Assembly (NCBI RefSeq): GCF_003841465.1
Contig: NZ_REFZ01000004.1
Location: 124,001 to 188,000 of the forward strand
Direction of reading: 5' to 3'
DNA from: Natrarchaeobius oligotrophus
GTDB taxonomy: Archaea; Halobacteriota; Halobacteria; Halobacteriales; Natrialbaceae
Length of the DNA stretch: 64,000 bases
Made by a program: the position numbers and the translations under genes
Shown here: piece by piece, positions 1 through 64,000 of the stretch
How the letters are laid out: the number at the start of each line of letters is the position of its first letter
How positions within the stretch are numbered: the stretch's first letter is position 1
The notes under the pieces: generated by a model
What the model was told of the DNA's origin: nothing
Databases searched by the model: none
What the model saw: only the letters and a program-made list of their open reading frames with translations

Positions 1-214
1 AAACGGCGGCGAGGAATCCCGGAACCGGCGTCAACACCGATGGGAGTAACAGAACGGCCGTGACCGCGCCGGCTCCGTTCCCCGCACGAATCACCGTCTC
101 CGGTCGAACGTTCGCCTCGAGAAACGCGACCGACTCGACGAGTTCGTCGCTCGGGTTCACCGGCCAGGGGTACAGCGCCGCAACCGTTCGACACAGCTCT
201 GCCGCGCTCGTCAT
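1..214 (-). CDS. Type II secretion system F-family (TadC-like) membrane protein, N-terminal part
   Basis: The first 71 codons of a reverse-strand gene that continues past the left edge. Its ATG overlaps the TGA of the upstream secretion ATPase (ATGA), so the two are translationally coupled. The visible part begins MTSAAELCRTVAALYPWPV and includes a hydrophobic stretch (AVTAVLLLPSVLTPVPGFLAAV) that should be a membrane segment. In haloarchaea the gene next to a VirB11/TadA-type ATPase is usually the polytopic GspF/TadC membrane platform of a type IV pilus-like machine, so the name rests mainly on context. The family domain itself lies outside the window. Confidence 0.65.
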   Translation of the reverse strand, partial: MTSAAELCRTVAALYPWPVNPSDELVESVAFLEANVRPETVIRAGNGAGAVTAVLLLPSVLTPVPGFLAAV

Positions 215-2157
215 GTCCACGTGACGCGACCACGGTCTGCGTAGGCCGCCGCCACCTCGGGCGGGCTCGTCCGTCGATCGTTCGCCAGTTGCTCGAGCAG
301 CTCTTCTCGTTCCGCGATCGCGGCGCGAACGTCCGCGTACGTTTCGCTCGGCCCTGCCAGCCTGTCGACGAGACGGCTTTCACCGCGCCCGATTCGACCG
401 GTCGACGTCGCCCGGTCGCCGCCGAGGTCGAACAGCGACTCGAACCGAACGTCGGCTCCGCGTCCGACCACCTCTTCGATCCGCGCGATTCGTCGGCTTC
501 GCCCTCTGGGAGTGCGATAGGACTGGACGGTGACGACGAAGTCGGTTGCAGCGAACGCGGACGGCTCGACCGAGAGATCAGAGACGACCCGCTCGTACAC
601 GTCGTCCGCTCCGTCCCCGTGGATCGTTCCGAGGACGGCGTTGGCGTTGGCACCGACGCGCATCGCCTCGTAGAGCACTTGCGCCTCCTCGCCGCGAACC
701 TCGCCGACGACGAGCGCCCCGTCACCGAGCCGGAGAGCCGTCCTGAGCGAATCCGCCGGCGAAATCTCCGGACCGTCCCCGGTCCCCGCCCGAAGCGCCT
801 GGACGTCTCGATCGACCGACTGCAGCGCCCCGACCGGTAGTTCCGGCGTGTCTTCGATGACGACGGTTCTCGTATCGGGACGAAGTTCGTACAACAGCGT
901 TCCGAGGAGTGTGGTCTTTCCCGATCCCCGGGTCCCCGCGATCAGTCCGGCACCGTTTCGCTCGACTGCGATCGAAAGAACAGCTGCAGTTTCGGCCGAC
1001 GTCGTTCCGTTCTCGACCAGCGCCGGGAGCGTGAATCTGTCGTCGGCCCGCTCTCTGAACGCGAACGCCGTTCCGTTCGCGACGGGATCGGTAACCCCGG
1101 CGATCCGAACGCTCGTTCCGACGTTCAGCTCGGCCGTCGCGTCGACCGTCGGCGTCGCCCGAGAAAACGCGCGACCGCTGGTTCGTCGGACGCGGGAGGC
1201 GAGCGACTCGACGCCGGTCTGGGTCAGCTCGACGTTCGTCGTCGCCGACTGCCCGTCTACGACGACGCGGAGCGGATTTCGCGCCACAGGCGAGGTGGCG
1301 TAGACGTCCGTAATCCGCGGGTCCGAAAACAGATCCTCGAGAACGCCGTAGCCGTCGGTGTGTTTCGACAGTATCGCCGTCAACAGCGGTTCGACCGCGC
1401 CGTCACTGACGCGTTCGATCGCTCTCGAGGCGGCTCGTTCACCGTCGACGACGCCGGTCGCGATCGCTTCGTATCCGTCGACGAGCAGGTGACGCTCCTC
1501 CGTCGACAGCGAGAGGTCGACGGTGTCGAGTACGTACAGCGGTACGCTGTCCGGTCGATCGTAGATTCGGGCGACAGTTCCCGTCTCGAGTTCCGTGACG
1601 TCGCTCAGCGTCCCGTTCGCCGGGGACCGTCGGTCGAGGTAGTAGTCCCCGATCCCCGGACCGACGTTCGGTCTGAGCTCGTCGTAGCTGTCGATCTCGC
1701 TGGCGATTTGCGATAATCCGGACTCGTAACCGACGTCCGCGACCGGTCCGACGCGGTTTTTCAGTTCGGTTCCGACCGCGAGCGGATCGCGTTTTGCCTC
1801 CCGCGTGAGCCGTTCGTTGCGATCGCCGAGCAGGTCGACGAACCGTCCGGCGCTGGCCAGCAATCGCACGGCTGCATCGTCGTATCGGTGCTCGAGGCCA
1901 CGAGACCGAACGCAGATTCCGTCTGCGCCGCGGTCGGCCAGTCGTTCGACGACCGTTCGTCGACACGAGGGAGAGTCAAAAAGTGTCTCACCGTCGTCAC
2001 AATCGTCGGTTCTGAGAGTCAGGACGTCGTCTTCGAACGTCACGCGACACGAACAGGTACCGGAATTCGTCGATCGGAATCTGTCGATCGGTACCGTTCT
2101 CCCGAGGCCGAATCCGGCGACGAGCGACCGAACGGAACCACTGCCATCCGTAGACAT
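211..2157 (-). CDS. Type II/IV secretion system ATPase (VirB11/TadA-like)
   Basis: A 648-residue secretion/pilus assembly ATPase that would energise assembly of a type IV pilus-like filament at the membrane. Walker A is GTRGSGKTT at about residues 408-416, followed by an Asp-box region (VVIEDTPEL), a Walker B-like GDGALVVGEVRGEEA and a His-box-type motif GTIHGDGADDV. The N-terminal ~150 residues contain a four-Cys cluster (TCSC, DDC, SCRR) that could bind metal. I chose ATG 2157 (MSTDGSGS); an open frame continues upstream but overlaps the neighbouring gene. It is second to last in a reverse-strand run and overlaps the TadC-like gene by four bases. Confidence 0.9.
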   Translation of the reverse strand: MSTDGSGSVRSLVAGFGLGRTVPIDRFRSTNSGTCSCRVTFEDDVLTLRTDDCDDGETLFDSPSCRRTVVERLADRGADGICVRSRGLEHRYDDAAVRLLASAGRFVDLLGDRNERLTREAKRDPLAVGTELKNRVGPVADVGYESGLSQIASEIDSYDELRPNVGPGIGDYYLDRRSPANGTLSDVTELETGTVARIYDRPDSVPLYVLDTVDLSLSTEERHLLVDGYEAIATGVVDGERAASRAIERVSDGAVEPLLTAILSKHTDGYGVLEDLFSDPRITDVYATSPVARNPLRVVVDGQSATTNVELTQTGVESLASRVRRTSGRAFSRATPTVDATAELNVGTSVRIAGVTDPVANGTAFAFRERADDRFTLPALVENGTTSAETAAVLSIAVERNGAGLIAGTRGSGKTTLLGTLLYELRPDTRTVVIEDTPELPVGALQSVDRDVQALRAGTGDGPEISPADSLRTALRLGDGALVVGEVRGEEAQVLYEAMRVGANANAVLGTIHGDGADDVYERVVSDLSVEPSAFAATDFVVTVQSYRTPRGRSRRIARIEEVVGRGADVRFESLFDLGGDRATSTGRIGRGESRLVDRLAGPSETYADVRAAIAEREELLEQLANDRRTSPPEVAAAYADRGRVTWT

Positions 2158-2296
2158 GGCGGTCGTACCTGCCCGTTCGTATTTAAACTCGAACGCCGGA
2201 CCGTCCAGCCCTGCGGTCGGTTCCCCGGAAACGCGTTGCCGGCGCGACCGCCGATCGCTCTCGAAGGTATCGCTTGCTCCACCGGAACGGCCACCG

Positions 2297-2761
2297 TTAC
2301 GTTCGGTGAACGACGACGATCCTGGTTCCGTCGGGATCCGTCGCGAGGTGCAACGCCAGCGTCCGTTCGACCCCGGTTCCGCCGAGTTCGACGGATCGAT
2401 TCGCCGTCGACGTTTCGTACACGATCGGGGCGTCGATCGGTTCCGTGAACTGAACGCCATCCGAGAGCGTAACGGTCGCCGTGCTGGTTTCCGCGCTCGT
2501 TCGTTCGATTTCGAACCGGTCGATCGACGACGCCGTGATCGACGCGTCGGGAAGCGTTACCGGTACCGTTCGCCGTGGCGGTGGCTGTCCGTCGGGGGGC
2601 AACTCTTCGCGTTCGATCAGGGACGTTGCGCCGCGTTCGATCGCGTCGACGTCACGCTCGACTTGGCGTTCGGTGGTCACGCTCGCAGCGTGTTCGATCG
2701 CGGGAGCCGACAACGCGACGAGCGCGACCGCCAGCACGATCGCGAGCACGTACCGTATCAT
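2297..2761 (-). CDS. Pilin-like single-pass cluster protein (DUF7311-type)
   Basis: A 154-residue protein with one N-terminal hydrophobic helix (MIRYVLAIVLAVALVALSAP) followed by a soluble Thr/Val-rich beta-type domain, presumably outside the membrane. That layout resembles archaeal pilin-like or minor subunit proteins. No class III signal peptidase site (charged residue, Gly or Ala, then helix) is evident because the helix starts directly at the N-terminus. Its ATG overlaps the TGA of the upstream coiled-coil gene (2758-2761), showing operon coupling. Haloarchaeal secretion ATPase clusters usually carry a gene of this kind; its function is unknown and the DUF number is from memory. Confidence 0.75.
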   Translation of the reverse strand: MIRYVLAIVLAVALVALSAPAIEHAASVTTERQVERDVDAIERGATSLIEREELPPDGQPPPRRTVPVTLPDASITASSIDRFEIERTSAETSTATVTLSDGVQFTEPIDAPIVYETSTANRSVELGGTGVERTLALHLATDPDGTRIVVVHRT

Positions 2762-3420
2762 CGAAGCCTCGAGACGAGCGATCGGAAGAACCCGGCCGAA
2801 TCAGCACCGGAAACCGATTCCCGGTCGCGTTGTCCGACGTCGGTCGACGACAGTCGACGCTCGATTGCGCGTTGTTCGACGGAGGCGGTGCGTCCAGCAA
2901 CCGAGACCGACTCTGTCCGTCCGGTCTCACTCGAGGAATCCGCATCTTCCGAACGGGCTGAATCTCCGACGATCTCTCCGATAATATCCTCGTCGGGACA
3001 GTCGATCGACCGGTCGGCTCTCGAGGCCGACCGCCGTTCGCTACTGCCGGCCGATTCCCGCGCGGTTCGATCGGATTCGCCGTCGTCTTCGTCATCCACC
3101 TCTGGATGGGGCGCGCCCAGTTTGTCCTCGAGCGCGTCGAGACGTCGCTCGAGGCGATCCACGACGAGCAACGCCGTCGTCGCCTCCCGCTCGACTCCGC
3201 TGTTTACGGCTTCGAGCCGATCCACGAATCCGCGAAGCGCTTCAGTCTCTCCCTCGAGTGTGGCGACTCGATACTCGTACGCGTCGAGACGCGACTCGAG
3301 ACGCTCGAGGTCGGCAACGAGGGAACCACGATCCGGCAGTTCGTCGAACGCGAACTCGCCGTCGACGACGGTCCGTTCGACGGCGGCGAGTCGCTGTTCG
3401 AGGCGATCGTAATCGGTCAC
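2758..3420 (-). CDS. Coiled-coil cluster protein (DUF7310-type)
   Basis: A 220-residue, very acidic protein. Residues 1-100 form heptad-like helices (RLEQRLAAVERTVVDG, LERLESRLDAYEYRVATLEG, DRLERRLDALEDKL), typical of a coiled coil. The second half is Ser/Asp/Glu-rich and probably disordered, ending in an amphipathic GFFRSLVSRLR tail. It lies between the HerA-like ATPase and the pilin-like gene on the same strand and overlaps the latter by four bases. In haloarchaea such a coiled-coil protein accompanies secretion ATPases. A scaffold or membrane-tether role is inference only. Confidence 0.75.
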   Translation of the reverse strand: MTDYDRLEQRLAAVERTVVDGEFAFDELPDRGSLVADLERLESRLDAYEYRVATLEGETEALRGFVDRLEAVNSGVEREATTALLVVDRLERRLDALEDKLGAPHPEVDDEDDGESDRTARESAGSSERRSASRADRSIDCPDEDIIGEIVGDSARSEDADSSSETGRTESVSVAGRTASVEQRAIERRLSSTDVGQRDRESVSGADSAGFFRSLVSRLR

Positions 3421-3467
3421 ACGCTCGCTGGCTTCGTCTTCGGGTTTAAACTCTCGGCCAAACCTCG

Positions 3468-4547
3468 CTACGGTGTTCGGCCCGTTTCGTCGGTTCGATC
3501 GACCGCCGCGTCGCTCGCCTTCGGACTGTCTCCGGCGTGTGGGGTCGCGCGTTCGCGAATCCGGGCGGCGTGGACGGTTTCGGTCGCATCGTCGGTGACG
3601 ACGACGTCACCCGGTTCGGTCGGCATACGTTCCGTGATCGACGCCTCGAAATACGTCGGGCGAGCGCGCTCGAGCGCCTCGAAATCCGCCCGGGACGTCA
3701 ACCGGTGGGTGATCACGACGTCCGATTGCGAAATACCGACGGCTGGAACGGCACTCGGCCGCTGGGTGGCGGCGACCAGACTCACGCCCGGCGCGCGACC
3801 GCGGGTCAGAACCGTTCGCAGGGCGGGCCCGGCGATTCCCTCGAAGAACGCGTGTGCTTCGTCGAGCAACAGCCAGGGGATTCGTTTCGTTCGCTCGCTC
3901 ACGCGTGCGCGATAAACTCCCTCGACGATCGCTCGACAGACGGCGTTCATCGGTGCAGTGTCCAGCTTCGACACGTCGACGACCGTCACCGGACTTCCGT
4001 CGAGAGCTGTCGCGTCGAGTCCGGATTCGTCGAAGACGTTCCACGACTGCGCCAGTTCGAGGTGGTTGGTCGCCGTCCGTCTGTCGACACCCGGAGCGTC
4101 GCTCGATTCGATGCGGATTTGCATTTCGTCCATCGTTGCCGCCCCGGCTGCCGCCTGCCACACCAGAGAACCGGCACCGCTTTCGGGAGACAGGTTCAGA
4201 AGTTCACACCACGACCGCGGTTCCAGCGCCGAGGGCGCGACGGTCGGCGAGTCGATCACGCGAGCACGAACGGACGAGTCACCGGTCGCCTGAGCCAGCG
4301 TCGAGAACACGCCCATCGGATCGATTACGACTGGTGCGATCCCAGGGACCCGCGATAATTCCTCTGCAACGACGCCGAGGGTGAACGATTTTCCGTATCC
4401 GCGCTTGCCAACGAGTAATACCGCGTGGGGCTCGTCGAGATCCAGATGAAGCTCTGTCCCTCGGCTGTCGTCCAGTGCACGGTAGTACCCGAGTCGTCCC
4501 GTCGGTCCGTCGTCGAGTCCGCCCGTCCGTCCGAGTACGAACGTCAC
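3468..4547 (-). CDS. HerA/VirD4-like P-loop ATPase
   Basis: A 359-residue RecA-fold ATPase of the HerA/FtsK superfamily. Walker A is GKRGYGKSFTLG near residue 50, Walker B with catalytic Glu is PWLLLDEAHAFF near residue 225, and a sensor-type AATQRPSAVP follows. The N-terminus (MTFVLGRTGG) and the GRAPGVSLVAATQRP block are typical of archaeal HerA-like proteins. It is the first gene of the reverse-strand pilus-like cluster, 47 bp upstream of the coiled-coil gene, and is divergent from the single-pass protein at 4623. It may be a second motor for the same machine or a DNA pump; without a NurA partner nearby, a link to end resection is not supported. Confidence 0.85.
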   Translation of the reverse strand: MTFVLGRTGGLDDGPTGRLGYYRALDDSRGTELHLDLDEPHAVLLVGKRGYGKSFTLGVVAEELSRVPGIAPVVIDPMGVFSTLAQATGDSSVRARVIDSPTVAPSALEPRSWCELLNLSPESGAGSLVWQAAAGAATMDEMQIRIESSDAPGVDRRTATNHLELAQSWNVFDESGLDATALDGSPVTVVDVSKLDTAPMNAVCRAIVEGVYRARVSERTKRIPWLLLDEAHAFFEGIAGPALRTVLTRGRAPGVSLVAATQRPSAVPAVGISQSDVVITHRLTSRADFEALERARPTYFEASITERMPTEPGDVVVTDDATETVHAARIRERATPHAGDSPKASDAAVDRTDETGRTP

Positions 4548-4622
4548 GGCACGAACTGCCCTCGCCTTCGCATTTAATTCCGGCTGCGACGATTTAAGTA
4601 CGAAAACGAGACCAGTGGCGGT

Positions 4623-5117
4623 ATGCGTACATCACAGCAGCGGACGCAAGCGTCGCCGTCCCGTACGAGATCGACTCGATCGTTCGAATCGGACGAGCGC
4701 GCGATCGAAGGACTGCCGATCCGGCTCGTCATCGCGCTCGTGGTCGGAATCGCGGCGCTTTCGATCATGATGAACATGCTCGGCGGAATCGGCGAGTTCA
4801 GCGAAACCGAAGTCACGATCGAGTGGGAGGACGATCACGTGCTCGAAGAGAGCGAGCTGGCGAGCACGCTCTCGTTTTCGGTGGTCGACGACGCGGGTAA
4901 TCGGGTCGAGGATGCGACCGTCATCGTCGCCGCTGGCTCGGCACAGCTGGACGATCCGGTCTACGTCGAGGGCGGTGACGAGATCACGATTCCGGACGAC
5001 GCCGGACTCCGTCAGGACCAAAACACCGGGACGCTCGAGGTCGAGATCGTTCCGCCGAGCGATAGCAACTACGTCGACGAGCGGTCCAACCCCGAGATCG
5101 TCATCGTCAATCGGTAA
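4623..5117 (+). CDS. Single-pass pilin-like protein (DUF7382-type)
   Basis: A 164-residue protein with a basic Ser/Thr/Arg-rich N-terminus, then ERAIEGLPIRLVIALVVGIAA starting about residue 26 and a membrane helix to about residue 58. The rest is an acidic beta-rich domain with a transthyretin-like pattern (LSFSVVDDAGNRVEDATVIVAAG). A Gly before a hydrophobic helix resembles archaeal pilin or archaellin precursors, but cleavage is not proven. TTTAAG about 30 bp before the ATG is a plausible TATA element. It is divergent from the HerA-like ATPase and 18 bp upstream of two TrkA-C-like genes, so it probably belongs to the same system. Confidence 0.75.
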   Translation: MRTSQQRTQASPSRTRSTRSFESDERAIEGLPIRLVIALVVGIAALSIMMNMLGGIGEFSETEVTIEWEDDHVLEESELASTLSFSVVDDAGNRVEDATVIVAAGSAQLDDPVYVEGGDEITIPDDAGLRQDQNTGTLEVEIVPPSDSNYVDERSNPEIVIVNR

Positions 5118-5135
5118 TCGAGTTCGCTTTTCGTC

Positions 5136-6464
5136 ATGATCGAGCTTCCCTCCGAAATTATCGTCGGCGTCTCGCTCGGACTGGTCGCCGGTGCCGGCCC
5201 CGTGATCACCGTCGGTTTCCTCGGAGCCGTCGGGTCGTATCTGGGACGGCCGCTCTCTCGAGTAGACTGCGTCGCAGTCGTCCTTTCGCTTTCCCTCGCA
5301 AACGGGTACGCCGTTTGGCTGTTCGCGCCGGGAATACGGGCCGCCTCCGTCACTGTTCCCCAACTGGTCGTTGCGGTCGTCGTCGTCGCGGTACTGGCGA
5401 CGTACGCGAACAGCCAGGCGAAACGCGTCGTCTCGGAGCTGCCCATCGGAACGTCGCTTCCGGTGGTCAGAAAGGCAACCGTCGCCGACGAGACACTCGA
5501 GGCCAGCGACGTCGACGGCCAACTCACGATTCGATCGTCCGGAATCCGGCCGATTTCCGGCTACCCGAAGCTTCCTCCGTCCCTCCAGACGGCCCTCGAG
5601 ACCGACGTCTGGCGGTTGCCCGCCGATCTGGCGCTGTCGTCGCTCGAGTGTCGACTCGAGACGCGCCTTCGAACGAAGTACGACCTCGCTGCGGTTTCGG
5701 TATCGATCGACGGCGGCGCTCGAGCGTCGATCGCCGCGGCACCGCCGCGGTCGGGAGTGGCCGAACGGATTCCGGAGGGCTGGCGAGCCGTCACGATTCG
5801 GGCGACTATCCCCGCAGGTCTGGGTAGCGACGAAGAGATCGTGATTTACGCCGACGACGAGCCAGTGTGCGGACTCGTTCTCGACGTCGCTGGGTCGGAT
5901 ACCTCCGAATCGGATCCGACCGCACCGATCGGACCGATCGCCCGCCCTCCTTCCACGCGGAATGCCGGTTCCGGTGGCGATTCGTCGGGTCAAACTCACC
6001 GAACGCGAGCGGTAGCAGTCGGTGAGTGGACGACGTCGACTGTCGCCGTCCCGGCACCCGACGCCGAGGTGGTGATGAGTGCAGTCCGCCGCCGCGTCGT
6101 CGTTCCCGCGGTCGAAACCAACGAGACGTTCGAAGCACTCTCGCTGCTCGAGCGGGCGGACCGTTCGGTTAGAAAGCTCCCCGCGGGCGACCTGGCGACG
6201 GCGCTCGATTCGAACGTCGTCGACGTCGAGTACGGCGACGTTCACGTACTCGTGGCCGATGCGTCGACGGTCGGTGGGGATGAGCGCGAACGGGACGGTC
6301 GGTGGATCGTCGAACCGGACGTCACCGCTCTCGAGGCCGGCGGTGACGTGTTCGTGGTCGCCGATCCCGTCGTGCTGAAACGGCTCGGTCCTGATACGGC
6401 GTCGTCGCCAGATCCGTCGAGTGCGATCGAATCGTCCACCCCTCAACCCGGTGTGAACCGATGA
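5136..6464 (+). CDS. Membrane protein with TrkA-C (RCK_C)-like regions
   Basis: A 442-residue protein with three or four N-terminal hydrophobic segments (about residues 7-30, 45-62, 68-85) followed by a long soluble region. Haloarchaeal relatives are usually annotated as potassium transporter TrkA because the soluble part resembles TrkA-C/RCK_C ligand-binding folds: MSAVRRRVVVPAVETNETFEALSLLERADRSV fits such a fold. There is no recognisable nucleotide-binding TrkA-N GxGxxG. It overlaps the next gene by four bases (ATGA), and both are probably transcribed with the gene at 4623. A gating or sensing role is inference; transport activity is not shown. Confidence 0.7.
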   Translation: MIELPSEIIVGVSLGLVAGAGPVITVGFLGAVGSYLGRPLSRVDCVAVVLSLSLANGYAVWLFAPGIRAASVTVPQLVVAVVVVAVLATYANSQAKRVVSELPIGTSLPVVRKATVADETLEASDVDGQLTIRSSGIRPISGYPKLPPSLQTALETDVWRLPADLALSSLECRLETRLRTKYDLAAVSVSIDGGARASIAAAPPRSGVAERIPEGWRAVTIRATIPAGLGSDEEIVIYADDEPVCGLVLDVAGSDTSESDPTAPIGPIARPPSTRNAGSGGDSSGQTHRTRAVAVGEWTTSTVAVPAPDAEVVMSAVRRRVVVPAVETNETFEALSLLERADRSVRKLPAGDLATALDSNVVDVEYGDVHVLVADASTVGGDERERDGRWIVEPDVTALEAGGDVFVVADPVVLKRLGPDTASSPDPSSAIESSTPQPGVNR

Positions 6465-7603
6465 TTCTGCCCGTCACGCAGCTGATCGCACCCGCCCGGA
6501 TCGAGGTCGCTCTGGTAACCGCTTTCGGTCTCGGATTGCTTGCGGGCGTCACTGCCTGCGTCGTTGCGTTCGGCTACCGGCGATTCAGTACCCGACCGGC
6601 TCCCCGGGGCGTCGGCGTTCTCGCGGGAGTGGCAGTCGTAGGCCTCTGGTTCACCGCCATTGCGATTCAACGAACGACGGGTATCGACGAACCATCGCTG
6701 GTCTATCACGCGACGTTCGTCTTCGCTGCGTTCGTCTGCGGAACGATCGCCGGGGACGGGGGAAGACGAATCGGTGACGCGCTCGCCTGCCACGTCTTTC
6801 GTTCCGACGAACCGGTCACGCGAGGCGGGGTCGCGTCGTCGCCACGTTCGACCCGTCCGTTTATCGAAATTCGTCTTCCGGATACGATCGACGACTGTAC
6901 CGGATATTCCACTGTCGACGAATCGATCAAACGAACGCTCGCCGGCCAGTGCGTTCTTCTCCCACATCGACTCTCCACTGACGAGATCGAGTCTCGGCTG
7001 CAACGACGTCTCACACGGGATTGCGGCGTGGAATACGCGGACGTAACGTTCGACTCGAGCGGAGGAGTGCAACGCCTGTGTGTCGGTTGCCGTCGAACTG
7101 GAATCGGTCCGACGCTTCCACCGGAGACCATCGCCGTTGGTGTTCGAACGGCGTCACCGTTGCACGCGAGCGTGGGCGATTCGGTCGAAGTGTGGGACGC
7201 CGAAGACGAGGCGAATCGACTCGTCGCGACCGGCGTGCTCCGAGCAGTTTCCGGTACGGTTGCGACGATTACGACCGATTCCGACGCAGCGGTCGCGTTC
7301 GACGTCGAATCGCGGTACCGGGTCGTAACGCGAGCCAGCGTTCGAAGCGACGTCTACGGGCTCGTTTCGACGCTCGGCGACGTCGATGAGACGGTTACGA
7401 CCCACGACGTCACCGCAAACGGACCACTCGAGGCGGAGTTCGTCGACTGGCTGCCGGGAACGGTGCTCGTTCTGGTTCGCGGAGACGACGTGGTACCGCT
7501 TCCAGCGAGTAACGTCTCACTCGAGGCGGGGGACGTGGTGTACGTACTGGGTACGCCGTCGGAGAGTAGTCGGCTCGAATCGGACGCGCGGATCTCGTCG
7601 TAG
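6461..7603 (+). CDS. Membrane protein with C-terminal TrkA-C domain
   Basis: A 380-residue paralogue-like partner of the preceding gene. It has three N-terminal hydrophobic segments (about residues 13-38, 50-65, 78-95), a middle soluble region, and a C-terminal RCK_C-like unit whose end fits the family (VLVLVRGDDVVPLPASNVSLEAGDVVYVLG). TrkA-C domains bind small ligands and regulate channels or transporters, but no channel pore is visible here. The ATG overlaps the previous stop, indicating an obligate pair. The same pair beside a pilus-like cluster recurs in haloarchaea as far as I recall; why is unknown. Confidence 0.7.
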   Translation: MILPVTQLIAPARIEVALVTAFGLGLLAGVTACVVAFGYRRFSTRPAPRGVGVLAGVAVVGLWFTAIAIQRTTGIDEPSLVYHATFVFAAFVCGTIAGDGGRRIGDALACHVFRSDEPVTRGGVASSPRSTRPFIEIRLPDTIDDCTGYSTVDESIKRTLAGQCVLLPHRLSTDEIESRLQRRLTRDCGVEYADVTFDSSGGVQRLCVGCRRTGIGPTLPPETIAVGVRTASPLHASVGDSVEVWDAEDEANRLVATGVLRAVSGTVATITTDSDAAVAFDVESRYRVVTRASVRSDVYGLVSTLGDVDETVTTHDVTANGPLEAEFVDWLPGTVLVLVRGDDVVPLPASNVSLEAGDVVYVLGTPSESSRLESDARISS

Positions 7604-7666
7604 ATACTCGCGCGGGAACCCAATCGTACGGGACGACGCGAACTGGTGACAGTTCGAACGTCCTCG

Positions 7667-7942
7667 CTACGCGTCGACGTACTGTTTCTCCCACTCCCGT
7701 CGATCTTCGATCACTTGCAAGCCGGTCTCGCTGATCTCGTAGTAGTTCGTCCGCCGGTCGAGCTGACCCTTGTCGACGAACTCTTTGTTTACGAGCGTAT
7801 CCAGATTCGGATACAGGCGACCGTGGTTGATGTCCGTGGTGTAGTACGTCTCGATCTCTTCTTTCACGTCCTGTCCCGACGGTTGATCCGCTCCTGCGAT
7901 CACGTACAGGAGATCGCGCTGGAATCCGGTCAGATCGTCCAT
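7667..7942 (-). CDS. PadR-family transcriptional regulator
   Basis: A 91-residue winged-helix DNA-binding protein. The N-terminus (DDLTGFQRDLLYVIAGADQPSGQDVKEEIE) and the wing region (HGRLYPNLDTLVNKEFVDKGQLDRRTNYYEISETGLQVIEDR) match PadR proteins that lack the C-terminal dimerisation extension, a common haloarchaeal short form. It is a single gene converging on the TrkA-C pair, with 64 bp between the stops. The target and ligand cannot be read from the sequence. Confidence 0.9.
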   Translation of the reverse strand: MDDLTGFQRDLLYVIAGADQPSGQDVKEEIETYYTTDINHGRLYPNLDTLVNKEFVDKGQLDRRTNYYEISETGLQVIEDRREWEKQYVDA

Positions 7943-8212
7943 ATTTCACCCACATGATCAAACCAACGGAGCGACTATTTGTTATCTATCGCGTATCGCT
8001 GCGACGGACCCCGTTTTAGAGAGACTACTACATCGAAATTGCCGTGAGATATTGCTGACCTTGGTTGCATCTCAACCGCCACATACCCAACGACTCGATC
8101 CACGACGACGTCTCCGGGAGAACGATCCGGTCGCGACAGCGACCGCTCGCGAGTGATCTACGAAGAATGAATGTTCGCGCTGTGAAACTGCTACCGAACG
8201 TCCGTAACCGTA

Positions 8213-8407
8213 TTACAGGCGGGTAACGTTGGTGGCGCGCGGGCCCTTGGGGGCCTGTTCGATGTCGAATTCGATGTCTGTGCCTTCTTCGAGGTCCGGG
8301 CCGCCAACGTCTTCCATGTGGAAGAATACGTCGTCGTCCGCGTCGTCCGTCGAAATGAAACCGTAACCGCCTGTGTCGTTGAAGAAATCAACGTTGCCTT
8401 TCGCCAT
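8213..8407 (-). CDS. cspA: Cold-shock domain protein
   Basis: A 64-residue single OB-fold cold-shock protein that binds single-stranded nucleic acid. RNP1 is GGYGFIS and RNP2 is DVFFHMED; the chain ends with the usual GPRATNVTRL. The frame is open further upstream, but MAKGNVDFF is the conserved start, and the TATA element (8433-8442) lies 30 bp before this ATG, as expected for a leaderless transcript. Length and motifs match haloarchaeal CspA paralogues, which act as RNA chaperones. It stands alone. Confidence 0.95.
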   Translation of the reverse strand: MAKGNVDFFNDTGGYGFISTDDADDDVFFHMEDVGGPDLEEGTDIEFDIEQAPKGPRATNVTRL

Positions 8408-8432
8408 TGCAACTGTACGGACCGTCGGCACA

Positions 8433-8442
8433 CGTATAATAG
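8433..8442 (-). promoter_or_regulatory. TATA box of cspA
   Basis: Reads CTATTATACG on the reverse strand, centred about 30 bp before the cspA ATG. The spacing predicts transcription starting at or a few bases before the start codon. Confidence 0.6.
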
Positions 8443-8874
8443 TTGTGTTATAGATATCTTGTCTAAATGAAGATAATTGGCCTCACAACGTCGAGTTCTC
8501 CTCGGATACAGGCAATCGATGGTGTGATCACGTATTCTGTTTTGCTCGAGGAAATTTTCGTATCCTATCCGAGACTTTCCGAGAACCGTTCGGACGACCC
8601 CGTCGTCGACCGATTACGAACCTCCCGTTCGACTCGAGTTCGCCGAAACCGGCCACGAACGCTCCCGTAGGATGTGGATCAGAATCGCTCGATCGTCCAA
8701 AACGGGACGATCGATTCTGTACTCCACTCGATCCCACAGAAGATTCGCATCGCTTTCGGTTCGAGACGCTACCGTTCGACTCACGAGTGTCGGTACTCGC
8801 ACGGGGCACTCGAGAGCATATCCTGGCCCGACTCGAATAGCACCGCTTAGGTGGTTCGAGCGAAATCCGACGGT
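8443..8874. other. Intergenic stretch without a convincing gene
   Basis: About 430 bp between cspA and the transporter at 8875. The first 140 bp are AT-richer than their surroundings. Open frames on both strands (for example 8467-8670 forward and 8614-8889 reverse) give Arg/Ser-rich translations without the acidic bias of real genes here. No RNA gene is recognised. Confidence 0.5.
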
Positions 8875-9591
8875 ATGGCCCACCGTCACGACACGCCGAC
8901 GATCGCTCAGGTTGCGCTGATCGGGCTGTTCGTCGCGTCGCTCGTCACCGCGCAGTTGACCGCCTCGAAGGTACTCGCGTTCGATCTACCCGTGGCGCTT
9001 CCGATCACGGGTCGCGAACTCGTGTTACCGGGGGCTGCGCTCGCGTACGCGCTGACGTTCGTCGCGAGTGACTGTTACACGGAGCTGTACGGAAAACGCG
9101 CGGCTCAGATCGTCGTCAACGTCGCGTTCGCGATGAACTTCGTCGTGCTCGCGCTCGTCTGGTCGACGATCGCCGCACCCGCCGCCGAGGCGAGCGTCGA
9201 TCCGGACGCGTTCGCGACGGCTCTCGGCGCGTCCACCAACGTCGTTCTCGGTAGCTTGCTTGCCTATCTCGTCAGCCAGAACTGGGACGTCTGGCTCTTT
9301 CACCGGATCCGCGACTACACGGGCCCGGAGAAGCTCTGGCTCCGAAACCTCCTCTCGACCGGGACGAGTCAGGCGATCGACACCGTGATCTTCGTCTCGA
9401 TCGCCTTCGCGCTCGCACCCGCGGTGCTTGGCGTCGGCGTCGTTTTGCCGCTCGAGGCCGTTCTCGCGCTGATCGTCGGACAGTACCTGCTGAAGCTCGC
9501 GATCGCCGTGCTCGATACACCGGTGGTGTATGCGGTCGTTACGTTCGTCCGCGCGCGAACCGACGCCGACGAGCAGGCGGCTACCGCGTAG
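8875..9591 (+). CDS. Queuosine precursor transporter-type membrane protein (YhhQ/VUT family)
   Basis: A 238-residue polytopic membrane protein with about six hydrophobic segments. LIGLFVASLVTAQLTASKVLAFDL, the central ASDCYTELYGKRAA and the later SQNWDVWLFHRIR/NLLSTGTSQAIDTVIFV are characteristic of the YhhQ/VUT family. Bacterial members import preQ0/preQ1; in a haloarchaeon imported preQ0 would feed archaeosine at position 15 of tRNA. I chose ATG 8875 (MAHRHDT) over the in-frame GTG at 8851 because the conserved region starts shortly after it. The family assignment is strong; the substrate is by analogy. Confidence 0.9.
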   Translation: MAHRHDTPTIAQVALIGLFVASLVTAQLTASKVLAFDLPVALPITGRELVLPGAALAYALTFVASDCYTELYGKRAAQIVVNVAFAMNFVVLALVWSTIAAPAAEASVDPDAFATALGASTNVVLGSLLAYLVSQNWDVWLFHRIRDYTGPEKLWLRNLLSTGTSQAIDTVIFVSIAFALAPAVLGVGVVLPLEAVLALIVGQYLLKLAIAVLDTPVVYAVVTFVRARTDADEQAATA

Positions 9592-9698
9592 TCCAGTGTC
9601 TCCGGGCGACGGTCTTCGACGGTCTTGCGGCCGTCGAGTCGTCATCGACGGGACGTTCGAACGAACGGGATTTTGTGCTCGAGTCGCGATTGTCGGTC

Positions 9699-10796
9699 AT
9701 GGACGAACGCGTCCGCGAACACGCCGACGTACTGGTCGACTGGAGCGCTCGCGTCGAGGCCGGCGACGACGTCGTGTTGTCGGTCGGTCCCGACGCTCAC
9801 GACCTCGCGGTCGCGGTCGCCGAACGACTCGGCGAACGCGGCGCGAACCTGCTCGCGACGTATAGCTCTGGCGAGCTCACCCGCGCGTACCTTCGCGCAC
9901 ACGACGGGACGTTCGACGAGCCGCCGGACCACGAACTCGCACTGTTCGAAGAGACGGACGTCTACCTCTCGCTCGGGGGCGGTCGGAACATCAGCGCGAT
10001 GGCGGACGTCCCGGGTGAGACGCGACAGGCCTACAGCAGCGGCCGTACCGCCGTTCGGGAGGCCCGATTGGGAACGCGGTGGGTATCGACGGTTCATCCG
10101 ACGCGGTCGCTCGCCCAGCGGGCGGGAATGGCCTACGAGGAGTACCGATCGTTCGCCTACGACGCGATCTTGCGCGACTGGGAGGCGCTGGCCGAGGAGA
10201 TGGGGCGCATGAAGGACGTCCTCGACGACGGCTCGACGGTCCGTCTCGTCTCCGGTGGAACCGACCTCACTCTACGGATCGACGGTCGGACCGCGGTCAA
10301 CAGCGCCGCCTCGGTCGCCTACGATTCGCACAACCTGCCAAGCGGCGAGGTTTTCACCGCGCCGTACGCGACCGACGGCGAGGTCACGTTCGACGTCCCG
10401 ATGACGATCCGCGGCGAGTCCGTGCGGAACGTTCGACTCGCGTTCGAGGACGGCGTCGTCGTCGACCACGACGCCGAGCGGGGCGCGGACGTAATTACGG
10501 AGGTGCTCGAGACCGACGTCGGCGCGCGCCGACTGGGCGAACTCGGCGTCGGAATGAACCGCGGCATCGACCGCTACACGGACAACATCCTCTTCGACGA
10601 GAAGATGGGCGACACCGTCCACCTGGCGCTCGGTCGAGCCTACGACGCCTGTCTCCCCGACGACGAGTCGGCCACCGAGTCGGCCGTTCACGTCGACCTC
10701 CTCCTCGACGTCAGCGAGAACTCGCGGCTCGAGGTCGACGGCGAGGTCGTCCAGCGAAACGGCCGGTTCCGGTGGGAAGACGGGTTCGACGGTTGA
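9699..10796 (+). CDS. Aminopeptidase, M29 family
   Basis: A 365-residue cytoplasmic metallo-aminopeptidase of the thermophilic M29 (AmpS/PepS) type, removing N-terminal residues from peptides. Family blocks are visible: YDSHNLPSGEVFTAPY in the middle, ELGVGMNRGIDRYTDNILFDEKMGDTVHLALG, and the final metal-ligand region SAVHVDLLLDV. ATG 9699 (MDERVREHADVLVDWS) is preferred over the GTG at 9675 because the family begins here. Length is slightly below the bacterial ~410 residues, as in other archaeal members. It lies about 100 bp after the transporter on the same strand. Confidence 0.92.
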   Translation: MDERVREHADVLVDWSARVEAGDDVVLSVGPDAHDLAVAVAERLGERGANLLATYSSGELTRAYLRAHDGTFDEPPDHELALFEETDVYLSLGGGRNISAMADVPGETRQAYSSGRTAVREARLGTRWVSTVHPTRSLAQRAGMAYEEYRSFAYDAILRDWEALAEEMGRMKDVLDDGSTVRLVSGGTDLTLRIDGRTAVNSAASVAYDSHNLPSGEVFTAPYATDGEVTFDVPMTIRGESVRNVRLAFEDGVVVDHDAERGADVITEVLETDVGARRLGELGVGMNRGIDRYTDNILFDEKMGDTVHLALGRAYDACLPDDESATESAVHVDLLLDVSENSRLEVDGEVVQRNGRFRWEDGFDG

Positions 10797-10949
10797 CCGA
10801 CCGCGGCCTCGAGTGCTGACGATCGATTGGCCCGCCGCTCTCGAGGGGTGGCGAGACCGATCCACCGCGTGAAGATCCAGAGAGGTATGGACCGCGTACG
10901 CCTTGGTAATCGGGACCTGACACGGCGGTCCGAACCGCCGCCTCTCGGA

Positions 10950-11120
10950 AACCGCTGTATAATTATGTGCGTCTCCCTCCTCGCTTCGAGTACCGCCCCA
11001 CCGGTGGCGGCCAGTAACCGGTCGGGGACGTTCGCTCGGCGTCCTCTCCCCGTTTCCACAGTGTCTGCCCGCCGCGCCGGAGGCGGCACGTATCCGGCTT
11101 CACTCCCCTTATTTATCGCA
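10950..11120. other. Structured intergenic region, possible noncoding RNA
   Basis: The 470 bp between the aminopeptidase and the DUF309 gene have no convincing ORF but show ordered signals. A perfect hairpin sits at 10923-10940 (CGGCGGT stem, CCGA loop). A palindromic TATAATTAT follows at 10956-10964 and a second TATA-like TTATTTATC at 11109-11117. Between these are several GC-rich hairpins (CCGCC...GGCGG near 11000, GGGGACG...CGTCC near 11030, GCCGC...GCGGC near 11080). This is compatible with a 100-150 nt structured transcript on either strand. It lacks the SRP RNA tetraloop block and the RNase P conserved boxes I would expect. Confidence 0.3.
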
Positions 11121-11268
11121 CGTCGACGTCGGAGCGCCACGTCTCGCTTTGTAACGACGCCGCTCGCATCCCAGTGGCGTCTCCGATGACACGGTCCGAA
11201 GCGCGGCGGACCTCTCCAGGAGACACCCCCGTCGTTTTGTTCACCACGCCCGTATCCCCCACGGACGG

Positions 11269-11883
11269 ATGCACGATCAGCTACGCGCCGGCGTCGCGAT
11301 CTACAACGACGGCCACTACCACGCCGCCCACGATGCCTGGGAGGACCGCTGGCTCGACCTCGAGTCCGGCACCGACGACGAGCGCTTGCTTCACGGCCTG
11401 ATCCAGTTCACCGCGGCGGTCCACCACGCCCGCCGTCGCAACTGGGAGGGGACAGTCGGCCTGGCCGAGAGCGCGCTCGAGTATCTCGCGGAGTTGCCCG
11501 ACGACTACGGGGGCGTGCGCTTGCCGCCGCTGCGGGTGTTTCTCGAGTCGCTGGCCGCCGATCCGGCGGTGATCGAACGCCGGCCACCGGTCGCGCTCGA
11601 ACACGACGGCGACGCGCCGGCGCTCGCCGACCTCGGCTTCGAGTCGACGGCGATCGCCGCGGTCGTCCTCGCCGAGGAACTCGGCTACGACGAAGCGGCG
11701 TTCGAGCGCGCTCGCGCCTACGCGCGACGGGACCTCGAGGCCGGCGAGGACGACAGCCGGTTCGTCGCGCTGCTGTTCGACTTCGTTCGCGAGGAGAACA
11801 GTCGCGGGATCGTCTCCCAGCGACTGACCCAACACGTCGAGCGCCGTCGAGCCCGCGAATCGGACGTCGACGGACTGTTTTGA
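11269..11883 (+). CDS. DUF309 family protein
   Basis: A 204-residue, mostly helical soluble protein. The N-terminus carries the DUF309 signature: GVAIYNDGHYHAAHDAWEDRW, then LLHGLIQFTAAVHHARRRNWEGTVGLAESALEYL. The family has a conserved His and Trp-Glu pair and an unknown role. The C-terminal ~80 residues are a haloarchaeal helical extension. A TATA-like element at 11109 would leave a leader of about 130 nt, unusually long here. GC-rich codon use fits the host genome; the AT-rich island begins just downstream. Confidence 0.88.
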   Translation: MHDQLRAGVAIYNDGHYHAAHDAWEDRWLDLESGTDDERLLHGLIQFTAAVHHARRRNWEGTVGLAESALEYLAELPDDYGGVRLPPLRVFLESLAADPAVIERRPPVALEHDGDAPALADLGFESTAIAAVVLAEELGYDEAAFERARAYARRDLEAGEDDSRFVALLFDFVREENSRGIVSQRLTQHVERRRARESDVDGLF

Positions 11884-12227
11884 GGACTCGAGACCGTCGT
11901 TCGTCGGTTGCCGTTCTTCTGGCGCTCGAGCTAACGGGTGGTATCTTCGTATAATCGCGAACTGTTCCGGTGAAAAAGAACGCCAGTATTAGCCATCATC
12001 GATCTATCGTTCATGTGTGGGGGTTTTATCAAACCTACTCCGATGACCATAGTCGGTTAGTTGAGAATACTATGTATATAATATATTCCATTAAGATTGT
12101 ATCGTTTGACATCTGTTTCTATTCCTTCTTCTTCCAGTGCATTTTGCAATTCTTGTTTGAATTCTTTCACTATACTGTCCTGCAGATTGACAAAACGTTT
12201 ATTATACCGTGTGGGTCATTGGTTAAC
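11884..12227. other. Left edge of AT-rich island, no gene
   Basis: After about 11,940 base composition drops sharply to AT-rich and stays so to about 16,100. The open frame here is in frame with the downstream lipoprotein gene, but its translation (Phe/Tyr/Ile-rich) is unlike a haloarchaeal protein and precedes the TATA box, so it is not coding. No integrase or tRNA is visible at this edge. Confidence 0.55.
12198..12208 (+). promoter_or_regulatory. TATA box of the lipoprotein gene
   Basis: TTTATTATACC centred 25 bp before the ATG at 12228, the spacing of a leaderless archaeal promoter. It fixes the start and excludes the longer upstream open frame. Confidence 0.7.
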
Positions 12228-13328
12228 ATGGTAAAGGATGGCAATGTGGTTGGAGGGGACAAGGGATTTCGTATTGATCGGCGAAGTGTACTGAGTATCA
12301 CTGGTACCAGTGCATTTGTGGGTTTAGCAGGGTGTGCTGGAGGTGACAATGGTGAATCGGATGACACCACTGACGATACCACCGACGATGCAACAGATGA
12401 CACACAACAAACTGATGACGTCCTCCCTGATACACTTGTAATCGGTAATCCTTCACCCGCTTATAGTAGCGCGAATATTCCAGCATTCAGCGCTTTCAGC
12501 GATCGGATGGAAGAACGAGGGGTTTCAGTCGATGTAGAAGTTTTCAATGACTTTACCGCTGTAATTGCGTCCCTGATGACTGAGGACATCCATTTTGGTT
12601 TTATGGAACCAGTTACGCTTATAAACTCTCACTTGGAGGGTTTTCCAGTAGTGTCATTTATGGAACTCGCCCAACGAATTACACAGGTTGTCGTTAGCCA
12701 ACCTGAGATCGAAGACTGGGAAGAGCTTCGTGGTGAAACTCTCCTCGCCCATGCTCCACAATCTTTCTCTGCTCTTGCATTGCAACTAGCCGTCGAAGAA
12801 AACTTGGGTTCGGTAGATGCCGTTGATTACAGCTATGTTGCTGGTACACCAAACAGGTTTTCAGCGATGGAAGCTGGCGAGGCATTAGCAACGACAGTGT
12901 TCCCTAGCGCAGGAATGGAAGCCGAAGAGCAAGGAATTGGTCGAGTTCTTTACGATCCAAATGAACATCTTGAACCAATGACAATGTCTCAATGGGGCGT
13001 ACTTGAAGAACAACTTGATAATCATCCAGAAATGTATCAAATTATCGTAGATGATATGCTAGAAGCGTACCGAGATATGTATGAAAGCGACCCGCGATCA
13101 ATTGCAGAAAACGCTCTCGACTCACCCGCAGGTTTCCCCGACTACAGCGTAGACGTCTGGGCTGACACGATCGATTGGGCGACAGAACTCGATATGTGGC
13201 CGACAGACCTGTCTAACATGTTAACTGATGAAAAAATGCAGGCAACGATGGATATTGCGATACAAACGGATTTACTTGAAGAATCTGTACCAACAGAGGA
13301 CATAGTGGACCATCGTTTCCTCGAATAG
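12228..13328 (+). CDS. Tat-exported lipoprotein, ABC solute-binding protein (NMT1/THI5-like)
   Basis: A 366-residue periplasmic-binding-type protein. The N-terminus has a twin-arginine motif (DRRSVLSI), a hydrophobic segment and a lipobox LAGC with Cys36, then a low-complexity Asp/Thr linker (DDTTDDTTDDATDDT) typical of haloarchaeal surface lipoproteins. The body (FNDFTAVIASLMTEDIHFGF, MELAQRITQVVVSQPEIEDW) fits the NMT1/THI5 and phosphonate-type binding folds that serve sulfonate, taurine, aromatic or pyrimidine importers. No permease or ATPase gene lies nearby, so it is an orphan or pairs with a distant transporter. Codon use is AT-rich, unlike its neighbours, indicating recent acquisition. 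Confidence 0.85.
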   Translation: MVKDGNVVGGDKGFRIDRRSVLSITGTSAFVGLAGCAGGDNGESDDTTDDTTDDATDDTQQTDDVLPDTLVIGNPSPAYSSANIPAFSAFSDRMEERGVSVDVEVFNDFTAVIASLMTEDIHFGFMEPVTLINSHLEGFPVVSFMELAQRITQVVVSQPEIEDWEELRGETLLAHAPQSFSALALQLAVEENLGSVDAVDYSYVAGTPNRFSAMEAGEALATTVFPSAGMEAEEQGIGRVLYDPNEHLEPMTMSQWGVLEEQLDNHPEMYQIIVDDMLEAYRDMYESDPRSIAENALDSPAGFPDYSVDVWADTIDWATELDMWPTDLSNMLTDEKMQATMDIAIQTDLLEESVPTEDIVDHRFLE

Positions 13329-13601
13329 GAATCGATAAATCATATAAACATTCTTCGATACCGTATCCGAAGTTACAGTGAAATCACGAGCAGTATCTCC
13401 ATCGATAATGTGCTACACATGAGCAAAGGTTCTCTCGGAGGTGGTTGTTGATACGTTCTGTTCCCCGTTCGCTTACTCAGGAGTGCGTAAAGATGCTCTT
13501 CGCAGGCATCTATACCGATACATAACATCACGCGGTAGAAAACCACTATAAAAACCTCGTGAAAAACCGTGTCGGGCTAACAACCAGTAAGAGATCTCAG
13601 G

Positions 13602-14213
13602 TTACGAATTGAAGCCGGTGTCGAGAGTATCACTATCGAATTCTAACTTATCAATTGATGTATAGTAAGATCCGCCGATTCGTCCGATTGCATTCACTTT
13701 AGTGGTGTCAATTTTCCCGTCAGTAATTACCGAATCTTTGAGGTGAACCCGAATAACTTCCCCAAAAATTGTCGTGTGTTCTCCGACAGCGACAGTTTCA
13801 TGTAATCTACATTCGAGGGCTATCTTTATCCCTGAGACACGCGGCGGGGTTACGTCGGTGGATGATTCGCTAGAGATATCTGCGAAATCCCACTCGCTCT
13901 CACGATATGGCAACGTTGTACTTGTTTGATCCATCTGACTAACGAACTCTTCAGTAACGATATTCACCACAAATTCTTCCGTCTCTAGAATATTTTTCGT
14001 CGTATCTTTTGGTCCGTTGTCTTTTGAGCCGGGTGAAAACATTACGACTGGTGGCTCGCTGTCGCTTGAAATATTAAAAAAGCTGAACGGAGCGAGATTT
14101 TTCGTACCATCTGACCCGATCGAGCTTACCCATGCGATTGGACGAGGAATCACTAAACTATTTAAAATGCGGTACATGTCTTGTGGCTCAACTTCTTCAG
14201 GAACTATTTCCAT
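13602..14213 (-). CDS. Flavin reductase-like FMN-binding split-barrel protein
   Basis: A 203-residue protein of the flavin reductase-like/FMN-binding split-barrel family. The N-terminal block MYRILNSLVIPRPIAWVSSIGSDGTKNLAPFSFFN is diagnostic, followed by PPVVMFSPG and a NIVTEEFV strand. Members use bound FMN to pass reducing equivalents, often to a two-component monooxygenase; no monooxygenase is visible here. A TATA element lies 24 bp before the ATG. It is AT-rich and in the same orientation as the amidase gene upstream of it, though 272 bp and a separate promoter lie between them. Confidence 0.88.
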   Translation of the reverse strand: MEIVPEEVEPQDMYRILNSLVIPRPIAWVSSIGSDGTKNLAPFSFFNISSDSEPPVVMFSPGSKDNGPKDTTKNILETEEFVVNIVTEEFVSQMDQTSTTLPYRESEWDFADISSESSTDVTPPRVSGIKIALECRLHETVAVGEHTTIFGEVIRVHLKDSVITDGKIDTTKVNAIGRIGGSYYTSIDKLEFDSDTLDTGFNS

Positions 14214-14232
14214 AGTTATTCATTTACCTCTG

Positions 14233-14242
14233 GATATATAAC
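14233..14242 (-). promoter_or_regulatory. TATA box of the flavin reductase gene
   Basis: Reads GTTATATATC on the reverse strand, centred about 25 bp before the ATG at 14213. Confidence 0.6.
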
Positions 14243-14449
14243 ATTCACCTGATGTATGTGCATATCTTCCGATAAAATTTTTACCCGCGATGGATCAGTT
14301 CTCAAACTATAATAATAGATGTGTTTTATAACCTCTCTAAAACCAGAAATAATCGCCGTGAGATCTCCAGACGTAGCCTCCACCGATTACCATTACACGG
14401 AACGGGACTTTTCCGTACACCGAGTGCTCAGATAGCGTTTGTGAACTGA

Positions 14450-14474
14450 TATATATATATATATATATATATAT
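14450..14474. repeat. (AT)n dinucleotide tract
   Basis: An uninterrupted run of about 12 AT repeats, 12 bp past the amidase stop codon, in the gap between the amidase and flavin reductase genes. Such a microsatellite is unusual in a GC-rich haloarchaeon and fits the foreign character of the island. It is prone to length change and easily melted. Confidence 0.85.
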
Positions 14475-14485
14475 TTGTACAATCA

Positions 14486-16027
14486 TCATATAGTGTCTTC
14501 GACAAATTGGGAAATTTTCAACAGCTGATCATCGCCGTAATGACGGCCGATTAACATCATTCCTACTGGTAAATCATCTGTTGTATCACACGGCAACGTT
14601 ATCGCCGGATGACCGGTGAGATTAAATAGTGAAGTGTTTGCGAGTGGCAACCGTGCTCGCTGAAGACGATTGATTCGATCCAATCCAGGATTCAGCTCGT
14701 GTGGCGGTATTGGTGTCGTTGGTAGAACCAATGCGTCACAATCATCCAGATGATTGTTGTAACGCTTTTTCAGTTCCAGTGCTATATTCATGGATTTTGC
14801 ATAAAATGAAACGTTGTATTCTTCATAAATGTACTCAGATACTATCCAGGATCTCTTAACGGATGAAGGGAGGTGATTAAATTCAGTTGCAGACATCTTT
14901 CTGAACGCATCTACATAATCTGTCCAGTACCACCCATTGTGACTTGTACCCACGCCTCCTTCTTTCATTAATTGAATTGCCCCCTGGATTGCGCCCGCAA
15001 GAATTGGTCCCGATTTTCGGTGTAGAGGTTCAGAAATTGGCTTCGTTTCTGCCCCGTTCTCTTCTAATAATCTGATCGAATTTTCAACTGTTTTGTCTAT
15101 TTCTGGATCGGATGTGTCCCATCCGAATCCTTCTTCAAGAATTCCAAGTGTTATTCCATCAACTTCCTGCTTAGCGGATTCGTAGTAGTTTTTACCATGA
15201 TCGGATGCTGACTGACGCGGATCGAGCAACAACCCATCATCATAGTCAGGTCCTGCAATCACGTCCATTGTTTTCGCAACGTCGCTAACCGATCGTGCAA
15301 TCGGTCCAACGTGGTCTCTTGCAAGATTAGTGGCAATAATTCCTGTGTAAGGAACAAGACCTCTCGTCGGCTTTAATCCGACGACTCCACACCATGCCGC
15401 TGGAATTCGAATTGAACCCGCTTGGTCTCCCCCAATCGCAACGTCACATTCTTCAGCAGCAACTGCAGCAGCGCTCCCGCTAGATGATCCGCCAGCTAAG
15501 TACTTTTCATTGCGGGGGTTTAAAACGGGGCCAAAATCGGATAGATCGCCCGCCCCTGAGAGACCAAATGTTTCCATATTGTTTTTACCGACGATAGTTG
15601 CACCTTCGTCAAGCAATCTTTTCACAATGGTTGCATCGATATCTGGAATGTACCCCTCCATCATATTCGATCCTGCTGTCAGTTCGTAACCAGCAAGAGC
15701 GATAGTATCCTTTAACCCGACAGTCTTACCGCTCAGTAGCCCCTGATCTGCACCTTCTACTCGACACTTCGTAATCCATGCATTGTATCGATCCTCTTTA
15801 GGACCGGGTCGATATCCTGGGGAACGATCGGTATAATTGGATGTGGTGGGTTTATATTCTTCGTGCTCGATTGATTTTAGTTCTTCGAGAGATAATAACG
15901 AATCTTCAATCAATAGTTTGTAATCAGCCACTTCCTCTTCAGTGAGGTGTATATTTTTCTTTCGGGCTATCTCCTTTACTCTCTCGTCAGTTGGCCTCGG
16001 AATTCTATCTCGTCCAGTGTTTCCCAT
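14486..16027 (-). CDS. Amidase (amidase-signature family)
   Basis: A 513-residue amidase-signature hydrolase. The Ser-cisSer-Lys triad is recognisable: Lys106 in VGLKDTIAL, the GGSSSGSAAA loop at 179-188 (cis-Ser among 181-183), and the nucleophile Ser205 in GGDQAGSIRIPAAWCG. Length and the C-terminal DDLPVGMMLIGRHYGDDQLL block are normal for stand-alone amidases. It is not the GatA subunit of a tRNA amidotransferase as far as context shows, since no gatB or gatC is near. A TATA element sits about 31 bp before the ATG. The gene is AT-rich. Substrate unknown; with the binding protein and flavin reductase it suggests use of an amide or aromatic nitrogen compound. Confidence 0.92.
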   Translation of the reverse strand: MGNTGRDRIPRPTDERVKEIARKKNIHLTEEEVADYKLLIEDSLLSLEELKSIEHEEYKPTTSNYTDRSPGYRPGPKEDRYNAWITKCRVEGADQGLLSGKTVGLKDTIALAGYELTAGSNMMEGYIPDIDATIVKRLLDEGATIVGKNNMETFGLSGAGDLSDFGPVLNPRNEKYLAGGSSSGSAAAVAAEECDVAIGGDQAGSIRIPAAWCGVVGLKPTRGLVPYTGIIATNLARDHVGPIARSVSDVAKTMDVIAGPDYDDGLLLDPRQSASDHGKNYYESAKQEVDGITLGILEEGFGWDTSDPEIDKTVENSIRLLEENGAETKPISEPLHRKSGPILAGAIQGAIQLMKEGGVGTSHNGWYWTDYVDAFRKMSATEFNHLPSSVKRSWIVSEYIYEEYNVSFYAKSMNIALELKKRYNNHLDDCDALVLPTTPIPPHELNPGLDRINRLQRARLPLANTSLFNLTGHPAITLPCDTTDDLPVGMMLIGRHYGDDQLLKISQFVEDTI

Positions 16028-16053
16028 CTCTCTCAGAGAGGAGAGAATCAGTA

Positions 16054-16063
16054 CGTATAAAAG
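16054..16063 (-). promoter_or_regulatory. TATA box of the amidase gene
   Basis: Reads CTTTTATACG on the reverse strand, centred about 31 bp upstream of the ATG at 16027. Confidence 0.6.
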
Positions 16064-16127
16064 TCACCGACAAATATAATAGGAGCTACAGATCAAATCT
16101 GGTGTAATATTGGATAACGAGCACTGT

Positions 16128-16205
16128 TTAGTTCAGCATCTCGCCATCTGACGTTCGTCCATCAAGCGATTGATGTGGTCTCTGATGGTTGTAATAAAGC
16201 ACGAA
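16128..16205 (-). pseudogene. Transposase C-terminal fragment (integrase-core type)
   Basis: The reverse strand encodes YYNHQRPHQSLDGRT followed by ten residues and a TAA stop at 16128-16130. YYNxxRPHQxLxxxTP is the hallmark end of DDE integrase-core (rve) transposases of the IS3/IS481 type. Upstream the frame is closed by TAG (16206-16208), and no earlier transposase domain is seen, so only about 25 codons survive. It marks the right boundary of the AT-rich island and is too short to appear in an ordinary ORF scan. Confidence 0.75.
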
Positions 16206-16433
16206 CTATTCATCGTGTTTGGCGTGTTTGTCCTGAGTTGTCGTATTTATCGACTCAAATCGAACACCGGAACGTTGATCGAACACTGGAGCGTTCTCTC
16301 TATGTTAGTTGGTTGGGTACTGTTCGCCGGGTGGTGGACTAGTAGAGAACTCGGTGTCGTTCCACAGCACGTCGAGCTCGCGCTGCTCGCGTGCGCCGGT
16401 CTCGCGTTTCTCATCTCGACGGTCGATCTGTGA
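16170..16433 (+). CDS. Small hydrophobic protein, possibly 5'-disrupted
   Basis: An 87-residue frame with two or three hydrophobic segments (FIVFGVFVLSCRIY, VLSMLVGWVLFAGWW, LALLACAGLAFLISTVDL). Its first dozen codons lie antisense to the transposase fragment, so the present ATG may have been created when the element truncated an older membrane gene; an internal ATG at 16302 is an alternative. From about 16,250 composition returns to GC-rich host style. No family is recognised. Confidence 0.4.
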   Translation: MMWSLMVVIKHELFIVFGVFVLSCRIYRLKSNTGTLIEHWSVLSMLVGWVLFAGWWTSRELGVVPQHVELALLACAGLAFLISTVDL

Positions 16434-16466
16434 CGATCGCCTGCGATCTCGACTGCGGAGCGGTTC

Positions 16467-17210
16467 CTACTCGTGTCTGGCCGAGTTGTCCCGGGGCTCG
16501 TAGCCCAGCACCTCTCGAGCGCGCTCGATCGAGTAGTACTTGCGGTCGTTGTCGGAGATGCCGTAGACGATCTCGTAGCCGTAGTCGGCGCGAATGCAGC
16601 GATCGAAGAGGTGTGCGCAGTCGCGGTAGGAGAGCCACATCGCCTGTCCGCGCTCGTAGTCGATCGGCGGATGTCCTTCGGTGAGGTTGCCGATGCGGAC
16701 GCAGACGACCGAGAGGTCGTGCTCGTCGTGGTAGTACCGTCCGAGCGTCTCGCCGGCGGCCTTGGAGACGCCGTAGAGATTGCCCGGGCGGGGGAGTTCG
16801 GTCCCGTCGAGTCGGTACTCGTCGTCCGCGCGGTACATCTCGGGCGTGCGCTCGTCGGTCTCGTACGCGCCGACGGCGTGATTCGAGGAGGCGAACGCGA
16901 CTTTCTCCACGCCCGCGTCGACGGCGGCCTCGAAGACCGTTCGGGTCCCGTCGATGTTGTTCGTCAGGACGCTGTCCCACGGCGCTTCCGGACGCGGATC
17001 GCCGGCCAGGTGGATCACGGCGTCGATCCCGCCCATCGCCTCGCGGACGGCGTCGCCGTCGGTGATGTCCGCGACGACGAACTCGCCCGGTTGCTCCCCC
17101 GTCGGCGGGTCCCGATCCAACAACCGCCACTCGTGCTCGTCCGCGAGATCGCCGAGAATCGCCTCCCCGACGCGCCCCGCAGCCCCCGTGAGCAGGACGG
17201 ACTGTGCCAT
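16467..17210 (-). CDS. azf: NAD-dependent glucose-6-phosphate dehydrogenase, Azf type
   Basis: A 247-residue extended short-chain dehydrogenase of the NAD-dependent epimerase family. The Rossmann motif is LLTGAAGRVG at the N-terminus, the catalytic Tyr-Lys pair is in NLYGVSKAAGE, and the Ser region is KVAFASSNHAVGAYE. As I remember it, this closely follows Haloferax volcanii Azf (blocks such as VIHLAGDPRPEAPWDSV, NNIDGT, ERGQAMWLSYRDC, IVYGISDNDRKYYSI), the enzyme that oxidises glucose 6-phosphate in the haloarchaeal oxidative pentose phosphate pathway. ATG 17210 (MAQSVLL) is chosen; the longer upstream frame overlaps the divergent mptD. Confidence 0.9.
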   Translation of the reverse strand: MAQSVLLTGAAGRVGEAILGDLADEHEWRLLDRDPPTGEQPGEFVVADITDGDAVREAMGGIDAVIHLAGDPRPEAPWDSVLTNNIDGTRTVFEAAVDAGVEKVAFASSNHAVGAYETDERTPEMYRADDEYRLDGTELPRPGNLYGVSKAAGETLGRYYHDEHDLSVVCVRIGNLTEGHPPIDYERGQAMWLSYRDCAHLFDRCIRADYGYEIVYGISDNDRKYYSIERAREVLGYEPRDNSARHE

Positions 17211-17295
17211 TCGTTCGACTCGAGGCGTAGCGCCGATAAGTAACGTACGATTCCGTATCGGAACCCCCTTCCCGGCCGCACGCGAGGGGTTCGGT

Positions 17296-17688
17296 ATGGC
17301 CGACGACTCCGAATCGAACGCCTCGACCGCCGTCGATTCCGCAGCCACCGACGCCGAAGCCGCCTGCTTCGAGGCCGGCATCAAGTTCGGCTCGCTCTAC
17401 CACCAGTTCGCCGGAACACCGATCTCGCCCGACAGCGCACCGTCTCTCGCGCGGGCGATGGAAGAGGCCATCGAAAACCAGCCCCACTGTACCGACGTGA
17501 CCGTCGACGTTCGAACGGACGAGCTGGCAGATGCGCTCGCGAACGCGAGCGCCGAGTACACCGAACTGACAGGGCGCTTTCTCGAGGTCGAAATCGTCGT
17601 CGAGTACGAGGGGTGGACGGTCGTGACGAAGATGGCGATGGAGGACGGCTATCCGCTGATGCGACTCGAGGAGGTCCGTAACGAGTAG
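17296..17688 (+). CDS. mptD: Archaeal dihydroneopterin aldolase (MptD family)
   Basis: A 130-residue protein matching the archaeal MptD family, which cleaves 7,8-dihydroneopterin to 6-hydroxymethyl-dihydropterin in folate/methanopterin-type cofactor synthesis. Family features are CFEAGIKFGSLYHQFAGTPIS near the start, LARAMEEAIENQP, and the C-terminal LEVEIVVEYEGWTVVTKMAMEDGYPLM. The N-terminal ~20 residues are an acidic extension. It is divergent from azf with 85 bp between starts. In haloarchaea it would serve folate synthesis. Confidence 0.88.
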   Translation: MADDSESNASTAVDSAATDAEAACFEAGIKFGSLYHQFAGTPISPDSAPSLARAMEEAIENQPHCTDVTVDVRTDELADALANASAEYTELTGRFLEVEIVVEYEGWTVVTKMAMEDGYPLMRLEEVRNE

Positions 17689-17835
17689 CGACGATCGGAG
17701 CCGAACTGACGACCGGAGGCCGGCACGTCCTTTTCGATACCGGCGCGCCGTTTCGTCGATGGCGAGGCGCTTGAGCCGGTTTTCACTTTCACTTTCGGGC
17801 GACCTTTTAACCCCGATCCCCGCAAAGGGCTCGAC

Positions 17836-18273
17836 ATGAGCCAGGCGACCTTCGGTGACGACGAGCTATTCGGTGAAGCGGCCAACGAGATGCGCGAAGA
17901 CGTCGAATCGTCGCTTTCGGACGGCTGGGACGCGCTTCCGGCGGCGGACGACGTCTGGGAGACGGACGCAGACAACGTTCTGGGCGTTCTCAACGGCCTC
18001 AACTCGGCGCTCGACGTCGGCGACGCGGAGGATCACCTCCGTGACGCCAAAAAGTGGTTCACGATGGGCGAGCGCGCCGACGCCTTCGACGACGCTGACG
18101 ACCTCGAGGCGGAGATCTCGGATCTCGAGGACGCCATCGCGGACATCGCGAGCGCGAGCGAACAGGTGAGCGAGCTCACGTCGACGATCCCGTCACTCCG
18201 GGGGACGCTCGAGGAGGCGGGAACCGACGACGAGGCGGCGGACGCGGACGACGAGACCGACGACGAGGAGTAG
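17836..18273 (+). CDS. DUF5790 family protein
   Basis: A 145-residue, extremely acidic helical protein. The start (MSQATFGDDELFGEAANEMREDVESSL) and AKKWFTMGERADAFDDADDLEAEISDLEDAIADI fit a haloarchaea-restricted uncharacterised family. It ends in a Asp/Glu/Ala run (DEAADADDETDDEE). TTTTAA at 17806 gives a promoter about 28 bp from the ATG. No enzyme motif is visible. Confidence 0.8.
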   Translation: MSQATFGDDELFGEAANEMREDVESSLSDGWDALPAADDVWETDADNVLGVLNGLNSALDVGDAEDHLRDAKKWFTMGERADAFDDADDLEAEISDLEDAIADIASASEQVSELTSTIPSLRGTLEEAGTDDEAADADDETDDEE

Positions 18274-18290
18274 CTCCGGAACTCGAGTCG

Positions 18291-19028
18291 CTACCGCCGT
18301 TCGGGTCGCGAGACGTCTCGAGTTGCGACCGCCTCGACGAGTCGAGCCAGCGACTCCGCGGCCAGTTCGAGTAGCGCTTCGCCTCGCTGTTCGGTTCCCT
18401 CGGTTGGATCGCCGACGACGCCGTTTTCCGTGAACTCGGCCGAATCGTAGGCCAGGTTTGCGTAGCTGACCCACTCTCCCCATCCATCGGCCGCGCCCTC
18501 GCTGGCCTCGTCGATCCGGTCCTCGCGGACGAGGTCGGGATGGCACTGCCGGAGGAGCGCCGTCTCGAGCGGGCCCCCGTGGCCCATCTCGGCGGAGTGC
18601 TCGCCGACCGCTTCGAACCAGGTGAACGGAACGACGAACGCGCGCTCGCTCCGGGTGAGGCGCGCGCCGACCTCCCGCAGAGCGTCGACGTTGCCGCCGT
18701 GACCGTTGACGACGACGACGCGGTCGAAGCCGTGGTGTGCGAGGCTCTCGATGGACTCCCGGACGTAGCTGCGAAACGTCTCGGGCGAAACCCACATCGT
18801 TCCGGGGAACTGCCGGTGTTCTTCGGCGACGCCGACGGGGATCGCCGGCGCTCGGACGACCTCGAGATCCGTGCGCTCGATGCCGGCGTCGGCGACCGCC
18901 CGAGCGTTCAGCACGTCCGTTCCGAGCGGAGCGTGCGGACCGTGTTGTTCCGTGCTCCCAACGGGAACCACCGCGAGATTCGTCTCGAGTTCCCGGACGT
19001 CCGTCCACGTCGCCTCGGCGAGGTTCAT
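18291..19028 (-). CDS. Creatininase-family amidohydrolase (ArfB-like)
   Basis: A 245-residue metal-dependent amidohydrolase of the creatininase family. Metal-ligand motifs are PVGSTEQHGPHAPLGTD near the start, VVVVNGHGGNVDAL in the middle and MGHGGPLETALLRQ later. In archaea a member (ArfB) removes the formyl group from the product of GTP cyclohydrolase III in riboflavin/F420 synthesis, a plausible role, but creatininase itself and mycofactocin-type members share these motifs. I use ATG 19028 (MNLAEATW) as in relatives; ATG 19055 is possible. It converges on DUF5790 with 17 bp between stops. Confidence 0.88.
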   Translation of the reverse strand: MNLAEATWTDVRELETNLAVVPVGSTEQHGPHAPLGTDVLNARAVADAGIERTDLEVVRAPAIPVGVAEEHRQFPGTMWVSPETFRSYVRESIESLAHHGFDRVVVVNGHGGNVDALREVGARLTRSERAFVVPFTWFEAVGEHSAEMGHGGPLETALLRQCHPDLVREDRIDEASEGAADGWGEWVSYANLAYDSAEFTENGVVGDPTEGTEQRGEALLELAAESLARLVEAVATRDVSRPERR

Positions 19029-19135
19029 GCGCGAGTACTCCGACCGCGCGGCCATGAAACCGTCGGTCGGTCGAGCCGCCGGACCCTGCACGTGCCGATT
19101 CGGTGGTTAACCGGGTTCGGACCGACGGCTGGCGC

Positions 19136-20101
19136 ATGGACCGGGGCGAAGCGGTTCTCGAGACGCTCCAGGCCTCGCTTCCCGACTGGCTGGTCGTCCT
19201 CGCCGCGGTGGTGACGCGACTGGGAGACGTCTGGGTGCTGATCGCGGTCGGTCTCGGCGCGTCCTGGCTCCTCGCCTGGCGCGGTGGGTCGAACGTTCAC
19301 GGCCGCATCGAGCCGGAGGTCGACTCCGAGGAATCGAGCCCTCGGTCGACGGCGCGACCCGAGTTCGTGGAGGGGCCGTGGGTTCTGGGCCTCGTCGTCG
19401 GCGGACTGGCGTTCGTAACCGCGTTGAAGTACGCGTTTGCCCTGCCACGACCGGTGGCCGTCGTCGCCGTTCCGGACGCGATTCCGTCCGCACTCGTTCC
19501 GCTCTACGTCTCGTCGGTTACCATCGACGGATACGCCTTCCCGAGCGGTCACGCCGTCGGAGCCACCGTCACCTACGGCTTGCTCGCCGTCGCGCTCCGA
19601 GTCGGAACGCCTCGAGTTCGACTCGCGACCGCCGCGATCGTCGCCGGTGCGGTAGGCCTCTCTCGGCTCGTCCTCGTCGTCCACTACCCGGCGGACGTGA
19701 TCGTCGGGTTCGCGGTCGGTCTCGTCTACCTCGTCGGCGCGCTGTCGACTCTCGAGCGCGTTTCGATCGACCGGACGACGGCGTCGTTCGCGCTCGCGCT
19801 CGGACTGGCGGTCGTCGCGCTGATCGCGAGCGGCTTCTCGCCCCGCTCGATCCAGTACGTCGCGCTCGCCGCTTTCGGACTCGGCGGGTGGCTCGTCGGT
19901 CGTCGCTCCGTCGGGTCGACGGGGGCGACCGTCGGTCGCGGATGGATCGGACTCTCGGCGGTCGGGCTCGTCGTCGGCGCGCTCGGCGGCCGTCTCGGCA
20001 TCGTCGTCTCTGGCGCAGTCGTCGGCGTTCTCGCGGCCGCGCCCGCGACGGTGCTGCGCTGGCGGTTACGGAAGATGCGCGGCGACCGATCCTCGCGATG
20101 A
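19136..20101 (+). CDS. PAP2-family membrane phosphatase
   Basis: A 321-residue polytopic membrane protein with the complete acid phosphatase signature: KYAFALPRP (C1), FPSGHAVG (C2) and SRLVLVVHYPADV (C3), all between about residues 100 and 190. The second half has four further hydrophobic segments. The family dephosphorylates lipid pyrophosphates or phosphatidic acid at the membrane; in archaea dolichyl or undecaprenyl pyrophosphate recycling is likely. ATG 19136 is preferred to GTG 19103. A second PAP2 protein is at 24849. Confidence 0.92.
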   Translation: MDRGEAVLETLQASLPDWLVVLAAVVTRLGDVWVLIAVGLGASWLLAWRGGSNVHGRIEPEVDSEESSPRSTARPEFVEGPWVLGLVVGGLAFVTALKYAFALPRPVAVVAVPDAIPSALVPLYVSSVTIDGYAFPSGHAVGATVTYGLLAVALRVGTPRVRLATAAIVAGAVGLSRLVLVVHYPADVIVGFAVGLVYLVGALSTLERVSIDRTTASFALALGLAVVALIASGFSPRSIQYVALAAFGLGGWLVGRRSVGSTGATVGRGWIGLSAVGLVVGALGGRLGIVVSGAVVGVLAAAPATVLRWRLRKMRGDRSSR

Positions 20102-20158
20102 ACGCCAGCGGCGTACGCAGGGTGAATCCGTTTCCGGGCGCGCGAACAACCCCCGTTT

Positions 20159-20500
20159 ATGAGCGACGACCGCGAACTCGGTGTCGAACTGGGCGACGTC
20201 CGCGAGGCGCTCGAGAGCCGTGAGTACCCGGTCGGGCAGGACGAGTTACTGGACGAACACGGCGACGAGCAACTCGAGATCAGCGAGGAGACGGTGACGC
20301 TCGCGGAACTGCTCGAGCCGTTGAACGAGGACGAGTACGGCTCCTTCGAGGAGGTCGAAACCGCGATCATGAACATGGTCGGCGACGCGGCGATCGGACG
20401 CAAAAACTACAGCGACCGGACGCCTCCCGCTGCGGGCGAAGACAGACAGGACGAAGGCGCGCCGGACCAGGAGGGACAGCGCGAGCAGGAGTCGTTCTGA
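20159..20500 (+). CDS. DUF5789 family protein
   Basis: A 113-residue acidic protein matching a small haloarchaeal family: LGDVREALESREYPVGQDELLDEHGDEQLEI, a helical EETVTLAELLEPLNEDEYGSFEEVETAIMNMV core and a disordered hydrophilic tail. The first part resembles members related to DUF2795 (ALESREYPVGQDEL). Function unknown. It sits 57 bp after the PAP2 gene and converges on the ABC exporter gene. Confidence 0.8.
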   Translation: MSDDRELGVELGDVREALESREYPVGQDELLDEHGDEQLEISEETVTLAELLEPLNEDEYGSFEEVETAIMNMVGDAAIGRKNYSDRTPPAAGEDRQDEGAPDQEGQREQESF

Positions 20501-20510
20501 AACTCGAGGC

Positions 20511-22499
<1,989 letters not shown>

Positions 22500-22562
22500 C
22501 ACGTCCGCTTCCGGGACGGCTACCAATAAGGGTTTGCTACGAACCGAAACACGTCGCCGAAC

Positions 22563-23054
22563 CTACGGTCTGTCGATTTCCACCTCGTCACCGACCGCGA
22601 TACCGGTCTCGTTCGCGTACCCTCGCGGCACCTCGAGAACCCACTTCGCCCGCCCGGTGTAGCGAAGCTCCTCGCCGTCTTCTCCCGGCTCCGGTGCGCG
22701 AGCGTGTTCGACAGCCGTGATCTCGCGGTCGGCCCCGACGAAGACGATGTCGATGTCGAAGTCCATCTCCCGCATCACGTACGTCCGATCGCGTTCGCTC
22801 GCGTGAACGAACAGCATCCCGTGGCCTTCCTCGAGCGATTCGTGCTCGCTCAGCCCCGTGTACCGTTGTTCCCACGTATCGGCCACCTCGACCTCGACGG
22901 TGGCTTTCGGGTCTCCGTCGTCGTCCAGGACGTACACCACCGCTCGATCCTGCACCCAGGGCGCGGAGACGACGCCGATCTGCACGAGAGCGAATCCGAG
23001 CAACGAAAGCGCGAGAATAACGAGAAACACCTGCAGAGCGCGCTCTCGAGCCAT
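22563..23054 (-). CDS. DUF192 family protein, membrane anchored
   Basis: A 163-residue protein with an N-terminal membrane anchor (VFLVILALSLLGFALVQIGVV) and an external DUF192 domain. Family blocks are VEVADTWEQRYTGLSEHESLEEGHGMLFVH, MREMDFDIDIVFVGADREI and YTGRAKWVLEVPRGYANETGI. The fold is small and beta-rich and its biochemical role is unsettled. It is on the same strand as the ABC exporter, 63 bp upstream of it, but that gene has its own TATA box. Confidence 0.92.
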   Translation of the reverse strand: MARERALQVFLVILALSLLGFALVQIGVVSAPWVQDRAVVYVLDDDGDPKATVEVEVADTWEQRYTGLSEHESLEEGHGMLFVHASERDRTYVMREMDFDIDIVFVGADREITAVEHARAPEPGEDGEELRYTGRAKWVLEVPRGYANETGIAVGDEVEIDRP

Positions 23055-23114
23055 ACCCGCTGTGCCACGCGAGAAAGTAAAGGTTATTCGGACGGGGCGG
23101 TTCCGTTCGAATGC

Positions 23115-23188
23115 GGGCTCGTGGTCTAGCTGGTTATGACGCGGCCTTTACAAGGCCGAGGTCGGTGGTTCGAACCCGCCCGAGCCCA
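23115..23188 (+). tRNA. tRNA-Val (anticodon TAC)
   Basis: A 74-base cloverleaf. The acceptor stem GGGCTCG pairs with CGAGCCC, discriminator A. The anticodon stem is CGGCC/GGCCG with loop TTTACAA, giving anticodon TAC (Val). The T arm has GGTTCGAACC. CCA is not encoded. There is no intron. Its 3' end is repeated downstream. Confidence 0.95.
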
Positions 23189-23430
23189 TTTCTGTGGCGA
23201 GCAATACCGCGAGCCAGAGAAATGTATGCGAGCGGCGGGTTCGAACCCCATCAGTCGCGCGCAGCGAAGCGAGCACGTCTGATTTCGGTTCGAACCCGCC
23301 CGAGCCCACTTCCTTCGGCGAGCAACCCGCGAGCTACGGGATGGGATCGAGGGCAGGTTCGAATAGACGAAGGGCGCACAGCGAAGCGAGCACGTCTCGG
23401 CGTCGTTCGAACCTCCCCGGGGCAGCTCTC
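23167..23430 (+). repeat. Tandem ~120 bp units carrying copies of the tRNA-Val 3' end
   Basis: The last 22 bases of tRNA-Val (23167-23188) recur exactly at 23287-23308, 120 bp on, and a degraded third copy (GTTCGAACCTCCCC...) occurs near 23405. The spacers are homologous too: both contain GGCGAGCAA...CGCGAGC, a lone GGTTCGAA or GGGTTCGAA, and then CAGCGAAGCGAGCACGTCT (about 23262-23281 and 23378-23397). The unit is therefore the 3' tRNA piece plus about 98 bp. No ORF here is credible. This is the pattern left by repeated integration or unequal recombination at a tRNA attachment site. Confidence 0.85.
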
Positions 23431-23722
23431 GGCTCGAGTCTCCGCCGTCGACGGACGAGAACGTCGCCCATTCGAGGTCACGCCACCGACAGCACCTCGC
23501 TTTCGAGGTCGCGCCACCGGCGGTCGCTCCGATCGGACGCTCGAGACGCCGAGCGATAGCTGTCGTAACGGTCGACGAACGGCGCTGACGTCGGGTCTAG
23601 GCCACCGCGAATCCGGAGCGGCGGTTCGTTGATGCGAACGTGCGCGTGCGGTCTCCCTCTCGAGTCGTGGCGCGTAATCTCTTCCTACACTATCGGCGAC
23701 GAAACTCCATTACCGGGAGTAG

Positions 23723-24169
23723 TCAGTGCTTGAGTCGGGCGACGTTCTCCCGAATCTGACTGAAAAAGCCGTCGTCGGTGGTGGATTCGAGCGCGGCGTG
23801 AAGTCGCGAGTTCTCCGGTTCGTCCTGAATCACGACGCGGAGGTACGGCTCGAGCTGTTCGTAGTTGTCTCCGAGGACGACGGTGTGGTTGTCCTCGTCG
23901 TGGTCGACGACGCCTGCGTCGGCCAGTTTCGGCACGTGACACTGGACGGACGAGACGTAGACGCTCTTGTACTCGTTTTTCGCGACGTCGTCGGGAGAGA
24001 CGTCCTGTTCCCAGCCGGCGATTCGCTCTGCAAGCTTCGAGAGCTCGATCGGCCCATCCTGACCTCGAAGCGCATAGAGCAGGTACCGGCGGCGACGATT
24101 CGCCAGTAACTCGAGGATGAGATCCGCGGAGAGCTCACGCCGTTCCTGACTCGAGGTAAGGGTGCTCAT
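23723..24169 (-). CDS. Winged-helix protein of haloarchaeal type (DUF7344-like)
   Basis: A 148-residue putative DNA-binding protein. The block LSADLILELLANRRRRYLLYALRGQDGPIELSKLAERIAGWEQDVSPDD, then NEYKSVYVSSVQCHVPKLADAGVVDHDEDNHTVVLGDN, is the winged-helix domain found in many haloarchaeal regulators. A C-terminal acidic helix follows. It lies alone between the two tRNA repeat regions, a typical position for a regulator left from an integrated element, although codon use is host-like. Confidence 0.8.
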   Translation of the reverse strand: MSTLTSSQERRELSADLILELLANRRRRYLLYALRGQDGPIELSKLAERIAGWEQDVSPDDVAKNEYKSVYVSSVQCHVPKLADAGVVDHDEDNHTVVLGDNYEQLEPYLRVVIQDEPENSRLHAALESTTDDGFFSQIRENVARLKH

Positions 24170-24369
24170 AACACGATATTACCCTCCGAAGCGGAAAAGG
24201 GTGTCTTGAATATCCGAAAATCCAACAGGCAGCCCGTAAGAGAGCGGATCACGACTCGATTTCTCTCGTTACTGCGAGGCTACTCAGTTTCGCTTGCATT
24301 CACGAGTGGATCGGTCGGCCGCCCTCGATTCGAAATCCTTTTTTATACCATGGACGGAGATAGAGGTGC

Positions 24370-24443
24370 GCCGCCTTAGCTCAGACTGGGAGAGCACTCG
24401 ACTGAAGATCGAGCTGTCCCCGGTTCAAATCCGGGAGGCGGCA
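24370..24443 (+). tRNA. tRNA-Phe (anticodon GAA)
   Basis: A 74-base cloverleaf. Acceptor GCCGCCT pairs with AGGCGGC, discriminator A. Anticodon stem CTCGA/TCGAG with loop CTGAAGA gives GAA (Phe). T arm CCGGTTCAAATCCGG. A TTTTTATACC element about 25 bp upstream (24338-24350) is a good TATA box. CCA is not encoded. Its 3' end is repeated twice downstream. Confidence 0.96.
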
Positions 24444-24645
24444 TGTTTCAAACCCGTGAGCGGAGCGATCGGGTGCAGAAACTGACGCCGGACGGATTCT
24501 GAACCCTAGAAGTCGCAGCGTCGAGCGAAGCGAGACGATCGTCTTCTTTCGGTTCAAATCCGGGAGGCGGCACTTCTGCTGCGAACACTGACGACGAGCG
24601 TAGCGAGTCGTCCGTGAGCAGCAGAGTTCGATCCGGGAGGCGGCA
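24421..24645 (+). repeat. Copies of the tRNA-Phe 3' end
   Basis: The last 23 bases of tRNA-Phe (24421-24443) recur exactly at 24550-24572, and a third, slightly altered copy (GTTCGATCCGGGAGGCGGCA) is at 24626-24645. Each copy is preceded by a short inverted repeat built around GAGCGAAGCGAG or GAGCGTAGCGAG (24513-24542 and 24591-24613). The remaining bases to the PAP2 gene at 24849 hold no credible ORF. Confidence 0.85.
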
Positions 24646-24848
24646 TCTCTCCCCGAACAACGTCGTGAGCGGAAACGACGGTAGTCAACTCGCGTGGACG
24701 AACGTACGGCGACCGAGGCATCTAACGCGAGGAGTGCTGCGCTTTTGGGTGCGAGGCGGGCGTCGATCGATCAGCGACTCTCGGAAGTGCCGATGCTGTC
24801 GGGAACTCCACCAACGTTTTTCCCTTTTCGTTCCTCTGTGCAAATACT

Positions 24849-25799
24849 GTGAATCCATTCGGAGTTCTCTGGGACGCGTCGATCAACGAATTCGTTCGCG
24901 AGCTCGTCGGGCCGCTCGCCCCGGCGTTTGCACTTCTCACTCACCTCGGTGACGGCGCGCTGTTGCTCGTTCTGGGCGTGCTCGTCTACTGGTTCGGCGC
25001 GCTCGAGAGTCAGCGAGATCGAGTGTTCGTGATCGCCGTCGGAGTCGCAGCGCTGGCGCTTTCCGCCGGGGTGAAAGGCGTCGTACAGCTCCCTCGTCCG
25101 GAGCTTGCGTTCGCGCCGGCGGGATATCCCGGCTACTCGTTCCCGAGTGCCCACGCGATGGGGAGTGCGGCGTTTTACGGCGCGCTGGCGGTGACAATGG
25201 AGTGGGGAACGCGCCGTCGACGGTATCTACTGGCCGGCAGCGTGATCGCGATCGTCGCCCTCTCGCGGGTCGTGATGGGCGTTCACTACCTCGGAGACGT
25301 CCTGGTCGGGATCGTCCTCGGTCTGGCTCTGGTCGGAATCGGCGTGTGGACGCGTGAAGAAGGACTGTTCGAGCCCGGCCCGATGTTCGCGCTCGCCGCC
25401 GCCGCCGCGCTTCTGGCGGCACTGCTTGGCTCCCGCGTGTTCCTGGCGCTGACGATCGGTGCCTCGATCGGCGGGCTGATCGGCTGGTACTACGTCGACG
25501 GACGATCGGTTACGCAAAGCGGTGCCGCGGTCCTCGTCCTGGGTGCGATTGCCGTCACCGGTATCGCGGTGCTCCGCTACGCGACTATCTGGCTCGGTCT
25601 CGAGCGACCCGACGGAACGTCCAGTCTCGTGGTTCCCCTCGTCGAGGTCGTCGGATACGCCGTTCTCACGGCCACGGTGTTGGCTCTCCCGCGGCTCGCG
25701 CTCGCCGTCGAGGATCGACCGATCGTCAGACGGCTGCAGTCACGGCTTCCCTTCAGCGATCGGACGATCGACGTCGACGGGGTATCACGGAGCGATTGA
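24849..25799 (+). CDS. PAP2-family membrane phosphatase
   Basis: A 316-residue polytopic phosphatase with KGVVQLPRP (C1), FPSAHAMG (C2, Ala in place of the common Gly) and SRVVMGVHYLGDV (C3). Eight or so hydrophobic segments follow the usual layout, with the active site facing outward. It starts with GTG (NPFGVLWDASINEFVREL), a region conserved in haloarchaeal PAP2 proteins. Probable substrates are polyprenyl pyrophosphates or phospholipids. It differs enough from the one at 19136 to be a separate subfamily. Confidence 0.92.
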   Translation: MNPFGVLWDASINEFVRELVGPLAPAFALLTHLGDGALLLVLGVLVYWFGALESQRDRVFVIAVGVAALALSAGVKGVVQLPRPELAFAPAGYPGYSFPSAHAMGSAAFYGALAVTMEWGTRRRRYLLAGSVIAIVALSRVVMGVHYLGDVLVGIVLGLALVGIGVWTREEGLFEPGPMFALAAAAALLAALLGSRVFLALTIGASIGGLIGWYYVDGRSVTQSGAAVLVLGAIAVTGIAVLRYATIWLGLERPDGTSSLVVPLVEVVGYAVLTATVLALPRLALAVEDRPIVRRLQSRLPFSDRTIDVDGVSRSD

Positions 25800-25966
25800 G
25801 ACGGCCTGGCGCGATACGATCGGTTCTCCTTGTGTACTGGGGTACCTGTGAACGGTCCGCGGTTCCACTGAAACTGGCGGACTGCTGTCCGTTCGCCCGT
25901 CGAACCCCGGGCCGATCCGGCCCGTACCGAACGGCGCGAGCGGACGTCCGTTCTCCAGGGGAACGG

Positions 25967-26995
25967 TCAGCCCGCTTCGGGAGGGAGCGGATCTTTGAGC
26001 GTCAGCGCGATGGAGGCGACGCCGCCGACGAGTATCGTGAACCAGTATGTCGCAAAGCGGTACAGGAGGGCAACGGCGAGCGCGACGGCGCTACTCATCG
26101 GCGTCAGTAGTACCAGAACGCCGGCGAGGGCGGCCTCGACGCCACCCAGCCCGCCGGGGGTGGGGACCACGAATCCGATCTTGCTGAGCGCGACGGCCGC
26201 CATCGCGACGCCGAAGGGGATCGGTGCCTCGACTGCCGCGGCCGAGACGTAGAGTACGGCCGCGAAGGCGAGCCACCCTGCGTGAGCGTACGCGAGCGCG
26301 CTCGCCAACGCGCGTCGGTCACGGGAGACGAGATCGAGAGTGGTGTAGAACCCCTCGAACCGACGGGCGACGTTTTCGCGGCGAAGCTGACCGGCCCGTC
26401 CCGGTGCGACGCGCTCGAGAACGTGCCGAAGCCCGCTCGAGAGGGAGAGGATCGCTTCGTAAGCCAGGTCTCGACGCAGCCACACGACCCCGACGAATGC
26501 GACGACGCCCACGACGAGCGCGGCGACCATCGGAGCGTACTGTTCGAGAGCGATCGGAGGGGAGTAAACGAAGAGCACGTAGCCAAGCGCGATCGAACCG
26601 AACGTGTAGTACGGGACGTAATTGAGGAAATCAGCGCTCGCGACCGCGGCGAGTGCCTCCTCGTACGCCGAATCGTAGTATCTGCTGACGATCGCGGCGA
26701 TACCGACGCCGGATGTTACCTGCCCGTAGGGCGCAACGTACTTGGCGAACATCGCCGTCAGGAACAGGCTGCCGACGAGCCAGTAGGGTCGCGGCCGATC
26801 GACAGTGGACAGCATTCGGTGCCACACCAGGCTTCGACAGAGAAGACAGCCGGCCGCCGCAGCAAACGCCAGCGCGTAGGTCCGGATGCTGGCTCGGCCG
26901 ATCGCCGCGAGCACCCCCTCCCACCCGACCACGACGGTGAACAGGACGAGCAATAAAAGCGCGATAGCCAGTGCAGCGACCGCTTTTCTCTTCAT
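25967..26995 (-). CDS. Flippase-like membrane protein (lysylphosphatidylglycerol synthase TM/UPF0104 family)
   Basis: A 342-residue membrane protein with about eight helices. The block VAPYGQVTSGVGIAAIVSRYY near residue 87-107 and the late GFVVPTPGGLGGVEAALAGVLVLL are hallmarks of the UPF0104/LPG_synthase_TM family, which includes haloarchaeal AglD-associated proteins. There is no glycosyltransferase domain. The start is ATG 26995 (MKRKAVAAL); the same frame stays open far upstream but runs antisense through the next gene. A role in lipid or lipid-linked sugar translocation is inferred from the family. Confidence 0.88.
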   Translation of the reverse strand: MKRKAVAALAIALLLLVLFTVVVGWEGVLAAIGRASIRTYALAFAAAAGCLLCRSLVWHRMLSTVDRPRPYWLVGSLFLTAMFAKYVAPYGQVTSGVGIAAIVSRYYDSAYEEALAAVASADFLNYVPYYTFGSIALGYVLFVYSPPIALEQYAPMVAALVVGVVAFVGVVWLRRDLAYEAILSLSSGLRHVLERVAPGRAGQLRRENVARRFEGFYTTLDLVSRDRRALASALAYAHAGWLAFAAVLYVSAAAVEAPIPFGVAMAAVALSKIGFVVPTPGGLGGVEAALAGVLVLLTPMSSAVALAVALLYRFATYWFTILVGGVASIALTLKDPLPPEAG

Positions 26996-27187
26996 CGTCT
27001 GTCCGTTTCTGTTCCGGTCCCACTTACCTGTGTGGGACGAAAGAGCGCGAATCGAACGTGTCCGGGGCTGGTTCTCGTCGTCGCGGTGTCGTCCGCACTC
27101 GCAGCGTCGGTAGAGCCGGATCGGGCTCGCCAACGGACGTGGCGGGGCGTATCGGGATTTACAACGCTTGAGCGTCTCGAGTGAGCC

Positions 27188-27844
27188 ATGAAGTCGATGC
27201 GAATCGCACTCGAGTACGGCGAACGCGACGCGCCGCCGATACTCGAGGGCTTTTTCGAGTCGCCGGAACTCGACAGGGAGGTTATTCTGGGCGGACAGGT
27301 GGTCGACGGCGTCGAAACGATCACGTCGTTCGTCTACGGGACGCCGGACGCGTACGAGCCGCTGGTCGACGACTGCGACGACGTACTCGAGTACGACGTT
27401 ACGCCCTCGAGCGACGGGTTTTTCGTCTACCTTCGACGGAAACTCGGTGCCCAGGGCGCGTCGTTGCTCGAGTCGCTCTCCCAGCGGACGGTCGTCGTCG
27501 TGCCGCCGATCGAGGTGCGGTCGGATCGGACGATTCGGATGACGCTCGTGGGCCATCCCGACGACCTTCGCCTCGTCCTGGAGGAGACCCCCGACGGCGT
27601 CTCGCTCGACGTCCGCTCCATTCGTGACGGTACGGTGTCTGCGCCGACTCGCCTCTCGAGTCGCCAGAGTCAGGCGCTCACCGTCGCCTGGGACGTCGGC
27701 TACTACGAGGTACCGCGGCGCAACGGGATCGAGACCGTCGCGGCGGAACTCGACTGTGCGGTTTCGACCGCGTCGGAACTGCTCCGTCGTGCGGAGTCGC
27801 GGCTGGTCGGACAGACGCTCGACGTCGAGTCGCAACTCGTGTAG
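27188..27844 (+). CDS. HTH_10 (Bat-type) transcriptional regulator
   Basis: A 218-residue regulator with an N-terminal domain of about 150 residues and a C-terminal HTH_10 domain: LSSRQSQALTVAWDVGYYEVPRRNGIETVAAELDCAVSTASELLRRAESRLV. This bacterio-opsin-activator type HTH is abundant in haloarchaea. The N-terminal half has the beta-rich pattern of the HTH_10-associated sensor region but no PAS or GAF motif. It is divergent from the flippase-like gene. The target is unknown. Confidence 0.88.
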   Translation: MKSMRIALEYGERDAPPILEGFFESPELDREVILGGQVVDGVETITSFVYGTPDAYEPLVDDCDDVLEYDVTPSSDGFFVYLRRKLGAQGASLLESLSQRTVVVVPPIEVRSDRTIRMTLVGHPDDLRLVLEETPDGVSLDVRSIRDGTVSAPTRLSSRQSQALTVAWDVGYYEVPRRNGIETVAAELDCAVSTASELLRRAESRLVGQTLDVESQLV

Positions 27845-28031
27845 CCCGTCGGTCGCTGCTCGAGCGCCGAACGATCGTGCTGACTCCGATTTCGTTCGCG
27901 GTGGGCCTCGAGCGGCCGGCCGAAGTCGTATCCGTTCGATCGCGGTCGGCTGGCCGTCTCGTCACCGCGGGCATAAAGCGGCGAAGCGTATCGGGCCAAT
28001 CGATTCGTCTTCGCCACGCCAAATACCGGTT

Positions 28032-28874
28032 ATGAGCCGACTCGACGAACCGACCGTCCGGGCCCCGTTGCAGAACGCTGCCGACGTCGTCTACTGTCGC
28101 TATCCGGTTTCGGACGGTCGGGTCGCCGACCTCCGCACCGACCTCTCGAGGACGATCCGGAACCACTCCCGGCCGGAGCGGCTCGTGGGAATCGGCGTCG
28201 GCGACGATCGTCGTGAGCCGTACACCGTCTCCGTCTTCCTCGAGTCGTTCGCCGGAGGCTCGTTTCTGGTGTGGCACGTCGAGGGCGTGTGTCCGGACGA
28301 CGACCCCGTCTCGCTCGTCGAAGGTGTGGCGCTGTTTCGCGCGCTCGCGGAGCATCTGGAACTCGACGGCGCGTCGGTGATCGAACCGGTCGTCTTCGCA
28401 CGCCATCCGGAACGTCCCGGCTCCGTGGCCCGCAGCCTCGACGGCGTTCCGTTCGTCCTGGGTTCGACGGACGACGACGGTGAGCCGCCGGACGTCGTGG
28501 TGTTCCGACCCCGGATGCGATCCGGCCTTCCGACGACGGTGATTCGGTGGTTCCAGCGCCTGGTCGCGTTTTTCGAGGGCGGTCGGATCGAACGCGCCTT
28601 CGACGAGTGGACCGAACCGGTCGTCGACGCGGAGGGCGTTCACACCGAAACCGCGTTTCTCGAGGAGATCGACGGCGACTGGTACTGCGTCAACTACCTC
28701 GAGTGCGAGAGCCGCGAGCGCGTCTGGCGGGCGTACCACGACTCCGACGACGCCGTCGCCCGCGTCTCCGAGCGGGCGTTGCGCTGGTCGCTCGACGATC
28801 CGTCGTTTCTCGATCGAGTCCCGGAGACGCGGTTCGAGCTGTTGGTCCACGCGGTGAACGACCGCCGCCGGTGA
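28032..28874 (+). CDS. Haloarchaeal protein with C-terminal DUF6176-like domain
   Basis: A 280-residue acidic protein in two halves joined by RPRMRSGLPTTVIRWF. The first half (VVYCRYPVSDGRVADLRTDLSRTIRNH, TVSVFLESFAGGSFLVWHVEG, EPVVFARHP) and the second (GGRIERAFDEWTEPVVDAEGVHTETAFLEEIDGDWYCVNYLECE) look like two copies of a small alpha/beta barrel of the dimeric monooxygenase kind. The second half resembles DUF6176. ATG 28032 is chosen; the upstream open frame is antisense noise. No catalytic residues can be assigned. Confidence 0.7.
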   Translation: MSRLDEPTVRAPLQNAADVVYCRYPVSDGRVADLRTDLSRTIRNHSRPERLVGIGVGDDRREPYTVSVFLESFAGGSFLVWHVEGVCPDDDPVSLVEGVALFRALAEHLELDGASVIEPVVFARHPERPGSVARSLDGVPFVLGSTDDDGEPPDVVVFRPRMRSGLPTTVIRWFQRLVAFFEGGRIERAFDEWTEPVVDAEGVHTETAFLEEIDGDWYCVNYLECESRERVWRAYHDSDDAVARVSERALRWSLDDPSFLDRVPETRFELLVHAVNDRRR

Positions 28875-28935
28875 TGCGACTCGAGTAACACGGCACGGCT
28901 CTGACGTTTTCGACTGCCGGCAACGACAGGACCAA

Positions 28936-30150
28936 GTGGCCGTTCGGCTACGCTCAGACGTGGCCAACGCGGAAACGTCGGACGATTCGGAACGGTTCAT
29001 CGGGGGGTACAGCGGACGGATTCTGCTGGTCGTCGCGCTCGGCTGGGCGGCGACCCAGACCGGTCGTTTCGTTCTTCCGCCGTTGCTTCCCGAGATGCAG
29101 GCCGACCTCTCGCTCTCGCTCACGCAGGCTGGAATCGTACTGACCGTCTTCAACACGGCGTACGCGGTAACCCAGTATCCGAGCGGGCGGCTCTCTGATA
29201 GTTTGAGCCGGGCGACGCTGCTCGTGCCGGCGCTGGTCGTACTGGTGGTCGGAAGCGTCCTCATCGGCGGTGCGACGTCCTACGCGTTGATCGTCGTCGG
29301 CGCCGGCGTGTTCGGCGTCGGCATGGGAATGTACGCGATTCCCTCGAGGGCGCTGCTGTCGGACCTGTTCGTTCGCCACCGCGGTCGCGCACTCGGCGTG
29401 CTAGGGGCGGGTGCCGACGTCGGCGGCGGGCTCGCCTCGGCCGCGGCGGTCCTGGTGCTCGCCGTCGCGACCTGGCGAACGCCGTTTTTCCCGCTTGCAG
29501 CGGCGCTGGCCGGGCTGGCGATCCTGTTCGTCGTCTGGAACGCCGAATCGTACGTCGTTCGTCCCGCCCGCCTCGGCGTAATAGAGACGCTGTATCGACT
29601 GTTGGCAACGCCGTCCCAGCGGTGGGCGCTGCTCGCGTTCGCGCTCTTTTACTTTATGATCAACGGCGTTCTCAGCTTCCTGCCGGCGTACCTCCGCGAG
29701 GTCAAAGGCTTCTCTCCGACCCTCGCGACCGCGAGCTACGCGCTTTTGTTCGTCCTCGGGGTCGGTATCAAACCCGTCGCCGGCGGCGTGAGCGATCGGT
29801 TTCCGCGCCAGCGAGTCGCCACCGTCGGAATGCTCGTCGGTGCGGCTGCGCTCGCCGTGTTGATGCTCTCGAACTCGGTCGCTGGCATCCTCGTCGGGAT
29901 CGTTCTCTTTTCAGTGGGCTACAAGACGCAGTTTCCCGTCATCGACGCGTTGCTCATGGACGCCGCGCCGGACGGCAACATGGGCGGTGATCTCGGCGCG
30001 GCGAGAACGGTGTTTCTCGGCGTTGGAAGCCTCGGGCCGGCGTTCGTCGGCGTCACTGCCGACCGGTTCGATTACACGGTCGCGTTCGTGGGATTGACCG
30101 TCAGCCTGTTCGCCGCGGCGGCGATACTCTTCTGGCAGGGACGGCGGTAA
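28936..30150 (+). CDS. MFS transporter
   Basis: A 404-residue major facilitator with twelve predicted helices. The loop 2-3 motif QYPSGRLSDSLSRATLL (a G-x-L-x-D-x-x-R variant) and its second-half echo KPVAGGVSDRFPRQRVATVGM are typical. SRALLSDLFVRHRGRALGVLGAGADVGGGLASAAA is close to the NNP/nitrate-like and sugar-acid branches, but no substrate can be assigned. It starts with GTG at 28936; GTG at 28960 is an alternative. It stands alone between two regulators. Confidence 0.9.
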   Translation: MAVRLRSDVANAETSDDSERFIGGYSGRILLVVALGWAATQTGRFVLPPLLPEMQADLSLSLTQAGIVLTVFNTAYAVTQYPSGRLSDSLSRATLLVPALVVLVVGSVLIGGATSYALIVVGAGVFGVGMGMYAIPSRALLSDLFVRHRGRALGVLGAGADVGGGLASAAAVLVLAVATWRTPFFPLAAALAGLAILFVVWNAESYVVRPARLGVIETLYRLLATPSQRWALLAFALFYFMINGVLSFLPAYLREVKGFSPTLATASYALLFVLGVGIKPVAGGVSDRFPRQRVATVGMLVGAAALAVLMLSNSVAGILVGIVLFSVGYKTQFPVIDALLMDAAPDGNMGGDLGAARTVFLGVGSLGPAFVGVTADRFDYTVAFVGLTVSLFAAAAILFWQGRR

Positions 30151-30282
30151 CGTTCGGCGGCCCGACGAACGCCGACCGTCGTCCCGGCCGACCGAAAGCC
30201 CGGTTCGGACGCACTGTCGACTCACTATCACGATCGGCCGCGGACCCGGATCGTTATTACCGCTCGGGGTAATTGCGGTGTA

Positions 30283-30747
30283 ATGACCACAGAGGGGGAG
30301 CGATCGGACGCGACGGTCGATCCGATCGACATCTTGCTGATCGAACCGAACCCCGGTGATACGCGGCTTTTCACCGAAAAGTTCGCGGACGCGAAGCTCA
30401 CGAACGCCGTCCACACCGTCGTCGACGGCGAAACGGCGCTGGATTTCCTCCATCAGCGCGACGAGTACGCGGATCGGTCGTGCCCGGATCTCATCGTCCT
30501 CGAGCCGAAGCTCCCGGGAATCGACGGCGTCGAACTCCTCTCGAAACTCGAGGGCGAACCGGCGTTGAACGAGATCACCGTCATCGTCCTCACGAGTTCG
30601 GAGGCCGGGGAGGAAATCGTCAAGTCACACGGTCTCGAGGCGGATCACTACCTCCGGAAGCCGGTCGAACCCGACGAGTTTCTCGAGTTCGTCCAGCAGG
30701 TCGAGGAGTTCTGGCTCGCGATCGTCGAGCAGCCGGCCGGCGATTGA
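30283..30747 (+). CDS. Receiver-domain protein with degenerate phosphorylation site
   Basis: A 154-residue single-domain protein of the haloarchaeal response-regulator type (IDILLIEPNPGDTRLF, then PDLIVLEPKLPGIDGVELL, VIVLTSSEAGEEIV, DHYLRKPVEPDEFLEF). The Thr and Lys of the switch are present (LTSS, LRKP). The phosphoacceptor Asp is replaced by Glu74 (codon GAG at 30502) and the second residue of the acidic pair is Pro22. It therefore probably does not accept phosphate; Glu may mimic the phosphorylated state. No kinase or output domain is adjacent. Confidence 0.9.
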   Translation: MTTEGERSDATVDPIDILLIEPNPGDTRLFTEKFADAKLTNAVHTVVDGETALDFLHQRDEYADRSCPDLIVLEPKLPGIDGVELLSKLEGEPALNEITVIVLTSSEAGEEIVKSHGLEADHYLRKPVEPDEFLEFVQQVEEFWLAIVEQPAGD

Positions 30748-30878
30748 CACGGACTGCCGTCTCTGTGTCGTGGCGTAACCGCGACCGGGACGCGATTGTC
30801 CCGGAACCGACGGACAACAGCCCGAGTGAGTTTGCGTCCGCGAGAACCGCCGTCGAGAGCCCGAAGCGACGACGACCG

Positions 30879-31835
30879 TCAGCGCGTCGGAATCCAACTT
30901 CCGTGCTCCGATCCCCGGCTCTCGGCGTCGGGTTCGGCGGCGGGAACGGCCGATACCCGTTCGAACACCGCTTCGGGGTCGCGTTTCCAGTGCCAGTGCC
31001 AGCGCGTCCTCGCGAGACACCGCAGCTTTCTGGTGGTCGACAGCGACGGCTCGCCGGAGAGCACGTCGTACTCTCGCGCGCGGATGAGCGCGTGGTGTTC
31101 CGCATAGAGGACGGCAGCGAGCAACACGGGTAGCTGACAGTCCGCGGGGAGGTACCGAATGCCCGCGACGCCGTGACGGTAGAGCCGTTCCGCACGCGCC
31201 AGTTCGTCGGCCATCGCCGCGGCGAACGCGTCCGAGTACTCGAGGTTTTCGATCTCGGCGTTCGAGACGCCGTGTGACCGAAGCGTCTCCTGAGGGAGGT
31301 AGATCCTGTCGCGTTCGACGACGTCCTCACGGACGTCCCGCAGGAAGTTCGTCAGCTGAAACGCCTCGCCGAGCGAGATCGCGTGCGGGATGGCCGTCTC
31401 CTCCATCTCCGGCTCCATGATCGCCGTCATCATCACGCCGACGGCCGCCGCCGAGCCGCGCATGTACGACTCGAGGTCCGCGTACGTCTCGTACCGGTCC
31501 GTGGTGATGTCGGCGGCCATCGCGTCGAGAAACTTCGTCACCTCCTCGTCGCCGATCTCGTAGCGATCGCGCAGCTCCTGAAACGCGTCCAGGACGACGT
31601 CGTCCGGTTCGACCTCGCCGAGGGCCTGTGCGCGAAGCGACTCGAGTTCCGCGCGTTGTTGTCGTGGTGGGACGCCGTCGGCGTCGTCGACTACCTCGTC
31701 CGCGATTCGGAAAAACGCATAGAGGACGTGCGTGGCGTGGCGGACTCGTTTCGGGAGGAACCGCGTCGCGAGGTAGAACGTTTTTCCGGTGCGCTTCTGT
31801 ATCGTCTTACCGGCGTCGATGTGTTCCCGTTGCAT
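30879..31835 (-). CDS. crtB: Phytoene synthase
   Basis: A 318-residue head-to-head prenyl synthase that joins two geranylgeranyl diphosphates into phytoene, the first step to bacterioruberin and retinal. Both Asp-rich motifs are present: FFRIADEVVDDADG near residue 42 and NFLRDVREDVVERDRIYLP near residue 165; RGSAAAVGVMM precedes the second. ATG 31835 (MQREHIDAG) starts the family region. A TATA element (ATTTTATAGG on the reverse strand near 31915) implies a leader of about 55 nt. The gene is next to a Bat-like regulator, as bat and crtB are in the Halobacterium bop region. Confidence 0.93.
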   Translation of the reverse strand: MQREHIDAGKTIQKRTGKTFYLATRFLPKRVRHATHVLYAFFRIADEVVDDADGVPPRQQRAELESLRAQALGEVEPDDVVLDAFQELRDRYEIGDEEVTKFLDAMAADITTDRYETYADLESYMRGSAAAVGVMMTAIMEPEMEETAIPHAISLGEAFQLTNFLRDVREDVVERDRIYLPQETLRSHGVSNAEIENLEYSDAFAAAMADELARAERLYRHGVAGIRYLPADCQLPVLLAAVLYAEHHALIRAREYDVLSGEPSLSTTRKLRCLARTRWHWHWKRDPEAVFERVSAVPAAEPDAESRGSEHGSWIPTR

Positions 31836-32036
31836 TCTGTGTTCCGCTGAGTCGCGTTCCGTTTTTCCGAGTCGCGTTGCGTCGCTCAGATGTAACCCGT
31901 ACAACAGTTGCCTATAAAATAGCTAGGCCTCACTAGTAGGGTCTGAAACCGCCGGCGGGGACGGCCGCGACACGCCGTTGGCGTCGAACGAACGTCGTCG
32001 TTCGCTCCCGTCGGACCGCTCGCAGATCGACGGCAG

Positions 32037-33671
32037 TCACTCCGTCTGGCGTCCGACGACGCGATCTCCGTCGAACAGTTCGTCGAGGAGTTTCGCCTGT
32101 GCGGAACGGAGGTGCTGGTGGAACGTCGATCGGGTGATCCCCATCGACTCGGCCAGTTCCTCGCCGGAGACGGCGCGCGGCCACTCGAAGTAATCGGAGA
32201 CGTAGGCCTTCCGTAACGCGAGCAGTTGTCTGTCGGTCAGCGTCGACTCGAGGCGCGCGGCGAGGTCTCGTGGCGTTCGAGAGGGCCGTTCGATCTCCTG
32301 ATAGCTGATCAGTTCGACCCGGTTCAGCCGGTCGTCGAGGAGGTTGAACGCCGACCGTGCAGACTGGCTGTTCGGCATCTCGAGTGTGAGATCGACGACG
32401 TTCTCGTCCGTGTCGAGACGACGGATCACCGCTCCGTGGTCGGCGAGTCTCGTAACGAGTCCGTCGGTCAGCGTGAGTTCGAGGAGCGTCCCGTCTTCCC
32501 GCTCGGACAGAACGGTGACGGCCGTGACGCCGTCGACGCGGGCCGCAGCGTCTGCGACGCCGTCAGTCCGACCGACGTACAGGTACAGAAGCGGGGTGCC
32601 GTCGCCGTCGTAGGTCTGGCCACGATAGCTGACCGTCGCCTCGAGTTCACGTGCTAGCGTGGTGACGATCAACGACGGATCTTCGATCGCGACCTCGAGT
32701 TCGACGACGGCTTCGCTCGTCAGCATGCGCCGGGTCTCGATCGCATTCACGGCCGTTCCGATCGTTCCCGCGAGCGACTCGAGGACGAGCACCTCCCGAT
32801 CTTCGAACGCGTCGGGCTCGGTCGCGAACACGACGACGACCCCGTGGGTTACTTCCCCGTGGATCAGGGGAAGCGCCGCCATCGATCGAACCGCTTCGTC
32901 GGCACCGACGCACGTCGACCAGTCGCGGTCCCCGCCCGAAGCGGTTCGCTCGAGGCCCTGAACGATCTGTGGCTCGCTCGTCTCGAGTGCGCGGACGGCG
33001 GGATGTGAGCCGTCCGGCGCGAGAAGGAGGTCGTCTTCGACGGTCGCGTCGATCCGCCCGCCCCACTCGCTCGGCGCGATCCGACCGCCGGTGACGTCGA
33101 CCCGGCCGATCCAGGCGAACTCGTAGGGTTCGACGTCGACGAGGTGTCCGCAGACGCGACGCTCGATCTCGTCGCGGGTTCCCGCGCCGACGGCGTCGGT
33201 GACGTCCCGAACCAGTCCGTCGACGCGCTCGAGAACGCGCTCGAGCGTTCGACGCTCGGCCCGCAGCTGTTCGGCCGACTCCTCGGCGGCCAGTTCCGCC
33301 AGCTTCCGATCCGTGATGTCGAGGTGGATCACGGACGCTCGAACCTCGCCGTCGACGGTGAACCGGTTCGCTCGCATGAGAAACCACCGTTTCTCTTGGG
33401 GCGAGTGACAGGGATACTCCATGGCGAACGTCTCCCGTTCGCCCGCGATGACGCGTTCGAGTCCGTCGACGGCGCGTCGGGCGTGCTCGTCGTCGTCGGT
33501 CGTCGCCGCGGCGATGTAGTCGACGCCGACGTGGTCGTCGGGGTCGTCGTCGGGACCGAACTCGCGCCAGGATCGATTCGTCAGCAGAATCTCGCCCTCG
33601 TCGCTGATGACCGCGACGGTGATCGGAAGCGTCTCGACGGCCGCGCTGACGAGTTCGCTCCGTCTGGACAT
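32037..33671 (-). CDS. Bacterio-opsin activator-like regulator (PAS-GAF-HTH_10)
   Basis: A 544-residue regulator. Domains in order: PAS at about residues 10-120 (TVAVISDEGEILLTNRSWREF ... ASVIHLDITDRK), a coiled linker, GAF at about 160-310 (AALPLIHGEVTHGVVVVFATEPDAFEDREVLVLESLA), the Bat-associated domain at about 320-470, and C-terminal HTH_10 (LTDRQLLALRKAYVSDYFEWPRAVSGEELAESMGITRSTFHQHLRSA). Halobacterium Bat has this architecture and senses oxygen or light to control bacteriorhodopsin and carotenoid genes. It is upstream of crtB on the same strand, so control of crtB is a reasonable inference. Confidence 0.92.
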   Translation of the reverse strand: MSRRSELVSAAVETLPITVAVISDEGEILLTNRSWREFGPDDDPDDHVGVDYIAAATTDDDEHARRAVDGLERVIAGERETFAMEYPCHSPQEKRWFLMRANRFTVDGEVRASVIHLDITDRKLAELAAEESAEQLRAERRTLERVLERVDGLVRDVTDAVGAGTRDEIERRVCGHLVDVEPYEFAWIGRVDVTGGRIAPSEWGGRIDATVEDDLLLAPDGSHPAVRALETSEPQIVQGLERTASGGDRDWSTCVGADEAVRSMAALPLIHGEVTHGVVVVFATEPDAFEDREVLVLESLAGTIGTAVNAIETRRMLTSEAVVELEVAIEDPSLIVTTLARELEATVSYRGQTYDGDGTPLLYLYVGRTDGVADAAARVDGVTAVTVLSEREDGTLLELTLTDGLVTRLADHGAVIRRLDTDENVVDLTLEMPNSQSARSAFNLLDDRLNRVELISYQEIERPSRTPRDLAARLESTLTDRQLLALRKAYVSDYFEWPRAVSGEELAESMGITRSTFHQHLRSAQAKLLDELFDGDRVVGRQTE

Positions 33672-33927
33672 CGTCGGTCGATAGGAACAGAGCCACCTTA
33701 ACAGACGTGGGTGACGATCAGATAGGTCACGTATCGAACGGCTTTCCCGCAGCTTTCGATGAACGTCCACCAGCCGAGGGACGCCGAACTCGTCTTCGTT
33801 CAAGAGCGGCTGTACGGTCCGTCCTGTCGGCGGCCGAAACTTCCGCCTGGAGCGGACTGTGTACGCCGATGGCAGCTCGAGCAATACTTTTGTGCGCGGT
33901 CGTGGACTCCCACGACGGAGATCAGAT

Positions 33928-34497
33928 GTGAAAAACAGCCAGTCACCACCACAGGCGATCGAGTTGTGGATCCGGTCGTTCACGCCGACGACGACGGGTC
34001 GAACACACGAGCGGGCGCTCGAGCAACTAGAGCGTCTCGAATCTTCCCTCCCGATCGAACGGGTCGACGTCCGCATCTGGGGATCCGAGATCGAGTGTAC
34101 GGCCCGGTCCCGACGCGTTCCGCAGCTCGCGGAGATTCTGGACCGTCTCGAAGCGTTCGAGGAGTGGGCCGCGGAATCCGGTCGCCGACTGGAGCCGTTC
34201 TTCCGGCGTCGACGCGCCGAATCGACGATAACGGGCGAGTGCAAGGACGTCCACCGGCTCCCGACGATCGCGCTCGCGGAGTACGACGGCGGTGAAGTCG
34301 TTCACGTCGCACCCTGTCTCGACGGCGAGCGAACCGTCGACGTCTTCGACCGGCTGGATGCGCTCGGGGACGGACGACGGACCGACTCGGCGTTGCGCTT
34401 CGAAGACGACTCGGCGGACGAGGGTGACCGTCCGTCGGGTGACTCCCTCGAGACCGAGTCGCACCGAACCGAACCGTCGTCTCCTCACTCGGGCTGA
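33928..34497 (+). CDS. Haloarchaeal HTH-associated protein
   Basis: A 189-residue protein starting with GTG at 33928, a few dozen bases after a TATA-like AATACTTTTG (about 33890). IELWIRSFTPTTTGRTHERALEQLERLESSLPIERVDVRIWGSEI and FEEWAAESGRRLEPFFRRR...TITGE....LPTIALAEYDGGEVVHVAPC match a frequent uncharacterised haloarchaeal family annotated as HTH domain protein. The final 50 residues are acidic and disordered. Its start is divergent from the Bat-like gene with 256 bp between, so it may share its regulation. Confidence 0.7.
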   Translation: MKNSQSPPQAIELWIRSFTPTTTGRTHERALEQLERLESSLPIERVDVRIWGSEIECTARSRRVPQLAEILDRLEAFEEWAAESGRRLEPFFRRRRAESTITGECKDVHRLPTIALAEYDGGEVVHVAPCLDGERTVDVFDRLDALGDGRRTDSALRFEDDSADEGDRPSGDSLETESHRTEPSSPHSG

Positions 34498-34625
34498 TTT
34501 TCCTCCGATCCACCGCCGCGTCCGGCCGGTTCGTTCCGTCGATCGACGCGACTATCGGTACTCGAGACACGTCCGCCGCGGAGACCGTACGAACTTATAT
34601 GCGAGTGTGTGGCATACTATCTCTC

Positions 34626-34787
34626 ATGCCCAGTCACGCGGCGACCACCGACCGATCGCGGTGTCGAAACTGCGGGTTCGAAGCACCGGGCGGCGACGAC
34701 GAGTGGATCCGGATCGACGTTCCCAAGCTGGGTCGGATGACGCAGTGTCCGACGTGTGAGAGCACGGACGTCATCACGAAACGGTAG
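34626..34787 (+). CDS. Small zinc-ribbon protein
   Basis: A 53-residue micro-protein with two CxxC knuckles: SRCRNCGFEAPG and TQCPTCESTDVITKR. The spacing of about 30 residues makes a single zinc ribbon. A TATA box (CTTATATGCG, 34594-34603) lies about 28 bp before the ATG at 34626, supporting expression from a leaderless message. Haloarchaea have many such one-domain zinc proteins, with roles mostly unknown; binding to nucleic acid or protein is possible. Confidence 0.8.
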   Translation: MPSHAATTDRSRCRNCGFEAPGGDDEWIRIDVPKLGRMTQCPTCESTDVITKR

Positions 34788-34875
34788 CCGCCGTCCGCGG
34801 GCACAAACGACGTATCGACCGTGACTCGTCGATCCGGTGGACAGACTCTTGGTCGTCTCGCGCGTACGAACGGAT

Positions 34876-35283
34876 ATGTCAGAGGAGACCGGCCAGGACG
34901 ACCTGCCCGCGACCGACGAGGAGTGGCGATCGCGACTCAGCGACGAGGAGTATCGAATCCTTCGTGAAGCCGGCACCGAGTCGCCGTTCAGCGGCGAGTA
35001 CGTCGACCACAAGGCCGACGGGAGCTACGCCTGCGCCGGCTGCGGGGCCGAACTGTTCGACGCGGAGACGAAGTTCGACTCCGGCTGCGGCTGGCCGAGC
35101 TTCTACGATACGGACGACGATCGCATCGAAACCCAGCTCGATACCAGCCACGGGATGCGCCGCACCGAGGTCCTCTGTGGGAACTGCGGCGGCCACCTCG
35201 GACACGTCTTCGACGACGGCCCGGAGCCGACCGGCAAGCGCTACTGCATCAACTCCGTCGCCCTCGAGTTCGACGAGGAGTAA
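34876..35283 (+). CDS. msrB: Peptide-methionine (R)-S-oxide reductase MsrB
   Basis: A 135-residue MsrB that reduces methionine-R-sulfoxide in proteins. Zinc is held by CAGCGAEL and [22 protein letters not shown] and the catalytic Cys in [11 protein letters not shown] are intact. ATG 34876 (MSEETGQDD) is chosen over an upstream GTG-type start. Length is normal for a stand-alone MsrB. An MsrA partner is not adjacent. Confidence 0.97.
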
Positions 35284-35375
35284 CCCGTCGACCGGGATCG
35301 ATCCGGGCGAGGACGGTCCAGTCGACGACGTCCGCTCGCAGTGTCCGACACCCTATCCCGAAAGTATCTGTTCAG

Positions 35376-35431
35376 TTTCGGTTCAGATACCAAGGATAGG
35401 TTCCGATTCGACTTTGGTATCGAAACGGAAA
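35376..35431. promoter_or_regulatory. Inverted repeat upstream of copA (candidate operator)
   Basis: The arm TTTCGGTTCAGATACCAAGG (35376-35395) matches the reverse complement of CTTTGGTATCGAAACGGAAA (35412-35431) at 16 of 20 positions, separated by 16 bp. It lies 47 bp before the copA start and can act either as a two-site operator or as an RNA hairpin. No other gene is near enough to own it. Confidence 0.6.
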
Positions 35432-35477
35432 TCCGCTTGAAGTTGTATCCCCTTCGTACGAACGAGGTGACCACGTT

Positions 35478-38183
35478 ATGAAATCCACGCTGTCGATCGC
35501 GGGACTGTCCTGTGCGACGTGCTCCGCGACGGTCGAAGACGCCGTTGGCGACCTCGAGGGGGTCGAATCAATCGACGTCAACGTCGCCACCGACGAGGGA
35601 ACGGTCGAGTACGATCCGGCGGTCGTTTCGCTGGCCGAGATCTACGCGACCGTCGAGGACGCCGGCTACGAGCCGGAGCGATCGAAAACAGCGATCGAGA
35701 TCGCGGGGATGTCGTGTTCGACCTGCGCCGAAACGATCGAGAACGCACTCGAGAGCGTTCCGGGCGTCCTCTCGGCGTCGGTTAACTACGCGACCGGGGA
35801 GGGGACCGTCTCGTACAACCCCGACGACGCGTCGCTGACCGACCTCTACGACGCGATCGAGAACGCCGGTTACGAGCCCGACCGTCGGGTCGACGAAGAC
35901 GGTGAGGCGTTGACCGAGTCGCGCGAACGCGCCGTCGAGCGCGAACTCCGGACGAAACGGAAGTGGACGCTGATCGGTGCCGCGCTCACCGCCCCGTTCG
36001 TTCTGGTGATGATCGACATGTTCGTCGTCGACCTCCTGCCGGAGACGCTCCTCGGAATCCACACCGGCTGGTACGAGTTCGTCCTCGCGACCGCGCTGAT
36101 GGCGACGCTCGGCAAGCACTTCCTCGTCGGCGCGTACAAGTCGCTGGTCAACAACCGCCAGGCGAACATGGATACGCTCGTCTCCGTCGGCACCGGCGCG
36201 GGCTACCTCTACAGTACGGCCGTGTTGGTCGGCGTCGTCACGGGCGGACTCTACTTCGAGGCCGTCGCGTTCATCCTCTGGTTCATCTACCTCGGGGTCT
36301 GGCTCGAGGCCCGCTCGAAAGCTCGTGCCAGCGCCGCGCTTCGGGAGTTGCTCGAGATGCAGGCCGAGGAGGCCACGCTCGTGCGCGACGACGAGGAGGT
36401 CGTCGTCCCGCTCGAGGACGTCGAACCCGGCGACCTGATGAAGGTTCGACCGGGTGAGCAGATTCCGACCGACGGCGTCGTCGTCGACGGCGAGAGCGCG
36501 GTCGACGAGTCGATGGTGACGGGCGAGTCGGTTCCGGTCGAAAAGCGCGAGGGCGACCAGGTCGTCGGCTCGACGATCAACGAGAACGGCGTCCTGTTCG
36601 TCGAGGCAACTAACGTCGGCGAGGAGACGGCGATCCAGCAGATCGTCGACCGGGTCAAGGAGGCCCAGGCCCGCCAACCGGACGTCCAGCGGCTGGTCGA
36701 CAGGCTCAGCGCCTACTTCGTTCCCGCGGTGATCGTCAACGCAGTGTTCTGGGCTGTCGCGTGGTTTTTCTTCCCCGACGCGCTGTATCCGATCTCGTCG
36801 GCGCTCGGCGCGTGGATTCCGCTGGTCGAGCCCGTCGGCGGCGGTCCGATCGGTCCCGAACTCGGCGGCGTGCCGGTGTTCGAGTTCTCGATCGTCGTAC
36901 TCGCCTCGGCCATCCTGATCGCCTGTCCCTGCGCGCTCGGGCTCGCGACGCCGATGGCGACGATGGTCGGCTCGACGATCAGCGCGAAAAACGGCGTCCT
37001 CTACAAGGGTGGGGATATCCTCGAGAAGGCCCGCGGCATCGACGTCGTCGTCTTCGACAAGACCGGGACGTTGACCCACGGCGACATGCGACTGACCGAC
37101 GTCGTCACGGTCGGCGAGACGCTCGAGACCGACGGCGGTGAGCCGAGCGAAGCGAGGGGGTCCACGTCGGATCGGGAATCCGACGGTGGCGCTCCTGCGT
37201 CCGAGGACACCGTTCCCGAACCCGACGGCGGCGTTCTCGAGGTGGACGACGAGCCGGCGCTCGACGAGGAGTTCCTGCTCTCGGTCGCGGCCAGCGCCGA
37301 GTCGGGCTCCGAACATCCGCTCGCGCGGGCCATCGTCGACGGTGCCGCGGAACGCGGCGTCGGCGTGGAGGAGCCGACCGCGTTCGAGAACGTCCCCGGT
37401 CACGGCATCCGGGCGACGCTCTCGGCAGGCGAGGTTCTCGTCGGCAACCGCAAGCTCATGCGGGATCACGGCGTGGACCCCGCCCCCATCGAGGCGACGA
37501 TGGCGCAACTCGAGCGTGAGGGGAAAACCGCGATGGCGGTCGCGCTGGAGGGAGAGCTCCTCGGCGTGGTCGCGAACGCGGACACGGTTCGCGAGAGCGC
37601 CAAAGAGACGGTTTCCCAGCTGCAAGCGCGCGGCTACGAGGTGATGGTGCTCACCGGCGACAACGAGCGGACCGGCCGCGCGGTCGGTGAGCGACTGGGT
37701 ATCGATCCGGCGAACGTCCACGCCGAGGTCCTGCCCGAGGACAAAGCCGACGAGATCGAGTCGATCCAGGCCGACGGCAGCCGTGCGATCATGGTCGGCG
37801 ACGGGGTCAACGACGCCCCCGCGCTGACGTCCGCCCACGTCGGCGTCGCGATCGGCTCCGGCACGGACGTCGCCATCGAAAGCGCCGACGTCACGCTGAT
37901 GCGCGACGATCCGGCCGACGTGCTGAAGGCGATGCGCGTCGCGGACGCGACCATCTCGAAGGTTCGCCAGAACCTCTTCTGGGCGTTCGTCTACAACGCG
38001 ACGCTGATCCCCATCGCTTCGATCGGTCTCCTCAACCCGGCGGTGGCCGGGCTGGCGATGGCCGCCTCGAGCCTGTCGGTCGTCTCGAACAGCCTGGCGT
38101 TCATGAGCTGGGACCCCCACGACGACTACGTCTTCACGCCGTTCCGACCGCTCGTCTGGATGCGCGAACGGCTGGTCGGGTAG
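35478..38183 (+). CDS. copA: Copper-exporting P1B-type ATPase
   Basis: A 901-residue heavy-metal P-type ATPase. Two N-terminal metal-binding domains carry GLSCATC (Cys12/15) and GMSCSTC (Cys80/83). The membrane metal site is CPC at 483-485, the phosphorylated Asp527 is in DKTGTLT, the HP motif is in [12 protein letters not shown] and the hinge is [12 protein letters not shown]. The last helices hold YN and [12 protein letters not shown], the P1B-1 signature for Cu(I)/Ag(I). An acidic insert (residues about 540-600) follows the phosphorylation site. A Shine-Dalgarno GAGGTGA (35464-35470) stands 7 bp before the ATG, so the message has a leader, unlike many neighbours. Confidence 0.96.
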
Positions 38184-38269
38184 TCGTCGTTCGCATCACC
38201 CGATTCGTCTCGTGGTTCGGGTTTATCGAATGGAAAGACAGTTCCCCCGTCGTCACGAACGTTCGGTCG

Positions 38270-39121
38270 ATGCGAATCGCCGTTCCTAACAAGGGCCGCC
38301 TGCACGAGCCGACGATCGACCTCCTCGAGCGGGCGGGGCTGCATCTCGAGAACGGTGCCGATCGGAAGCTGTACGCCGACACCGTCGATCCCGACGTCTC
38401 CGTGCTGTTCGCTCGCGCGGCGGACATCCCGGAGTACGTCGCCGACGGTGCGGCGGATCTGGGGATCACCGGCCTCGATCAGGTCCACGAGGCGAGCGTC
38501 GACGACGTCTCCGAGCTTCTCGATCTCGAGTTCGGTCGCTGTCGGCTCGTCCTGGCCGCACCGGAAGACGGCGACATCGAGTCGATCGAGGACCTCGCGG
38601 GAAAGACGGTCGCCACCGAGTTCCCGAACGTCACGCGGAACTTCTTCGCCGACGCTGGAATCGATCCCGACGTCGTCGAAGTGACCGGAGCGACGGAACT
38701 GACCCCCCACGTCGAGATGGCGGACGCGATCGTCGACATCACGAGCACCGGCACGACGCTGAAGATGAATCGGCTCGCCGTCGTCGAGGAGGTCCTCTCG
38801 AGTTCGGTCAGGCTGTTCGGCCGCGAGGACGTCCTCGACGACCCGAAGGTACGGGAGGTCAGGACCGCCCTCGCGTCGGTCAAACAGGCGGAGGGCAAGC
38901 GCTACCTGATGATGAACGTCCCGGAGGAGCGACTCGAGGCGGTCCGCGACGTCATCCCGGGAATGGGCGGGCCGACGGTGATGGACGTCGCAAACGGCGG
39001 CGACAAGGTCGCCGTCCACGCGGTCGTCGACGAGCGCAACGTCTTCGAGACGATCACCGAGGTCAAAAAGGCCGGCGCGAGCGACATCCTGGTCACCGAG
39101 ATCGAGCGTCTGATCGAGTGA
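38270..39121 (+). CDS. hisG: ATP phosphoribosyltransferase (long form)
   Basis: A 283-residue HisG catalysing the first step of histidine synthesis, ATP plus PRPP to phosphoribosyl-ATP. Family blocks are [40 protein letters not shown] and the PRPP loop [13 protein letters not shown]. The C-terminal ~75 residues ([27 protein letters not shown] ... [14 protein letters not shown]) are the HisG_C regulatory domain that binds histidine, so this is the long form that works without HisZ. It stands alone, about 85 bp after copA. Confidence 0.97.
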
Positions 39122-39218
39122 GCCCACGACGGGCTCCGATCGGCGAACCCGCGACGGAAGCCCGCGCCCCTTCGATCCGATCGTCGCGGCCGGTAGTCGC
39201 TTTTCGATCCGGACGACG

Positions 39219-40232
39219 CTACTCCTCGATCGGCGGCCAGTGCCAGGCGTCGGCCCGGACGGCACCCAGTAACTTTCGCCGTCGCTCCGACAGCTCCTCG
39301 AGCGCAGCCGCGAACTCGTCGTCGGGGACCGTCGGAACGCCGTCCTCGCGCAACCGATCGAGATCCGGTTCGGGCGGCGTTTCGTCGGCGGGTTCGACAA
39401 ACGCCGCATCGAGGGTGTCGAGGTAGCTTCCCGCGCTCGAGCGGGCGTCTTCGATCAACACCGGATCCGGTCCCTCGTCGTCCGGCACGCCGTGTCGATA
39501 GAGCGTCAGCGCTTCGTCCAGGATCGGAACGGCCATCGCGGAAGCGTCCGCACCGTCCTCGCTGTGGTAGTAGTGGAGGATCGGATACGACCGGTGTTGC
39601 TCGGCGAGCAGCGAGAGCTGGGACGACAGCGACTCGAGGGGGAGCTCGAGTCCGCGAAACCCCTCGACGTCGTCGCTGCGACCGGACCAGCCGGTGCGAA
39701 CGAACGACTCGCTGCGCTCGCCGAGGCCGGTCACGCTGCTCGCGAACGACCGCTTTTGCGAGACCGCGCTCAGAACGGATAGGACGTAGGAGACGCCGAG
39801 GGTGACGAACGCCATTCCGGTCGCGGTCGTGAACGAGCTGGCGATCTCCCAGCGGCCGCTGGTCGGCGTGTAGTCGCCGTTCCCGTTCGTGAACATGGTG
39901 TAGGCGACGTAGTAGAACCGGCCCGACCAGTCCGCCGGGTCGCCGGTGTGGGTGCTGACGAGCGCGGGCGAACCGCCCGCGAACAGCAGCGTCCAGCCGA
40001 GCCAGAGGAGCGCGATCCACATCGCCAGCGTGAGCGTGAGGATCGAGGGACCCGCGACGCTGAGCACCCGCGAATCGTCCCCGCTCGCGCGTCGAAGACC
40101 GCGCCACACGGTCGTCGACAGCCGACCGGAGAGCGGTCCCGACCCGCCGTCGACCCACAGCGTCGTCCAGAGGATGTCTACGATGACGATACCGAGCAGG
40201 ACCGCTCCCGCGGCGAGGAACAACGGCTCCAT
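39219..40232 (-). CDS. Ion channel-like membrane protein with divergent filter
   Basis: A 337-residue protein with an N-terminal helix (about residues 5-25), a second at about 63-85, a pore-like loop and a following helix at about 130-155. The pore loop reads YYVAYTMFTNGNGDYTP, where potassium channels have T(V/I)GYGD; Asn replaces both Val and Tyr. The C-terminal half is cytoplasmic, helical and acidic, with no RCK domain. Haloarchaeal members are annotated as potassium channel family proteins; selectivity for potassium is doubtful here. Confidence 0.8.
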   Translation of the reverse strand: MEPLFLAAGAVLLGIVIVDILWTTLWVDGGSGPLSGRLSTTVWRGLRRASGDDSRVLSVAGPSILTLTLAMWIALLWLGWTLLFAGGSPALVSTHTGDPADWSGRFYYVAYTMFTNGNGDYTPTSGRWEIASSFTTATGMAFVTLGVSYVLSVLSAVSQKRSFASSVTGLGERSESFVRTGWSGRSDDVEGFRGLELPLESLSSQLSLLAEQHRSYPILHYYHSEDGADASAMAVPILDEALTLYRHGVPDDEGPDPVLIEDARSSAGSYLDTLDAAFVEPADETPPEPDLDRLREDGVPTVPDDEFAAALEELSERRRKLLGAVRADAWHWPPIEE

Positions 40233-40515
40233 TTCCCCCGACGTACGTTCTCCAGCGCTGTCAACCGTTCCCCGGCGAAGTACGCCCCGTCTCGGCTCCC
40301 CCGCTCCGTTGGGGAACGGGCAACGGGCGTCGTTTCCGGTCGCCGTTGGACTCGCTCGGAATCGCGCTCGTCGGCGAGCGAGAGAGCGGCGGCCGATGCG
40401 GGAGAGCGACCGCGAACGAGGCGGGCGGGTGCGGCGAACGAAGAACGCGAACGGTAAAGAGATTCACAGCGCGGGTGCTCGACGACGGTTTCGGACGAAC
40501 TGCGAGATCGGGGTG

Positions 40516-41076
40516 TTACTCGAGCAGGCCCAGATCCTCGAGCCGGGAGACGATCTTGTCGACGGCGTGTTCGGCGTCTTCGGGCTTTTTGCCGCCGGTG
40601 ATGACGAGCTTCCCGGAGCCAAAGAGCAGCGCGACGACCTCGGGCTCGTCGAGTCGGTAGACGAGGCCCGGGAACTGCTCCGGTTCGTACTCGATGTTCT
40701 CGAGACCCAGCCCGATCGCGATCGCGTTCAGGTTGAGGTTTCGCCCTAGGTCCGCGCTGGTGACGATGTTCTGGACGACGATCTCCGGGTCCTCGTTGAC
40801 CTGGATCTGGAGTTCGCGCAGCTTATCGAAGACGATGCGCAGGCTCTCGTGAACGTCGTCGGTCGACTTCGCGCCGGTGCAGACGATCTTCCCCGAGCGG
40901 AAGATCAGCGCAGCCGACTTTGGGTTTTGCGTGCGGTAGACGAGACCGGGGAACTGCTCGGGGTCGTAATCGGCCCCCTCGAGGTCCATTGCAACGCTCT
41001 GGAGATCGAGTTCCTGTCCGATGCCGGTCGACGCCACCACGTTTTCGATGTTGATGGTGTCCTTCGGATCCGTCAT
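40516..41076 (-). CDS. tbp: TATA-box-binding protein
   Basis: A 186-residue TBP made of two direct repeats: INIENVVASTGIGQELDLQSVAMDLEGADYDPEQFPGLVYR and the matching VQNIVTSADLGRNLNLNAIAIGLGLENIEYEPEQFPGLVYRL, each followed by a KSAALIFRSGKIVCTGAKS-type strand. It nucleates transcription with TFB. Haloarchaea often have several TBPs; this one has the standard length and full DNA-binding surface. Its own TATA box lies about 31 bp before the ATG. Confidence 0.98.
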   Translation of the reverse strand: MTDPKDTINIENVVASTGIGQELDLQSVAMDLEGADYDPEQFPGLVYRTQNPKSAALIFRSGKIVCTGAKSTDDVHESLRIVFDKLRELQIQVNEDPEIVVQNIVTSADLGRNLNLNAIAIGLGLENIEYEPEQFPGLVYRLDEPEVVALLFGSGKLVITGGKKPEDAEHAVDKIVSRLEDLGLLE

Positions 41077-41101
41077 AAGTCGCTTAAAAAGACGTATTTA
41101 A

Positions 41102-41113
41102 GGTTTATAAATG
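41102..41113 (-). promoter_or_regulatory. TATA box of tbp
   Basis: Reads ACATTTATAAAC on the reverse strand, centred about 31 bp before the tbp ATG. A divergent TATA-like GATATATCC lies at 41129-41137. Confidence 0.6.
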
Positions 41114-41144
41114 TTAGTACCGCCACCTGATATATCCGGTATAT

Positions 41145-41237
41145 ATGGCCCACGACGATTCCGACACACCGCCGAATTCCTCCGACCGAGTGCCTGGCGG
41201 ACGGGACTCGCCGCAGTGGCAAGGATATTTGCGGTAG
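41145..41237 (+). CDS. 30-codon ORF, probable 5' remnant of a gene
   Basis: ATG at 41145 follows TATA-like sequence and opens a GC-rich frame of 30 residues (MAHDDSDTPPNSS...QWQGYLR) ended by TAG. The acidic, hydrophilic start and host-like codon use look like the N-terminus of an ordinary haloarchaeal gene cut off where the AT-rich patch begins at about 41,240. It could also be a real small protein divergent from tbp. It is too short for most ORF scans. Confidence 0.35.
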   Translation: MAHDDSDTPPNSSDRVPGGRDSPQWQGYLR

Positions 41238-41256
41238 ATCCATGAACTGGGCAGAA

Positions 41257-41670
41257 TCATTCCGATCCCCAGAGATATGTTGAATTATCAAAAGCGTCTC
41301 GACGGACGTAGAAATAAATAGCGAATAGTGCTGGGAAAATCAGCAATCCCCAGGCAATTACGTTGTCACCCACTTGGTCATACAGACGATAGAAGTCATA
41401 CAGATAATAGAGGAAGACGATTACTCCCGTAACGCCTCCAACGATCCACGCAAGTGGATGTTGGAGAAAAATCAAAAATGCAAGAACAAACAGTGTGAGG
41501 GCGAGAAGGCCATATTTGAGGCCTGCAATAGTTTGTGGTTGGATTCCGGATGTAGCTACTGGGCCAGCAAGTTGAGATCCAATTGTGAATCCTACAGAGA
41601 TGATTGCGAGTATAATCACAATGGTTCCAACTACAAGTAATTCAAGAGGCGGAAGTCTAGCTCTAACCAT
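41257..41670 (-). CDS. Small four-helix membrane protein, unknown
   Basis: A 137-residue protein with four hydrophobic segments (about residues 8-32, 48-66, 72-95, 106-125) and charged ends. No family is recognised. Start ATG 41670 is fixed by a Shine-Dalgarno GGAGGT (41675-41680 on this strand) four bases before it. AT-rich codons mark it as part of an acquired patch. It is 123 bp downstream of the secreted protease on the same strand, so co-transcription is possible. Confidence 0.65.
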   Translation of the reverse strand: MVRARLPPLELLVVGTIVIILAIISVGFTIGSQLAGPVATSGIQPQTIAGLKYGLLALTLFVLAFLIFLQHPLAWIVGGVTGVIVFLYYLYDFYRLYDQVGDNVIAWGLLIFPALFAIYFYVRRDAFDNSTYLWGSE

Positions 41671-41793
41671 TGTTACCTCCAATTAGTTCCTTTCTACTAT
41701 ATATTTCTTATTACTTTAAATATATTGTGTCTTCAAAGAACAGTCTGGACGATCATTAACCAGATCACTGACCCTGTTGGATCAGATCGGGAA

Positions 41794-42972
41794 TTAGGCA
41801 ATAGGGACAGGCCACTCGTACCCCGAAAGGCGATTGATGACCCACCCTGGCGTCCCGTGTACTCGATTAGCAAACGTGAAGGAGATATTAACGCACATCG
41901 CTAAATGGTTGATACTGTCCGGGCGGGCACCGAAAGTGAGAGAGCCACTGTCTCCGGGCCGAATATCGTTGATGGCAGAACCCCACGAACACTGATCAGT
42001 GTAAGGAATTCCTGGAGTCATGCAATAATCGTTCACCTTTGATGTAACTCTCGCTCCTCGCCTGTGTGGAGTTCCTGATGTCTCACAGGACGTGGTGCCA
42101 ACCTTCTTTACATCCCAGCCTTCTCCTGCGAACGTATCGAACCCATCTTTCGACATCGTTCCATTGATGTCGTAAGCAGTGTCATGATCGGAAGGAAGAA
42201 CCACTTGCCCACTAGGGGGCCTCGATTCCGTGGCTTCAATAACAACGAAATCCCGGTCGTGATCAACGAGTATAACCTCACCAATTTTCTCACCTCCGTG
42301 TTCGGCGTCAATTCCAATCAGATCCGAACCACATTTCTCGGTGGCGTAACTCGCTACGTGAGAGTTTGTAATCCAACCCGACTTACGATCTTGCAGCGAG
42401 TATACGGAAGGTGTAAGTGTTCCTAGTGCATCTCCAATTACTACCCCAAGCCCGCCAGGAATGGGGCCACTGGTCCACAGATCGCCACAAGGGTCCGGAT
42501 CAATTATGCTGCTTTGCGCTGAAATGCTGTCTTCAATAGTATCAGGTTTAGGTTCCTCTTCAAAGACGACTCGGATATCGTCACTCTGCAACTGAAGGTC
42601 CCTTGAATTGATCTCCGCTTTCTTATTCTCGTCGAGACCGACAACAAGGTGTGGGTTCTCTCCATCAACATCCCCTGGATCCATCTCGATAGAGTGAACA
42701 TTTTCTGCTTTTTCTAGAAGATGTTTGTTATCCTCGAGAGCTTTACGAGCATCAAGTATGAGATCGTACCAATCCAGAGGAACGTCCCACATATACTCGC
42801 CATCCAGATCAAGTGGAATAGCAATCTGATCTGAACTCGTAGACTGAACACGATCTGGAGAAATTGCACTCGCAGTTGTACTTGCTACCCCGGCAGCCGC
42901 AAGGATTTCGAGGAGCCGTCGTCGATTAAGTTTACGATGCTTGTTCCGGTGAATGTCTCGGAGTCGTCCCAT
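41794..42972 (-). CDS. Tat-exported trypsin-like serine protease
   Basis: A 392-residue protein with an N-terminal Arg-rich twin-arginine-type signal (NRRRLLEILAAAGVASTTASA). The second half has a chymotrypsin-fold triad in order: His205 in WITNSHVASYA, Asp241 (or 239) in VDHDRDFVVIEA and Ser342 in IRPGDSGSLTFGA. Several Cys (161, 214, 296, 317, 328, 360) could form disulfides outside the cell. Residues 40-150 may be a propeptide. It is AT-rich relative to its neighbours. Known haloarchaeal secreted proteases are mostly subtilisin-like halolysins, so this fold is less usual. Confidence 0.8.
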   Translation of the reverse strand: MGRLRDIHRNKHRKLNRRRLLEILAAAGVASTTASAISPDRVQSTSSDQIAIPLDLDGEYMWDVPLDWYDLILDARKALEDNKHLLEKAENVHSIEMDPGDVDGENPHLVVGLDENKKAEINSRDLQLQSDDIRVVFEEEPKPDTIEDSISAQSSIIDPDPCGDLWTSGPIPGGLGVVIGDALGTLTPSVYSLQDRKSGWITNSHVASYATEKCGSDLIGIDAEHGGEKIGEVILVDHDRDFVVIEATESRPPSGQVVLPSDHDTAYDINGTMSKDGFDTFAGEGWDVKKVGTTSCETSGTPHRRGARVTSKVNDYCMTPGIPYTDQCSWGSAINDIRPGDSGSLTFGARPDSINHLAMCVNISFTFANRVHGTPGWVINRLSGYEWPVPIA

Positions 42973-43507
42973 TTGTATCGTGTCTTGTTAAAGACATTAC
43001 CATATCCCATCCACATGAATATAAAATTTTCTTATAGTAGTTTACTAAATTATATTGTCTGTGGTTTTAGAAAATCTATAGTACTGGAGTGACTGGACAT
43101 TGGCCAGAGGACACAAATCGATCAAACGGCGTATCGCAATTCAGGCTGGTTCGGACGAGAGGTACTGATCTGGTTCGATGTCGGTCGTCTCGACGATCTG
43201 ACCGGCCAAGTGGAAGCTGTCTGAACTGACGACGACCTCCTCTGCGTCGTCGCTCACACTCAAGTCACCGCCGTCTCGTACATCCCATGCTCGTCTTACA
43301 TCGCCTCGTCAACGGCGCTGTTCAGAGTGTGCGTCGCGCGTCGGTCGTCCCGGTGGCCCGATACAGTCCGCCCTGCGGTGTACCGGTCCGACTGCGATCG
43401 ACGGTCGGACCGGGACGGGCGGCAATTCGGTTGCATCGCTCGAAACGACCGCGCCTTCGGTCCGAAAAAGCGGTAGGCTCATACCCGACCCGACACGACG
43501 AACCGAC
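42973..43507. other. Composite intergenic region with a gene fragment
   Basis: The first ~110 bp are AT-rich and hold the promoter of the protease gene. Composition returns to GC-rich after 43,120. Apart from the 3' gene fragment listed separately, no gene is seen before the GTG at 43508. Confidence 0.5.
43141..43285 (-). pseudogene. C-terminal gene fragment of unknown family
   Basis: The reverse strand reads about 45 codons in host-like, acidic style (SDDAEEVVVSSDSFHLAG, then QIVETTDIEPDQYLSSEPA and TGA at 43141-43143). It has no start codon and an in-frame stop just upstream. It looks like the tail of a gene lost when the neighbouring AT-rich patch arrived. No family is recognised. Confidence 0.35.
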
Positions 43508-44602
43508 GTGTACCTGCTCGAGCTCGCCGGAGAAGACGACGCGTTCGCGGCCCGCGAGGCCGAAAGCGCCGCGACCGGAGTCCGCCGGATCGCGCCCGGA
43601 CTCGCCACCGCCGGCAGCGTCGTTCCCGAGCGCGTGCGCGGACTGGCTTACACCCATCGCGCGAGCGAACTCCTCGGGCGAACCGACGCCGACGTCGAGA
43701 GCGCGCGAACGCTGCTCGAGGCCGCCGAGCTCGATCGCGACCGCGACGGCACCGTGGCGGTGCGAGCCACAGACGTCCACGGCTCGAGCGGGATCTCGAC
43801 CGGCCGCGCCGAGCGCGAACTCGGTCGGGTGCTGGTCGACCGCGGGTTCTCGGTCGACCTCGAGGAGCCCGACCACCGCCTTCGCGCGGTCTTTTCGGCT
43901 GGACGCCTCTCCGACGACGCGCGCGACGCATCGGACGGCCTCCCGACCGCACTCGAGGCGACGGACGCCGACGAGTCGGGCGAGCGCGTCTCGGTCTGTG
44001 CCCTCGGCTGGGTCGCTGCCGAGAGCGTCCGCGACTTCGGCGCGCGCGCGCCGACGGACAAGCCGTTCTTCCAGCCCGGGAGCATGGATCCGTTGCTCGC
44101 GCGCGCCGTGGCGAACGTCGCCGGCGCGCGTCCCGGGCGGACGATACTCGATCCGATGTGTGGCACCGGCGGCGTCCTCGTCGAGGGCGGCCTCGTCGGC
44201 GCGGACGTGATCGGCACCGACGCCCAGACGAAGATGGTCGACGGAGCGCGCGAGAACCTGACGCACTTCCTCGAGCCGGACGAGCCCGCGCCGACGGGCG
44301 TCGACCGCGGTTGCTGGCACGTCGGCCGCGGCGACGCGACCCGGCTCCCGCTCCGGGACGGGGCGGTCGACGGCGTGGTCTTCGACGCGCCGTACGGTCG
44401 CCAGTCGAAGATCGCCACCCACCGCCTCGAGGACCTCGTCGCGGGGGCGCTCTCGGAGGCCCGGCGGGTCGCGGATCGCGCGGTGGTCGTCGCCGACCGC
44501 TCGTGGGTACGCGAGGCGCGCGAGGCGGGCTGGGAACTCGAGGCGACGTTCGAGCGACGGGTCCACCGGTCGCTAACGCGGTACGTGCTGGTGCTCGGGT
44601 AG
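43508..44602 (+). CDS. trmG10: tRNA (guanine-10-N2)-dimethyltransferase (Trm11/TrmG10 type)
   Basis: A 364-residue protein with an N-terminal THUMP-type RNA-binding region (to about residue 170) and a Rossmann methyltransferase domain. SAM motif I is ILDPMCGTGGVLVEGGLVGADVIGTDA, and the catalytic motif IV is VFDAPYGRQSK, a variant of N/DPPY. This enzyme makes m2G or m2,2G at position 10 of tRNA in archaea. GTG is the start codon. No operon partner is evident. Confidence 0.92.
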   Translation: MYLLELAGEDDAFAAREAESAATGVRRIAPGLATAGSVVPERVRGLAYTHRASELLGRTDADVESARTLLEAAELDRDRDGTVAVRATDVHGSSGISTGRAERELGRVLVDRGFSVDLEEPDHRLRAVFSAGRLSDDARDASDGLPTALEATDADESGERVSVCALGWVAAESVRDFGARAPTDKPFFQPGSMDPLLARAVANVAGARPGRTILDPMCGTGGVLVEGGLVGADVIGTDAQTKMVDGARENLTHFLEPDEPAPTGVDRGCWHVGRGDATRLPLRDGAVDGVVFDAPYGRQSKIATHRLEDLVAGALSEARRVADRAVVVADRSWVREAREAGWELEATFERRVHRSLTRYVLVLG

Positions 44603-44691
44603 CGGACAGCCCGTGGCCGTCGCGGACAGTGGCTCGCCGTGGCTCTCGTCGGGATCACCGGGGGTAGCGGACGGCCGGTCGCAGTGGTACG

Positions 44692-45129
44692 TCAGTAGTC
44701 GGCCTCGAGCGCCCGCGCTCGCAACCGTTCGCCCTCCTCGCTCTCGACCGTGAGTTTCGGGACCGGTTGCGGTCGACCCTCGCCGTCGATCGCGACGAAC
44801 GTGAACGACGACTCGGTCGTCTTCTCCGTCTCGCCGGTTCGGGGTTCCTCCCGCCAGGCGCGCAGCGCGACGTCGACGCTCGTCCGGCCGGCGTCGTAGA
44901 CGTACGACTCGATGAGCGCCGTATCGCCGATCCCGATCGGCCGCTCGAAGTTCAGTTCGTTCACCCGCGCCGTCACGCAGGTCTGGCCGGCAAAGCGCAT
45001 CGCGGACATCGCGCTCACTTCGTCGAGCCACTTCATCAGGTGGCCGCCGTGGAGCGTGTCGTTGTTGTTGGCGTGGTTCGGCTGGACGCGAAATCGGTTC
45101 TCGATGTGCGTCTCGCGGACGGACGTCAT
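44692..45129 (-). CDS. Acyl-CoA thioesterase, hotdog fold
   Basis: A 145-residue single-hotdog protein of the YciA/BFIT type that hydrolyses acyl-CoA. The active-site block is VQPNHANNNDTLHGGHLMKWLDEVSAMSAMRFAG with the conserved Asn and Asp; NELNFERPIGIGDTALIESYV and SFTFVAIDGEGRPQPVPKL follow. ATG 45129 is preferred to an in-frame start further up. It lies 40 bp upstream of nothing on its strand and 40 bp after the start side of the RfcC-like gene's stop, so co-transcription with that gene is possible. Confidence 0.9.
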   Translation of the reverse strand: MTSVRETHIENRFRVQPNHANNNDTLHGGHLMKWLDEVSAMSAMRFAGQTCVTARVNELNFERPIGIGDTALIESYVYDAGRTSVDVALRAWREEPRTGETEKTTESSFTFVAIDGEGRPQPVPKLTVESEEGERLRARALEADY

Positions 45130-45169
45130 GTGGGGACGAGTACGCCGCCGTCCGCAGAAAAGCACTCGA

Positions 45170-46174
45170 TCAGGCGTCCCGTCCGAGCTCCGCCAGCAGG
45201 TGCGAGACGTGGATTCGGTCGCTCGTCCCCTCGTGCATCTCGAACTCGACGTCCGCGGCGAGGCGGTGGACGCGCGCGAGTTTCTCGCCCTGGTAGCGCT
45301 TGCGGGCGACGGTCAGGACCTCGGAGAGCACCTCCCCGCCGTCGAGACCCTCGTCGACGAGCAGATCGTCGAGGGTTTTGCGCGCGTCCGTAAAGTCGCC
45401 GTTCTCGGCGTCCTCGAGCATCGACTCGACCTCCTCGTCGAGGCCGACGGAACCGATCGTCTCGTAGGCCGCCTGCATCGTGAGTTCGCCCTCGTCCTCG
45501 ACGGTCGTCTGAGCCGCCAGGATCGCCTCCCGGAGGTTGCCGTTCGCGTAGCCCGCGACGAACTCGAGGCCGTCCTCCTCGTAGTCGACGCCTTCGGCCT
45601 CGACGATTCGCTCGAGGACGTCGACGGTCTCGGCGGTCGTCGGCGCCGGGAACGAGACGGGGAAACACCGCGAGCGGATCGGCGGGATGAGCTTCGTCGG
45701 CTGGCGCGTGGCGACGACGAACTGGGTCGTCCGGTGGTGTTGTTCCATGATCCGGCGAAGCGCCTGCTGGAAGTCCTCGCGGACGTCCTCGGCGTTGTCG
45801 AGCAGGATCGTCTTGTACTCGCCGGAGACGGAGGCGTAACTCGCGGATTCCTTGAGGACGTGGTTGATCATGTCCCGCTTCGATAAGCTCGAGCGACCGA
45901 CGAGAAACTGCGCGAACCGGGGATCGTTCTTGATCTCGGTTTTGGTGCGGCCGAAGAAGTCGGCGACGTTGATCTCGATCAGGTCGTTGTCCGGGTCCGC
46001 GTGCGCCTCGCGCGCCAGCGCCCGCGCCGCGGCGGTCTTGCCGCTGCCGGGTGGCCCCTGCAGGAGGAGGTTGATCGGCTCGGAAACGGCCCGCTCTAAG
46101 TACTCGCGGGCGTCGTCCTGTGGCAACTCGGCCAGCTCCGGGGCGTGCGTTTCGGTCCACAGCGGCGCGTCCAT
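45170..46174 (-). CDS. rfcC: Replication factor C small subunit 2-like AAA ATPase
   Basis: A 334-residue clamp-loader-type AAA protein. Walker A is LLLQGPPGSGKTAAARA near residue 35-50; the RFC helix FQQALRRIMEQHHRTTQFVVATRQPTKLIPPIRSRC carries sensor and SRC arginine-finger motifs. Walker B is TILLDNAED rather than the canonical DEAD-type DEAD, so the catalytic Glu is shifted or lost. Haloarchaea have two small RFC subunits, and this resembles the second (RfcC), which works with RfcA and RfcB to load PCNA. ATG 46174 (MDAPLWTETHAPEL) starts the conserved part. Confidence 0.82.
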   Translation of the reverse strand: MDAPLWTETHAPELAELPQDDAREYLERAVSEPINLLLQGPPGSGKTAAARALAREAHADPDNDLIEINVADFFGRTKTEIKNDPRFAQFLVGRSSLSKRDMINHVLKESASYASVSGEYKTILLDNAEDVREDFQQALRRIMEQHHRTTQFVVATRQPTKLIPPIRSRCFPVSFPAPTTAETVDVLERIVEAEGVDYEEDGLEFVAGYANGNLREAILAAQTTVEDEGELTMQAAYETIGSVGLDEEVESMLEDAENGDFTDARKTLDDLLVDEGLDGGEVLSEVLTVARKRYQGEKLARVHRLAADVEFEMHEGTSDRIHVSHLLAELGRDA

Positions 46175-46295
46175 CGGCGGAGAGTACGAACGGGGCGGGT
46201 AAGAATCGGTCGATCTCTCGGCTGCGGACGAGCGTCGACGGTACGGCCTTCTACTGCGGACGCGCGTCTTCTCACCCGTCATCCGGGTCGGATCC

Positions 46296-47501
46296 CTACT
46301 CGCCGTCCCCGTCGTCGCCGTTCTCGTCGCCCTCCGCGTCTCCGTCCTCGTCGCCCTCCGCGTCTCCGTCCTCGCCGTCGGCGTCCTCGTCTTCAGCCTC
46401 CTCGGCGGCGGCCCGAACGTCCGCGATCGTGAACGTCGTCTCGACCGGTTCGTCGTCGTGTTCGATCGGACTCGCGTCGCCAGGTTCCTCCGGATCGCCC
46501 TCGTAGAGGACCGCCGCGAGCTCCTCGTCCTCGTCGACGGACTCCTCGAGTCCGATCGTCACGTTCTCGTGTTCGCCGGGGCCGAGTTCGTCGCTCGTCC
46601 CGATCGCCGTCTCGTTGTCCGCTACCGTCGTCTCGTCGTCTTCGATCGCGACGAAGCCGTCCTCCGGAATCGCGACGTCCACGGTCACGTTCTCGTCGTC
46701 GGCGTCGACCACGTCGATCGAGGGATCGGTGTGGAACTCGAGATCGATCGCCTGGAGCGCGCCGTCGGCTTCGGTGTAGACGCCGATCGTCTGTTCGCCC
46801 GGCGGTGAGCCCGCGGTGTCGATCTGGAACGTCACCTCGCGGGACTCTCCGGCGTCGAGTTCGAGGGTCTGCTGTTCTAACACCGCGCCGTCGACCCGGA
46901 AGTCGACGACCTGCTGGGTGTCGAAGTCGGTCGGATTTCGAATCTCGGCGGTGATCTCGACTGTCTCGTTCGTCGTCGCCGTCGACGGCGCCTCGACCGA
47001 TTCGACGACGAACGAGTCCGCGAGCGCGTCGTCGTCGGTCGTCGTCACCGTCGCGGTGTCGCTGACCGGAAACCCGTTCTCGAGATACGGTCGATCCTCT
47101 TCGCCATCGGTCTCTTCGTAGGCGTACGTCTCGTCGCCCGTCGTGTCATGGTGGACGGTCGCGATCAGCCGACCGACCAGTTCGGGTTCGTCGTCCTCGT
47201 CGACGCTGACGGTGACGTTCTCGTGGCTGCCGCTTCCGAGGTAGTCGGAGACGGCGATCGGATCGGTGCCGCCGTCGGTGATGACGACGAAGCCGCCGTC
47301 GGACAGCGACACCTCGTCGATCGTCACATTCGTTCCGTCGCCGCGCTGGTCTTCGAACTCGATCGACGCCTCGGGATCCTGCTCGACGCCGAATATCGCG
47401 GGTGCCTGGCCGACGATGATACCCGCTACGAGAACGATCGCGATCGCGAGGAGGATCGCGACGATGCGCTTGATTGTGCCGAACGTCGATCTCGTACTCA
47501 T
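46296..47501 (-). CDS. Surface protein with two DUF7282-type domains
   Basis: A 401-residue exported protein. An N-terminal membrane segment (IVAILLAIAIVLVAGIIVG) is followed by a first beta domain (EVSLSDGGFVVITDGG ... LGSGSHENVTVSVDED), a CARDB-like middle domain (EITAEIRNPTDFDTQQVVDFRVDG ... ESREVTFQID), and a second copy of the first domain (IPEDGFVAIEDDE ... LGPGEHENVTIGLEES). It ends in a Glu/Asp/Gly/Ala repeat tail encoded by 24-bp tandem DNA units (about 46324-46371). Such proteins are cell-surface and of unknown role. ATG 47501 precedes the membrane segment directly. Confidence 0.82.
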   Translation of the reverse strand: MSTRSTFGTIKRIVAILLAIAIVLVAGIIVGQAPAIFGVEQDPEASIEFEDQRGDGTNVTIDEVSLSDGGFVVITDGGTDPIAVSDYLGSGSHENVTVSVDEDDEPELVGRLIATVHHDTTGDETYAYEETDGEEDRPYLENGFPVSDTATVTTTDDDALADSFVVESVEAPSTATTNETVEITAEIRNPTDFDTQQVVDFRVDGAVLEQQTLELDAGESREVTFQIDTAGSPPGEQTIGVYTEADGALQAIDLEFHTDPSIDVVDADDENVTVDVAIPEDGFVAIEDDETTVADNETAIGTSDELGPGEHENVTIGLEESVDEDEELAAVLYEGDPEEPGDASPIEHDDEPVETTFTIADVRAAAEEAEDEDADGEDGDAEGDEDGDAEGDENGDDGDGE

Positions 47502-47749
47502 CTGGGGGTGGTGTCGACCGTGGGTAGGGGCTCTAGCGATGTAAAACGCGCCGTCCGTTCGCAGGATTCGGATCGTTCTCGTTCGTTCGACCGGGTAATC
47601 GTTTATTACCGACGGGTTTGCGCGTTCAACCGCTTCGCACGGACCGTTCGGCAGGATTCGCCCGCGTTTGCCCGGGTCGGCGGCCGTGAACGATCCCGTC
47701 CGATTCGAAGCCGGTTTAGCCACGGCCGCTCGACCGTTCAGTGATATCG

Positions 47750-48682
47750 ATGCCACTGCGCGTGACGTTTCTGGGGACGGCCGGGGCGATTCCGACGACC
47801 GAGCGGAATCCGAGCGGAATCTTCGTCGCCCGCGAGGGCGAACAGCTCCTGTTCGACGCCGGCGAGGGAATTCAGCGTCAGATGATGCGCTTCGGAACGG
47901 GGTTTTCGATCTCGCATCTGTTCGTCACCCACCTCCACGGCGATCACGTCCTCGGCATCCCCGGCTTGCTCCAGACGATGGCCTTCAACGATCGCGAGAA
48001 GCCGTTGTCGATTCACACGCCACGCGGCACGCGTCGACGGCTGACCGACCTCGTGAACGCACTCGACAACCGTCCTTCGTTTCCGGTCCACGTCACGGAA
48101 GTCGGCGACGGAGACGTGGCCTACCGCGCCGACAAGTACGAAGTTCGGGCGTTCGACGTCGACCACGACGCGCGGGCGATCGGCTACGCCCTCGTCGAGG
48201 ACGACCGAAAGGGACGATTCGATCGCGAGCGCGCCGAGGAACTGGGCGTCCCGGTCGGCCCGAAGTTCTCGACGCTCCACGAGGGCGACCCCGTCGAACT
48301 CGAGGACGGAACCGTCGTCGAGCCCGAACAGGTCGTCGGCGACCCCCGTCCCGGCCGATCGATCGTCTACACGGGCGATACGCGGCCGACGGCCGCGACG
48401 ATCGAGGTCGCGGACGAGCCCGACCTGTTGGTACACGACGCGACGTTCGCCGACGACCGCGCGGATCGAGCCGCGAAGACGGCTCACTCGACGGCGCGCC
48501 AGGCGGCCGAAATCGCCAGCAGAGCCGGAGCCGACCGACTCGCGCTGGTGCACATCTCCTCGCGGTACGCGGGACGGATCGACGGCCACCTCGCGGAAGC
48601 GCGGGCGGTCTTCGACGGCGACGTCTTCGTCCCGGACGACGGCCACGAACTCGAGATTCCGTACCCGGACGCCGACGACTGA
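47750..48682 (+). CDS. rnz: Ribonuclease Z
   Basis: A 310-residue metallo-beta-lactamase-fold endonuclease that trims tRNA 3' trailers, needed because the tRNAs here lack encoded CCA. Motifs: FLGTAGAIPTTERNPS, the metal motif FVTHLHGDHVLGIPGL, IVYTGDTRPT, VHDATFADD and ALVHISSRY. Length and motif order are those of the short (RNase Z-S) form. ATG 47750 is used rather than the one three codons earlier. Confidence 0.96.
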   Translation: MPLRVTFLGTAGAIPTTERNPSGIFVAREGEQLLFDAGEGIQRQMMRFGTGFSISHLFVTHLHGDHVLGIPGLLQTMAFNDREKPLSIHTPRGTRRRLTDLVNALDNRPSFPVHVTEVGDGDVAYRADKYEVRAFDVDHDARAIGYALVEDDRKGRFDRERAEELGVPVGPKFSTLHEGDPVELEDGTVVEPEQVVGDPRPGRSIVYTGDTRPTAATIEVADEPDLLVHDATFADDRADRAAKTAHSTARQAAEIASRAGADRLALVHISSRYAGRIDGHLAEARAVFDGDVFVPDDGHELEIPYPDADD

Positions 48683-48897
48683 GACGGTTTACTGTACGTC
48701 ATTTTCGGCGCACCCGCCGCCCGGGTCGCGGTTGCGCCGGTACCGACGGACGGCAGTCCGTATGACTCCGGCGTTACGTCTCCCGCCAGCGGCGGTGCTG
48801 TGCGGGCTCGTCGTCCAGGATCGTTCTCCGTCCCCCCTCGATCACGTCGCGATACCCGACGACTGACGTCGATCGACGGAGCGTCGAGGGAACGGTC

Positions 48898-49872
48898 CTA
48901 CTCGTGGCCGTACACCGGAACCGGCTCGTACGGCTCCTCGAGGTAGTCGACGTCCGATGCCGACAGCGAGATCTCGAGGGCCTCGACGGCCTCCTCGAGG
49001 TGTTCGACGCTCGTGGTGCCGACGATCGGCGCGGTGACGTCGTCGTGGTCGAACTGCCACGCGAGCGCGATCTGGGCCATCGTCGCGTCGTACTCGTCGG
49101 CGAGTTCCCGAACCCGTTCGTTGATCTCCTCGCTCGCGGGAAGCTCGTGGTAGGGGACGCCGATACGTTCGGCCTCGTGGTCGCCGCGCGTCGTCGCGCG
49201 AAACTCCTCGTGTGGACGGGCGAGATAGCCCGCGGCGAGCGGACTCCACGGGATCGTCGCGACGTCGTGGGTCCGACAGGCGGGAAACATCTCCCGCTCT
49301 TCCTCGCGGTAGACCAGGTGATGGAGGTTCTGCATCGTCTCGAACGGCACGAGCCCCTCGCGCTCGCTGACGCGTCGTGCCGCGAGAAACTGATGGGCCC
49401 ACATCGACGACGCGCCGACGTGACGAACGGAGCCGCGACGGACGGCGTCGTCGAGCGCGCGAAGCGTCGTCTCGATCGGCGTGTCGTAATCCCAGCGGTG
49501 GATCTGGTAGAGGTCGAGTGTCTCCATCCCCAGCCGATCGAGGGAGGCCTCGAGCTCCTGCTCGATGGTCTTTCTCGAGAGGCCGGTCGCGTTCCGGTGG
49601 TCGTTCGCCCCCGAATAGCGGACTTTCGAGGCGACGACCAGCTCGTCGCGGTCGTAGCCCTCGAGTGCGTCCCCGAGGATCGACTCGGATTCGCCCGCGG
49701 AGTAGACGTTCGCGGTGTCGAAGAAGTTGATTCCGAGGTCGATCGCGCGCTCGATGAGCTCCGTGCTCTCGTCCTCGTCGAGCATCCACTCGTCGCCGCT
49801 GCCGAAGCTCATACAACCCAGACAGAGCTGGCTGACCTCCATCCCGGTCGATCCGAGCGTCGTGTACTCCAT
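48898..49872 (-). CDS. Aldo/keto reductase
   Basis: A 324-residue NADPH-dependent oxidoreductase of the AKR superfamily. The catalytic tetrad is visible: Asp in INFFDTANVYSAGESE with Tyr following, Lys in LVVASKVRYS and His in YQIHRWDYDTPIE. The C-terminal NADP-binding GTTSVEHLEEAVEAL is intact. TIM-barrel length is complete. ATG 49872 (MEYTTLGSTGMEVSQL) is the family start; the frame is open further upstream but not conserved. Substrate unknown. Confidence 0.94.
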   Translation of the reverse strand: MEYTTLGSTGMEVSQLCLGCMSFGSGDEWMLDEDESTELIERAIDLGINFFDTANVYSAGESESILGDALEGYDRDELVVASKVRYSGANDHRNATGLSRKTIEQELEASLDRLGMETLDLYQIHRWDYDTPIETTLRALDDAVRRGSVRHVGASSMWAHQFLAARRVSEREGLVPFETMQNLHHLVYREEEREMFPACRTHDVATIPWSPLAAGYLARPHEEFRATTRGDHEAERIGVPYHELPASEEINERVRELADEYDATMAQIALAWQFDHDDVTAPIVGTTSVEHLEEAVEALEISLSASDVDYLEEPYEPVPVYGHE

Positions 49873-50030
49873 ACGGCGTTCACGGCGACTGCCCGTAAAA
49901 AGTCGGGGTCGGCTCCGGGAACAGTTCGGTGACTCGAGCGGGACTCGACGACGGTCCGGAGACTCGAGGGTGGAACTCGACGTTCGAATCCGCGCGGGAT
50001 TTATAGCGCCCTCGCCCCTACGACCCCGCT

Positions 50031-52004
50031 GTGAGCACGCGAACGAGTGCGCTCGATGCAGTCGTCTTCGGCGTCGACGTGCAAAGCGGTGACGTGCGCG
50101 GTGACGCGCCCTCCTACGCGCTCGTCGTCTACGACGGCGAGACAGTCGATCGCGACGTCGTCTCCCGCCGGAAGCTCGGACGGCTGATCGACGACGAGGA
50201 GCCGGCGATCGTCGCGACCGACAACATGTACGAGCTGGCAGCCGACAAAGACCAGCTCGTCCACTTTCTGGGATCGCTTCCCGCCGAGACGAAGCTCGTC
50301 CAGGTGACGGGTGCCGAACAGCCCGAGCCGCTGTCGCGCGTCGCCAAGCGCCACGGCATCCCCTACGGAAAAGACCCGATGCAGGAGGCCGAAGCCGCGG
50401 CGCGACTGGCCGCACACAACGTCGGCCACGAGGTCTCCGCGTTCACCGACACGACCGAGGTCAAGGTCTCGCGGGGACGCTCCACCGGCAGCGGCGGCTG
50501 GAGCGAGGACCGCTTCACCCGCCGCATCCACGGCTCGGTCAAGCGCCGGGCCCGCGAGGTCGAGTCGGAACTCGAGGACGCGAACCTCGAGTACGACTCC
50601 GAGGTCCGGGAGGCCTACGGCGGCTACGCCAACGCGGTGTTCACCGTCGAGGCGCGTCCGGCGGACATTCCGGTCTCGCGCTCGCGATCGGGGGACGTCC
50701 GCGTCGAGATCGAACGCACGCGCCGCGACGGCATCGAGTTTCGGCCGCTGGCCAAGCGTCGGGACCACGTCGTCGTCGGGATCGACCCCGGGACGACGAC
50801 CGCGGTCGCCATCGCGAGCCTCGAGGGCGACGTCCTCGACGTCTGGAGTTCGCGAACCAGCGACGCCGCCGACGTGATCGAGTGGATCGTCGAGCGGGGG
50901 CGGCCGATCGTCGTCGCCGCGGACGTCACGCCGATGCCCGAAACGGTGGAAAAATTCCGCCGGAGCTTCGACGCCGCGGGCTGGACGCCCGATCGAGATC
51001 TCCCGATCGACGAGAAACAACACCGAACCCGCGACCACCCCTACGACGACGACCACCAGCGCGACGCGATGGCCGCCGCGCTGTACGCTTTCGACGCCCA
51101 CGAGGATCAGTTCGACCGGATCGCCCGCAAGCTCCCGCCCGGCGTCGACCGGGGGGAAGTCACCGCTCGCGTCGTCGCCGGCGAGGAGAGCGTCGAGGCC
51201 GTCCTCGCGGACCTCGAGGACGACGACGAGTCCGCCGAGGAGCCGACCGAGCACGAACCCCGCGAGCTGACCGAGGAGGAACGCCGGATCAAAGACCTGA
51301 AACGCCAGGTCGAGCGCCTCCAGTCCCACGTCGGTACGCTCGAGGACCGACTCGCGGGGAAAGACGACCGGATCGAGGACCTCGAGGCGGAACTCACCGT
51401 CTCTCGACGGGAGGAGCGCCGGCAGGTCCGCAAGGAACGCGAGGTGAGCCGACTCGAACGGAAGGCGAACCGCCTCGAACGCGAGCGCGACGAGGCCCGC
51501 GAGCGAATCGAGGAACTCGAGGGGAAAGTCGAGCGGATGAAAGCCCTCTGGAAACTCGACCACTCGAACTTCAGCGACGTCTCCGCGGAGAAAGAGGGGC
51601 TCGTCCCGGTGAAAGTCGTCGAGAAGTTCACGAAGGGGGCGATCCGCGAGGCCGACGAGCAGTACGGGATCGCGGTCGACGACGTCGTCTACCTCCGCGA
51701 CGCGAGCGGCGCTGGTCGGTCGACGGCCGAACTTCTCGCGAGTTTCGAACCCCGGATCGTCCTGAAAGACGGCGGCCTCTCGGACGTCGCCGACGAGATC
51801 CTCTTCGAGGCCGAGATTCCGGTCGGACCGGCCGGCGACGTCGCGATGCAGGAGGTCGACGAACTCGCCGTCGCACGCGAGGAGGACGTCGAGGCCGTCA
51901 TCGAGGACTGGCGTGACCGCGCTCGAGAGCGCGAACTGGATCGCAAGGCTGCGATGGTCGACCAGCTCATTAGCGAACACCGCGCGGGCGACAACGAGGT
52001 TTGA
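50031..52004 (+). CDS. DUF460 family protein (RNase H-fold, coiled coil)
   Basis: A 657-residue archaeal protein. The N-terminal ~230 residues contain DUF460-type sequence; GIDPGTTTAVAIASLEG near residue 248-262 is an RNase H/RuvC-like first strand with the acidic residue, and VVAADVTPMPETVEKF and HPYDDDHQRDAMAAALYAFDAH fit the rest of such a fold. Residues about 400-500 form a long coiled coil (RRIKDLKRQVERLQSHVGTLEDRL ...), and the tail is an alpha/beta domain. Start is GTG. The family is conserved in archaea and suspected to act on nucleic acid, but its activity is unproven. Confidence 0.88.
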   Translation: MSTRTSALDAVVFGVDVQSGDVRGDAPSYALVVYDGETVDRDVVSRRKLGRLIDDEEPAIVATDNMYELAADKDQLVHFLGSLPAETKLVQVTGAEQPEPLSRVAKRHGIPYGKDPMQEAEAAARLAAHNVGHEVSAFTDTTEVKVSRGRSTGSGGWSEDRFTRRIHGSVKRRAREVESELEDANLEYDSEVREAYGGYANAVFTVEARPADIPVSRSRSGDVRVEIERTRRDGIEFRPLAKRRDHVVVGIDPGTTTAVAIASLEGDVLDVWSSRTSDAADVIEWIVERGRPIVVAADVTPMPETVEKFRRSFDAAGWTPDRDLPIDEKQHRTRDHPYDDDHQRDAMAAALYAFDAHEDQFDRIARKLPPGVDRGEVTARVVAGEESVEAVLADLEDDDESAEEPTEHEPRELTEEERRIKDLKRQVERLQSHVGTLEDRLAGKDDRIEDLEAELTVSRREERRQVRKEREVSRLERKANRLERERDEARERIEELEGKVERMKALWKLDHSNFSDVSAEKEGLVPVKVVEKFTKGAIREADEQYGIAVDDVVYLRDASGAGRSTAELLASFEPRIVLKDGGLSDVADEILFEAEIPVGPAGDVAMQEVDELAVAREEDVEAVIEDWRDRARERELDRKAAMVDQLISEHRAGDNEV

Positions 52005-52076
52005 TCGCCGCTCGCCGCTTTCTCAGCGTCGGCCGGCGGTTCGAGTTCTGGCCGACGAGCGGTGTGAGCGGTCGTT

Positions 52077-52367
52077 TTACAGCCGGTCCGTGTTCACGTC
52101 GACGCCGGGCGGCGTCACGAGCAGGAAGCCGCGGAAGTGAACCAGATTACCGCCGGACTCCCTGACGTCGCGGGCGAAGCCGGCTGCCAGTTCGTTGACG
52201 TCCCCTTCGACGCAGAGGACGAGCACGTTGCCGGCCGAAATCGTCTCGAGCCACTCTTCGGCCGGCGTCGTTCCGTCGAGAACGCCGAGGACGATGCTTC
52301 CCTCGATCTCGAGTTCCTCGTCGATGTGTTCCTCGACGGTCCGCAGGTCGAGGTCGAAGTCGCTCAT
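52077..52367 (-). CDS. DUF5779 family protein
   Basis: A 96-residue acidic protein: MSDFDLDLRTVEEHIDEELEIEGSIVLGVLDGTTPAEEW, then NVLVLCVEGDVNELAAGFARDVRESGGNLVHFRGFLLVTPPGV. The alternating strands and helices suggest a small alpha/beta fold. It belongs to a haloarchaeal family of unknown function and converges on the DUF460 gene. ATG 52367 fits relatives better than the start nine codons up. Confidence 0.8.
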   Translation of the reverse strand: MSDFDLDLRTVEEHIDEELEIEGSIVLGVLDGTTPAEEWLETISAGNVLVLCVEGDVNELAAGFARDVRESGGNLVHFRGFLLVTPPGVDVNTDRL

Positions 52368-52589
52368 ACAGGCTGCCTCGGAGCGCGGTGTCAAAAACGT
52401 TCCTCTGGCGACCGGAGTGGAAAAACGCGCGTCGCTTCGAGTCGTACGGACTGTTATCGGTCGTACCGTACGGACTGTTGTCGGACGTACTGCCCGCTAG
52501 TACCGATTTCGATACCGATCCGACAGTACCGATCTCGACACAACCACGAACCGTTCGTCGGTCCACCGGACCCACCACGACAGTCCGTC

Positions 52590-53045
52590 TCAATCCATCG
52601 GGAACTCCTTGCGGAACCCACGGAACTCGGTGTGGTGGGCCTCCTCGTCGGCGAGGATCGAAACCGCGACGTCCTCCGTGACGGGATCGTTCGCGTCGTC
52701 CGCGGCGGCCGCCAGCGATCGGTAGGTCTCGATCGCGTCGTCCTCCGCCTCGAGGACGCCGTCGATGACCGACCGGACGTCGGTCGTGTCCTCGGGCGGT
52801 TGGAGGCTCGACTGGTTCGCTTCGAACGCTTCCGAACCGGGTGGTGCCTCGTCGAGTTGCTTCAGCCGCTCGCCGAGCATTCGGGCGTGCTCGAGTTCCT
52901 CCTGAACGTCCGCCTCGAGGCTCTCTTTGACCTCTTCGGCGTGGATGCCGTCGAGCACGATCGCGTTCGTCAGATAGTTCATCACGGTCTCGAGTTCGTC
53001 GAGGTACGCCTCCGTCAGGAGGTCGGTGATCTCGTCGGTCGTCAT
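52590..53045 (-). CDS. Ferritin-like diiron protein
   Basis: A 151-residue four-helix protein. Two ExxH-type motifs are present, EELEHARMLGERL in helix 2 and ADEEAHHTEFRGF in helix 4, with Glu partners in helix 1 (DELETVMNYL) and helix 3 (AEDDAIETY). This is the rubrerythrin/ferritin-like metal site, used for iron oxidation or peroxide reduction. No rubredoxin domain is attached. It is divergent from the Lrp-TRASH metal regulator with 145 bp between starts. Confidence 0.88.
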   Translation of the reverse strand: MTTDEITDLLTEAYLDELETVMNYLTNAIVLDGIHAEEVKESLEADVQEELEHARMLGERLKQLDEAPPGSEAFEANQSSLQPPEDTTDVRSVIDGVLEAEDDAIETYRSLAAAADDANDPVTEDVAVSILADEEAHHTEFRGFRKEFPMD

Positions 53046-53190
53046 CGCGGGCCGGCCTACCACGACCGGCACTAAAATGCTGACACGCGCCCGTGCCGCG
53101 TCGAACCACCGGGCCGGGCGATCGCGTCCGGGAGGTGCCGCGTCCCGACTCGGCCGTACACTCTTTGTCGCTCCGTCCCTACCGACGGCC

Positions 53191-53784
53191 ATGCGCGACC
53201 TCGACGACACCGACCTCGAGATCCTCGAGTTGCTCACCGAGGACGCCCGCCGTCCCTACAGCGAGATCGCAGACCGGGTGGAGCTGACGCCGCCCGCCGT
53301 CTCCGATCGCGTCTCGCGCCTCGAGGAGCAGGGCATCATCCAGGGGTTTACGATCGACGTCGACCGGGAGACGCTCTACGGCGAGACGCCGGTGCTGGTC
53401 GAACTCACCCCCAGACCGACGGCCGTCGAGGGCGTCTACGCGGCCGCCGGCGAGCTCGAGGGCGTCGAAGCCGTCTTCGAGGGGATGGACGGCCGGGTCG
53501 TCGTCCACGCGACGCTTCCCGACGCCGACGTCCGGTCGTGGCTCGCGGCGGAACTCGACCTCGAGGCGGTCTCGAGCTACGACGTGACGGTGCTTTCGCG
53601 GTCGAACCGCGTCGCCGGCGTTGCGGCGACCGACTTCTCGCTCGAGTGCGTCGTCTGCGGCAAGGAGGTCGTCGGCGACGGCGTCACCGCGACCGTCGGC
53701 GGCGAGGCCAAGACGTTCTGTTGTCCCTCCTGCGAGGATCGGTACGTCAGCCGGTACGAGTCCCACCGCGACGCGCTCGAGTGA
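53191..53784 (+). CDS. Lrp/AsnC regulator with C-terminal TRASH metal domain
   Basis: A 197-residue regulator. The N-terminal AsnC HTH is LDDTDLEILELLTEDARRPYSEIADRVELTPPAVSDRVSRLEEQGII, followed by the Lrp ligand domain (VLVELTPRP, VEAVFEGMDGRVVVHATLPD). The C-terminal TRASH domain has ECVVCGKEV and KTFCCPSCEDRY with four Cys for metal. Halobacterium VNG1179C has the same fusion and mediates copper response, so this may control copA (17 kb away) or the divergent ferritin-like gene; both are inference. Confidence 0.92.
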   Translation: MRDLDDTDLEILELLTEDARRPYSEIADRVELTPPAVSDRVSRLEEQGIIQGFTIDVDRETLYGETPVLVELTPRPTAVEGVYAAAGELEGVEAVFEGMDGRVVVHATLPDADVRSWLAAELDLEAVSSYDVTVLSRSNRVAGVAATDFSLECVVCGKEVVGDGVTATVGGEAKTFCCPSCEDRYVSRYESHRDALE

Positions 53785-54119
53785 CCCACCGTTCCGCCGC
53801 CGGCCGCGAGACGTTCTGAACGAACGGTTGGTTTTCGGGCCTCGAAGTCGGCGTCCGGCACGATCGACGGCGATCCAGTCCGAAGCGGTGACCGAACGTC
53901 CACCCTCGAGCGCGCGCCAGCGCGCCCGTCGCTGTTTTGACGCCGAATCAGGGAATAGAACGGGCCGATCCCCGTAGCGAACCGTCGATCGCTCCGGAGG
54001 GACCAATATCGTACTAGGCAGTATATATTATATTAGGCCGTTTAGGTAGTGCGGTTTTTCGGGTTCGTTTCGCCGCGACTCGAGTTACCACGGGGTTGAC
54101 GGACCGCAACAGCGTCACA
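53785..54119. other. Intergenic region upstream of leuA
   Basis: No gene is seen. There is an AT-rich island at 54005-54050 with TATATATTATATTAGG, possibly a second promoter, then GC-rich sequence up to the leuA TATA box at 54120. Confidence 0.5.
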
Positions 54120-54127
54120 TTTATATA
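54120..54127 (+). promoter_or_regulatory. TATA box of leuA
   Basis: TTTATATA, about 31 bp before the ATG at 54155. The spacing indicates a very short or absent leader and points to ATG 54155 as the real start of leuA. Confidence 0.7.
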
Positions 54128-54154
54128 TGCCGTCGCGCCTCAAATTCGAATACA

Positions 54155-55388
54155 ATGTCTTCACAAGACAGCTCATCCTCTGATACCAGTCAGGGGGGTC
54201 GAGTTCTTCCAGGGCACGTTAGATTCCACTGACGAAATAGAGTCAGCACGTGTCTTCGATACCACCCTCCGGGACGGCGAGCAGTCGCCCGGAACTTCGT
54301 TCTCGTACGACGACAAACGGCAGATCGCTTCGATTCTGGACGAGATGGGGACCCACGTCATAGAGGCGGGTTTCCCCGTCAACTCCGACGCGGAGTTCGA
54401 GGCCGTACGCGACATCGCGTCGTCGACGCAGACGACGACCTGCGGGCTGGCCCGCGTCGTCGAGGAGGACATCGAGGCCGCACTCGAGACGGGCGTCGAG
54501 ATGGTGCACATCTTCGTGAGCACCAGCGACGTCCAGATCGAGGACTCGATGCACGCCACCCGGGACGAAGTCGTACAGCGCTCGATCGAGTCGGTCGAAC
54601 GGATCACGGAGGCGGGTGCGACCTGTATGTACTCGCCGATGGACGCGACCCGGACCGACGAGGAGTACCTGATCGAGGTCATCGAAGCCGTCACCGAGGC
54701 GGGTACCGACTGGATCAACATTCCCGACACCTGCGGCGTCGCGACGCCGGGGCGGTTCCGCGCGCTGATCGAGAAGGTCATGAACCACACCGACGCGCGC
54801 ATCGACGTCCACGCACACGACGACTTCGGGCTCGCCACCGCGAACGCGCTGGCCGGCATCGAAGTCGGCGCCGAGCAGGCGCAGGTCTCGGTCAACTCGA
54901 TCGGCGAACGCGCCGGCAACGCCGCCTACGAGGAGTTCGTGATGGCCGTCGAGTCGCTCTACCAGGGCGACACCGGCATCGACACGACGCGCATCACCGA
55001 ACTCTCGGAGGTCGTCGCGGAGAAAAGCGGCGTCCCCACGCCGGGCAACAAGCCCGTCGTCGGCGACAATGCCTTCTCCCACGAGAGCGGCATCCACGCC
55101 GCGGGCGTCATCGAGAACTCCGACACCTTCGAACCCGGCGTGATGACGCCGGAGATGGTCGGTGCCGAACGCCGGCTGGTCATGGGCAAACACACCGGCA
55201 CCCACTCGGTGCGCGAGCGTCTGTTCGAGTGCGGGTTCGATCCCACCGACGAGCAGGTCCGCGCGGTCACCCGCCGGGTCAAAGATTTCGGTGCCGAAAA
55301 GCGCCGGGTCACGGTCAGCGACCTGGAGCGGTTCGCCGAGGAAGCTGGCGTCGAACGCCAGCAGGAGCAAGAGGAGGTGCGCGTCTAA
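54155..55388 (+). CDS. leuA: 2-isopropylmalate synthase-type enzyme (LeuA), apparently frameshifted near the start
   Basis: A DRE-TIM enzyme condensing acetyl-CoA with a 2-keto acid. FDTTLRDGEQSPGTSFSYDDK carries the DRE-type motif, IDVHAHDDFGLATANALAG the metal His pair, and SVNSIGERAGNAAYEEFVMAV the signature. It is about 410 residues, without the full C-terminal regulatory domain, so it may be citramalate synthase instead. The body is in a frame with no ATG, GTG or acceptable TTG after the TATA box. ATG 54155 opens MSSQDSSSSDTSQ in another frame and joins VEFFQGTLDS exactly if one G of the G6 tract at 54193-54198 is dropped. As read, translation from that ATG stops after 25 codons. Confidence 0.85.
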
Positions 55389-55515
55389 GGGATGTCCTCC
55401 CCGTTTGCCACCGTTCGCGAGCGCCGGCTGTGGCGGCCGAACGGAACGACCCCGACCGCCACGAGCGCCGACGGGACTCGCAAGAGTTATGGGTCTCGGG
55501 AAAGCTACCTCAGCA

Positions 55516-55599
55516 ATGATGATGCACCGCGCTCGACTGCCGGTTCGAACGGTCGGCACCAGCGCGCTCGCTCAGATTCGTATTGTAGGGGCGGCCTAG
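55516..55599 (+). CDS. Candidate leader peptide upstream of ilvB
   Basis: A 27-codon ORF starting at ATG 55516 (two more ATGs follow at once) and ending QIRIVGAA then TAG. Val, Leu and Ile make up eight residues, with an Ile-Arg-Ile-Val cluster just before the stop. A weak TATA-like AGTTATGGG lies about 30 bp upstream. The stop codon falls at the loop/3' arm junction of a GC-rich hairpin. ATG 55489 in the same frame is an alternative start. Position and composition suggest a translated leader for the ilvBNC operon; conservation has not been checked. Confidence 0.45.
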   Translation: MMMHRARLPVRTVGTSALAQIRIVGAA

Positions 55600-55603
55600 C
55601 CCC
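55588..55603 (+). promoter_or_regulatory. GC hairpin at the leader ORF stop (candidate attenuator)
   Basis: GGGGC (55588-55592), loop GGCCTA, GCCCC (55599-55603): a perfect 5-bp GC stem overlapping the last codons and TAG of the leader ORF. A ribosome reading the leader to its end would open it; a ribosome stalled at the Ile/Val codons just before would alter its folding. No U-run follows directly. Confidence 0.4.
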
Positions 55604-55729
55604 TCACCTCTTCCTCCGTAGCTTCGGTTCCGGGTTCGCACCGATTTCAGAGCGACCAGTCAAACAGCAGATGACACACCACCGTACACCGAGAACAACG
55701 GATCGCCGCACGGCGGCGGGAGATAATCG

Positions 55730-57541
55730 ATGAGCGAACGCGCAGCATCGGTCACGCCAGCCGAGGAACAGCACGACGACCACGAGGAGACGACCGCCGA
55801 CTCACGGGAGCCCGGCGACGAAGGCGGTCCCGACGACGAGGCCGAGCCGACGCCCGTCGCGACGGGTGCCGAGGCCGTCGTCAGGGCGCTCGAGAACGCC
55901 GGCGTCGAGTACGCCTTCGGCGTCCAGGGCGGAGCGATCATGCCCGTCTACGACGCGCTGTACGACTCCGACGTCTACCACGTGACGATGGCCCACGAAC
56001 AGGGTGCGTCGCACGCGGCCGACGCCTACGGTATCGTTTCGGGCGAACCGGGCGTCTGCCTGGCGACGTCGGGACCGGGCGCGACCAACCTCGTCACCGG
56101 CATCGCGGACGCCGACATGGACTCGGATCCGATGATCGCCCTGACGGGCCAGGTTCCGACGGAGTTCGTCGGCAACGACGCCTTCCAGGAGACGGACACG
56201 ATCGGCGTCACGACCCCGGTGACGAAGGACAACACCTTCTCGACCGACGCCGATCGGGTCGGCACCGACGTCAGCGAGGCGTTCGCGCTCGCCCGCGAGG
56301 GGCGACCGGGGCCGACGCTGGTCGATCTGCCGAAGGACGTCACCAACGGCGAAACCGACCGCGAGCCGGACGAGCCGCGGGTTCCCGACACCTACGAGGT
56401 CCAGGAACGTGCAGACTCCGAGATCGTCGCGGCCGCGGCCGAACGGATCGAAAACGCCGCCCGTCCGATCATGCTGCTGGGCGGCGGCGTCATCAAGGGC
56501 GAGGCGAGTGACGTCTGCCGGGAATTCGCGATCGAACACGAGATTCCGGTCGTGACGACGATGCCGGGCCTCGGCTCGTTCCCCGAGGACCACGAACTCG
56601 CCATGGAGATGGCGGGGATGCACGGCACCGGCTATGCCAACATGGCGATCACCCACTGCGACACGATGATCGCCGTCGGCACCCGCTTCGACGACCGTCT
56701 GACCGGCGGCATCGAAACCTTCGCGCCCGACGCGGAGGTCATCCACGTCGACATCGACCCGGCCGAGATCTCGAAGAACATCCACGCCGACTATCCGCTG
56801 GTCGGCGACGCCGGAACGGTCGTCGAACAGCTGGCCGAGGCCGTCGAAACGTCGCCGCAGGCGACCAAGTGGCGCGCCCAGTGCCAGCAGTGGAAATCCG
56901 ACTACTCGATGGCCTACGACGCGCCCGAGGACGAACCCGTCCGACCGGAGTTCGTCGTCGAGGCGCTGGACGAGGCCACGAGCGACCGGGCGATCGTGAC
57001 CACCGGCGTCGGCCAACACCAGATGTGGGCCTGTCAGTACTGGACGTTCACCGAGCCCCGGACGTGGGTCTCGAGTCACGGCCTCGGCGCGATGGGCTAC
57101 GGCCTGCCCGCGGCCATCGGGGCGCGGCTCGCGGCCGACGACGACCAGGAGGTCGTCTGCGTCGACGGCGACGGCTCGTTCCTGATGACGATGCAGGGGC
57201 TGTCGGTGGCCGTCCGCGAGAACCTCGACATCACGGTCGTCGTGCTCAACAACGAGTACATCGGCATGGTCCGACAGTGGCAGGACGCCTTCTTCGAGGG
57301 ACGTCACTCCGCGTCGGACTACGGCTGGATGCCCGAGTTCGACAAGCTCGCGGAGGCCTTCGGCGCGCAGGGGTACCGGATCGACGACTACGACGACGTC
57401 GCCGACACCATCGCCGACGCGCTCGCCTACGACGGGCCGTCCGTGATCGACGCCCACATCGACCCCCAGGCGAACGTCTACCCGATGGTGCCAAGCGGCG
57501 GCGACAACGGTCAGTTCGCGCTGACGGAGGATCAACTATGA
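55730..57541 (+). CDS. ilvB: Acetolactate synthase large subunit
   Basis: A 603-residue thiamine diphosphate enzyme making acetolactate or acetohydroxybutyrate, the first common step to Val, Leu and Ile. The ThDP Glu is in TMAHEQGASHAADAYG, the FAD/middle domain follows, and the ThDP-Mg motif is CVDGDGSFLMTMQGLSV ... VVLNNEYIGMVRQW. The first ~45 residues are an acidic extension. GGGAGAT about 8 bases before the ATG may act as a ribosome site. It overlaps ilvN by four bases. Confidence 0.97.
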   Translation: MSERAASVTPAEEQHDDHEETTADSREPGDEGGPDDEAEPTPVATGAEAVVRALENAGVEYAFGVQGGAIMPVYDALYDSDVYHVTMAHEQGASHAADAYGIVSGEPGVCLATSGPGATNLVTGIADADMDSDPMIALTGQVPTEFVGNDAFQETDTIGVTTPVTKDNTFSTDADRVGTDVSEAFALAREGRPGPTLVDLPKDVTNGETDREPDEPRVPDTYEVQERADSEIVAAAAERIENAARPIMLLGGGVIKGEASDVCREFAIEHEIPVVTTMPGLGSFPEDHELAMEMAGMHGTGYANMAITHCDTMIAVGTRFDDRLTGGIETFAPDAEVIHVDIDPAEISKNIHADYPLVGDAGTVVEQLAEAVETSPQATKWRAQCQQWKSDYSMAYDAPEDEPVRPEFVVEALDEATSDRAIVTTGVGQHQMWACQYWTFTEPRTWVSSHGLGAMGYGLPAAIGARLAADDDQEVVCVDGDGSFLMTMQGLSVAVRENLDITVVVLNNEYIGMVRQWQDAFFEGRHSASDYGWMPEFDKLAEAFGAQGYRIDDYDDVADTIADALAYDGPSVIDAHIDPQANVYPMVPSGGDNGQFALTEDQL

Positions 57542-58206
57542 GCGGTGGACTCGAGGGGCCGCCGCCGGAGGAGCGCCCGACGCCGGAGGGACGGCGAAAC
57601 AAACAGGGAATCCGCATCGATCCCGAGGTCGAGGCGACCCACGAGCCTCGACGCACCGTCATCTCCGCGCTGGTCGAGCACGAACCGGGCGTGCTCGCGG
57701 AGGTCTCGGGACTGTTCTCGAGGCGACAGTTCAACATCGAGAGCCTGACCGTCGGCCCGACCACCGACGACGACCGCGCCCGAATCACGCTCGTCGTCGA
57801 GGAGCCCGATCCCGGCATCGACCAGGTCAAAAAGCAGCTGCGAAAGCTGATCCCGGTGATCTCCGTGCGCGAACTCGAACCCGACGCGATGCGCCGGGAG
57901 CTCGCGCTCGTCAAAGTCGACGCCGACCGCCCGGACCAGGTGGCCGCCGTCGCGGACATGTACGACGCGAAGACCGTCGACTCGAGTCCGGAGACGGCGA
58001 CGTTCGAGGTGACCGGCGCGCGCCAGAAGATCGACGCGGCGATCGAGACGTTCGGACAGTTCGGCATCCGGGAGATTTCCCGGACCGGAACCACCGCGCT
58101 GGCGAGAGGAACCGACGAGACGGCGGGTCGCGAACCCGCCGCGGCAGTATCGTCCGCCGAGACGGCGAACCAGACGACGTACACGCAGACACACACCGAT
58201 GACTGA
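57538..58206 (+). CDS. ilvN: Acetolactate synthase small (regulatory) subunit
   Basis: A 222-residue ACT-domain subunit that confers valine feedback on IlvB. The ACT domain is [36 protein letters not shown], followed by the second domain [42 protein letters not shown]. The N-terminal 40 residues and C-terminal 35 residues are halophile-type extensions. ATG overlaps the ilvB TGA, and its end overlaps ilvC by eight bases, so the three are tightly coupled. Confidence 0.97.
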
Positions 58207-59248
58207 CGAATTCACCACCGACATCTACTACGACGACGACGTCGACGAATCGTACCTCGCAAACACCACGGTCGCCGTACTCGGCTACGGCAGCCAGGGC
58301 CACGCTCACGCGCTCAACCTCCACGAGAGCGGCGTCGACGTGGTCGTCGGCCTCCGCGAGGACTCTTCCTCGCGAGCGGCCGCCGAAGCGGACGGACTCA
58401 CCGTGACGACGCCCGTCGAGGCTGCAGCCCAGGCCGAGGTCGTCTCCGTGCTGGTTCCGGACACGGTTCAGCCCGCCGTCTACGAACAGATCGAGCCCGA
58501 ACTCGAGGAGGGGAACACGCTGCAGTTCGCCCACGGGTTCAACATCCACTACAACCAGATCCAGCCGCCCGAGCACGTCGACGTGACGATGATCGCGCCG
58601 AAATCGCCGGGCCACCTCGTCCGGCGTAACTACGAGAACGACGAGGGGACGCCCGGCCTGCTCGCGGTCTATCAGGACTACACCGGCGACGCGAAAGAGC
58701 GAGCGCTCGCCTACGGCAAGGGAATCGGCTGCACCCGCGCCGGCGTCGTCGAGACGACGTTCAAAGAGGAGACCGAGACCGACATCTTCGGCGAGCAGGC
58801 CGTCCTCTGTGGCGGCATCACCGCGCTCATCAAGATGGGCTTCGAGACGCTCGTCGACGCCGGCTACAGCCCGGAGATGGCCTACTTCGAGTGCATGAAC
58901 GAGATGAAGCTCATCGTCGACCTCATGTACGAGGGCGGACTCGGCGCGATGTGGGATTCCGTCTCCGACACCGCCGAGTACGGCGGCCTCACTCGCGGCG
59001 ACGACGTGGTCGACGAGCACGCCCGCGAGAACATGGAGAAGGTGCTCGAGCAGGTCCAGAACGGCGAGTTCGCGACCGAGTGGATCGCGGAGAACCAGGC
59101 GAACCGACCGGTGTACACGCAGCTCAACCAGGCCGAGAAGAACCACGAGATCGAGCAGGTCGGCGAGCGACTTCGCGCCCTGTTCGCCTGGGAGGAAGGC
59201 GAAGCCGAGAGCGAAGACGAACAGACGCGAGTCAAAGCCACGGAGTAA
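58199..59248 (+). CDS. ilvC: Ketol-acid reductoisomerase (class I)
   Basis: A 349-residue NAD(P)H enzyme converting acetolactate to dihydroxyisovalerate. The Rossmann motif is [21 protein letters not shown]; Ser/Arg after beta 2 (GLREDSSS) determines the cofactor. Metal ligands lie in [19 protein letters not shown], and [18 protein letters not shown] is typical. Length is that of the short class I form with a halophilic acidic tail ([18 protein letters not shown]). Confidence 0.97.
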
Positions 59249-59264
59249 CCACGAGGAGATCACG

Positions 59265-59573
59265 ATGACACGACCGACGGAATCGAAATCCGACGCGACC
59301 GAGAACGACAGGACGATGGCCGACGTCAGCCACACGAATCCCTACACCGGGAGGACGGCCGGTCACCTGTTCAGCCGCGGCCCGATCGTCGCCGCCGACG
59401 GTGGCGAACCCGAGCGAACGCCGGCGCGACGATCGGCCGACGCTGACCGAACCGACGACGAATCGAACCGGACGATGGCGAGCGTCGATCACACGCCGCC
59501 CCACGACGCCGACGACGCGAACCGCGTCTTCGAACGTGGGAAGCGCAACGATCGAGTAGAGGACGCAGAATGA
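59265..59573 (+). CDS. Small leucine-operon protein with duplicated motif
   Basis: A 102-residue hydrophilic protein between ilvC and leuC, preceded by GAGGAGAT and overlapping leuC by four bases. It contains the same ~22-residue unit twice: [20 protein letters not shown] and, 36 residues on, [20 protein letters not shown], each ending in Arg-Gly and joined by a polar linker with a further Thr-Asp-rich repeat. No catalytic motif or known domain is recognised. Its fixed place inside the operon suggests a role linked to IlvC or to the LeuCD dehydratase; this is inference. Confidence 0.7.
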
Positions 59574-60991
59574 GCGAGGGAACGCTGTACGACAAGGTCT
59601 GGGACCGTCACAAGGTAACCACGCTGCCGACCGGACAGGACCAGCTGTTCGTCGGCCTCCACCTCATCCACGAGGTGACCAGCCCGCAGGCGTTCGGCAT
59701 GCTGCGCGAGCGCGACCTCGAGGTCGCGTACCCCGAACTCACCCACGCGACGGTCGACCACATCGTCCCGACGTCCGATCAGTCCCGTCCGTACGACGAG
59801 GACGCCGCCGAGGAGATGATGTCCGAACTCGAGGAGAACGTCCGCGAGGCCGGCATCGACTTCTCCGATCCGACCTCCGGCGACCAGGGGATCGTCCACG
59901 TCATCGGCCCCGAGCAGGGGCTGACCCAGCCGGGCAAGACGATCGTCTGTGGCGACAGCCACACGAGCACCCACGGCGCGTTCGGCGCGCTGGCGTTCGG
60001 GATCGGCACCAGCCAGATCCGGGACGTGCTCGCGACGGGAACGCTCGCCTTCGAGAAACAGAAGGTCCGCAAGATCGAAGTCGACGGCGAACTGGGCGAG
60101 GGCGTCGAGGCCAAAGACGTTATCCTCGAGATCATCCGCCGGCTCGGCACCGAGGGCGGCGTCGGCTACGTCTACGAGTACGCCGGCTCCGCGATCGAGT
60201 CGCTCGGCATGGAGGGTCGGATGTCGATCTGCAACATGTCGATCGAGGGCGGCGCTCGCGCGGGCTACGTCAATCCCGACGAGACCACCTACGAGTGGCT
60301 GAAAGAGACCGACTACTTTCAGGAGAACCCCGAGAAGTTCGACGAGCTCAAACCGTACTGGGAGTCCATTCGCTCGGATTCCGACGCGGAGTACGACGAC
60401 GTCGTCACGATCGACGCCGACGAACTCGAGCCGGTCGTCACCTGGGGGACGACTCCCGGCCAGGGAATCGGCATCACGGAGCCGATTCCGGCACCCGAGG
60501 AGCTGCCCGAAGACAAGCAAGACACCGCCCGACGCGCCCAGGAGCACATGCGCGTCGAACCGGGCGAGACGATGGAGGGCTACGAGATCGACGTCACCTT
60601 CCTCGGCTCGTGTACCAACGCCCGCCTCCCCGACCTCCGTCGCGCGGCGGAAATCGTCGAGGGTCGGCAGGTTCACGACGACGTCCGGGCGCTCGTCGTC
60701 CCCGGCAGCCAGCGCGTCCAGCGGACCGCCGAGGAGGAGGGGCTCAAGGACGTCTTCGAGGAGGCCGGCTTCGAGTGGCGCAACGCCGGCTGTTCGATGT
60801 GTCTCGGCATGAACGAGGACCAACTCGAGGGCGACGAGGCCTGCGCCTCCTCCTCGAACCGGAACTTCGTCGGCCGCCAGGGCTCGAAGGACGGCCGAAC
60901 GATCCTGATGAACCCGCAGATGGTCGCCGCGGCGGCGATCGAAGGCGAGGTAACCGACGTGCGCGACCTGAAGGAGGTGACCACGGTATGA
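59570..60991 (+). CDS. leuC: 3-isopropylmalate dehydratase large subunit
   Basis: A 473-residue aconitase-type [4Fe-4S] subunit isomerising 2- to 3-isopropylmalate with LeuD. Cluster ligands are in [16 protein letters not shown] and [13 protein letters not shown]; the substrate regions [23 protein letters not shown] and [13 protein letters not shown] are intact. The start overlaps the preceding small gene and the end overlaps leuD by four bases. Length fits bacterial-type LeuC. Confidence 0.97.
60971..60980 (+). promoter_or_regulatory. Strong Shine-Dalgarno site of leuD
   Basis: AAGGAGGTGA, complementary to the 16S rRNA tail, ends 7 bases before the leuD ATG at 60988. It lies inside the end of leuC and confirms the ATGA-overlap start. 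Confidence 0.75.
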
Positions 60992-61719
60992 GGAGCGAGG
61001 CCGAACGAAGTGAGTCCTCGGAACAAGCGAGCGGGCGAACGCCCGCGAGCCGCGACGCCGAGGTTCGGGAGATCCGAACCGACGGCGGCGACGACGTCGA
61101 GATTCCCGAAGTCGATTACGTCTCCGGCTCGGGCGTCCCGATCCGCGGCAACGACATCGACACGGACCAGATCATCCCCGCCCGGTTTATGAAGGTCGTC
61201 ACCTTCGACGGGCTGGGCGAGTTCGCGTTCTTCGACCTCCGGTTCGACGAAAACGACGACCTCAAAGACCACCCGTTCAACGAGGAGCGGTTTCAGGATT
61301 CGTCGGTGATGGTCGTCAACGCCAACTTCGGCTGTGGGTCCTCGCGCGAGCACGCACCCCAGGCGCTGATGCGCTGGGGGATCGACGCGCTCATCGGCGA
61401 GAGCTTCGCCGAGATCTTCGCGGGCAACTGCCTCGCGCTCGGCATCCCGACCGTCACCGCCGACAGCGAGACGATCGAGGAGCTCCAGGAGTGGGTCGAC
61501 GCGAACCCCGACGGCGAACTCGAGATCGACGTCGAGGCCGAAACCGTCACCTACGGCGGAGAGACCATCGACGTCACCGTCGACGAGGCCCAGCGCAAGG
61601 CGCTCGTCGAGGGCGTCTGGGACACCACGGCGCTGATGAAGGCCAACGCGGGCGAAGTGCGAAAGACGGCCGAGGAACTGCCGTACGTCGAGGAGTCGGC
61701 GATTCCGGAAGCCGAGTAG
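60988..61719 (+). CDS. leuD: 3-isopropylmalate dehydratase small subunit
   Basis: A 243-residue swivel-domain subunit of isopropylmalate isomerase. [39 protein letters not shown] and [11 protein letters not shown] are the family blocks. The first ~45 residues are a polar extension absent from most LeuD. It ends the operon: leuB (isopropylmalate dehydrogenase), which commonly follows in such clusters, is not present in the 2.3 kb downstream. Confidence 0.96.
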
Positions 61720-62022
61720 ACGGATTGGTTCGCTTGAGTGCGACTTTTTCCGATCGTCGTACACTACGTCGGCTCGAGCAGCCGTCCTCGCGCTAGATGT
61801 TGGTGCAGTTGTCGCGCTCGAGGGCGACCCGAATCGCACAGTCCAGTATGCTGCGGCTTCGCGGTCGAAGCTTGTAGTGTGGCTGCACGGGCGCGAGAGT
61901 ACGGGGCCGGTACAGTGTACCGCCGGGGGTGATAGTTTGGACCGGTACTATCGTTTCGTTTGCTTGATGCTCTTGCCTCGAGGGGCGCGGGATTTTACGC
62001 CTGTTCATCCATACTATCGCAG
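61720..62022. other. Intergenic region after leuD, nothing recognised
   Basis: About 300 bp without a convincing gene on either strand. Codon style is mixed and translations are Arg/Cys-rich. No tRNA, repeat or integrase-like signal is seen. A TTTTT run at 61744-61748 shortly after leuD may serve as a transcription terminator. Confidence 0.5.
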
Positions 62023-63138
62023 TCACACGAGTTCCATCGCCCGTTCGGTCAGCCGGTATCGGTACGCCGGTTGGACGAATACGATTTGCCCGTACTCCTC
62101 CGACTTCGTGACTTCGTCAGAGGAGTCGATTGCTTCGACAGCCGTGTTGAGTCGATCCACCGGATCGCCAGATCGAAGGAAGTCCGCGACTCGCTCCGGC
62201 TCGATACCGAACTCGGAAGCGAGGATGCTCCGAACCGTTCGACCGGCTCCGTCGGCGATTGCTACAGACGGCCCTGAAGCACGCGTTTGCGGTTCATCTC
62301 GTTCCGCAGCGTCCGCCGAAAGCGACGTAACCTGCAGTTCGTCGTCAATATGCGCGATGAGTGCATCCAAATTCGTCTCCGCCTCTTCGGTCACTTGGCC
62401 ATTCACGATTTCGTCGAGCCGTTCGCTAATCGCAAAGACGTCCGGCCCAGAGGGTGCCGTCTGATCGAGCACCCCGACATCCACCAGGTGATTCAGCACC
62501 GTCTGCGGTTGGTATTCGATATCGACATCGAGCGAGTCCAGCAGCTCAGTTCGTTTGACACTCTCGCCATCCGGACCGATACCGGCGTCGTAGAACGCCC
62601 TTGCAACGGTTATCTGATCGTCGATACTGTGCGTGTTTGCCTTTCGTTCACGAATGTACGTCTCTACGCGGCCGAAATCGGTCCGGCCGTTCGTGTCAAT
62701 CCGGAGGGTGTCCGTGATCTGTTCCGGAAGCTCCGGACGCGGGGCATCTCGGTGTCGTTGAGCTTTCTCCGAGAGGCGCGTATTATCGTAGAGGGCGCGG
62801 GCGACGGGGAGTCCTCGGAGATAATTATACTCGTAGAGGATCTCTACACCGTGTTCAGTCGGACCGTAGAACTGCGATGGAAGATCGCGTGAATCCTCGT
62901 TCGGTGGGTGCCGATAACAGTCGATGATGCCGCTGTCAGTGAGCACCTCCAGCTGGTCCCTGATTGCAGCCTTGTTTTTCGGCATCATATACGCCAACTC
63001 ATCGAGTGACGGGAGATGTGCCGGGTGACCAAGGATGTGCTGCAGGATCAAGTGTCGCGTCTCCTGGGAAAGCAACTCATAGATCTGCCGTTGTTCCTCG
63101 AACGGACCGTCACCCTCCACGGCAGGCGCGTCACTCAT
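62023..63138 (-). CDS. Winged-helix DNA-binding protein, haloarchaeal type
   Basis: A 371-residue protein. Residues about 12-105 form an ArsR-like winged helix: EEQRQIYELLSQETRHLILQHILGHPAHLPSLDELAYMMPKNKAAIRDQLEVLTDSGIIDCYRH, then FYGPTEHGVEILYEYNYL. A second winged-helix-like segment is at about 170-230 (ELLDSLDVDIEYQPQTVLNHLVDVGVLDQ). The remainder is helical. Such proteins are common in haloarchaeal accessory regions. A TATA element (AGTATTATTC on the reverse strand, near 63165) is about 30 bp from the ATG. It is divergent from the unknown gene at 63260 and may control it. Confidence 0.82.
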   Translation of the reverse strand: MSDAPAVEGDGPFEEQRQIYELLSQETRHLILQHILGHPAHLPSLDELAYMMPKNKAAIRDQLEVLTDSGIIDCYRHPPNEDSRDLPSQFYGPTEHGVEILYEYNYLRGLPVARALYDNTRLSEKAQRHRDAPRPELPEQITDTLRIDTNGRTDFGRVETYIRERKANTHSIDDQITVARAFYDAGIGPDGESVKRTELLDSLDVDIEYQPQTVLNHLVDVGVLDQTAPSGPDVFAISERLDEIVNGQVTEEAETNLDALIAHIDDELQVTSLSADAAERDEPQTRASGPSVAIADGAGRTVRSILASEFGIEPERVADFLRSGDPVDRLNTAVEAIDSSDEVTKSEEYGQIVFVQPAYRYRLTERAMELV

Positions 63139-63180
63139 AGTCTCACGAGGAAGTAGCCCGGCGACGCGAATAATACTTTG

Positions 63181-63240
63181 GGTCAACCGATGTGGTCAAA
63201 TAGCGTATTAGGAACATCAATTAGCAACCTATATGGTCAC
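63181..63240. promoter_or_regulatory. Divergent promoter region with repeated GGTCA sites
   Basis: Between the two divergent starts, GGTCAA occurs at 63181 and 63194 and GGTCAC at 63235. The last overlaps the TATA-like CCTATATGG (63228-63236) that sits about 28 bp before the ATG at 63260. These may be half-sites for the adjacent regulator. Confidence 0.35.
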
Positions 63241-63259
63241 TCCTCGTGAAATTTAGTCT

Positions 63260-64000
63260 ATGTCCGATCCCGGTCCCCCTCCGAACGCGGCAGAGATCAT
63301 GGAGAGCGTGGACGACGCACTCCAGGGCCTCGAACTAGAGCCTCACGAAACGTCGGAAATACTGGGATTTGCCAACCGAGAACTCCCGCACCTCCACACT
63401 CCCGAAGAGTCGTATTTCGTTCTCGGCAGCTACCGCGACCCGTACCTTCGACGGCTCCGCATCGTCCAGAACGAACTAGACAAGCGCCTTGGGACGTACG
63501 CGTTTCTGATGGCCGATCTCCCGGAATTAGATATCGACCGGCTCCCCGTCTTTCGCATTCGATTCAACGTACTGGCTACGCACGCCGACACCATCGTCGC
63601 CGTCTACGAACAGGACGCCGGCGGTGAAATCACCGAACTCGGAAAAATCAGCACCACGCCGTACTTCGACAAATCATACGTCCTGCCTCGAGACTACGCG
63701 TGGATGACTAAACGAAATCTTACTACCGAAGCAGCTGTCGTCGCCGCAGCAGCGTCCGTCTACTTCAATGACGACCTCGACGACTCTACTACCGAAGAAG
63801 AACTCGACTCGCTCGTCACAGCAGCCAGCAACAACGACATCACCCTCACGAAAGCAGACGTCATCGAACGACTGGAAGATCGTGAAGACAGCGAACGCGC
63901 ACCCGTTTCGTACAGCTGGGTTCACCTCAACGAATTCCGCATCTTCGAACTCCACGGACAGTGCTTCGCATGGTCCTGTCCGGACGACTTACGTGATATC
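63260..64000 (+). CDS. Unrecognised protein, C-terminus beyond the window
   Basis: ATG 63260 opens a frame of at least 247 codons with no stop before the right edge. The start is MSDPGPPPNAAEIMESVDDA; the visible part is soluble, mixed alpha/beta and acidic, with blocks ESYFVLGSYRDPYLRRLRIVQNELDKRLGTYAFLM, RLPVFRIRFNVLATHADTIVAVYEQDAGG and HLNEFRIFELHGQCFAWSC. The FRIRFNVLATHADTIVAVYEQ stretch looks like a strand-rich core of a nucleotide- or protein-binding fold, but I recognise no family. A TATA-like element about 28 bp upstream supports the start. The divergent winged-helix gene may regulate it. Confidence 0.75.
   Translation, partial: MSDPGPPPNAAEIMESVDDALQGLELEPHETSEILGFANRELPHLHTPEESYFVLGSYRDPYLRRLRIVQNELDKRLGTYAFLMADLPELDIDRLPVFRIRFNVLATHADTIVAVYEQDAGGEITELGKISTTPYFDKSYVLPRDYAWMTKRNLTTEAAVVAAAASVYFNDDLDDSTTEEELDSLVTAASNNDITLTKADVIERLEDREDSERAPVSYSWVHLNEFRIFELHGQCFAWSCPDDLRDI

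Follow-up and report, generated by a model that had tools for sequence, protein, structure and literature searches.

In the window, a 64,000-nucleotide stretch of a Natrarchaeobius oligotrophus contig, a tRNA-Val gene and, 1.2 kb away, a tRNA-Phe gene are each followed by an array of short, non-coding units (Table 1). A typical unit consists, in this order, of a hairpin (A), which begins directly behind the discriminator and often carries a short T run; an inverted copy of the T-arm (X'), that is, the reverse complement of the T-loop and part of the T-stem; a core hairpin (C); and a direct copy (X) of the cognate tRNA sequence from the T-loop to the discriminator. Units are about 70–200 bp in size and end in A and X, which are not inverted repeats of each other. 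The identity between copy and tRNA starts at the T-loop and ends at the discriminator, the last 16 positions being inflated by the selection of the copies.

An earlier sequence-only reading had described the terminal 22 bp of tRNA-Val recurring exactly 120 bp downstream, a degraded third copy spaced by another 117 bp and homologous spacers in between. The repeats stand as described, and the shared spacer words GGCGAGCAA, CGCGAGC and CAGCGAAGCGAGCACGTCT are all present in the tRNA-Val array. Allowing at most three mismatches, the last 22 nt of tRNA-Val had only two matches in the 64-kb window and none in shuffled sequences, and a window scan for direct repeats enclosing an inverted copy returned the tRNA-Val array as the only place. 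The decayed hairpin A of the second tRNA-Val unit folds no better than shuffles. An Rfam search of positions 22800–24600 gave nothing but the two tRNAs at gathering score, and a known RNA family was rejected as the identity of the units. Beyond the features noted earlier, we found the inverted T-arm copy in each unit, a spread across the genome and across haloarchaea, and the tRNA-Phe array, in which the 3' end of the tRNA (24422–24443) recurs exactly. Elsewhere (L052, G000 C69:41244-41513), a second and unusual pair of tRNA-Phe and tRNA-Tyr genes stands in tandem; their 3' ends are divergent, and they carry no units.

Table 1. Features of the tRNA-Val and tRNA-Phe arrays, in window positions
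Feature	Position	Strand	Evidence or remark
tRNA-Val gene, anticodon TAC, array anchor	23115..23188	+	ARAGORN; Rfam RF00005, 63.6 bits
X0, tRNA-Val T-loop to discriminator, GGTTCGAACCCGCCCGAGCCCA	23167..23188	+	
Hairpin A, unit 1, starting directly 3' of discriminator	23189..23222	+	DNA fold z -3.5
X' of unit 1, inverted T-arm copy GGCGGGTTCGAACC	23234..23247	+	Full complementarity to 23287-23300
Core hairpin C, unit 1, type 2 (..ATCAGTCGCGCGCAGCGAAGCGAGCACGTCTGAT..)	23248..23286	+	X'-C-X DNA fold z -4.9
X1, exact tRNA-Val 3'-end copy, closing unit 1	23287..23308	+	22/22
Hairpin A, unit 2 (decayed)	23309..23342	+	Homologous in sequence to unit 1 hairpin A
X' of unit 2, AGGTTCGAA	23355..23363	+	Complementary to 23406-23414
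Core hairpin C, unit 2, GACGAAGGGCGCACAGCGAAGCGAGCACGTCTCGGCGT	23364..23403	+	Related cores found at other tRNAs
X2, third tRNA-Val 3'-end copy, degraded	23404..23425	+	15/22, spacing 117
tRNA-Phe gene (GAA), anchor of second array	24370..24443	+	
tRNA-Phe unit 1: hairpin A, X' (24493-24505), core, X1 (24551-24572, 22/22)	24444..24572	+	
tRNA-Phe unit 2, partial: hairpin A and partial third copy (24626-24645)	24573..24645	+	

The tRNA genes of the same genome were located by Rfam search, and their 3' flanks were compared with the 3' ends of their own and of other tRNAs, a cognate copy being defined as at least 13 of 16 nt matching within 330 nt downstream. Downstream copies of the gene's own 3' end were found for 22 of the 44 tRNA genes, compared with a mean of 1.3 and a maximum of 6 for shuffled pairing, and upstream flanks, used as a control, contained 0. 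Elsewhere, cognate copies followed 12 of 20 tRNA genes in G019 and, in genomes of other families, 22 of 40 (G060), 6 of 18 (G055) and 7 of 15 (G058). Across the haloarchaeal genomes examined, the share of tRNAs followed by units ranges from a third to over half; the presence per tRNA is patchy, and for 33 of 42 isoacceptor names one or more of the four genomes tallied had a unit. Two methanogen genomes showed no unit copies behind their tRNAs, and apparent matches in the f25 methanogen genome proved to be neighboring tRNA genes. Dense clusters of extra tRNA genes were seen in G019 (C1:6995-11080 and C2:586079-588480) and in G055 (C27:216765-223762); they resemble virus or plasmid tRNA sets, and those of G019 are apparently duplicated on two replicons.

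The copies track the tRNA that they follow. In overlapping and therefore non-independent comparisons, made for isoacceptors whose sequence differs from genome to genome, the unit copy was closer to the tRNA of its own genome in 160 of 173 cases and to the orthologous tRNA of another genome in 5, with 8 ties. X' follows the cognate T-stem only partly, agreeing at 3.59 of 5 positions vs. 2.46 of 5 for other tRNAs, and its match to the T-stem fades outward.

We then searched whole genomes for three cores, blind to the positions of tRNAs; reversed-pattern controls gave 0 matches. Of the 81 core loci, 75 had a tRNA 45–241 nt upstream on the same strand, and a core additional to these (L229) followed an intron-bearing tRNA at a distance of 55 nt. 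Beyond the core, in sequence that played no part in the selection, the cognate acceptor end is present in nearly all cases, mostly at 9–10 of 10 positions. A core match at L185 had no nearby tRNA and was left out of the array count. One core is common to Asp, Thr, Val, Met, Pro, Arg and Leu tRNAs, and arms specific for different tRNAs can enclose identical cores. With at most three mismatches, the type-2 core of the first tRNA-Val unit was found at 21 places in 15 of 61 genomes; a degenerate phylum-wide pattern had 0 matches, the array-bearing genome of the window included. The search in other genomes and behind other tRNAs that the sequence-only reading had proposed places the unit genome-wide and over the haloarchaea, with cores common to several tRNAs. 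The same reading would have fallen if the shared words were common local background, and chance or background words are excluded as the origin of the pattern by the window counts (GCGAAGCGAGC occurs twice in the 64 kb, both times inside the tRNA-Val array), the shuffles and the core searches with their reversed-pattern controls.

Unit content turns over between related genomes. Behind tRNA-Val, most of 30 genomes carry chains of one to three units in which A modules and cores are variously combined. Within one genus, G007 and G343 have the last X variant TTCGAACCCGCTCGAGCCCA and the downstream flank in common, and the unit between is wholly different; G034 exceeds G340 by one unit, a core and a flank being common to both. 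At L005, two identical 118-bp units stand side by side, and partial last repeats also occur. The strongest case of mobility lies at a protein-coding gene: G007 has three units behind the gene of a small OB-fold protein whose end reads GGTTCGAACCGGTC, the word resembling a T-arm being GGTTCGAACCGG. One unit is present at this gene in G343 and one at a second copy of the gene in both G007 and G343, and eight congeners have no unit there. A direct repeat, GGTTCGAACCGGT(CT), borders the insert on both sides, and the gene takes a new stop codon from the inserted sequence. The units at the end of this gene indicate that the target is a T-arm-like word and not tRNA function. The protein-gene case of mobility comprises two species (G007 and G343), and the two gene copies may share units by gene conversion, the number of insertion events being uncertain. 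At a separate locus in Halomarina halobia (NZ_CP119992.1, L208:1010-1200), the type-1 core occurs twice with a variant core between, in tandem repeats of 50–70 bp. These directly precede the start codon of a gene whose beginning, read by eye, resembles a HAD-type hydrolase, and the repeat, GCGTGAC(C), includes the first codons of that gene.

Pairing at the RNA level should give G–U replacements far above A–C replacements, as was the case in the tRNA stems of the same genomes, used as a control (54 G–U vs. 1 A–C). Mismatches between X' and X showed 16 G–U vs. 17 A–C changes and, in another sample, 11 vs. 15; in hairpin A the counts were 8 and 8, alongside 731 Watson–Crick pairs. GA-type loop motifs were found 217 times on the tRNA-sense strand and 18 times on the other. 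The hairpins look to be maintained as DNA, probably as a folded single strand of tRNA sense, since one-strand DNA hairpins fit both the absence of wobble and the strand asymmetry of the loops. Cruciforms, or hairpins arising from a copying process, are possible alternative readings at the DNA level.

The arrays are likely to be chains of small non-coding mobile units that insert at T-arm-like sites and are swapped or duplicated at X, and we infer both an enzyme and a single-stranded substrate. Units would insert at T-arm-like sequences, most often at the 3' end of a tRNA gene, keeping the gene end intact and repeating it directly, as X, at the far side of the unit. Later units would then insert, duplicate or swap at the X copies, giving arrays of unlike units and their turnover. 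Crossing over in the T-loop by a tyrosine recombinase would leave direct repeats from the T-loop to the tRNA end, and a tyrosine-recombinase-like enzyme, supplied in trans, may recognize the folded X'-C-X strand, in which X' paired with X would rebuild the duplex of T-loop and T-stem on one strand as a stand-in for the tRNA site. Such a folded stand-in would explain the likeness of X' to the target, its outward fading, the variable cores and the pairing at the DNA level. The sequence-only reading had offered three options: duplication in tandem at an attachment site, related small elements forming a chain, and a family of repeats derived from tRNA. The chain fits best, and tandem duplication occurs too, as in the identical neighbors at L005. 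The units appear to lack a host function; their persistence behind many tRNAs could instead reflect one.

The form that such a host function might take is that of structured tRNA trailers or terminators, kept by selection as RNA hairpins that aid termination or 3' processing. The presence of units behind so large a share of tRNAs in several families is in line with this, as are the strength of the hairpins and the position of hairpin A, which follows the discriminator directly and often has a short run of T. The stems, however, lack the wobble preference so marked in tRNAs, units occur at a protein gene and are patchy per tRNA, their content is wholly replaced between congeners, and fidelity extends to the acceptor part of the copy, a segment that is unpaired with X'; we regard the explanation as quite improbable. 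For the same reasons of pairing without G–U preference and of units at a protein gene, the earlier suggestion of transcripts cut by RNase Z and visible among small RNAs is not favored.

Passive tandem duplication and homologous recombination would require no dedicated mobility, an ancient duplicated tRNA tail with hairpins having been homogenized by gene conversion. Identical neighboring units and partial last repeats are in line with this, and frequent recombination is plausible in haloarchaea. We nevertheless consider it unlikely: the same core is found between the arms of different tRNAs, the protein-gene units have empty sites in congeners, and the boundaries of exchange would need to sit inside an X of 20–22 bp. 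The remaining candidate, and a highly improbable one, is that the units are attR scars of ordinary viruses or plasmids integrated at tRNA genes. Direct repeats of tRNA 3' ends are what integrases leave, and in Natronococcus jeotgali a gene for an SNJ2-like integrase is found close to an Arg-TCG array, but scars explain X and not A, X' and C, and the units measure 100–150 bp and keep a constant A-X'-C-X plan. The attP region of SNJ2 has the acceptor core and no hairpin unit, and the cores are absent from viral contigs. In IMG/VR, the three core patterns had no matches, and a looser core pattern matched six contigs, none with a surrounding tRNA or unit; the window array had no match in a phage collection and only two partial matches in a plasmid search. 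Virus-borne units were rejected on the IMG/VR and phage-collection results.

A Pfam search of five window genes near the arrays found no recombinase, the nearest products being a DUF192 protein, a DUF7344 protein, an ABC transporter and a PAP2 protein, and the nearest window genes included no adjacent integron integrase. The integrase gene of N. jeotgali (NZ_AOIA01000154.1, L214:2191-3573) encodes a PF00589 tyrosine integrase of 341 aa with 43% identity to SNJ2 Int. The tRNA-Arg(TCG) gene is on another contig than the array beside it, which probably reflects a large integrated element flanked by units. This integrase was rejected as the enzyme, as its 5' end faces the array whereas the SNJ2 attP lies behind the 3' end of the integrase; an SNJ2-type attP was likewise rejected as the ancestor of the units, the acceptor core alone being common to both.

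Archaeal tyrosine integrases, such as those of SNJ2 and pleolipovirus proviruses, duplicate the attachment site at tRNA 3' ends (PMC8371274, PMC7911831). The units resemble SNJ2-type integration in targeting the 3' part of a tRNA gene, leaving the tRNA intact and placing a direct repeat of its end at the far side, but differ in being geneless, 70–200 bp long and chained in tandem, each typical unit also containing X' and the core hairpin, which the SNJ2 attP lacks. Integrons hold tandem gene cassettes with attC sites, and their integrase acts on one folded attC strand. The likeness in architecture lies in tandem arrays of dissimilar cassettes, each closed by an imperfect palindrome that contains the site core, and would extend to function if the hairpins act as one DNA strand with exchange at the repeated core; unlike integrons, the arrays have no cassette genes and no adjacent intI, are anchored at a tRNA gene and have arms that follow the target sequence. 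The idea of an integron-like, tRNA-anchored system of geneless cassettes, with X'-C-X recombined as a folded strand at the T-arm and the target sequence in both arms, is a tentative one and rather doubtful.

The small mobile repeats SMR-A and PATE of Haloquadratum make no target duplication, and SMR-A targets IS605-type elements and PATEs (PMC3119063). They too are haloarchaeal, non-coding and palindrome-associated, SMR-A being about 110 bp long; the units differ in targeting T-arms and in being flanked by directly repeated target sequence, which is GGTTCGAACCGGT(CT) at the protein gene and 22 bp long at tRNA-Val. REP/BIME elements are short extragenic hairpin repeats moved by TnpA-REP. Like the units, they are clustered, short and extragenic, with one strand structurally distinct, but unlike them they carry no copies of neighboring gene ends and have no tRNA specificity. 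MITEs are defined by terminal inverted repeats akin to those of a known transposon; the two ends of a unit, A and X, do not form such a pair. Each of the nearest known systems (tRNA attachment-site duplication, integrons and PATE/SMR) fails at least one tested defining feature, and a search of the openly accessible literature returned no description of tRNA-anchored hairpin cassette arrays. That one small element holds its target in both direct and inverted orientation is unexplained by the known insertion mechanisms considered. If the chain of mobile units is the correct reading, a class of archaea would carry a family of mobile DNA at most tRNA isoacceptors and provide a natural test bed for the recombination of folded DNA strands; the hypervariable flanks of tRNA genes would be explained, with relevance to the assembly and comparison of haloarchaeal genomes.

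Besides the typical units, a second type has no X' and contains an inverted copy of the acceptor end instead, for example behind Ala-CGC at L041. In this type (L041, L068, L296 and several loci of G057 and G060), the inverted acceptor-end copy is accompanied by a CGCAAACGC..GCGTTTGCTCA hairpin, and the T-stem (TCCC) is where the sense copy begins, near the att core of SNJ2. Among the units with a type-4 core (L236-L257), GTTCAAATCC of the tRNA is replaced in many copies by GTTCACAATCC or GTTCATAATCC, and this recurrent 2-nt change in the T-loop copy is tied to certain cores.
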